From a virus, in IMG/VR virus record IMGVR_UViG_3300007074_000100, positions 1 through 25,777 of that record: 25,777 bases of DNA. One strand, given 5' to 3'. Within the stretch, counting starts at the first letter, position 1. Each line of letters opens with the position of its first letter. Position numbers and translations under genes: made by a program. The notes beneath the pieces are model-generated. The model was given only the letters and a program-made list of their open reading frames with translations, was not told the DNA's origin and did no database searches. Shown here piece after piece: positions 1 through 25,777 of the stretch.

Positions 1-636
1 AAGTGTAAGGTCTTCTACTCTTCCTCAGCCTGCATCTACCCAGGCGAGAATCAGACAGATCCAGAGAACCCTAACTGCAAGGAGGACTCTGCTTATCCCG
101 CTAACCCAGACTCAGAATACGGGTGGGAGAAACTATTCTCCGAACGTCTATGGAAGTCCTACTCTAGGAATTATGGTATCCAAGTTCGTATCGCTAGGTT
201 CCACAATATCTTTGGGCCTTATGGCACTTGGACAGGTGGAAAAGAGAAAGCTCCTGCTGCAATGTCTCGTAAAGCTATCCTAGCTGGTGAGTCTATGGAG
301 GTCTGGGGGCCAGGAACTCAGACACGCTCTTTCCTATACGTTGACGAATGCGTGGAGGCCGTTCGACGCCTAATGCAGGCAGACACAGAGAGCATTATCA
401 ACATCGGCTCTGATGAAATGATATCCATTAACGGGCTGGCTCGTATGGCTCTTTCCATTGTAGATAAAGACTCTACCTGCATTGAAAACATTGAGGGTCC
501 AGTAGGAGTAATGGGTCGCTGTTCTGACAACACTCTCATGGAACAAGTCCTCGGCTGGAAACCCTCTATGACTCTTGTAGAAGGCATGGAATTTACTCTG
601 GATTGGATCCGAGAAGAGATGGTTACCAAGGTATAA
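1..636 (+). CDS. GDP-mannose 3,5-epimerase-like NAD-dependent epimerase (5' end outside window)
   Basis: The gene is open from the first base and ends with TAA at 634-636; about 211 residues of the C-terminal part are present. It is an extended short-chain dehydrogenase/reductase. The stretch SSSACIYP places the catalytic Ser/Cys at residues 9 and 11, YGWEK gives the Tyr40/Lys44 pair, and FHNIFGPYGTW, KEKAPAA and TQTRSF follow in order. This order is very close to plant and bacterial GDP-mannose 3,5-epimerase as I remember it, an enzyme that converts GDP-D-mannose to GDP-L-galactose or GDP-L-gulose. In a phage it would supply sugar nucleotides for glycosylating DNA, virion or host surface; that role is inference. 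The N-terminal Rossmann glycine motif lies upstream of the window. Alternative: a related NDP-sugar epimerase. Confidence 0.88.
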   Translation, partial: KCKVFYSSSACIYPGENQTDPENPNCKEDSAYPANPDSEYGWEKLFSERLWKSYSRNYGIQVRIARFHNIFGPYGTWTGGKEKAPAAMSRKAILAGESMEVWGPGTQTRSFLYVDECVEAVRRLMQADTESIINIGSDEMISINGLARMALSIVDKDSTCIENIEGPVGVMGRCSDNTLMEQVLGWKPSMTLVEGMEFTLDWIREEMVTKV

Positions 637-642
637 TAAGCT

Positions 643-764
643 ATGAACACCAGCTACCAGATCATCGTGTGTGGAGGACGCGGTTACGAGGCAAAGGAAC
701 TAATAACATGATAAAACAAGCAGAGGAACACGGAGTTCCCGTACTTAGGATTGAAGGAACATGA
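643..764 (+). other. Two overlapping micro-ORFs, possibly one frame-broken small gene
   Basis: A 22-codon frame (643-711, starting MNTSYQIIVCGGRGY) ends in an ATGA overlap with an 18-codon frame (708-764, containing EEHGVPVLRIEG). The second in turn overlaps the MazG start at 761 by ATGA. AAGGAA lies 8 nt before the second ATG. Such chained ATGA overlaps are typical of translated phage genes. The pieces vaguely recall nucleotide-binding folds with an IIVCGGR strand at the start and a GVPVL strand at the end, so they may be one gene that lost its middle or its frame. They could also be meaningless leader sequence. Confidence 0.25.
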
Positions 765-1090
765 ACTTTAAGGAATATGATGTAAACGTAGCCAAGACGG
801 CAATCTACCCTAGTAGGGGTAGTAACATCCATTACCCAACTCTGGGTCTAGGAGGAGAGGTTGGAGAGATCTTCGAAAAGCTAAAGAAGATTGCCCGCGA
901 TAAGGGTGGGAATATGTCTACTCAGGATAGGAAAGATCTTATGCATGAATGCGGTGACGTACTCTGGTATCTCTCTACCTTCCTTTTCGAGCTTGGTTAC
1001 TCTCTAGAAGAGGCAGCTAAAGCTAATAACAAAAAGCTACTTGATCGTCAAGCCCGTGGAGTCATCGGGGGCTCAGGAGACAACCGCTAA
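761..1090 (+). CDS. MazG-like nucleotide pyrophosphohydrolase
   Basis: This 109-residue protein has the MazG/all-alpha NTP pyrophosphatase pattern. GGEVGEIFEK supplies Glu33, Glu36 and Glu39, and HECGDVLWYL supplies Glu63 and Asp66, the acidic residues that hold Mg2+. The family hydrolyses NTPs or dNTPs to the monophosphate and pyrophosphate. In phages it is thought to adjust nucleotide or (p)ppGpp pools. The length fits a single MazG domain. The start follows AAGGA closely (tgaaggaacATG) and overlaps the micro-ORF before it. The stop overlaps the next ATG (TAATG), so it is co-translated with the downstream zinc-ribbon gene. Confidence 0.85.
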   Translation: MNFKEYDVNVAKTAIYPSRGSNIHYPTLGLGGEVGEIFEKLKKIARDKGGNMSTQDRKDLMHECGDVLWYLSTFLFELGYSLEEAAKANNKKLLDRQARGVIGGSGDNR

Positions 1091-1299
1091 TGCCTTTTTA
1101 CCAATACCACTGTTCAGGGTGTGATATGATTTGGGAGAAGTTCGCCTCTATGACAGAGGACTACATTAACCCAGCTACCCACTGTCCTGAATGCGACCCT
1201 AAAGAGAAAGAGGAGGGAACCATGCAAAAGTATCTTGGAGATTGCACCCCTAGGTTTAACCTCAAGGGTAACGGTTGGTTTAAAGGAGGTATGTCGTGA
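1090..1299 (+). CDS. FmdB-type zinc-ribbon protein
   Basis: This 69-residue protein starts MPFYQYHCSGCD and has a second pair, HCPECD, at about residues 31-36. The two CxxC knuckles are the Zn2+-binding arrangement of the FmdB/CxxC_CxxC regulatory-protein family, which begins MPxYxYxCxxC. Members are small and of unknown exact role, sometimes called putative regulators. The C-terminal tail (FNLKGNGWFKGGMS) matches the usual family ending. TAATG overlap with the MazG gene before it and GTGA overlap with the gene after it place it in a tight operon. Confidence 0.85.
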   Translation: MPFYQYHCSGCDMIWEKFASMTEDYINPATHCPECDPKEKEEGTMQKYLGDCTPRFNLKGNGWFKGGMS

Positions 1300-1811
1300 T
1301 TGAACCGAAAGAAGATCAAGATGAGACGCTTCGTAACCACCTCAGAGAAGGGCTTCTCCGTCTAGATGATGGCTTCCACTACTTCCCCGAAAACAGGAGA
1401 GCCATTAGCTCGCATGAGATTCGAATTATTGGAGAACTTCTCGAAGAGAAAAACAAGGAGTGGGATAAGCAAGTAAAGAAAGACCTTGCGAAAAGAAGTG
1501 TTGATATGACGATCCACGAAAAGGCTTTCGCCAGAGTCATGAAAAAAATGGAAGGAAACGTAGTCCAATTCCATGCGAAGCATGGCGTTACCTCCTTCCA
1601 CCCTAAGAACCAAACCCAAGTTCTAAGTATGGCCCGGATTATGTTCACGGCTAGGTATGAAGAAGGATGGTACTCTGACGATGAGGGGTGCCCTTTCCCA
1701 GCCGATAGGATTTACGAAGATTACCTCTCCCGACACGCTCTCGTGTATCTCTATGCTCGTAGTGTTCGGGAGTATGAAGGAATTGAAGTCTTCAAACCAG
1801 AGCCCCTGTAA
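1296..1811 (+). CDS. Hypothetical protein, 171 aa
   Basis: I do not recognise the family. It starts at GTG 1296, overlapping the preceding stop, with a near-perfect Shine-Dalgarno AAAGGAGGT 5 nt upstream; this decides the start. The protein is soluble and strongly charged: the middle is helical and lysine/glutamate-rich, and the C-terminal half is richer in aromatic residues (GWYSDDEGCPFP, HALVYLYARSVREY). No signal peptide or membrane segment is visible. Its stop overlaps the next ATG (TAATG). It sits between a zinc ribbon and a deaminase in a probable nucleotide-metabolism operon. Confidence 0.75.
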   Translation: MIEPKEDQDETLRNHLREGLLRLDDGFHYFPENRRAISSHEIRIIGELLEEKNKEWDKQVKKDLAKRSVDMTIHEKAFARVMKKMEGNVVQFHAKHGVTSFHPKNQTQVLSMARIMFTARYEEGWYSDDEGCPFPADRIYEDYLSRHALVYLYARSVREYEGIEVFKPEPL

Positions 1812-2146
1812 TGAAACTTAATAGCCCGCCGATGAGGGCAGCCCGACTTGAATCTGAGAAATCCACTCACCGTTTCAAGATTGGTGCTGCCATTGCCAAA
1901 GGCAAAAAAGTTCTAAGCAAAGCTTCTAACACCAATAAGACTAACCCTCGGTTTGGTAGTGGTAATTATGATACCCTACACGCCGAGGGTCACGCTATCT
2001 ATAGAGCAGTAAGACAGGGAATTGATATCTCTGGGGCTAGCATTTACGTCTATAGGCTTAACGAGAACCTCGCCAAGCCTTGCCCTGGGTGTATGGCTCT
2101 GATTAGAAAGTTTGGTATCAAAGAAGTGGTGTATACTGGAGTCTGA
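1811..2146 (+). CDS. Cytidine/deoxycytidylate deaminase family protein
   Basis: This 111-residue protein carries the zinc deaminase signature: HAEGHAI gives the zinc ligand His57 and the catalytic Glu59, and PCPGC gives Cys91 and Cys94. The family removes the amino group from a cytosine or related base with a zinc-activated water. The protein is shorter than a typical dCMP deaminase and lacks its insertion, so the substrate (CMP, cytidine, guanine or other) cannot be read. A second, more canonical dCMP deaminase is encoded at 10263-10721. The start overlaps the upstream stop as TAATG. Confidence 0.8.
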   Translation: MKLNSPPMRAARLESEKSTHRFKIGAAIAKGKKVLSKASNTNKTNPRFGSGNYDTLHAEGHAIYRAVRQGIDISGASIYVYRLNENLAKPCPGCMALIRKFGIKEVVYTGV

Positions 2147-2149
2147 GTC

Positions 2150-2155
2150 TATAAT
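2150..2155 (+). promoter_or_regulatory. TATAAT -10 box 5 nt before the uvsX start
   Basis: A perfect TATAAT hexamer is separated from the ATG at 2161 by only five bases (AAGGC). No convincing -35 box lies 16-18 nt upstream. If used, transcription would start at or just inside the start codon and the mRNA would be essentially leaderless. Confidence 0.5.
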
Positions 2156-2160
2156 AAGGC

Positions 2161-3135
2161 ATGAACAGTAACGTCATTGAAAAGCTAAAGAACGCGGGGC
2201 TTCTATCAGATTCAGTAGAAGATTTAGGCTTTGTTTCCACAGGAAGCTATGCTCTAAACAAGGTTATCTCAGGTAACTATCGAGATGGTATCCCTATTGG
2301 GGGTATCAGTCAGTTTCATGGTGAGGCGAGTACTGCTAAGACTGTATTCGCTACCCATATCCTGAAGGAAGCCCAAGCTCTAGGGCATTACACAATGCTG
2401 GTAGATAGTGAGAACGCTTACAATGCAACGTTCGCAGAGCATCTGGGCCTTGACCCAAAGAAGCTAATCTACGCTGCCCCAGAAACCGTAGAGGATTGCT
2501 TCAACGTCATAGAGCAGACTATCAAGGAGATTAGGGAGCTAGACAAGGACACCCCTATTGTCATTGCATACGATAGTATAGCTGTCTCTCCTTCCAAGGC
2601 AGAGTACGAAGCTGAGAACTACGATGGCAACAATATGCAGGGAGCAGTTAGAGCTAAGTGTGTGGGTAATTGCCTGAAGAAGATCAACCCTATCCTCCGC
2701 AAGTATAAGGTAGCCCTCATCATCATCAATCAGATCAGAAACAAGGTGGGTGTTATGTTTGGTAGTCCAGACACAATGGCTTCTGGTGGTAAGTCCCTAG
2801 AGTACTACCTGTCAGTCAATATGAAAACGATCTCGAATAAGACAAGCGATCTTATCAAGGATGAGCATGGTGACGCTATGGGTATTGAGGGACGCCTCCG
2901 TAACACTAAAAATAAGGTATCCCTACCCTTCCGAGAGACTGAGTTCAGACTACTATTCAATAAGGGCCTGATTCCTCACTATGGCCTGTTGGAAGAACTT
3001 GTGAAGGAAGGAACAGTAATTCAGGGTGGAGCCTGGTATACCTTTGGGGACATGAAATTCCAAAAGAAGACGTTTATCGACCAGTTCCCTACAGAAAAGT
3101 TCAAGCCCATTAGAGATCACCTGGGTCTTTCCTAA
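2161..3135 (+). CDS. uvsX: UvsX/RecA-like recombinase
   Basis: This 324-residue protein is a RecA-fold strand-exchange ATPase. Walker A is GEASTAKT (residues 54-61), with Ala in place of the usual Gly before Lys, as in some phage UvsX proteins. Walker B is IVIAYDS at about 133-139. The segment IIINQIRNKVGVMFGSPD (about 187-204), followed by TMASGGKSLEYY, corresponds to the DNA-binding L2 region and the adjacent helix. The length is between RecA (about 350) and shorter phage homologues, and it lacks RecA's C-terminal tail. Expected role: coating single-stranded DNA and catalysing recombination-dependent replication and repair. No strong ribosome binding site precedes the ATG; a -10 box sits 5 nt upstream. 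Confidence 0.9.
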   Translation: MNSNVIEKLKNAGLLSDSVEDLGFVSTGSYALNKVISGNYRDGIPIGGISQFHGEASTAKTVFATHILKEAQALGHYTMLVDSENAYNATFAEHLGLDPKKLIYAAPETVEDCFNVIEQTIKEIRELDKDTPIVIAYDSIAVSPSKAEYEAENYDGNNMQGAVRAKCVGNCLKKINPILRKYKVALIIINQIRNKVGVMFGSPDTMASGGKSLEYYLSVNMKTISNKTSDLIKDEHGDAMGIEGRLRNTKNKVSLPFRETEFRLLFNKGLIPHYGLLEELVKEGTVIQGGAWYTFGDMKFQKKTFIDQFPTEKFKPIRDHLGLS

Positions 3136-3175
3136 ATAATTCGGGATTACTTTCCGAGAAAATACTTACCGAGGC

Positions 3176-3184
3176 TATTATAAT
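3176..3184 (+). promoter_or_regulatory. TATTATAAT -10 region at a start codon
   Basis: Overlapping TATTAT (3176-3181) and TATAAT (3179-3184) boxes lie directly before the double start ATGATG (3185/3188). TATTAT is six bases from the second ATG, which puts the expected transcription start on that ATG. No good -35 box is visible. Confidence 0.45.
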
Positions 3185-3187
3185 ATG

Positions 3188-3487
3188 ATGAGAGAATACG
3201 CCGACTTCACCTACGACAACCTGGCCGATGCCATCAACAAGGCTATTTCCAGGAAGGTAGGACGAACTCCCAAGCCAGTAAAAGAAGAGAGTAACAAACC
3301 TCTCTCCAAGGATGCTCAGACTATTTTTGAGCTTCTGAAGGCAGAGAAGAAACCCCAAGGTAAGTCTTGGATCCTCCTCAATGCTGGAATTGATGCCGCT
3401 GATTGGACTGACACAATTAACGAACTTAAGAACCATAATCTCGTAACTCAAACTGGTGCCAAACGAGGCACAAAATACCATGCTTAG
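3188..3487 (+). CDS. Small protein with winged-helix-like C-terminus
   Basis: This protein of 99 residues (100 if the ATG at 3185 is used) has a helical N-terminus, a proline/lysine linker (RTPKPVKEESNKP) and a C-terminal segment. The segment's ILLNAGIDAADW, TINELKNHNLV and GTKYH pieces look like the recognition helix and wing of a winged-helix DNA-binding domain. This is a fold-level impression, not a family match. It may be a regulator. The ATG at 3188 is preferred because it lies exactly six bases after a TATTAT box. The 3' end overlaps the DUF932 gene by 8 nt. Confidence 0.7.
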   Translation: MREYADFTYDNLADAINKAISRKVGRTPKPVKEESNKPLSKDAQTIFELLKAEKKPQGKSWILLNAGIDAADWTDTINELKNHNLVTQTGAKRGTKYHA

Positions 3488-4250
3488 AAACGAAGAACTG
3501 CTCCGTGAAACCTGTCCTGCGATTTTTGCTACTGGCCCCGAAGAGGCCCGTGTCTCTGATCGATACTCTTTCCTCTCTACCGAAGAGATCCTCAACCACT
3601 TCCAAGAAGAGGGCTGGGAGGTCGTTTACGCTGGTCAGGTGAAAACCCGTACTTGGAGCCCTGAACACGCTCGTCATGTGGTTCGTCTTCGTCACGAATC
3701 TAGTTTTGAGCAGGATTTCGGTGTTGGTGATTCCGTTCCTGAGCTTGTTCTTATGAACGCTCACAACGGTCTTGCTGGTCACACTCTGAAAGCAGGAGTG
3801 TTCCGCTTTGTCTGCTCTAATGGAATGATTGTTTCGGACACAGAGTTCGGTAGCATCTACTTCCGCCACGTTGGCTTCGACCCTTCCCAAGTCCGAAAAG
3901 CTTCTGACACACTTCTGGCTAACGCTACGAAGATTTCCAACGTCATTAACAAGTGGGAGGGCATTGATCTTACGTTCGACCGCAGTTCTAGCTTCGTTAA
4001 GGAAGCTGCTGCCCTTCGCTTTGATGCTTTCGATGATGAAATGCTTCTCAACCTGAATACGGCTCGTCGTCCTGGCGATACGGGTAGCAATCTGTGGAAG
4101 ACCTTTAACCGTGTTCAGGAGAACCTGACCAAGGGTGGCTTCATTAAGCAGAAGACTGGCCGCAAAGTGCGAGAGATCACTAACATTCAGCTTGACGTTA
4201 ATCTCAACACTCAACTGTGGGATCTGGCTTCTCAATACGCTAGCAACTAA
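3480..4250 (+). CDS. DUF932 (phage/plasmid-like) protein
   Basis: This protein of about 256 residues resembles the DUF932 / TIGR03299 family of phage and plasmid proteins. Features include an early SDRYSFLSTEEIL segment, a central VPELVLMNAHNG strand region, and FRFVCSNGMIVSD, the best conserved piece. Its molecular role is unknown; the family is common in large phages and near replication genes. The ATG at 3480 is chosen because it overlaps the upstream stop by 8 nt and follows GAGG at a 10-nt spacing; an earlier in-frame GTG would add eight residues. Arginine codons here are almost all CGN, unlike the AGA/AGG-rich neighbours. A strong terminator follows. Confidence 0.82.
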   Translation: MLRNEELLRETCPAIFATGPEEARVSDRYSFLSTEEILNHFQEEGWEVVYAGQVKTRTWSPEHARHVVRLRHESSFEQDFGVGDSVPELVLMNAHNGLAGHTLKAGVFRFVCSNGMIVSDTEFGSIYFRHVGFDPSQVRKASDTLLANATKISNVINKWEGIDLTFDRSSSFVKEAAALRFDAFDDEMLLNLNTARRPGDTGSNLWKTFNRVQENLTKGGFIKQKTGRKVREITNIQLDVNLNTQLWDLASQYASN

Positions 4251-4312
4251 AAATCTTTCTAGTCCTAGAGTTTTTTGAACTAAATACTAACGAGAGCTTT
4301 GCTTGCGCTCTT

Positions 4313-4355
4313 GGGAGGGACCGTTTTTCCCCCGTCAACGGTCCCTCCCTTTTTT
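4313..4355 (+). terminator. Strong rho-independent terminator
   Basis: A perfect 12-bp stem (GGGAGGGACCGT with ACGGTCCCTCCC) encloses a 13-nt loop and is followed by six T. It closes the DUF932 transcript. The next ATG (4359) lies only 3 nt beyond the T-run. Confidence 0.93.
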
Positions 4356-4358
4356 CCA

Positions 4359-4688
4359 ATGAAGAAGACACCTTTTAGAAAACCCTATAGCATGACCAAT
4401 GTAGATGGTCACTATATTACGAAGACGCAACTAGCCTTCTTTCTAAATGACTACGCTCCTAGAGAGAGAATAGAAGCCCTTACTTCAGATGAGTTCACCA
4501 AGTATTACGAGAACTGCGTAATATACAATCTGATCTATGATAAGATGGACATGGATCCTGGGTGTGCTGTCCTGTATTGGGATCCTAGGAAGGAAAGAGT
4601 AGCTATCCTAGCTCCCATTAAGGGGGCATTCCCTTCAGTAGAGACGCTACCCAGCATACTCAAGAAAATCAAAAACCCCTTTAAGTAA
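4359..4688 (+). CDS. Hypothetical protein, 109 aa
   Basis: I do not recognise this protein. It begins MKKTPFRKPYSMTN and has a tyrosine-rich middle (KYYENCVIYNLIYDKMDMD) and a hydrophobic strand (RVAILAPIKG) near the end. No membrane segment or cofactor motif is seen. The ATG at 4359 is preferred over earlier non-ATG starts, which would place the coding sequence through the terminator hairpin. No Shine-Dalgarno can exist, because the T-run of the terminator ends 3 nt upstream. How it is transcribed and initiated is therefore unclear; read-through is likely needed. Confidence 0.6.
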   Translation: MKKTPFRKPYSMTNVDGHYITKTQLAFFLNDYAPRERIEALTSDEFTKYYENCVIYNLIYDKMDMDPGCAVLYWDPRKERVAILAPIKGAFPSVETLPSILKKIKNPFK

Positions 4689-4710
4689 AGGACTACGGGC
4701 CTCCTAACGC

Positions 4711-4716
4711 TATGAT
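4711..4716 (+). promoter_or_regulatory. TATGAT -10 box before the oxygenase gene
   Basis: TATGAT is followed by five bases and then the double start ATGATG (4722/4725). This is the same close spacing as at 2150 and 16611. No -35 match is seen, so support is partial. Confidence 0.4.
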
Positions 4717-4721
4717 AGCGT

Positions 4722-5315
4722 ATGATGGTCACTGTACACAACCCGGAGCCAACTTTCGTTACGGCAGAAAACGCTGTAACAGAAGAGTTGGCTCAAAAAC
4801 TAATTGAGCTAGTAGATCAAAGGGGAAAGAGATCTGCTTGGTCTTATAACCCCGATTGTTTGGAGATGCAGATTGCTAATCCATTCAGCCAGGTTTCCCG
4901 CAAGAACGATGAGAAGATTGTAGACGTACTACCTGATCTCTTTGCTCTAGGGGAAAGCTGCATGAGGAAGATGAACTTCCTCTTCAAGAATAACGCTTGT
5001 GATTACGTCACAGGCTATCACGGCTTTTGGATCCTCCGATATGATGTTGGAGGCAAGTTCGATATGCACTGTGATTGGGACTCTGGCCCCAATGGAATTC
5101 GACCTCCTGTAGTTGCTACAGCCTGTGTCCTCCTAAATGACCAGTTTACAGGAGGGGAGACCTTACTGCTTACCCCTCCAGAGAAGGAGTTCTTCATTAA
5201 ACGAACTAAGTACTCTCTAGCGATGTGGGACGGGTTTACTCAGCATAAAGTAGCACCTGTTACAGAAGGACAAAGGTACGTCCTAATTATGCACTACACA
5301 GGAAATGTTAAGTAA
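4722..5315 (+). CDS. Prolyl-4-hydroxylase-like 2-oxoglutarate/Fe(II) oxygenase
   Basis: This 197-residue protein has the double-stranded beta-helix iron site: HCD gives His116 and Asp118, TQHKVAPV gives distal His175, and GQRYVL gives Arg185 for 2-oxoglutarate. FTGGETLL upstream of the distal His is typical of the prolyl 4-hydroxylase alpha-subunit-like family. The reaction would be hydroxylation of a protein side chain or another substrate with O2 and 2-oxoglutarate; the phage substrate is unknown. The length matches small bacterial and phage P4H-like proteins. A second, different 2-oxoglutarate oxygenase is encoded at 10669. The stop overlaps the next ATG (TAATG). Confidence 0.88.
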   Translation: MMVTVHNPEPTFVTAENAVTEELAQKLIELVDQRGKRSAWSYNPDCLEMQIANPFSQVSRKNDEKIVDVLPDLFALGESCMRKMNFLFKNNACDYVTGYHGFWILRYDVGGKFDMHCDWDSGPNGIRPPVVATACVLLNDQFTGGETLLLTPPEKEFFIKRTKYSLAMWDGFTQHKVAPVTEGQRYVLIMHYTGNVK

Positions 5316-5563
5316 TGGGTTGGATTTGGAATAGCCACAAGAAGCCTCAGAAGAAAACTAAGCTGAACTTCGACTCTAAGAATAGACGAGAGAATCAGAT
5401 TAGTGGTAAGCTGAGAGTTACGCTTGAACTAGATATGGATTACCCAGGCGCAATCGATATCGCTCAAGCTATTAGGGATACCAAGCTTTCGTTTGCTCTC
5501 CCTACAGGCATCGAACTAAATGATGCTCACCTATCAAGAGTAGAGATTCTAAGTGAGAAGTAA
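5315..5563 (+). CDS. Hypothetical protein, 82 aa
   Basis: This small protein has a very basic N-terminus (SHKKPQKKTKLNFDSKNRR) and a C-terminal alpha/beta part (LRVTLELDMDYPGAIDIAQAI). No family is recognised. It begins in a TAATG overlap with the oxygenase gene and overlaps a further small gene at its end, so it is very likely translated. The basic start could bind nucleic acid; this is only a composition argument. Confidence 0.68.
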   Translation: MGWIWNSHKKPQKKTKLNFDSKNRRENQISGKLRVTLELDMDYPGAIDIAQAIRDTKLSFALPTGIELNDAHLSRVEILSEK

Positions 5564-5720
5564 GAACGTTGATGAACAGGATATGTCCTGGAAGCCTTTC
5601 GGGCTAAACCTAACATATGGGCAATGGGAGCTATGCAGTTCAGTTTTTATCCAAAAGTGGATAGGTCAATACCTAGATACTAAGGAGAATAAGAAAAATG
5701 CCCACACCATATACCCCTAA
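5553..5720 (+). CDS. Hypothetical small protein, 55 aa
   Basis: An open frame from GTG 5553 to TAA 5720 fills what would otherwise be a gap. It overlaps the previous gene by 11 nt and the next by 23 nt. The product contains SWKPFGLNLTYGQWELCSS and then a hydrophilic tail; its normal codon choice and tryptophan content suggest a real protein. An internal ATG at 5583 is an alternative start. No function can be assigned. Confidence 0.5.
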   Translation: MRSKNVDEQDMSWKPFGLNLTYGQWELCSSVFIQKWIGQYLDTKENKKNAHTIYP

Positions 5721-6048
5721 AACAAGAGCCCTCAGTCCCACCCGTATTCAAAAGATTTGTAAAGACCTTATTGGAGAGTCGGGAGACGATAGAGGCTTGG
5801 CGCTAGAAGCCCATAAGTTTTTCAAGGCAATGGTGGAGGAGAATCCCCAAGACAATGCAGCTAAACAGCTAATGGTCGATTGCCTAAAAGCAGCACAGAC
5901 TTCGAAGAACAACGTCATTAAGATTCTAGACTTGGTTATCAAGCTAGAAGATAAGCTTCCCGAAACGGATAAAACAAAGAATAGTGCGTCGAATAACAAT
6001 AGTGTCTTTAGTCAATTGGATTCCTTCCTAGATGAGCAAAAAAAATAA
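5698..6048 (+). CDS. Hypothetical protein, 116 aa
   Basis: This protein starts at ATG 5698 after AAGGAG. It is largely helical: a basic start (PYTPKTRALSPTRIQKICKDL), an amphipathic middle with repeated Ala/Lys/Leu, then an acidic Ser/Asn-rich tail ending FSQLDSFLDEQKK. No motif is diagnostic. Its position directly before, and 17 nt overlapping, the AAA+ ATPase gene suggests a partner or adaptor; a small packaging-type subunit is another guess that I cannot support further. Confidence 0.7.
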   Translation: MPTPYTPKTRALSPTRIQKICKDLIGESGDDRGLALEAHKFFKAMVEENPQDNAAKQLMVDCLKAAQTSKNNVIKILDLVIKLEDKLPETDKTKNSASNNNSVFSQLDSFLDEQKK

Positions 6049-7348
6049 ATCAGCATTCTTCCGTATTGTATGTGACGAACTCGACGTAGTTCTAAGAGTA
6101 AGAGTATTAACCATTAGTCAGGAATCAAAGATCTATGAAGGTCTACGCCGTGGCATTACTTCCTCTACTGAACCTATCTGTGTTCAAGAATACAAGAAAA
6201 GCATTGTAGAGCTTACCACTACCTCTGCACTAGACTTATCAGAAAGAGACTACGAATCTGTTTACGATTCTGTTGTTTCCATTTATCCCTCTCTCAACCT
6301 GGAAATCCTCTGTGCTGATATTAACAATCAGGTTATTCAAGAGCAGGGAATAGATCCCTTCCTTGATAAGCTGAAGAAGACTATCAATAGCAAGCAGTCT
6401 GAGATTACTTCTGGTATTGAGTATACTCTCAATACTAAGGAGGATCTAGAAGAGATTGAGAAGGCTATTGGTATGAACATCGTAGGGCAGGAAGATGCGG
6501 TAAGCTCAGTCATGCAAACGCTGAAACTTATTGCTGCTGGTATCTCCCAACATAGTTCTATGTTCTTCGTAGGACCAACAGGTGTGGGCAAGACTGAACT
6601 TGCAAGAACCCTGGGTGCTAACTACACAGGTAACTTCTTTAAGATCAATTGCGCTGAGTACTCTGGTCAACACGAATACGCCAAGCTGATCGGCTCTCCT
6701 CCAGGCTACGTCGGGCACTCTGAAAAGAGCCTGCTTTACGAGAAGGCCGAAAAGTCAAACGCTTGGGTCTTCCTCTTCGATGAGATTGAGAAGGCTCACC
6801 ATAAACTGTATGATTTCCTACTGTCTCTCCTAGACGATGGCACCTGTACTGATAACGTAGGACGAGTCCTAGACTTCAGCAAGTCCATCTTTATCTTCAC
6901 CTCCAACCAAGGAGTAGGAGAAGTAAAAAGGGAAGCACTAGGTTTCGATAGGCAGGAAGCTAATGTTAGTGATGTCGAAATCAAGAGTACGGTGATGCAA
7001 TCTGTCAAGCGTCACTTCAGTCCTGAGTTCTTAAATCGCATTGACGAGACTATCTTCTTCACCACCTTAAATGAGGAGCAGGTTAAGAAGATCGCCAAGA
7101 TGCAATTGCAGCAACTACCTATTCGAATTACTGAGGCCGTACTTAAGTACGTTGTCAAGGGAGGCTACTCTCAAGAGTATGGTGCTCGTAATATTAAGCG
7201 ATTCATTAAGCTGAATATCGCACCCAAAGTAGCAGATGAGATTCTCGACAATACGATCCCCAGTAAGGGTGATCTCTACAAGTGCAAGGTTAGCAAAGGC
7301 CAACTAAGTATTGTAGATGTGGAAAAAATTTACACTAAAGAAGCCTAG
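6032..7348 (+). CDS. Clp/Hsp100-type AAA+ ATPase with unusual N-terminal domain
   Basis: This 438-residue protein has a C-terminal module of about 300 residues that is a ClpA/ClpB D2-type AAA+ domain. Walker A is GPTGVGKT (181-188), the pore loop GYVG (225-228), Walker B FLFDEIEKAH (247-256), sensor 1 TSN (290-292), the arginine finger FLNRID (333-338) and sensor 2 GARNIKR. A C-terminal D2-small-like domain completes it. The first 140 residues are not a Clp N-domain. Their pattern (LRVRVLTISQESKIYEGL, then CVQEYKKSIVEL) reminds me of T4-type baseplate or tail assembly proteins such as gp26, but this is a weak impression. It likely remodels or unfolds a protein complex, possibly during virion assembly. 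There is only one ATPase ring module, where full ClpA/ClpB have two. Confidence 0.88.
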   Translation: MSKKNKSAFFRIVCDELDVVLRVRVLTISQESKIYEGLRRGITSSTEPICVQEYKKSIVELTTTSALDLSERDYESVYDSVVSIYPSLNLEILCADINNQVIQEQGIDPFLDKLKKTINSKQSEITSGIEYTLNTKEDLEEIEKAIGMNIVGQEDAVSSVMQTLKLIAAGISQHSSMFFVGPTGVGKTELARTLGANYTGNFFKINCAEYSGQHEYAKLIGSPPGYVGHSEKSLLYEKAEKSNAWVFLFDEIEKAHHKLYDFLLSLLDDGTCTDNVGRVLDFSKSIFIFTSNQGVGEVKREALGFDRQEANVSDVEIKSTVMQSVKRHFSPEFLNRIDETIFFTTLNEEQVKKIAKMQLQQLPIRITEAVLKYVVKGGYSQEYGARNIKRFIKLNIAPKVADEILDNTIPSKGDLYKCKVSKGQLSIVDVEKIYTKEA

Positions 7349-7367
7349 AGAATCCCACAGGCCACGG

Positions 7368-7373
7368 TATAAT
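7368..7373 (+). promoter_or_regulatory. GG-TATAAT -10 box before the tRNA-Ile
   Basis: TATAAT preceded by GG, as in the other promoters of this genome, lies 43 nt before the tRNA. No -35 hexamer is seen at 16-18 nt, so strength is uncertain. It is the only candidate for transcription of the tRNA region. Confidence 0.45.
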
Positions 7374-7386
7374 ACTTGTGTCGGGG

Positions 7387-7416
7387 GGAGAGGTGGCTCT
7401 CTCTCCTCCACTCTCC
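7387..7416 (+). other. Leader hairpin abutting the tRNA
   Basis: GGAGA-g-GTGG can pair with CCAC-TCTCC, giving a 9-bp hairpin with one bulge that ends exactly one base before the tRNA-Ile 5' end. It could be a processing signal or part of the primary transcript. Confidence 0.45.
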
Positions 7417-7494
7417 GGGCCATATGCAAATATAGGTATATGCACCGAGCTTATATCTCGGAGATATTTGGTTCAATTCCAAAATGGCCTACCA
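7417..7494 (+). tRNA. tRNA-Ile (anticodon UAU)
   Basis: The acceptor GGGCCAT pairs with ATGGCCT, followed by A and an encoded CCA. The anticodon stem is CCGAG/CTCGG with loop CTTATAT (U33, anticodon UAU, A37), and the T arm is TTTGG-TTCAATT-CCAAA. The D stem is short (GCA/TGC) and position 8 is A instead of U. It would read AUA, a codon rare in many bacteria, so it probably supports phage translation. Confidence 0.88.
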
Positions 7495-7512
7495 ATCACC
7501 TACATAAACCTT

Positions 7513-7920
7513 ATGAAGTCTCTACTACTACTCGCACTAATTACCCACCCCTTTTCCGTGGACTGCTCTGTCCCCACTCCTAATGGAGATTTTCACTCTG
7601 GAGCCACCCTAGCCCAAACCACCAACGATCTACTGGTTTCCTGGAATGGCTGCTATGGAAATACGGCGATGGTTGTTTACTCTCCTATGGCTACGGTTTC
7701 TACTCCTATTGGTCACGGTAACCTTTGCATGAATGGTTTTGCTCAGGGTGCTGGTTCAGGGGCTATTCGCTTCTACGATGAAAAGTACGGCCAAGCTGCT
7801 TTTCCTTTCACCCTTTCTGAAATTCCTGTTGGTTACTACGCTCAGATTGCTTACCGAGATAACGATAGCGACTGGAACTTCTCCAACCGAATTCAAATCA
7901 CTGACACAGGTATTGACTGA
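7513..7920 (+). CDS. Small exported protein, 135 aa
   Basis: The frame starts at ATG 7513; longer non-ATG starts would run through the tRNA. The N-terminus MKSLLLLALITHPFSVDC is a classic signal sequence with little basic charge. The mature part contains several aromatic and glycine-rich beta-type segments (LVSWNGCYGNTAMVVYSP, GSGAIRFYDEKYG, YYAQIAYRDND) and three or four cysteines, as in secreted or periplasmic proteins. No catalytic motif is recognised. The stop overlaps the next ATG (TGATG), pairing it with a membrane protein. Envelope modification or superinfection exclusion is possible but speculative. Confidence 0.7.
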   Translation: MKSLLLLALITHPFSVDCSVPTPNGDFHSGATLAQTTNDLLVSWNGCYGNTAMVVYSPMATVSTPIGHGNLCMNGFAQGAGSGAIRFYDEKYGQAAFPFTLSEIPVGYYAQIAYRDNDSDWNFSNRIQITDTGID

Positions 7921-8327
7921 TGCTAGATATTCTTAAAGGTCTCTTTTGGTCGATTATTTTCATTGTCGTAAGCAGCATTGTAATGCTGGGTCTTTGGGGC
8001 TTTTACCTCTCCGGTAATGTCGCTGAGAAGTTTGCTGAACAAGCTGCTGCTGTGGAAGAACAAACCGCCGCTGATGAAGCCCTTACTGTTCTGCGTAGGC
8101 GCTGGCCTGTTTATCGTGACCATGTTCGTACTTGTGCAGACCTGGCTATTGATGCTGGAATGACCAAGACTGAGTTCGCTGAGGAGTATGCTGTTTTCAT
8201 GACCACCGTAATCTACGTTCAGTGGATTGAAGAGTTTGGTACTGATATTGCTACTTGGATGATCGCGGATATGACTACCTTGATCGGCGCGTTGCTTGCA
8301 GACGAATACCCTGATTGGGAGTTTTAA
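7920..8327 (+). CDS. Membrane-anchored helical protein, 135 aa
   Basis: One N-terminal transmembrane helix (about residues 8-30, FWSIIFIVVSSIVMLGLW) is followed by an alanine/glutamate-rich helical region (AEKFAEQAAAVEEQTAADEA) and then a soluble helical domain. No family is recognised. It shares a TGATG overlap with the exported protein before it, so the two are probably translated together and may act at the cell envelope. A tRNA-Met follows 6 nt after its stop. Confidence 0.72.
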   Translation: MLDILKGLFWSIIFIVVSSIVMLGLWGFYLSGNVAEKFAEQAAAVEEQTAADEALTVLRRRWPVYRDHVRTCADLAIDAGMTKTEFAEEYAVFMTTVIYVQWIEEFGTDIATWMIADMTTLIGALLADEYPDWEF

Positions 8328-8333
8328 GAACAA

Positions 8334-8407
8334 CGGGAGTTAGTATAACGGTAGAACATTGGGCTCATAATCCAAAGATATAGGTTCGATTCCTATACTC
8401 CCAACCA
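8334..8407 (+). tRNA. tRNA-Met (anticodon CAU), initiator-like end
   Basis: The T arm ATAGG-TTCGATT-CCTAT and the anticodon stem TTGGG/TCCAA with loop CTCATAA are clear, and CCA is encoded. Pairing positions 2-7 (GGGAGT with ACTCCC) places C opposite A at positions 1 and 72, the mismatch that marks bacterial initiator tRNA. The anticodon stem has two G-C pairs and one G-U pair in the place of the initiator's three G-C pairs. Elongator Met, or Ile2 with modified C34, remain possible. Confidence 0.82.
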
Positions 8408-8461
8408 ACCACAATCCTCCATACTATGACTGTTACCACAATCCTCCAGACTATGACTGTT
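8408..8461 (+). repeat. 27-bp tandem duplication covering a start codon
   Basis: Two adjacent 27-nt copies differ at a single position and start directly after the tRNA CCA. Each contains ACAATCCTCCA and then CTATGACTGTT, so each carries an ATG. The unit is nine codons, so the frame is kept. Confidence 0.9.
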
Positions 8462-8749
8462 ACAAAAACGCTGACTGGCCGCTCTTTCCTTAATCGCACT
8501 GATTCCGTTTACGATTCCACGGTTTCCTATACTATGAAAAATTGGGAAGAGTATGCTGAGGGATCTTTCCGGGTTAGTGATTGCTTCAAGAAAATTAATC
8601 TGGACTTGAAGTGGGAAACTGCTGAGGAGTACGATAACAGCATGTACAAGCTTAATATCCTTGAGGGCATGGCTAGAATGGCTAGGCTTGATTTGGAATC
8701 AATGAGAACTGCTTTCCTTAGTGGGAAGGCTAAGAACGAGACTCAGTAA
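8426..8749 (+). CDS. Hypothetical protein, 107 aa (or 98 aa)
   Basis: Two in-frame ATGs (8426 and 8453) lie in the two copies of a 27-bp duplication, so the protein begins MTVTTILQT followed by MTVTKTLTG. Neither start has a Shine-Dalgarno; the upstream CCTCC is complementary to one instead. The rest is a helical soluble protein with acidic and lysine-rich stretches (ILEGMARMARLDLESMRTAF). No family is recognised. Confidence 0.6.
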   Translation: MTVTTILQTMTVTKTLTGRSFLNRTDSVYDSTVSYTMKNWEEYAEGSFRVSDCFKKINLDLKWETAEEYDNSMYKLNILEGMARMARLDLESMRTAFLSGKAKNETQ

Positions 8750-8768
8750 TCAAAGCAGGATACCAAAA

Positions 8769-8963
8769 ATGACCCACCCCCAGAACAAAGGCTTCCTTCC
8801 CCCGCTTAAGAGTGACCGAGAGTATGAAGCTGAAATTGATGCACTCAAGCAGCGTCTAGTTGAGATCAATAGCATTGTGGAAAGAGCAAAACAACGATTT
8901 CATTATCAGTTCCTAGAAGATATTGCTTGGTACTGTGATGAACATTACCTGGACAGGTCATAA
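8769..8963 (+). CDS. Hypothetical small protein, 64 aa
   Basis: The start is ATG 8769, preceded by AGGA eight bases upstream; earlier non-ATG starts would overlap the previous gene. A proline-rich beginning (THPQNKGFLPPLKSDREY) is followed by a predicted coiled-coil helix (EAEIDALKQRLVEINSIVER) and a Trp/His-rich end. Function is unknown. The tRNA-Arg starts 7 nt after its stop. Confidence 0.6.
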   Translation: MTHPQNKGFLPPLKSDREYEAEIDALKQRLVEINSIVERAKQRFHYQFLEDIAWYCDEHYLDRS

Positions 8964-8970
8964 TACACAT

Positions 8971-9045
8971 GGGGCGTTGGCCGAATAGACAGGCACGAAA
9001 CTTCTAATTTCGCTCATGCGGGTGCAAATCCTGTACGCCCTACCA
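8971..9045 (+). tRNA. tRNA-Arg (anticodon UCU)
   Basis: The acceptor GGGGCGT pairs with ACGCCCT (first pair G-U) and CCA is encoded. The D stem GCC/GGC, the anticodon stem CGAAA/TTTCG with loop CTTCTAA (anticodon UCU) and the T arm GCGGG-TGCAAAT-CCTGT are all present. It reads AGA and AGG, which are very frequent in many genes of this phage. Confidence 0.93.
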
Positions 9046-9082
9046 AATATAGACTCGAACCAAGAGTCTGCCAACAAACATT

Positions 9083-9298
9083 TTAGCGTCTAAGGAGAAT
9101 AGACTTAGCTTTAGCTAGAAAGGATTTCTTCATAGCAGACTTGTTATCGTTCTTGATACCCTCTCTGTTCCTTAGATCAGTAGCCTTGTTCTTGAACTCA
9201 TGTCCCTTGGACTTGATCTTATCTCTAACCCTCTTCAGGGAGATATCAGTGCTATTCTTCTTCCCAACGTCAGTATTCAATTCTTGTATGTTCTTCAT
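9083..9298 (-). CDS. Small very basic protein, 71 aa
   Basis: This protein is lysine/arginine-rich throughout (for example RVRDKIKSKGHEFKNK and KKSFLAKAKSILLRR) with few hydrophobic residues, and probably helical. It could bind nucleic acid or be a virion or DNA-associated protein; no family is recognised. It is isolated on the minus strand and is divergent from the exported protein at 9425. A TTGACA (9332-9337) lies upstream, but no good -10 box follows at the usual distance. Confidence 0.55.
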   Translation of the reverse strand: MKNIQELNTDVGKKNSTDISLKRVRDKIKSKGHEFKNKATDLRNREGIKNDNKSAMKKSFLAKAKSILLRR

Positions 9299-9330
9299 CT
9301 ATTGTATGTAGTTAATAAATCTATGGTTTC

Positions 9331-9360
9331 TTGTCAAAAATACTCCTTGTGGGGTATTAT
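9331..9360 (+). promoter_or_regulatory. Promoter TTGTCA-N18-TATTAT
   Basis: TTGTCA (9331-9336) and TATTAT preceded by GG (9355-9360) lie 18 bases apart and would transcribe the exported protein gene with a leader of about 57 nt. The -35 also reads TTGACA on the minus strand, so a divergent promoter may share it. Confidence 0.6.
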
Positions 9361-9370
9361 ATACTAAGTG

Positions 9371-9394
9371 TCCCCAATACCGCGTCTTTGGGGA
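9371..9394 (+). promoter_or_regulatory. 5' UTR hairpin
   Basis: TCCCCAA pairs with TTGGGGA around a 10-nt loop in the leader of the exported protein gene, just downstream of the expected transcription start. It could stabilise the mRNA or control it. Confidence 0.45.
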
Positions 9395-9424
9395 TCGACA
9401 CTCAGACAGACGCAACATTAGATA

Positions 9425-10066
9425 ATGAAATTTCACACAAAACTGGCTACTGTTCTTGCAGTAGCCCTCACCTCTTTCGCTCTTTTCAGTTTCGGTGGGG
9501 GCTCTACTAGAGCCGCTGACCTCTTCCAAGACATTGATTGGAACGGATCTCAGTTCACGGGACTCACATTCCAAAAGTTCGATCCTAGTCGTGGCACTCT
9601 TGTTGGCGTCCAGTATGGCATTGAAATTGATGCTCAGTGGGATTCCACTTACAAGAACACGGGAAATACCACTGGTCAACTTGCCCTATCGTGGGATCAA
9701 CTGGAGGAAGGTTACTTCCCTCCAACTCGTAGCGATATTGGCACTCCTGGACACTCTCCTTGTGCCCTTCAGCTATCCCTTCCTAGTGCTGGACTCTTTA
9801 GTAGAACTGTTTCTCGTCCTGTAGAACTTCTTACTGCTGCACCTGGGGCGACTGTCCCTGCTACGGCTTCTGTGGACACCCAATTTGCTTGGGGGCCAGT
9901 TTTTGATTTCCCTGGTGCTCTACAGTCTGTGACTGGAACGGGTACGTTCCTCCTTCCTATCAATACCACAATGACCTTGGAGAATGCCGGGGGCTCGCAA
10001 AGCGAATGTTCGTACAGTACAGCGGCTCAAGGAGTCGTTGGAGTTCGATACCTCTTCGTCCAGTAA
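9425..10066 (+). CDS. Exported 'choice-of-anchor E'-like protein
   Basis: This 213-residue protein has a clear signal peptide (basic start MKFHTK, then AVALTSFALFSF, cleavage probably near STRA-AD). The mature part is rich in beta structure, Thr, Ser and Gly. The opening FQDIDWNGSQFTGLTFQKFD, then GTLVGVQYGI and a late FLLPINTTMTLENAG, resembles the choice-of-anchor E domain of bacterial surface proteins, which is common in cyanobacteria. Such proteins usually end in a PEP-CTERM sorting signal; none is present here, so it should be released or retained differently. Codon use favours CGT for arginine. No Shine-Dalgarno precedes the ATG. It may alter the host surface or come from the host. Confidence 0.72.
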   Translation: MKFHTKLATVLAVALTSFALFSFGGGSTRAADLFQDIDWNGSQFTGLTFQKFDPSRGTLVGVQYGIEIDAQWDSTYKNTGNTTGQLALSWDQLEEGYFPPTRSDIGTPGHSPCALQLSLPSAGLFSRTVSRPVELLTAAPGATVPATASVDTQFAWGPVFDFPGALQSVTGTGTFLLPINTTMTLENAGGSQSECSYSTAAQGVVGVRYLFVQ

Positions 10067-10074
10067 TAAACAAT

Positions 10075-10104
10075 AGAGAGTGGACAAACTAAAGTCCACT
10101 CTCT
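10075..10104 (+). terminator. Hairpin terminator after the exported protein
   Basis: An 11-bp perfect stem (AGAGAGTGGAC / GTCCACTCTCT) with an 8-nt A-rich loop. The following T tract is weak (TTATCAT). The reverse direction has AGAGAG and no T-run. Confidence 0.75.
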
Positions 10105-10111
10105 TATCATA

Positions 10112-10285
10112 ATGAAGACCAAAGCCCCTTTCGCAGAATACGACAAGCGACATAGGAAAGATAATATCCAAACCACACTACTTGTAGTCGGTATGTGCAT
10201 CGTCTTTCCTGTGCTTGTCTTCTCTCTCACCAACCTCATTTACCTTTCCCTAGAGTTCCTCCTTGGCCTCACAAAAACAGCTTGA
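10112..10285 (+). CDS. Small single-span membrane protein, 57 aa
   Basis: The frame runs from ATG 10112 to TGA 10285. A basic hydrophilic start (MKTKAPFAEYDKRHRKDN) is followed by a long hydrophobic segment (TTLLVVGMCIVFPVLVFS and on through LIYLSLEFLLGL) that forms one or two membrane helices. It overlaps the dCMP deaminase frame by 23 nt. Function is unknown; small membrane peptides of this kind in phages often act on the host envelope. Confidence 0.55.
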   Translation: MKTKAPFAEYDKRHRKDNIQTTLLVVGMCIVFPVLVFSLTNLIYLSLEFLLGLTKTA

Positions 10286-10721
10286 CACCGTATACATGGA
10301 CAACGCAAAGTCCTTTGCCACTCTCTCCAACGCTAGCAGAGCTAAAGTAGGATGTGTAGTAGTAAAGAACGGGGCTATTATTTCAGACGGTGTGAATGGA
10401 ACTCCTACAGGATTCAGTAATGAGTGTGAGTACACAGACTTCTTAGGCTTTACCTATACTAAGCTGGAAGTCCTCCACGCAGAGAAGAATGCCATTGCCA
10501 AGCTAGCCTGTAGCACCCAATCATCAGAAGGTGCTACAATCTACGTTACTATGGCTCCCTGTATTCCTTGTGCTACCCTGATTATCCAGGCAAAAATCAA
10601 GCGAGTTGTCTATGATAAGGTGTATCACAGTAGCGGGCTGGAATACCTAATACAAGCAGGAGTCATCGTTGAGCAGTTTTACACAAACAAGCAAGGAGTT
10701 CCCATTTCTTCAGCAACTTGA
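10263..10721 (+). CDS. dCMP deaminase-like protein
   Basis: This 152-residue protein is a canonical dCMP deaminase. VGCVVVKNGAIISDGVNG is the substrate-binding start, HAEKNAI gives zinc ligand His72 and catalytic Glu74, and APCIPCA gives Cys100 and Cys103. It would convert dCMP to dUMP for dTTP synthesis. The start is uncertain: residues before the first ATG (10296) still align with the N-terminal helix of known enzymes, so the TTG at 10263 is used, although it overlaps the membrane-protein frame. The 3' end overlaps the next gene by 53 nt. Confidence 0.87.
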   Translation: MASQKQLDTVYMDNAKSFATLSNASRAKVGCVVVKNGAIISDGVNGTPTGFSNECEYTDFLGFTYTKLEVLHAEKNAIAKLACSTQSSEGATIYVTMAPCIPCATLIIQAKIKRVVYDKVYHSSGLEYLIQAGVIVEQFYTNKQGVPISSAT

Positions 10722-11184
10722 AAACGGTTGGAGAGATATTCGAGAAGAGGCATTAAAGTCCCACCAGTACTCAGTTCCCTACTTGGAGACTGATCTATAC
10801 TCTGGAGAGTGGGACGTACTGCCTCTTATTACGTTTGGTAGACAGCATTACGTTAATACTCAAATGTGCCCTAAGACCTGGGACTTAGTAAAAGACATCC
10901 CAGGGCTACAGACCGCAAGCTTCTCCATTCTTAGGTATCAGACTGAGATTACTCCCCACACTGGGTTTACCGATGAGGTACTTAGAGCACATCTGGCGCT
11001 AAAGATTCCCAAAGAGAACTGTGGACTCCGTATCGAAAACCAAGAAGTCAAATGGGTTGAGGGGGAGGCTTTTGTCTTCAATGACAGAAACCTCCACTCA
11101 GTATTTAATCTGTCCAGCGAATCACGAATCATCCTAATTATCGATTTCCTTAAAGATGCAAATTCTAGCGAACGAAGCCTTTAG
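10669..11184 (+). CDS. Aspartyl/asparaginyl beta-hydroxylase-like oxygenase
   Basis: The conserved part starts at FPFLQQLENGWRDIREE and continues through SFSILRY, ITPHTGF (His97), LRAHLAL (Arg106, His108) and FNDRNLHSVFN (His143). This matches the Asp_Arg_Hydrox family of cupin-type Fe(II)/2-oxoglutarate enzymes, which use two histidines. It would hydroxylate a protein Asp/Asn or a related substrate; the phage target is unknown. The TTG at 10669 is the used start, inside the dCMP deaminase gene; the exact start is not certain. It overlaps the GMP reductase gene by 29 nt. Confidence 0.82.
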   Translation: MSSFTQTSKEFPFLQQLENGWRDIREEALKSHQYSVPYLETDLYSGEWDVLPLITFGRQHYVNTQMCPKTWDLVKDIPGLQTASFSILRYQTEITPHTGFTDEVLRAHLALKIPKENCGLRIENQEVKWVEGEAFVFNDRNLHSVFNLSSESRIILIIDFLKDANSSERSL

Positions 11185-12211
11185 CTTTGACGATGTTCTT
11201 CTCGTACCTCAGAAGTCTGAGATCTGGAGTAGAACAACAGGTTGTGACACAACCACAACTCTTGGGACTCTAAAGCTTCCCATCCCCATCATTGCAGCAA
11301 ACATGGATACCATCACAGGGCACGATATGATCCTTAGCATGAATTCCTATGGGGGAGGTGCTGTTCTTCACAGGAATATGCCAGCTATGGAAGCTCTGCA
11401 TATTGCAAATGAAATTCCCTACAACGCAAATCTGATGGTTGCTGTTGGAATTTGGTCTAATGATGCTACGAGAATTAAAGGGCTATTAGATCTAGCAAAG
11501 AGACGACCTATCACATTCTGTATTGATGTTGCTCATGGGCACTCAATGGCAATGGAACAAACCATTAAGAAGATTAGAGATAGTGGTTTTGAGGGAGATA
11601 TCATTGCAGGCAATGTTGTTACTCGTCAAGCCGTAAGAGATCTTGAGATTTGGGGAGCAACTATAGCAAAGGTAGGAATTGGTCCTGGCTCTGCTTGCAC
11701 CACAAGAACTAAAACAGGTTGTGGCTTTCCTCAATTGGCTGCCGTTGCTCAGTGTGCTGATGTGAGCATTCCTGTAATTGCAGACGGTGGTATCAGAAGC
11801 CCTGGGGACGCAGCTAAGTGCTTGGCCGTAGGAGCCGCAGCAGTAATGGTAGGAGGCGTCCTAGCTGGATCTGACCGTACTATCGGGTGGGATCCTCGGA
11901 AGGCTTACAGTCAATTCAGAGGGATGGCCTCAAGGGATGCCAAAGAGGTTCTGAATCAAAAAGTAGTCAACATGGAAGGTATCTCCAAAGCAGTACCAAC
12001 CCTCCCAGCAGGAAGTACAAAGATGATCGTGCAATACTTCCAAGAGGGAATCAAATCAGCTATGTCCTATGTTGGGGCTAGAAACCTAAACGAGTTCAGA
12101 GAAAAGGCAGTCTTTGTTCGTGCTACTTCCAATATTACCAATGAAAACTCTCCTCACGATGCCTCAGTAGGAGACCAGCTTTACGGGGAACCCAATGTCT
12201 CACTACGATGA
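11156..12211 (+). CDS. GMP reductase / IMP dehydrogenase family protein
   Basis: This 351-residue TIM-barrel enzyme contains FDDVLLVP, IIAANMDTITG, the catalytic loop GIGPGSACTTR (Cys181), IADGGIRSPGD and GMASRDA. The length matches GMP reductase (about 347) and no CBS domains are inserted. IIAANMDT, CTTRTKTGCGFPQL and the late SYVGARNL are GMP-reductase-like. The end (SPHDASVGDQLYGEP) is more like IMP dehydrogenase, and the Arg-Tyr flap of IMP dehydrogenase is not seen. The likely reaction is GMP + NADPH to IMP + NH3, lowering or recycling guanine nucleotides, but the other direction of purine flow cannot be excluded. Confidence 0.87.
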   Translation: MQILANEAFSFDDVLLVPQKSEIWSRTTGCDTTTTLGTLKLPIPIIAANMDTITGHDMILSMNSYGGGAVLHRNMPAMEALHIANEIPYNANLMVAVGIWSNDATRIKGLLDLAKRRPITFCIDVAHGHSMAMEQTIKKIRDSGFEGDIIAGNVVTRQAVRDLEIWGATIAKVGIGPGSACTTRTKTGCGFPQLAAVAQCADVSIPVIADGGIRSPGDAAKCLAVGAAAVMVGGVLAGSDRTIGWDPRKAYSQFRGMASRDAKEVLNQKVVNMEGISKAVPTLPAGSTKMIVQYFQEGIKSAMSYVGARNLNEFREKAVFVRATSNITNENSPHDASVGDQLYGEPNVSLR

Positions 12212-12509
12212 ATACAGAAAAACTTACCTAGGTAATTGTTGGTACAGCACAACAAAATCAACTAACAAGGAGACTCCCGAAATGGAAAAGAAAGCAGACC
12301 CCGAAGTAGTACAGCCCGATCACTACACAATGGGAGGGATTGAAGTTCTGGATATTATGAAGGCCAAACTCAGTCAGGAGAAGTTTGAAGGGTATCTAGA
12401 AGGAAACGTTATCAAGTACATGATGCGAAGTGCCTATAAAGGTAAACGCACACAAGACCTGGCTAAGGCTCATTATTACCTAGAAAGGCTTATTCAGGAA
12501 ATCGACTGA
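12195..12509 (+). CDS. DUF3310 protein
   Basis: This protein of 104 residues carries the DUF3310 pattern: QPDHYTMGGIEVLDIM, then GNVIKYMMRSAYKGK and DLAKAHYYLERLIQ. The family is a small helical phage protein, often annotated as a putative nucleotide kinase without proof. The ATG at 12195 overlaps the upstream gene; a second in-frame ATG at 12282, preceded by AAGGAG at 9 nt, gives a 75-residue form that covers the entire domain and may be the true start. A terminator follows directly. Confidence 0.88.
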   Translation: MSHYDEYRKTYLGNCWYSTTKSTNKETPEMEKKADPEVVQPDHYTMGGIEVLDIMKAKLSQEKFEGYLEGNVIKYMMRSAYKGKRTQDLAKAHYYLERLIQEID

Positions 12510-12520
12510 GATTTAAAGAG

Positions 12521-12550
12521 GCTCTCCTATATACTAGGGGAGCTTTTTTT
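12521..12550 (+). terminator. Rho-independent terminator
   Basis: GCTCTCC pairs with GGGGAGC (one T-G pair) around a loop containing TATACT, and is followed by seven T. The next ATG (12551) touches the T-run. The TATACT in the loop could be a -10 box, but lies 15 nt from the start codon. Confidence 0.85.
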
Positions 12551-15500
12551 ATGAGTAATACAAGCGGAATTTCAGGAAACGTCAACGAGATCTCTTTCTT
12601 AGGGAGCAAAACTTGCCAAAGTAGAAGCGTACATTGGGCTACTAGGGAAGGAGATGTACGAGCTAAGATTTTCAAGATGACTAGAGAGAGAGATAATATC
12701 TCCTTCGTCTACCGAGAGAGTCTTAGAGGCATGATGGCATCAATTAATGATATCGTCTACCTTACCTCTGATATGAAGTCTACGGATATCAAGGTAATGC
12801 ACGCTAATGCTGAAAGAGCAGTAGCCAAGCTCACCCAGGAGAATAACATCATTCTCCCTGTTATCTCTATTGCTCAGACTACTACAAAGGATGATGACTC
12901 AAGACGTAGAAACGAGAGTATCCTTGTACATGAGAAGGTCTGGGATGAGGAGAAGAGACAGGCATTCAGAGTACTGAGCCTGGCCCCTAGACCAGTAAAC
13001 ATTCAGTACGATATCAATATTTGGTGTAAGTATCGTTCTGACATGGATCAAATCCTTGAGCAAGTGAGATTGAAGTTTAATCCAGAGATGCAAGTTCCTA
13101 CTAAATTCTCTACACTAGCTAAGGCACACATCATTTCAGAAGATGATACTGGTTCTGTTGAAGCTGCTGATAAAGAAGATCGTCTAATCCGTAAGCGTAT
13201 CTCTGTAGTACTAAGAACCTATATCCCAAGTCCAAGATACCTTGTTACCGCAACAGGTGAGATCACAGAGTTCAACGCTGATGTTTTTATTCCTAAGTCC
13301 GTTAGCAATGATGGATCACTAGGTTATGAGTCTGACAATAATGGAAATGTCTCCTTCAATACTGATGGAGACGGTAGCAATGATGCTAGTGGTGGTGATA
13401 CAAGTGATACAAGTGATACAAGTGGAACAGATGGATCCGGTACAACCGGTGGAACTGAAGACCTAACCTTCAATTTTGATATTAGCATTATCTTCGATCA
13501 GCACTACCTTAATTCAGATGCAGGGGAAGGCTCGTTGGGTTCGGAAGCTAATGCTATTATGCGTAAGACTATCAATATTGATAGTGCTGATACTTTCGTC
13601 CGTGATGAAGTGAATGGCATGAGCTTCCTTTGGAAATATGCATCCCTACCTCTAAACGATAGCTATATCCCTGGGTCTCCTACCTTTGGCATTCCGCCCG
13701 ATAGTACCCTAGCAGACTTTGAAACTCTCTACGACCAACATTCCGATGGAGTAGGTTACCTCTCTGATAACAAAGCTCTGGGTATCCATGCTTGTGTTGT
13801 AGAGCATGACGAGTTCCCAGGATCCTTTGAGGTCAATGTAATGCTTACCAATGGCTTTCAGGCTGTTGGATTTGTCTACGGGAACTCCCTATCTGTTACG
13901 GTAACAGAAAACGTAACAGGAGAAACCAGACTGTATAAACAAACTACCCCTCTGTACTTCCGTACAAGAGCCTGTCTGCCCGTAAAACTATCCTTTGGTG
14001 CTGATAGAGCCAGCCTAATCAATTGTACCCATTACGATATGGATGAGACAGATCTGGTTCCTCGTCCAACAGCATACAGAGATCAGATTGACGGTATTAC
14101 TGCTGAGTACGATATCGTAGGGGGAGGAACTTATAAGAAGTCCGGTTTTGTCCAACCCTGGTTCATGGGGAATAAGAACATGGGTAGTAGTACTGGGGGT
14201 AATGGTATTGCTCCTTATTGGGGATGGAGAAAGGGCAGACCAGGCGCTCGTCTATGGAGAAGGGAGATGATGGGCGAGATTACTCGTTCAGAGATTGCTG
14301 CACTAACTCTTGCAACAGGAGAGCCCCTTCTGATTAATGGAGAGGTTAATGGAGCAACCACAGGTACGAAGCTAATCATCCAAGGAGGAGATCCATACTG
14401 GGGAGGTTCTGATAACAAATCCTTCCACCTTGCAGGCTACAATGAGTATGCCCTAGGTCTAGGTTCTGGTTTGAACACTTCTAATCTACAAGGAACTGAC
14501 CCTGTTGCGTACAACCTATTTCCTAAGTTTAATGATACTAATAACAACCTAAGAAGTTGGCTAGACGATGGTATTTTTCACGGTACATTCCTAAGAACTG
14601 CCGTTGGTGGAAACATCCTCGAACCAAGAGATCACAACGCAACTAAATGGACTAGGCACGCACATACCCACCTGTCTAGAGAATACAGAGCAGCAGCAGA
14701 GCTAGCAAGAAAAGATCCTTTGGCTAGACTGTGGATGAAGTTTTCCTTCTGGAATGTTAAACAATGGTTCAGCCAAACTAGATTCGATGATGACAGTTCT
14801 ACTCTAACAAAAAGTATTAACAAGCTTACCTTGGATGCTTTTGCACCTGGAGGAGATGCTGGTGGCGGTACAACTTGGGGGGATAGAGGTTTCTCTCAAC
14901 CAACTAGACTAATCACAACCGTTAATAGGCTCAACGCTGAATGCACTACTGGAACTGGCCCTGTTCCCGATGCAGAAGCACAAGTGTCTAGATCCGAAGT
15001 TGCTAGGGCTGTAGACGCTGGTATCCATACTAATTATGGTTTCATGTTTAGGAAATCAGTAAACTCAGGTCAAGCTCTAGCTTTGAAGGCAGTTTGGCTA
15101 ATGAACCCTCAGTATGCCAACAACTTTAATCTAGCTAACCTAACTGATCCCACCAACCAAGACTACCGGGATTCTAGCATTAGACTATCGAGAGGATTCC
15201 AAGCACAGTTGTTTGCTTCCTTGCTGAGAGATATTGAAGAAGGGACACCAGGCAACATTGGTCTGTTTGAAAACAGTACTGCTGAACCTGGCAAAACTAT
15301 CAACGCAAGATTACTAGAGAAGCTAGGTTTGTTCCGCACTACTTTTCCCAGTACCACCAAAGTACCTAACTGGTTCGAACCAGAATGGATGACTAACTGG
15401 ATTGCCCTTCGTGATGCAAAAGAGGCTGCTGTCGGCACATTAGGAGGAGATGGATGGTTTGGTAGCCTAGTGCCTTCTGATGATGCTACTCATCCACTCT

Positions 15501-15979
15501 ATCCTACCTATTGGGCAACAAGAGATGTTGCCCTACGTTGTTCAGATAGTTTCGGTAGAAATGAAACTCCTATGGGTTTCTTTGGAGGCAATACTGAATA
15601 CCCTTCCGGTCTACCTTGTACCAACACTAATGGTTCTTTCACCTACACAAACCTAGATGATGGATCCAGTACTAACGGTGCTAATAATATTGCTTTCAAT
15701 AACACTGACGGTAAGGACAGATATTATCACGGAATGTATCACGATGCTATCTTCATGGATAAGACCCTAATTGTAGATGAGGGTATAGCAGAAGGATCTA
15801 TTCAATTTGGAGGATACAGTGATACTCTTGGCTGGGATGCAGCAGGTAGTGACGTATGGGAAATCTTGCTAGACCAAAAGATGTTCCTGGGTGGACAGAA
15901 TGTTGTTGCACATGAGTACTTGGATTCTACCCACCCCTCTGCTTATCAAGGTAAGCTCAGGCCAATGTCTGAAGCTTAG
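12551..15979 (+). CDS. Large virion-type structural protein, 1142 aa
   Basis: The first 250 residues look like a phage tail component: FRVLSLAPRPVNIQYDINIW, then DQILEQVRLKFNPEMQ, is a pattern I associate with T4 gp15-like tail terminator or sheath-stabiliser proteins (inference). A low-complexity linker of Asp, Ser, Thr and Gly (about residues 270-305) includes a triple DTS repeat. The remaining 830 residues are not recognised; they are rich in Gly, Asn, Asp and aromatic residues, as in fibres, spikes or large virion decoration proteins. No signal peptide or enzyme motif is visible. The gene stands alone after a terminator and has no Shine-Dalgarno. It ends in a 3-nt overlap with the convergent PAS gene. 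Confidence 0.85.
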   Translation: MSNTSGISGNVNEISFLGSKTCQSRSVHWATREGDVRAKIFKMTRERDNISFVYRESLRGMMASINDIVYLTSDMKSTDIKVMHANAERAVAKLTQENNIILPVISIAQTTTKDDDSRRRNESILVHEKVWDEEKRQAFRVLSLAPRPVNIQYDINIWCKYRSDMDQILEQVRLKFNPEMQVPTKFSTLAKAHIISEDDTGSVEAADKEDRLIRKRISVVLRTYIPSPRYLVTATGEITEFNADVFIPKSVSNDGSLGYESDNNGNVSFNTDGDGSNDASGGDTSDTSDTSGTDGSGTTGGTEDLTFNFDISIIFDQHYLNSDAGEGSLGSEANAIMRKTINIDSADTFVRDEVNGMSFLWKYASLPLNDSYIPGSPTFGIPPDSTLADFETLYDQHSDGVGYLSDNKALGIHACVVEHDEFPGSFEVNVMLTNGFQAVGFVYGNSLSVTVTENVTGETRLYKQTTPLYFRTRACLPVKLSFGADRASLINCTHYDMDETDLVPRPTAYRDQIDGITAEYDIVGGGTYKKSGFVQPWFMGNKNMGSSTGGNGIAPYWGWRKGRPGARLWRREMMGEITRSEIAALTLATGEPLLINGEVNGATTGTKLIIQGGDPYWGGSDNKSFHLAGYNEYALGLGSGLNTSNLQGTDPVAYNLFPKFNDTNNNLRSWLDDGIFHGTFLRTAVGGNILEPRDHNATKWTRHAHTHLSREYRAAAELARKDPLARLWMKFSFWNVKQWFSQTRFDDDSSTLTKSINKLTLDAFAPGGDAGGGTTWGDRGFSQPTRLITTVNRLNAECTTGTGPVPDAEAQVSRSEVARAVDAGIHTNYGFMFRKSVNSGQALALKAVWLMNPQYANNFNLANLTDPTNQDYRDSSIRLSRGFQAQLFASLLRDIEEGTPGNIGLFENSTAEPGKTINARLLEKLGLFRTTFPSTTKVPNWFEPEWMTNWIALRDAKEAAVGTLGGDGWFGSLVPSDDATHPLYPTYWATRDVALRCSDSFGRNETPMGFFGGNTEYPSGLPCTNTNGSFTYTNLDDGSSTNGANNIAFNNTDGKDRYYHGMYHDAIFMDKTLIVDEGIAEGSIQFGGYSDTLGWDAAGSDVWEILLDQKMFLGGQNVVAHEYLDSTHPSAYQGKLRPMSEA
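13396..13424 (+). repeat. Three 9-nt coding repeats
   Basis: The unit GATACAAGT occurs three times in a row and encodes the repeated Asp-Thr-Ser of the linker in the large virion protein. Its copy number could vary without shifting the frame. Confidence 0.85.
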
Positions 15980-16497
15980 ACTCTATCCTTAAGGAATTCA
16001 AACAAGGCAGTAAAGCCTGCCATCATTGCTGTGATAGTAGTGAGTACTACAAGCATGAATTTCTTATTGGACTGTAACCAATTGAAGATTAGGACAGTAG
16101 GTTCAATCCTAAACTCATCTATGTTGGAAGTAGGCTTCAGGTTGAACCTTGGAGTCATTTGAGATAGGAAAAACTCGAACTCCCCTTTAGAGTTGGTTAG
16201 GCCGTAAACCATAATGTCCATCATTACAGGATAACCAGACTTCTTCAGATAAGTCTTAGTCATCTTGTAGTAGTCTAACTCCCCAGATGCTAACCTCCTA
16301 GCCATCTCTAGATCTGGTTTCTGATCTGATGGTAAGGTAATGTCCTTAAAGTGCTTTCCCACTAGTTCTACATCTGAATACTCTAAAATCTCACACAACC
16401 TAGAGTTCACATCCAAGAAGTATCCGTTCTTGTCCAGCAAGGCCAAGCCAATAACAGATTTTTCCCAAAGCAGCCCTAACGTCTTGTTGTCAATCAT
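15976..16497 (-). CDS. PAS-domain protein with C-terminal membrane helix
   Basis: The start ATG at 16497 follows GAGGA by 7 nt; a longer frame to 16578 would run over AT-rich promoter-like sequence. Residues about 5-115 are a PAS sensor domain: VIGLALLDKNGYFLDVNSRL, then ILEYSDVELVGKHFKDIT and the typical late KSGYPVMMDIMV strand. Near the end a hydrophobic helix (FMLVVLTTITAMMAGFTALF) anchors it to the membrane. No kinase, cyclase or DNA-binding domain is attached, so it is a sensor or decoy, or a partner of a host signalling protein. It is alone on the minus strand between two plus-strand blocks, as expected of an added gene. Confidence 0.82.
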   Translation of the reverse strand: MIDNKTLGLLWEKSVIGLALLDKNGYFLDVNSRLCEILEYSDVELVGKHFKDITLPSDQKPDLEMARRLASGELDYYKMTKTYLKKSGYPVMMDIMVYGLTNSKGEFEFFLSQMTPRFNLKPTSNIDEFRIEPTVLIFNWLQSNKKFMLVVLTTITAMMAGFTALFEFLKDRV

Positions 16498-16588
16498 TCC
16501 TGTATCCTCAATATAAAGAGAAGCTCCCCTTATAAGCTTCCTCAAAATATATACTAGTAGTAACCTTCTAATTACCATTAATTATATG

Positions 16589-16616
16589 TTGAGTATTGCC
16601 CAAAGATCCCTATGAT
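16589..16616 (+). promoter_or_regulatory. Promoter TTGAGT-N16-TATGAT
   Basis: TTGAGT and TATGAT are 16 bases apart, and the ATG at 16622 begins five bases after the -10 box, which predicts a leaderless or nearly leaderless mRNA. Confidence 0.55.
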
Positions 16617-16621
16617 GGGTT

Positions 16622-16892
16622 ATGAAGGTTACTATGACGCTGGAGTGGGATTTTCCTGAAAAGGATTGGGTGGGCTCTGAAGATCACAGAGAGCAAATGA
16701 AGCACCAACCACAAATCATGGTGAAAGATGATGTTATTCATACTCTCTTTCACCTGAATGATCTTACCTATCCCAAAGTACTTAAGTGTGAAGTAGAAAG
16801 TTGAGGCCGCTGTTACTGCTGCTAAAGAAAAAGCTCTCCTAAAGAAGCTAAAGAAGAAGTACGAAGAAGAAGAAACTTCCAAAAACCGCTAG
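16622..16892 (+). CDS. Small protein gene with an apparent +1 frameshift
   Basis: The first frame (16622-16804) encodes 60 residues, MKVTMTLEWDFPEKDW and onward, ending in TGA. From 16800 the +1 frame stays open to TAG 16892 and encodes a lysine/glutamate-rich helix (VEAAVTAAKEKALLKKL and KKKYEEEE) with no start codon of its own. Joining both at GAA-AGT-TGA gives a sensible protein of about 90 residues with a coiled-coil tail. Either a frameshift mutation, a sequencing error or a +1 recoding event at the UGA stop explains this. Function is unknown. Confidence 0.5.
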
Positions 16893-16898
16893 AGAAGC

Positions 16899-16927
16899 TT
16901 GACACTAGCCTCCCAGCATGGTATAAT
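16899..16927 (+). promoter_or_regulatory. Perfect consensus sigma-70 promoter
   Basis: TTGACA (16899-16904), a 17-base spacer ending TGG, and TATAAT (16922-16927). Six bases (GGAGGC) separate the -10 box from ATG 16934, so the predicted +1 is the A of that ATG. The GGAGG would then lie upstream of the transcript unless initiation occurs earlier. Confidence 0.93.
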
Positions 16928-16933
16928 GGAGGC

Positions 16934-17494
16934 ATGATGAACGAAGAACAACACGCGCTTATCGAGGACCGTTACGGTAGGCTAATTCACATGGTTGCTA
17001 ACCGGATTTCCGGTGACATCATTATCTCCTCCCATGATGATACTGTCCAAGACCTTTGGATTGCTGCTATGACTGCAATTCGAGGTTACGCTAAGAAAGA
17101 GAAACAAGAGTTTGCTGAGTTCTGCGACTCCAAAGGCTTTGACAAGTATTTCAAGACTGTTCTTTGGAACTGGAAGAACTCTTTTGGTGCTCGTATCACT
17201 AAGCGCCAGGGCCTCACGCAAGGTACTGTTAATGTGTTTGAGAATGAGGAGGTTCTTCGCCTTGAAGACATGAGCCTTCCTGACCCTGAAAGCAACATAT
17301 TCCTTGAACAAATCAGCGCCATCCTTAACGATAAGCAGATGGAAGTTGTTACTCTCATTACTACAAATCCTTCCTACCTCAAGCCTTCAGGCAACGCCAA
17401 CGTTCAAGCCCTATCGCGTGAACTTGACCTGACCTGGAGTGATACGCGAGATCTTCTCGACTCCATTGGCGACAAAATTGGTAACCAACTCTAA
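16934..17494 (+). CDS. Sigma-70-family-like RNA polymerase sigma factor
   Basis: This 186-residue protein has the layout of a short sigma factor. A region-2-like part (about 8-95) contains EDRYGRLIHMVANRI, DDTVQDLWIAAMTAI and a core-binding/-10-reading helix around KYFKTVLWNWKNSFGARITK. An acidic linker follows, then a region-4-like helix-turn-helix (about 125-186) with ILNDKQMEVVTLI and ANVQALSRELDLTWSDTRDLL. It would direct RNA polymerase to a set of phage promoters, probably later ones. It is expressed from a perfect host-type promoter. ATGATG gives two possible starts. Its stop overlaps the next ATG (TAATG). Confidence 0.78.
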   Translation: MMNEEQHALIEDRYGRLIHMVANRISGDIIISSHDDTVQDLWIAAMTAIRGYAKKEKQEFAEFCDSKGFDKYFKTVLWNWKNSFGARITKRQGLTQGTVNVFENEEVLRLEDMSLPDPESNIFLEQISAILNDKQMEVVTLITTNPSYLKPSGNANVQALSRELDLTWSDTRDLLDSIGDKIGNQL

Positions 17495-17790
17495 TGAAAT
17501 ACAGCAAACTACGTCTTCGCAAGAAAGACCAATACAATTGGGTGATCGAAGGGTTCGAAGAGGGTGGTGGAATCATTAGCCGTGGACCTCACCAGGGTAA
17601 GACAAAGAAAGGTGGGTGGCAAGAGTCCTTGCCTATTGGATATTTCAGTACGCTAAAAGACGCTGCCACTCGTCTGCTTGATGAGCACCTTAAACTACAG
17701 TTTGAAAGCGAAGTTCCTCTTGAGGACATTCTTCAGGCTATCCAGAACGCAAAGAATGAAGTAATCAAAGAGGTTAACGGACATGAATAA
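17494..17790 (+). CDS. Hypothetical protein, 98 aa
   Basis: This protein begins with a basic strand (KYSKLRLRKKDQYNWVIEGF), contains a glycine-rich turn (EEGGGIISRGPHQGK) and then a helical C-terminus (LKDAATRLLDEHLKL). I believe similar proteins occur in other phages, where such short alpha/beta proteins lie next to regulators, but I cannot name a family. It is translationally linked to the sigma-like gene (TAATG) and overlaps the next gene by 8 nt. Confidence 0.72.
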   Translation: MKYSKLRLRKKDQYNWVIEGFEEGGGIISRGPHQGKTKKGGWQESLPIGYFSTLKDAATRLLDEHLKLQFESEVPLEDILQAIQNAKNEVIKEVNGHE

Positions 17791-18397
17791 TCGATCACTG
17801 AGGAAGCAAGATCGCCCCGTACGGTCTGTCATTAACGAGGTTGATACTTTGCTTAATGAAGCTTACGATACCCTTAATAAATGCACCTATGAAATTGATG
17901 TCCTGACTGATAATGAGGACATCAATGAATCGGATGCTGAGTCCCTCGGAACTCTCCTAATGTCCCTAGAAGAGGCTAGTGCGGCTGTTGGTGATTCAAA
18001 TGAGCACTTGGAGGATTTGGAACTTGAAGCCCTGGATAAGGAGAATGCAAAAATGTTTAAGGAATTCGAAGGGAAGACTGTGTACATTAGTGGTGGTATT
18101 AGTGGCAAGGATTGGATGAAAGTTCAAGACCAATTCGGTAATGCTCGTAAGTTCCTTGAGGAGCAAGGAGCCCAGGTCATTACTCCAATGAACCACACAA
18201 TCAAAACCCCCCCTGGTATGTCTGATCTTGACAAGTGGGATAAGTACATGAGGGTTTCTATTGCAGAGTTGATGCGTTGTGATACCATCTTCCTTCTAGA
18301 AGACTTCACCGGTAGCAAGGGTGCCATGATTGAGTACGACTTGTCTCAAAGATTGGGAATGCTTACGTACTACGCCCCTGACTACATTGAGGACTAA
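17783..18397 (+). CDS. DUF4406 (nucleoside 2-deoxyribosyltransferase-like) protein with coiled-coil N-terminus
   Basis: Residues 1-92 are an acidic, helical, coiled-coil-like extension. From about residue 98 comes the DUF4406 fold: TVYISGGISG, a helix ending FLEEQGAQVITP, DKWDKYMRVSIAELMRCDTIFLL, and GSKGAMIEYDLSQRLG. The fold is related to nucleoside 2-deoxyribosyltransferases, and SKGAMIEYDLS contains the Glu of that family's active site, but an exchange reaction has not been shown for DUF4406 members. It may act on nucleotides or bind a nucleotide signal. The long N-terminal extension is unusual for the family. Confidence 0.8.
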   Translation: MNNRSLRKQDRPVRSVINEVDTLLNEAYDTLNKCTYEIDVLTDNEDINESDAESLGTLLMSLEEASAAVGDSNEHLEDLELEALDKENAKMFKEFEGKTVYISGGISGKDWMKVQDQFGNARKFLEEQGAQVITPMNHTIKTPPGMSDLDKWDKYMRVSIAELMRCDTIFLLEDFTGSKGAMIEYDLSQRLGMLTYYAPDYIED

Positions 18398-18399
18398 CT

Positions 18400-18621
18400 A
18401 TGAAGTGCCATTGCGGATTTGAAGAAGTGTGTAGCGAGGAAGTTAAACTTCCCGTTTACTTCAAGAGGGGTGCTAGGAAAGGACAACTCAAGTCGTACTC
18501 AAGCGATTACATTTATGGTACTTACATGGAGGAGCTTAGTTTCGGTATTGGCTCGTCAAACATCACTCTTAAGGTTTGCCCTGAGTGTGGTCTAGTCTAC
18601 AAAGATGGTTACTACTCCTAG
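18400..18621 (+). CDS. Small zinc-ribbon-like protein, 73 aa
   Basis: CHCG at residues 3-6 and CPECG at about 60-64 form two CxC/CxxC knuckles that could bind one zinc. Between them lies a basic/tyrosine-rich segment (YFKRGARKGQLKSYSSDYIY). It starts 2 nt after the preceding stop, and the next gene begins directly after its stop. No named family is recognised. Confidence 0.68.
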   Translation: MKCHCGFEEVCSEEVKLPVYFKRGARKGQLKSYSSDYIYGTYMEELSFGIGSSNITLKVCPECGLVYKDGYYS

Positions 18622-19080
18622 ATGAAGAACGTCCAAACTGTAAAATACCTCACCAACATCCAACTCCGTGAGGCTCATAAAATGTTGGTTGAAGAGTTCC
18701 CTGACCATGCTGAAACTGGCTTTGGTTACTACGAATGGAAGAGGTTTGCATTCATTGGACATGAGATCGTTGGCCTCATTACTGCCCAGAAGTATCTCCC
18801 CAATAAAGCTCTCGTTGCTGACATTGTTGTCAAGAAGGAATACCGAAGCCAGGGGGTAGGCATTATCCTCCTCAGAGATTTGGGTGAGGAACTACTACAA
18901 GACGGTTACACGCAACTCATGGGGTTTACACCCAAGCACTGTACCGAAGCTCTCAGTACATACAAGAGAGTTAAAACAAAACAAACAGAACAGATTGTAA
19001 CGTGCTCTGAATTGAGCCAATCTGTACCACACATCGACAGGCTACTGTCCAGAATCAAACAAGCTAGGAAGAAAACATGA
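18622..19080 (+). CDS. GNAT-family N-acetyltransferase
   Basis: This 152-residue protein has acetyl-CoA-binding motif A, ADIVVKKEYRSQGVG (R75-G80), followed by the helix IILLRDLGEELLQDGY. The preceding strand pair (FAFIGHEIVGLITAQ) is also typical of the fold. It transfers an acetyl group from acetyl-CoA to an amine; the substrate may be protein, tRNA or a small molecule. A basic tail (LLSRIKQARKKT) extends beyond the domain. The stop overlaps an ATG (ATGA at 19077). Confidence 0.82.
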   Translation: MKNVQTVKYLTNIQLREAHKMLVEEFPDHAETGFGYYEWKRFAFIGHEIVGLITAQKYLPNKALVADIVVKKEYRSQGVGIILLRDLGEELLQDGYTQLMGFTPKHCTEALSTYKRVKTKQTEQIVTCSELSQSVPHIDRLLSRIKQARKKT

Positions 19081-19533
19081 TGACCTCACTAGATGACGCT
19101 GAATTTATTTCAGGTGCAGTTTATGCACACACTGATTAACGGCTGGACCCAAGAGGGTATGATTGAGCTTATTAGGAAGCACGTTCCTGAGAACTCTAGG
19201 TGCGGAGTTTCGATTCCTTCGGCAAGTGGTGATCGCCCTACTTTTGCCTGCCTCTACCTAAACGAGGACAATAAACGATGTGCAGTAGGAGCCTTCATCC
19301 CAGATGACCATGAGGTTTGGGGAAGGCTGAATATGTCTAACCATAAAAATCAAGTTGATGCTGACCGTCTCATGAGGAAATATGGCCTCGCAGAACATAT
19401 GCCTCTCGATGCTCAGGGAATGGAGTCTATGCAAGAACTTCACGATGGCTGGGGTAAATTTTACGAAGGAGCTAACGGTAGATCACTCCATGAGTATCTG
19501 ATTTCTTGGATTGAGGTTAACACAAAAGAATAA
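19077..19533 (+). CDS. Hypothetical protein with an apparent frameshift in a CA repeat
   Basis: The ATG at 19077 (ATGA overlap with the GNAT stop) opens MMTSLDDAEFISGAVYAHTD and stops at 19139. The +1 frame, open from ATG 19093 to TAA 19533, continues as HTLINGWTQEGMIELIRKHV. Both meet at the dinucleotide run GCACACAC; two bases more or one base fewer would give one continuous protein ...VYAHTLINGW.... The C-terminal part has CAVGAFIPDDHE, a motif I have seen in other phage hypothetical proteins. If the frame is truly split, the working start is ATG 19093 or 19123. No function is known. Confidence 0.6.
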
Positions 19534-19748
19534 TGAAGACACTAAAGTACAAGCTACTGAGTTACGTTGACGCTTGGTTGAATTTAAGTGGGATGGATCA
19601 ACTGGCTACCCTATTGACACTCCCCTTAGTTGTGGTTTTATACCCCTTCAGGTTGTTTATAGAGCTAGTGGTAAGATCCCTGCTCGTCTGGGAACAGATT
19701 AGTGAGAAAACAAGGAAACCTGTTCATAAAGGATACCGTAGGAAATAA
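19533..19748 (+). CDS. Small membrane protein, 71 aa
   Basis: The start shares TAATG with the stop before it. The protein has a basic start (KTLKYKLL), a hydrophobic helix around LATLLTLPLVVVLYPFRLFIEL and a basic tail (KTRKPVHKGYRRK). A membrane location is likely. No family is recognised. Confidence 0.62.
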   Translation: MKTLKYKLLSYVDAWLNLSGMDQLATLLTLPLVVVLYPFRLFIELVVRSLLVWEQISEKTRKPVHKGYRRK

Positions 19749-19752
19749 CAGG

Positions 19753-20043
19753 ATGAACCTAACAGAACTGAATACCATCTTCAACTACCTAGACACAACT
19801 ATGTTTAGAGAAGGACCAGAGCTAAAGTTTATTATTAACGAATACGCTCAAGTAGAAGCTGATCTTTCCGAGAAGCAGCACGATTTCCTGAAGGCAGCAC
19901 TGGAGAGACAGGACGAGTATGACAAGGCATTCTGTACTACTACTGATACAGTGCTCAACCAAAGAATGAAGGATGCTATTTTCCTCAATAGGATTGTACT
20001 GGATCAAGGGGAGGTACTCTATTGGATGACCCTAATCTTCTAA
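19753..20043 (+). CDS. Hypothetical protein, 96 aa
   Basis: ATG 19753 is preferred to an earlier GTG (19702) that would overlap the previous gene by 47 nt. The product is helical and acidic (ELKFIINEYAQVEADLSEKQ, then a DEYDKAF region), suggesting a coiled coil. No motif is seen. AGGGGAGG near its 3' end serves as the ribosome binding site of the next small gene. Confidence 0.6.
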   Translation: MNLTELNTIFNYLDTTMFREGPELKFIINEYAQVEADLSEKQHDFLKAALERQDEYDKAFCTTTDTVLNQRMKDAIFLNRIVLDQGEVLYWMTLIF

Positions 20044-20171
20044 TCATTTCCCTACTAGACGAGGACTCCCTTTGGTGGTATGTCATTTACGCAGGAACCT
20101 TCTGTGTAGGAGTATTCGCATACCTAATGTTCAGGAAAACTAATCCGTCCTACACCCAGTATTCCTGGTAG
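20022..20171 (+). CDS. Small membrane protein, 49 aa, TTG start
   Basis: The frame starts at TTG 20022, seven bases after a very strong AAGGGGAGG, which decides the start despite a 22-nt overlap with the gene before. The product carries an acidic segment (LLDEDSLWW) and one membrane helix (YVIYAGTFCVGVFAYLMF) with a short basic tail. It is the last clear plus-strand gene of this block. Confidence 0.55.
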   Translation: MDDPNLLIISLLDEDSLWWYVIYAGTFCVGVFAYLMFRKTNPSYTQYSW

Positions 20172-20789
20172 TGAATAGTATAGTAACAACAACAGATACA
20201 ACAACATCATCTAACCTGTCATATCAACTTGCCCTCATACTCATTATGGGGATAGAATGATATGGTGATTGTGGGTAAAAGGGGGTAGTAACTAGTCCAA
20301 ATAATGAGGGCTTGGTTATTACTCTATTTTTATAGCTATACCCAAAAAGTTAAATGAAGGGGAGTATTATTGATAATTGGATACGAAAAAGTCAAAGCAG
20401 GAGATACCGTACAGCGTAAGGTAACCAAGAAGTCAAATCTAGGGGGGTAATCGAAGTATAAACGAAGTATAAACGAAGTATAAACTTGGTGATGGCTTAA
20501 CCCCAATTCAAGATCACACCTTCTCCAAACTCCATTAGAGGAAAAACACCCCAATAAGTCAAATTCAGACCCCCCCAATTCCCCAATAAGTCCCGAATTC
20601 TACTGTTTACTCGGGGCTAAACTCAAATGTGTCTTTTACCCCCCCTTTCCAGCCTTTCGAGGAAGTCAAATGAAGAAGTCAAGCTACGAAAAAGCCCCCA
20701 CAAGAAGTCAAACTCTTGAAGGGGCAAGCTCCTCAGTAGGAGACGCAGCTTTGGACGTAGTATGCTATTATAGTCGCAAGGAAGTCAAA
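20172..20789. other. Gene-poor, repeat-rich region
   Basis: I find no convincing gene here. It contains GCCCTCAT (20231-20238) and its inverted copy ATGAGGGC (20304-20311), homopolymer G and C runs, an 11-bp triple repeat and most copies of the GAAGTCAAA word. Short open frames on both strands lack good starts or normal composition. Confidence 0.6.
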
Positions 20790-20981
20790 TCAACCAATCA
20801 AGGGATCAGTAACCTCTACGAGGAAGTCAAAATCAACATTAGAGTGCCAATCCAACCAAATAGCACCCTTACTAACTGGATTGAGGTCCAATGAGATTCG
20901 AGCTAGGCTTTTCGTGCCATGATGAGTGTACCTAACAGCATGAATGAACCAGACCTGACCGTGCTTTGCAATAAAGTCAAA
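20388..20981. repeat. Dispersed GAAGTCAAA / TTTGACTTC repeats
   Basis: Copies start at 20388, 20429, 20555 (TAAGTCAAA), 20662, 20675 (one base short), 20704, 20781, 20823 and 20973 (AAAGTCAAA), all in one orientation. Read on the minus strand they extend to TTTGACTTC followed by CT- or TT-rich sequence and G. Variants flank the set: AAAGTTAAA near 20346 and AAGTC at about 20587. Spacing is irregular (13 to 150 bases). Confidence 0.85.
20452..20484. repeat. 11-bp triple tandem repeat
   Basis: The unit CGAAGTATAAA occurs three times in direct succession without a mismatch. It lies between two TTTGACTTC-type repeats. Confidence 0.95.
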
Positions 20982-21032
20982 TCCAAGCTCAGACTTAGCC
21001 TCTAGCATAATTTGTGTAATCCTAAACATCAT
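20790..21032 (-). CDS. Hypothetical protein, 80 aa
   Basis: The reverse-strand frame has a double start ATGATG (21032/21029) with GAGGAG one and four bases upstream. Composition is like a real protein: amphipathic start (MFRITQIMLEAKSELG), FIAKHGQVWFIHAVRY, SLARISLDLNP and a hydrophobic end (DFLVEVTDPLIG). Three copies of the TTTGACTT repeat fall in or at the end of it, two of them coding Asp-Phe. No family is recognised. It may be the last gene of the minus-strand arm. Confidence 0.5.
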   Translation of the reverse strand: MMFRITQIMLEAKSELGFDFIAKHGQVWFIHAVRYTHHGTKSLARISLDLNPVSKGAIWLDWHSNVDFDFLVEVTDPLIG

Positions 21033-21062
21033 ACTCCTCAATTAGTTTTTTTGATTTTGGTG

Positions 21063-21263
21063 ATGCGTGAACGGGGCACTTGGTCGAACGGACATTCACC
21101 TGGGCACGAAGTGATTCTCAGAGGGCGACAAGTCAACGTTCCGTTCCTTGCGTACGCCTTAATGATCACTTATCGTGCAACCGAACACCTGGGAGCCATG
21201 GCAGACGAGGAGGTCCTGGGGCTTGAGGGGCATGGACGTACGCTATTCGCGAATAGCGAATGA
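21063..21263 (+). CDS. Doubtful small ORF, 66 aa
   Basis: The frame starts MRERGTWSNGHSPGHEVILR and has protein-like composition, but no Shine-Dalgarno and no promoter, and would be a lone plus-strand gene facing the minus-strand arm. An 18-bp palindrome lies at its 3' end. It is listed because it is the best explanation for this stretch; noncoding sequence is equally likely. Confidence 0.3.
   Translation: MRERGTWSNGHSPGHEVILRGRQVNVPFLAYALMITYRATEHLGAMADEEVLGLEGHGRTLFANSE
21241..21258. repeat. 18-bp perfect palindrome
   Basis: CGCTATTCGCGAATAGCG is its own reverse complement over all 18 bases, with no spacer. It could be an operator for a dimeric regulator, a recombination site or a replication-related cruciform. 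A weaker hairpin (AGCTTG/CAAGCT) follows about 30 bases later. Confidence 0.85.
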
Positions 21264-21428
21264 GGCAAGCGGGGAGGTTTTTCAGCTTGGTCACAAGCTC
21301 TTTGAGTCTACGTTGGTCGTTCGTCAAATGTTACTAGTATATCATAGACTGGGTGAGAAGTCCATTCTAATATCGATGTTATTTGAGTGAGGGCGTTGTA
21401 AGTGGTTGCGAGGACATGGGTTAGGGGA

Positions 21429-21482
21429 GATTTGGCCGGGCCTCCCTGCCATAACTCATGTATTGACAGGAGCTTAGGTACG
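21429..21482. repeat. Intergenic hairpin repeat, copy A
   Basis: A GC-rich segment (TTTGGCCGGGCC) is followed by TAACTCATGTATTGACAGG. On the minus strand it overlaps the stop codon of the 74-aa gene at 21474 and runs downstream. A neighbouring GTTGTAAGTGGTTG (about 21395) recurs near 25579. Confidence 0.65.
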
Positions 21483-21698
21483 ATTCTGATTCCTAGGGTG
21501 GAGGTTTAGTTCATCCAGGATATCCTCAATGTCGTCCGTCCACATCCAATCCCCAGGAAAGACGAGATAGTCCGGAACTCCATCAGAATCCTGCTCCACC
21601 AACTCACCATAGTGACCTTGAGAGTCGAAGGTTTTTGTAGCCAGAAGTCTAGAAACCAGCAGATCCAGTTTTTCTTGTGCGTTCATTTTCGTTTCCAT
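21474..21698 (-). CDS. Hypothetical acidic protein, 74 aa
   Basis: ATG 21698 is chosen because it lies six bases after the -10 box; a longer frame would begin inside the promoter. The protein starts METKMNAQEKLDLLVSRLL and ends with an acidic stretch (DYLVFPGDWMWTDDIEDIL). It has no recognised family. It is transcribed alone from a near-consensus promoter. Its first codons repeat those of the next gene upstream (METK), because the promoter and start were duplicated. Confidence 0.7.
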   Translation of the reverse strand: METKMNAQEKLDLLVSRLLATKTFDSQGHYGELVEQDSDGVPDYLVFPGDWMWTDDIEDILDELNLHPRNQNRT

Positions 21699-21704
21699 GC
21701 CTGT

Positions 21705-21732
21705 ATTATACCACATCCTGAGCCATTGTCAA
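21705..21732 (-). promoter_or_regulatory. Promoter TTGACA-N16-TATAAT (leaderless type)
   Basis: On the minus strand TTGACA (21732-21727) and TATAAT (21710-21705) are 16 bases apart, with TGTGG before the -10. Six bases (ACAGGC) then lead to the ATG at 21698, which is therefore the predicted +1. Confidence 0.92.
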
Positions 21733-21779
21733 GCTTGGTGATGGTGAATGAGAGTGAATCGAGCGAGGTTGTTCTAAGT

Positions 21780-21992
21780 CTAGGACTGGTAACAATTTTG
21801 GTTCACGGTCTTCAGCAAGGATGCAAGCGTCCACTTGCGAGCAGGGTAACGGAACCGTCCCACGATCCACCCCCCAGCCTGGGTGCGAGTACAGAACCGA
21901 TAGTGGTCGAAGAGGGGGATGTATTGGAGCTTGATCTCTCCGTTGGGGGAGGGCCATTCCGTGATTCTGTTCTGCTTGTCTTTCGTTTCCAT
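21780..21992 (-). CDS. Hypothetical protein, 70 aa
   Basis: The start ATG 21992 lies six bases after TATAAT. The product begins METKDKQNRITEWPSPNG and continues with beta-rich segments (IKLQYIPLFDHYRF, GGWIVGRFRYPARKW). No motif is recognised. About 30 bases around its promoter and start are identical to those of the 74-aa gene downstream, while the coding regions differ. Confidence 0.66.
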   Translation of the reverse strand: METKDKQNRITEWPSPNGEIKLQYIPLFDHYRFCTRTQAGGWIVGRFRYPARKWTLASLLKTVNQNCYQS

Positions 21993-21998
21993 GCCTGT

Positions 21999-22027
21999 AT
22001 TATACCACATGGATCAGGGTATAGCAA
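21999..22027 (-). promoter_or_regulatory. Promoter TTGCTA-N17-TATAAT (leaderless type)
   Basis: On the minus strand TTGCTA (22027-22022), 17 bases, TATAAT (22004-21999), then ACAGGC and ATG 21992. The -10-to-ATG part is identical to that at 21705. Confidence 0.82.
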
Positions 22028-22043
22028 GGAGAAACTGAAAAAA

Positions 22044-22096
22044 GATTTGGCCGGGGGCCACCGCCCTAACTCATGAATTCACAAGGGTTTACGCGT
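22044..22096. repeat. Intergenic hairpin repeat, copy B, with minus-strand terminator
   Basis: The parts are TTTGGCCGGGGGCC, CCCTAACTCATG and CACAAGGGTTTACG. Read on the minus strand, GGCC-CCC-GGCC is followed by AAATCTTTTTT and would end the transcript of the zinc-ribbon gene at 22102. It shares GATTTGGCCGGG and TAACTCATG with copy A. Confidence 0.68.
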
Positions 22097-22101
22097 TGTC
22101 C

Positions 22102-22278
22102 TCAACCCTCATACCAGCGCCCTTCGTGCTCACAATCCACGCAAAAGAAGAAATCGGGATCCCATTCGAGCATATCTACATCTACGAAGAGTGCATCGTC
22201 AGTAGGGTATAGCATGAGACTGGCGAATTGAAGGATCTCATTGCTTCCACAACGATCACAGGCTAGTTGAACTTTCAT
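22102..22278 (-). CDS. Small zinc-ribbon protein, 58 aa
   Basis: The frame runs from ATG 22278 to TGA 22102. It has CDRC at residues 7-10 and CVDC near residue 46, a two-knuckle zinc ribbon, with an acidic segment between (DDALFVDVDMLEWDPDFFF). The ATG lies 2 nt after the stop of the gene before it, so it is the last gene of a three-gene operon (22940, 22281, 22102). No named family is recognised. Confidence 0.7.
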   Translation of the reverse strand: MKVQLACDRCGSNEILQFASLMLYPTDDALFVDVDMLEWDPDFFFCVDCEHEGRWYEG

Positions 22279-22280
22279 TT

Positions 22281-22937
22281 TTAGTGGCTCAGGAATCTAA
22301 CGGTTTTAGTAGCATCCCAACAAAGGGCACAGGCAGCACACGATTTCACCTTTCCAGTTTGCTCAGGGCAATCGAACGACTTTCCATCGTAGGACTCTTC
22401 AGCCGCAAACCTATTTTTGGTGAGAGGGTCATAATCACCACTAACCGAGAATCTAATCGCACACCTATCGGAATAACGGAGATTCAATTGCGTGATCTTT
22501 TTGCCCATTTCCGTATCAGGATGATGAGCCGAGTAACCATAGACGGTCAGCGTAGGATACACTAGTAGCATAATGTCCCAAAAAGTGATATACTGTTCAG
22601 AGAAGAAATCACCTAGAACATGGAGGCGAATTGTGACCCCTTCCATGTATTTCGTTGTGAGAGTATCGATATCATTCTCAAGATGATGGATCAGAGCATC
22701 ATAATCAGAATGATCGAACCGATGAGCGAATGGCATATTGTTCCCATAACAGTCTTCCCAATGATGGCAAGAGGTCGGGCAGGTAGCCCTCTCAGTTAGG
22801 GTAAGGGAGAAAATACGTTTACCCTTCCAAGGCCCTTTTGTGATTTTAGAGCCTAGTTTTTTGTTATTAGAGCCAGGTTTCAGGATTCCAAGCTTTGGAG
22901 CTTTGATAGACTTCAGGTAACGGGTGGTTTGCATCAT
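22281..22937 (-). CDS. GP88/DUF7227-like cysteine-cluster protein
   Basis: This 218-residue protein has KLGILKPGSNNKKLG at the start, a cysteine cluster CPTSCHHWEDCYGNN (C53, C57, C63), IRLHVLGDFFSEQYITFWD, a later YGYSAHH, and a C-terminal cluster CPEQ...CAACALC. The order matches phage proteins known as gene product 88 or DUF7227 as I remember them. Their role is unproven; the cysteine clusters and barrel-like strands suggest a metal or Fe-S site. It is the middle gene of an operon whose two other members are also cysteine-rich. Confidence 0.78.
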   Translation of the reverse strand: MMQTTRYLKSIKAPKLGILKPGSNNKKLGSKITKGPWKGKRIFSLTLTERATCPTSCHHWEDCYGNNMPFAHRFDHSDYDALIHHLENDIDTLTTKYMEGVTIRLHVLGDFFSEQYITFWDIMLLVYPTLTVYGYSAHHPDTEMGKKITQLNLRYSDRCAIRFSVSGDYDPLTKNRFAAEESYDGKSFDCPEQTGKVKSCAACALCWDATKTVRFLSH

Positions 22938-22939
22938 AA

Positions 22940-23137
22940 CTAGTTTTTCCCGTAAAAGGCTTCTCTCTCAATCGTGGTATCGTCCCAATTCACTTCAGCT
23001 TCGATCATCTCCGCACAGAAGCGGCAGATAATCAGGTTTTCCCCAACATCGTTGCACAGTTCAGGACACTCGACGCAGAGGCGAGCGTAGTTAAGTTCTA
23101 GGCACAGGTCGCAAGTGATCGTTTTCTCAGTACTCAT
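22940..23137 (-). CDS. Small zinc-finger protein, 65 aa
   Basis: It contains CDLC (residues 9-12), CVEC, a further CN and CRFC, enough for one or two zinc sites, followed by an acidic C-terminus (EAEVNWDDTTIERE). ATG 23137 lies six bases after TATAAT and defines the start. It opens the operon with the GP88-like gene. No exact family is recognised; such proteins in phages often bind nucleic acid or host RNA polymerase. Confidence 0.76.
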   Translation of the reverse strand: MSTEKTITCDLCLELNYARLCVECPELCNDVGENLIICRFCAEMIEAEVNWDDTTIEREAFYGKN

Positions 23138-23143
23138 GCATAC

Positions 23144-23171
23144 ATTATACCAAACCCTAGGCCAATGTCAA
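23144..23171 (-). promoter_or_regulatory. Promoter TTGACA-N16-TATAAT (leaderless type)
   Basis: On the minus strand TTGACA (23171-23166) and TATAAT (23149-23144) have the spacer TTGGCCTAGGGTTTGG, then GTATGC and ATG 23137. The same hexamers and spacer recur exactly at 24237-24264. Confidence 0.94.
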
Positions 23172-23200
23172 GCTTCTCGACAGCTAAACGAGGAAAACTA

Positions 23201-23254
23201 GTCGTCGTAAACCCTTGTCAATACAGTACTTAGGGCCTTCGGCCCCGGCAAAAT
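23201..23254. repeat. Intergenic hairpin repeat, copy C
   Basis: On the minus strand: TTTTGCCGGGGCCGAAGG (a GGGCC/GGCCC hairpin), then CTGTATTGACAAGGG and TTTACG. It lies in the opposite orientation to copies A and B, upstream of the promoter at 23171. Confidence 0.65.
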
Positions 23255-23256
23255 GT

Positions 23257-23318
23257 AAAAAAGAGTGGGGGCTAAACGGTTGGTCTGCTCCGATTATTTA
23301 ATTCCCACGCGTAGGGAA
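23257..23318 (-). terminator. Possible terminator after the tmRNA-like gene
   Basis: On the minus strand TTCCC and GGGAA form a short stem around TACGCGT (23318-23302), and CACTC plus six T follows about 40 bases later (23262-23257). The stem and T-run are not adjacent, so the exact stop is uncertain. Confidence 0.4.
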
Positions 23319-23342
23319 ACCACCCAGTTCTCTTTTGTATTA

Positions 23343-23424
23343 TGGTGGAGCCGTGGGGAATCGAACCCCAGTCCTAACTATCTCCCTTACAGGTCTTAAG
23401 CTAGTCGAACACCATTTCGGCCCC
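23343..23424 (-). ncRNA. 82-nt tmRNA-like RNA lacking the mRNA domain
   Basis: On the minus strand the RNA starts GGGGCCGAAATGG and then TGTTCGAC, the 5' signature of tmRNA. It ends with GGAC, the T arm TGGGG-TTCGATT-CCCCA, CGGCTCC, A and encoded CCA. The acceptor GGGGCCG/CGGCTCC has G-U at the third pair, the alanine identity element. Between the two tmRNA ends only about 29 bases remain (part of them ACCTGTAAG, which resembles the normal 3' part of P2). They can form a weak stem (CTTA/TAAG, ACTA/TAGT) but hold no tag frame or pseudoknots. It is not a normal tRNA: no U33 loop and no D-loop GG. It lies after the gene at 23503 and would be processed from that transcript. Confidence 0.8.
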
Positions 23425-23496
23425 GATGGAGTTTGTTCCCCTGGTTATCTCCTAACAGGCTTTCTTTTAGTTCGCTCCCCTATCGGGGCAACGAAC
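23421..23496 (-). promoter_or_regulatory. Alternative RNA fold joined to the tmRNA-like 5' end
   Basis: CCCCGAT (23488-23482 read on the minus strand) can pair with ATCGGGG (23427-23421), whose GGGG are the first four bases of the tmRNA-like RNA. Inside lies CCTG-TTA...TAA-c-CAGG. A competing local hairpin GTTCG..CCCC/GGGG..CGAAC (23496-23470) uses the same CCCC. The acceptor strand of the small RNA therefore has two possible partners. Confidence 0.5.
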
Positions 23497-23502
23497 GGAG
23501 AC

Positions 23503-23799
23503 CTAGTACTTCATACCGTAATATCTCAGCAGTTCACGAGCGGACTCAACCGCATCAATACCGTGCTGGGTAACCTCGTAAGCCTCAGAAGCACCGTACC
23601 TCGGGTTATCACCAACGGTGACAATAGCCCTGCGGGCATCACGATAATCGTTCAAAGTGGTAAACCACTCATCCGTTTCACCACTCGACAGGGAGTGATA
23701 ATCCACCCAAACGCGGTGGGCAAGAAGAAGGGTTTGAGCATGAACCCTTCGAATGGCGAGCCAATCGGGGGACGAAAGAGGAGTTTGAGAAGTACCCAT
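23503..23799 (-). CDS. Hypothetical protein, 98 aa
   Basis: The start ATG 23799 follows AAGGAAA by about 8 nt, so this gene has a normal ribosome site, unlike the promoter-proximal genes. The product is helical, with a Trp/Arg-containing first part (PDWLAIRRVHAQTLLLAHR), a middle DYRDARRAIVTVGDNPRYG and an end ESARELLRYYG. No family is recognised. It is probably in one transcript with the genes at 24024 and 23852 and with the tmRNA-like RNA, which starts 79 bases after its stop. Confidence 0.7.
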   Translation of the reverse strand: MGTSQTPLSSPDWLAIRRVHAQTLLLAHRVWVDYHSLSSGETDEWFTTLNDYRDARRAIVTVGDNPRYGASEAYEVTQHGIDAVESARELLRYYGMKY

Positions 23800-23851
23800 A
23801 AGATTATTTCCTTGGTAAGTTGGTGAAGTGAGAAAGAGAGAAAAAGGAGTG

Positions 23852-24022
23852 TTAGTAGTCTTCGCCGTCTAGGTCGATTTGATTTTGTTCGAAGAGGTTA
23901 TAGTCCTCTTGCTGGTTCCATTCGCATTCGATGTCCGCATAGCCGAATTCAGGCATGGGGCGATTATCAACTTTCCAGTTGGGCGAAGTATCGGATTCTT
24001 GGTCGTGATTTTTGTCGATCAT
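23852..24022 (-). CDS. Hypothetical acidic protein, 56 aa
   Basis: ATG 24022 sits one base after the stop of the zinc-finger gene (TAACATG), which decides the start over an earlier frame that overlaps it. The product is acidic and Asn/Gln-rich (EWNQQEDYNLFEQNQIDLDG). Charge and size resemble DNA-mimic or RNA-polymerase-binding phage proteins, but that is only composition. No family is recognised. Confidence 0.6.
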   Translation of the reverse strand: MIDKNHDQESDTSPNWKVDNRPMPEFGYADIECEWNQQEDYNLFEQNQIDLDGEDY

Positions 24023-24023
24023 G

Positions 24024-24230
24024 TTAGTCTTTGGAAGAAAAAACGGAATCTTGGCAAGCCTGGCACATTCCAGAGATGGTGAACTCTTTGACGGAGAGCG
24101 CATTGGTGAAGTCCTTCGCTTCTTCCTTGCAGAAGACGCAGAGGTTCTTGGAAATCGAATCCACGCGGTTGACGCCCGAGAGCGCGTTGAAGAAGGCGTC
24201 GATGGCCTCGTGCTTGTTGGTCGCTTTCAT
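24024..24230 (-). CDS. Small zinc-finger protein, 68 aa
   Basis: CVFC (about residues 31-34) and CQAC (about 56-59) form a zinc ribbon, with ALSVKEFTISGM between; I recall similar CxFC...SxKEFxISGxCQxCQ proteins in other phages. The N-terminus (NKHEAIDAFFNALSGVNR) is helical. ATG 24230 lies six bases after TATAAT. It opens an operon with the acidic gene at 23852. Confidence 0.78.
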   Translation of the reverse strand: MKATNKHEAIDAFFNALSGVNRVDSISKNLCVFCKEEAKDFTNALSVKEFTISGMCQACQDSVFSSKD

Positions 24231-24236
24231 ATGTAC

Positions 24237-24264
24237 ATTATACCAAACCCTAGGCCAATGTCAA
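24237..24264 (-). promoter_or_regulatory. Promoter TTGACA-N16-TATAAT (leaderless type)
   Basis: On the minus strand TTGACA (24264-24259), spacer TTGGCCTAGGGTTTGG, TATAAT (24242-24237), then GTACAT and ATG 24230. It matches the promoter at 23144 exactly from the -35 through GTA after the -10. Confidence 0.94.
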
Positions 24265-24300
24265 CACTTAGGGGACGATCTTCTTTGATAAATGGGCCGA

Positions 24301-24329
24301 CGTAAGTACCTGTAAATAAAGGGGTTAGG
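24301..24329 (+). repeat. 29-bp inverted repeat, left copy
   Basis: The sequence begins CGTAAGTACCTG and ends AAAGGGGTTAGG. Its exact reverse complement is at 25631-25659, about 1.3 kb away. It is followed by the hairpin GGGCCTcAGGCCC (24328-24340). Confidence 0.96.
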
Positions 24330-24386
24330 GCCTCAGGCCCGGCAGCGACCGCTGTAACCCCTGTATTGATAAAGGGTTACAGCCGT
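24328..24386. repeat. Intergenic hairpin repeat, copy D
   Basis: It contains GGGCCTcAGGCCC and then GCTGTAACCC (24351-24360) pairing with GGGTTACAGC (24374-24383) around a loop with CTGTATTGATAAA. It lies just downstream of the minus-strand gene at 24399 and could act as its terminator, although no T-run follows. Confidence 0.65.
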
Positions 24387-24398
24387 CTTGGCAGAGGA

Positions 24399-24626
24399 CT
24401 AACTCTGATTCATGTAGCGATGATTCACACCGTTACCACTAACGAACTGTCGAGAGTTTTTGTAACGACGGTTCCAGGCTTGCTTGGTCGCGCCAAGGGT
24501 TCCCGTGTAGGTGTTTTGATTCTCGTTGAGATCAAAAATGGTGTAGACCGCAGTTTGGGCATTGCCAATGCGGAACATGACTGCGTTTTGATTCGAGCGG
24601 ACGATGGTGGTGAGTTGATCTAGCAT
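24399..24626 (-). CDS. Hypothetical protein, 75 aa
   Basis: The ATG at 24626 is preceded by a run of seven A and no Shine-Dalgarno. The protein is mixed alpha/beta (LDQLTTIVRSNQNAVMFRI, then TIFDLNENQN and a basic, Asn-rich end). No motif is recognised. It lies downstream of the 125-aa gene, separated by a hairpin, and probably depends on read-through from the promoter at 25416. Confidence 0.62.
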   Translation of the reverse strand: MLDQLTTIVRSNQNAVMFRIGNAQTAVYTIFDLNENQNTYTGTLGATKQAWNRRYKNSRQFVSGNGVNHRYMNQS

Positions 24627-24651
24627 TTTTTTGTTGGTAAGGGTAAGTAGA

Positions 24652-24679
24652 AAGGGGATAGGAAAAACCCTCTCCCCTT
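24652..24679 (-). terminator. Hairpin between two minus-strand genes
   Basis: AAGGGGA pairs with TCCCCTT, extended by AGG/CCT, around an A-rich loop (T-rich on the minus strand). No T-run follows on the minus strand, so it may be an attenuator or processing site and not a full terminator. Confidence 0.55.
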
Positions 24680-24703
24680 ATTCAGTCAGCTACAGAGCCG
24701 AGC

Positions 24704-25081
24704 CTAGTTTCCGAGGGCGTCACTTTGGACGCTTGCCTCAATCGCTTGAACGATGCGAGCATCGATAGCGTCAATCTGGGGCTGAAGTTCAGCCGCAAGA
24801 TCCTGGGCAGCAAGCAGTTGCTCGTTGATTCGAGAAACCCACTTCATGTGCGTAGCAATTCGAGCTTCCGCACTTTGAGGACCAGACGCCATCAGTTTAG
24901 TGGCTTCACGAAGTTGCTTGATTAGATCGTTCTTTTCAGCGACCATCGGAGCAACAAGGGGATTGTCCGCAGCAGCACGCTTGGCAGCACGAAGACGAAG
25001 CTTATCGAGCTTCAATTCCGTGTCAGCGATAATTTGCTCGGGAGTACGATAGTTACGCTTCTGAATGCTTTTCTTAGACAT
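24704..25081 (-). CDS. Coiled-coil protein, 125 aa
   Basis: The protein begins with a basic segment (SKKSIQKRNYRTPEQ), continues as a long alanine-rich helix (KLDKLRLRAAKRAAADNPL, then VAEKNDLIKQLREATKLM) and ends with another helix (LLAAQDLAAELQPQIDAID). It is probably an elongated coiled coil. No named family is recognised. The 27 bases before the ATG are only C, A and T, with CCAAC repeated, and contain no Shine-Dalgarno. It shows higher GC than most genes on the left. Confidence 0.72.
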   Translation of the reverse strand: MSKKSIQKRNYRTPEQIIADTELKLDKLRLRAAKRAAADNPLVAPMVAEKNDLIKQLREATKLMASGPQSAEARIATHMKWVSRINEQLLAAQDLAAELQPQIDAIDARIVQAIEASVQSDALGN

Positions 25082-25120
25082 GAGTTTGGTTTGGTTGGAG
25101 TTGGTTGGTTATTTGATTGG

Positions 25121-25408
25121 TTAGAAAGAGGTTTCGCCAGCAAGATCATCTTCTAAATCATCTTTCAGTTGCCTGCCGAAGTCGGTGATCGAGTAGACCA
25201 TCTGGCCTTCTTCATTTACAGCCACTTCGAGAGCGCCCATCTGGACGAGATTCGGGATCATATCCGAAACGGCCCTATGCATCATATCAAGCTGGGGCTT
25301 GTCGGGCCAGCCATTGCCAGCCTTCATGCTATCAATCAGGAGCGCGATCATAGCCTCGATGTGAATTTCTTCGGCGGTCCTGTACATGGTTTGCTTGTCG
25401 TTCCTCAT
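25121..25408 (-). CDS. Hypothetical protein, 95 aa, winged-helix-like
   Basis: ATG 25408 lies seven bases after TATAAT. The protein is helical at the start (EEIHIEAMIALLIDSMKA). It then has a segment (LVQMGALEVAVNEEGQMVYSITDFG) that looks like the helix-wing-strand end of a winged helix (YSITDFGRQL is close to the YxLTxxG pattern of such domains), and an acidic tail. It may be a transcription regulator; this is a fold impression. It is the first gene after two tandem promoters. Confidence 0.68.
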   Translation of the reverse strand: MRNDKQTMYRTAEEIHIEAMIALLIDSMKAGNGWPDKPQLDMMHRAVSDMIPNLVQMGALEVAVNEEGQMVYSITDFGRQLKDDLEDDLAGETSF

Positions 25409-25415
25409 GAGTTCT

Positions 25416-25444
25416 ATTATACCTGATCTGACCTAGTTTGTCAA
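25416..25444 (-). promoter_or_regulatory. Promoter TTGACA-N17-TATAAT
   Basis: On the minus strand TTGACA (25444-25439) and TATAAT preceded by GG (25421-25416) are 17 bases apart, and the ATG at 25408 follows after seven bases. Confidence 0.93.
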
Positions 25445-25516
25445 GCCCCCTTTCCAAGTTTCTTTGGGCCTGGATGCGTGGGGCACGCCGCCTTCCTTCC
25501 CTCGTTTCGTACCCCG

Positions 25517-25544
25517 AGTATACCATACCCTAGGCCCATTGCAA
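25517..25544 (-). promoter_or_regulatory. Upstream promoter TTGCAA-N16-TATACT
   Basis: On the minus strand TTGCAA (25544-25539) and TATACT (25522-25517) have the spacer TGGGCCTAGGGTATGG, clearly a relative of those at 23144 and 24237. It would give the 25408 gene a leader of about 100 nt that includes the hairpin GCGTG-ccc-CACGC (25488-25476). Confidence 0.7.
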
Positions 25545-25568
25545 GACCTTGGGGATGTCTTTCTGCTA

Positions 25569-25629
25569 TTTCATGCGGTTGTAAGTGGTTGTCATTACAT
25601 GGTTTATGGGGCTCGGCTCCGGCCCCCCG
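25569..25629. repeat. Intergenic hairpin repeat, copy E
   Basis: It contains the strong hairpin GGGGCTCGGCTCCGGCCCC (25608-25626) and, on the minus strand after it, CATGTAATGACAACCACTT. GTTGTAAGTGGTTG (25578-25591) recurs near 21395. It lies downstream of the partial gene at 25645. Confidence 0.6.
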
Positions 25630-25630
25630 A

Positions 25631-25659
25631 CCTAACCCCTTTATTTACAGGTACTTACG
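25631..25659 (-). repeat. 29-bp inverted repeat, right copy
   Basis: This is the exact reverse complement of 24301-24329. On the minus strand it contains the last codons and stop of the partial gene (CGT AAG TAC CTG TAA). Confidence 0.96.
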
Positions 25660-25776
25660 CAGCTGGGCGCGACACTCAAGCGCCAGCGCTCGCGTCTGTG
25701 CCGCAATACCGTCGCCGTGCTCCGCGTCGATCTCCTCGGCATTGGCGATCCAGTCGTCGAGGGTGCGAAACTCGCA
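25645..25776 (-). CDS. Partial hypothetical protein, C-terminal 43 aa
   Basis: The frame enters from the right edge of the window and ends at TAA 25645. The visible part (TLDDWIANAEEIDAEHGDG, then ALALECRAQLRKYL) is helical and acidic, with GC-rich codons (GCG, GAC, CGC). No family can be named from this fragment. The stop lies within the 29-bp inverted repeat, so a former gene end may be the source of the other copy. Confidence 0.6.
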   Translation of the reverse strand, partial: CEFRTLDDWIANAEEIDAEHGDGIAAQTRALALECRAQLRKYL

Positions 25777-25777
25777 C

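Follow-up and report, generated by a model that had tools for sequence, protein, structure and literature searches.

The analysed window, which is the entire IMG/VR record IMGVR_UViG_3300007074_000100 (25,777 bases), carries on its minus strand a gene for a tmRNA that consists of the tRNA-like domain (TLD) alone (Table 1). Read from 23424 to 23343, this mini-tmRNA runs GGGGCCG AAATGGTGTTCGA C... GGAC TGGGGTTCGATTCCCCA CGGCTCC A CCA, a one-piece arrangement in which a short transcript without a reading frame holds the 5' half and then the 3' half, so that the order of permuted two-piece tmRNAs does not apply. The parts of an alanine-accepting TLD are all present, namely a 7-bp acceptor with G3-U70, A73, a T arm and a stemless D-loop. 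Only 29 nt separate TTCGAC from GGAC, too few to accommodate a tag frame or any pseudoknot. Of the mRNA-like domain, neither the resume codon nor the tag reading frame nor the stop is present, and a single hairpin stands in place of pseudoknots PK1-PK4.

Table 1. Features of the mini-tmRNA locus, in window coordinates
Feature	Position	Strand	Remarks
218-aa protein, phrog_2554	22281..22937	-	syntenic marker downstream of the mini-tmRNA; weak Pfam GP88 similarity, below cut-off
Mini-tmRNA gene (TLD-only tmRNA)	23343..23424	-	82 nt including encoded CCA; RF00023 65.4 bits; R1 64.7 bits, E 2e-14
Acceptor stem 5' strand GGGGCCG	23418..23424	-	G3 = 23422; 7/7 pairs with 23347-23353; covaries across 82 distinct viral sequences
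tmRNA-type D-loop AAATGGTGTTCGAC, no D stem	23404..23417	-	U17, C18 and G19 equivalents = known SmpB contacts
Helix 2 5' strand CTAGCT	23399..23404	-	by-eye reading
Inner hairpin CCU-GUAA-GGG	23384..23393	-	in place of pseudoknots and tag reading frame; covaries in the family
Helix 2 3' strand AGTTAG	23374..23379	-	pairs with 23399-23404, by-eye reading; family covariation
GGAC signature (23371-23374) and T arm TGGGG-TTCGATT-CCCCA (23354-23370)	23354..23374	-	5/5 T-stem pairs
Acceptor 3' strand CGGCTCC, discriminator A73, encoded CCA	23343..23353	-	U70 = 23349

About 170 nt downstream of the mini-tmRNA, at 23144-23171 on the minus strand, lies a perfect 12-of-12 extended sigma-70-type promoter (TTGACA, 16 nt, TG-TATAAT), directly before a 65-aa ORF (22940-23137). 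Elsewhere in the window, at 6032-7348 on the plus strand, the phage encodes a fragment (D2 half) of a ClpA/ClpB-like AAA+ ATPase, near genes for an IMP dehydrogenase and a UvsX-like recombinase.

The original prediction had placed both ends of a tmRNA within these 82 nt, and cmscan bears this out by aligning positions 1-374 of the standard tmRNA model RF00023 over the gene with a 304-position deletion in the middle (65.4 bits, E 1.2e-23, gathering threshold 47 bits). The perfect acceptor and T stems, the G3-U70 pair and the encoded CCA that it described are likewise in place. The tRNA model RF00005 gave no match to the gene among those listed at E<=1, and the inner loop has 4 nt where a tRNA has a 7-nt anticodon loop. 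R1, a covariance model trained on 24 further viral sequences with the window left out, finds the gene at a score far beyond chance. The folding energy of the single sequence is unremarkable (z -1.08); the evidence for this gene is comparative. Two other readings of the locus were rejected. Specifically, ARAGORN does call a tmRNA over it (396 nt, 23043-23438, minus strand, tag VEKLDIGLGFGIMYA*), but the call looks false, since its span continues for about 300 nt beyond the encoded CCA. A permuted tmRNA using a second GGGGCCGAA near 23246 reaches only 37.1 bits with RF04321, below the cut-off of 47, and the stretch around it reads as a GGGCC-GAA-GGCCC hairpin of its own.

The mini-tmRNA of the window is one of many. 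Scanning viral contigs with a pattern that fixed TTCGAC, GGAC and the T loop alone yielded at least 120 loci, spread over about 60 or more genome groups, many of them without common neighbouring genes. Among the matches listed, 113 (window included) have a 7-bp acceptor and every one of these carries G3-U70, a pair that the pattern leaves open. A second pattern, in which the hairpin, GGAC and the T loop were fixed and the D-loop and acceptor left free, returned 95 stretches with 57 unique sequences. Here again the unfixed elements are constant: G3-U70 occurs in all 56 unique sequences with an intact acceptor, discriminator A73 in 57/57 and the D-loop core TCGA in 53 of 56. The union of both scans comprises at least 116 distinct viral mini-tmRNAs, and hardly any of the records searched has more than one copy. 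A gene for SmpB was found in none of 67 virus records that carry a mini-tmRNA, while 10 bacterial control genomes were positive, so that any partner would be the SmpB of the host. ARAGORN called no tmRNA at most of the other loci tested, and as such these genes go unannotated.

The family has a common structure that is maintained by compensatory change. In a MAFFT alignment of 24 sequences, which excludes the window and is independent of the structure model, 97.7% of cells are paired and 127 double changes are seen, where shuffles give 35 and slid controls 18-30. A model-fitted alignment of 82 distinct rows, which leans to the structure, likewise has 97.7% of its cells paired, with 491 double-change cells (142 in shuffles, 49-84 in slid controls) and a covariation score reached by 0 of 500 shuffles. 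Helix 2 is 94.8% paired with both-side changes at 6 of its 7 pairs, the T stem is 100% paired, and the inner hairpin, which covaries as well, reads CCG-CAYG-CGG in most members. A further candidate, a hairpin in the leader that would sequester the 5' strand of the acceptor, is striking in a few relatives, yet it was rejected for want of enrichment over groups (26 seen, 23.8 expected).

Synteny ties the window to its nearest relatives. Five of these (L011, L015, L075, L093 and L104; 54-58% protein identity) have a mini-tmRNA upstream of the phrog_2554 gene on the same strand, as in the window; in a sixth relative it lies about 3.9 kb upstream, and the copy in a seventh has diverged. None was found in the available sequence of four further relatives, which indicates that the gene is dispensable. 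The named phages with the nearest relatives of the marker protein infect alphaproteobacteria.

Cultured phages contain unannotated copies as well: the Streptomyces phages LuckySocke, GiJojo, pSt2308, Alone3 and BRock, with a diverged copy in Riptide, Stenotrophomonas phage Jojan60, and Pontimonas phage phiPsal1 (L260, 2001-2079), where the gene sits between those for prohead protease and major capsid protein. In two viruses, G006 (L013 contig; L269) and Riptide (L270, L126), the mini-tmRNA occurs alongside a complete tmRNA. The full-length tmRNA of Riptide encodes the tag ANSKFAFALAA, and its mini-tmRNA has an altered D-loop. With a narrower pattern, six mini-tmRNAs above 50 bits were found in bacterial genomes, in actinobacterial and cyanobacterial assemblies; most of the 67 pattern matches there are 3' parts of ordinary tmRNAs and were set aside. 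A plasmid match sought for one family member was not found.

Two TLD-like variants were seen beside the family. In Vibrio phage D419 (L264, 1461-1528), a 68-nt form has G3-U70 and no TTCGAC D-loop (37.7 bits); about 289 Vibrio phage records match the same query, and the existing annotation places a protein-coding gene on the other strand at this locus. In Microbacterium phage Quenya (L124, 539-627), a form of about 89 nt with G3-U70 lies beside tRNA-Gln (35.9 bits), and many related Microbacterium phages have a matching 3' end.

On this comparative evidence, the mini-tmRNA is a selected gene and not a private deletion or relic. The case that the original prediction made for selection is strengthened by many independent homologs, by the strong covariation and by the presence of G3-U70 in all intact sequences; the deleted relic that it named as an alternative falls away, since the relatives carry the same conserved 80-85-nt form, with compensatory stem changes, and no full-length gene in its place. 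It is of a known kind, with precedents in phage DS6A, mitochondria and some plastids, and its breadth across viruses looks new. Searches of the open-access literature turned up no account of such a family across viruses. A 2025 tmRNA database lists 9 unique 'standard, no CDS' tmRNAs, and its paper mentions one phage example.

The gene is thus read as a working one that probably interferes with host ribosome rescue. Judging by its sequence, it keeps the elements that serve alanine charging (G3-U70, A73), EF-Tu (acceptor, T arm) and SmpB (C18 and G19 of the D-loop; A334 of GGAC), and it lacks those on which trans-translation depends once the peptide has been transferred. In standard tmRNA, G19 and C18 contact SmpB and the change G19C abolishes trans-translation, with A334 of GGAC also among the SmpB contacts (PMC8363625). 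The reading that we favour, with little more than even confidence, is that a phage tmRNA reduced to its TLD acts as an alanylated competitor for host SmpB and EF-Tu and blocks or diverts trans-translation. Specifically, host tRNA-processing enzymes would mature the RNA, host alanyl-tRNA synthetase would charge it via G3-U70, and the retained elbow and T arm would bind host SmpB and, once charged, EF-Tu. It would then compete with host tmRNA for SmpB and stalled ribosomes. Having neither resume codon nor tag, it would leave trans-translation unfinished, which would lower the tagging and proteolysis of nascent chains during infection, presumably to the benefit of the phage. This reading is favoured by the parts kept and the later parts missing, by the absence of a phage SmpB and by the precedent of DS6A, whose TLD-only tmRNA reportedly inhibits the cell's own tmRNA in E. 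coli, perhaps through titration of SmpB (PMC4131195, PMC11915505). The decoy role put forward in the original prediction would have this precedent in the literature.

The main rival is tag-less ribosome rescue, a tentative and clearly less probable reading modelled on the frame-less mitochondrial tmRNAs. Together with host SmpB, the alanylated mini-tmRNA would enter non-stop ribosomes, take over the nascent chain and allow its release with no tag for degradation, whereby phage proteins would escape proteolysis and ribosomes be recycled. That the charging signal is kept without a break speaks for ribosome entry of the charged RNA and makes this rival a serious one: full conservation of the alanine identity pair, the T arm and the D-loop indicates that both charging and entry into the ribosome are important, and titration alone needs neither. 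The tag-less mitochondrial tmRNA, moreover, is kept together with SmpB (PMC11915505). Weighing against the competitor reading, the reported inhibition needed no alanine charging (PMC4131195), yet G3-U70 is exceptionless in the family, which suggests that the charged mini-tmRNA does more than titrate SmpB; and the two virus genomes that also encode a full-length tmRNA do not obviously fit a pure inhibitor. Against this rival, we know of no route by which a peptidyl-TLD could be released without a stop codon. Furthermore, the TLD-only form that has been tested reportedly behaved as an inhibitor (PMC4131195).

Two further readings are improbable. In the first, the tRNA-like fold would be a cis-acting element, excised from a polycistronic transcript to set mRNA ends, for example before the capsid gene. 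Its attraction lies in one clade (L018, L004 and related loci) and in phiPsal1, where the genes for head maturation protease and major capsid protein flank the mini-tmRNA on the same strand, with the capsid gene about 100-120 nt further on. Other viruses, however, have it beside tRNAs or at unrelated places, and any tRNA would serve such a purpose, which leaves the tmRNA-specific D-loop, GGAC and G3-U70 without explanation. Still more doubtful is an alanyl donor, or a sink for EF-Tu or AlaRS, with no link to stalled ribosomes; the alanine identity elements would suit it, but the SmpB-contacting nucleotides of the D-loop, needless for an alanyl donor, are kept as well. A relic or attP copy of host ssrA can be dismissed with near certainty, for the short ssrA copies beside tyrosine integrases in some temperate phages (Gordonia phage Yeezy, Mycobacterium phage Validus) are 3' ends alone, whereas the mini-tmRNAs have both halves, covarying and constant in length across unrelated viruses.

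Taken together, we consider it moderately probable that tag-less mini-tmRNAs form a widespread and long-conserved viral family with an architecture of its own, an alanylated RNA with which many unrelated phages would seize SmpB and stalled ribosomes, whether to stop trans-translation in the host or to achieve rescue without tagging, and that it has been overlooked because standard tRNA and tmRNA finders fail on it. Trans-translation is nearly universal in bacteria, and whether phages attack or use it is poorly known, with DS6A as one isolated example before. Conservation of the alanine pair and of the SmpB contacts in so broad a family would turn that anecdote into a testable claim, namely that phages commonly target ribosome rescue by RNA. 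In addition, the family exposes a gap in tmRNA annotation, and the cultured phages now offer natural tag-less tmRNAs with which to ask what the tRNA-like half does on its own.

Among known systems, standard (RF00023) and permuted (RF04321) tmRNAs share with the mini-tmRNA the acceptor, D-loop, base of helix 2, GGAC and T arm, and differ from it in carrying a tag and pseudoknots. Phages encode such full tmRNAs too, standard in Gordonia GMA2 and permuted in Pseudomonas SM1, Ruegeria RpAliso and Synechococcus S-CRM01. The original prediction had taken tag and pseudoknots as the rule for known tmRNAs; this holds for the standard forms, but tag-less, TLD-only forms were already on record in DS6A, mitochondria and some plastids (PMC4131195, PMC11915505). 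The mitochondrial tmRNA of jakobids and oomycetes (RF02544) is likewise a TLD without a tag frame, kept with SmpB (PMC11915505), but it is organellar, usually has a permuted gene and is of separate origin. The CDS-less plastid tmRNAs of Mallomonadaceae (about 65 bp; PMC11915505) resemble the mini-tmRNA in being one-piece, TLD-sized and without a reading frame, and differ in their plastid origin. By description, the mini-tmRNA is of the same kind as the TLD-only tmRNA of DS6A (Mao et al. 2009, as related in PMC4131195 and PMC11915505), to which the family described here contributes a conserved inner hairpin and a broad spread over viruses.
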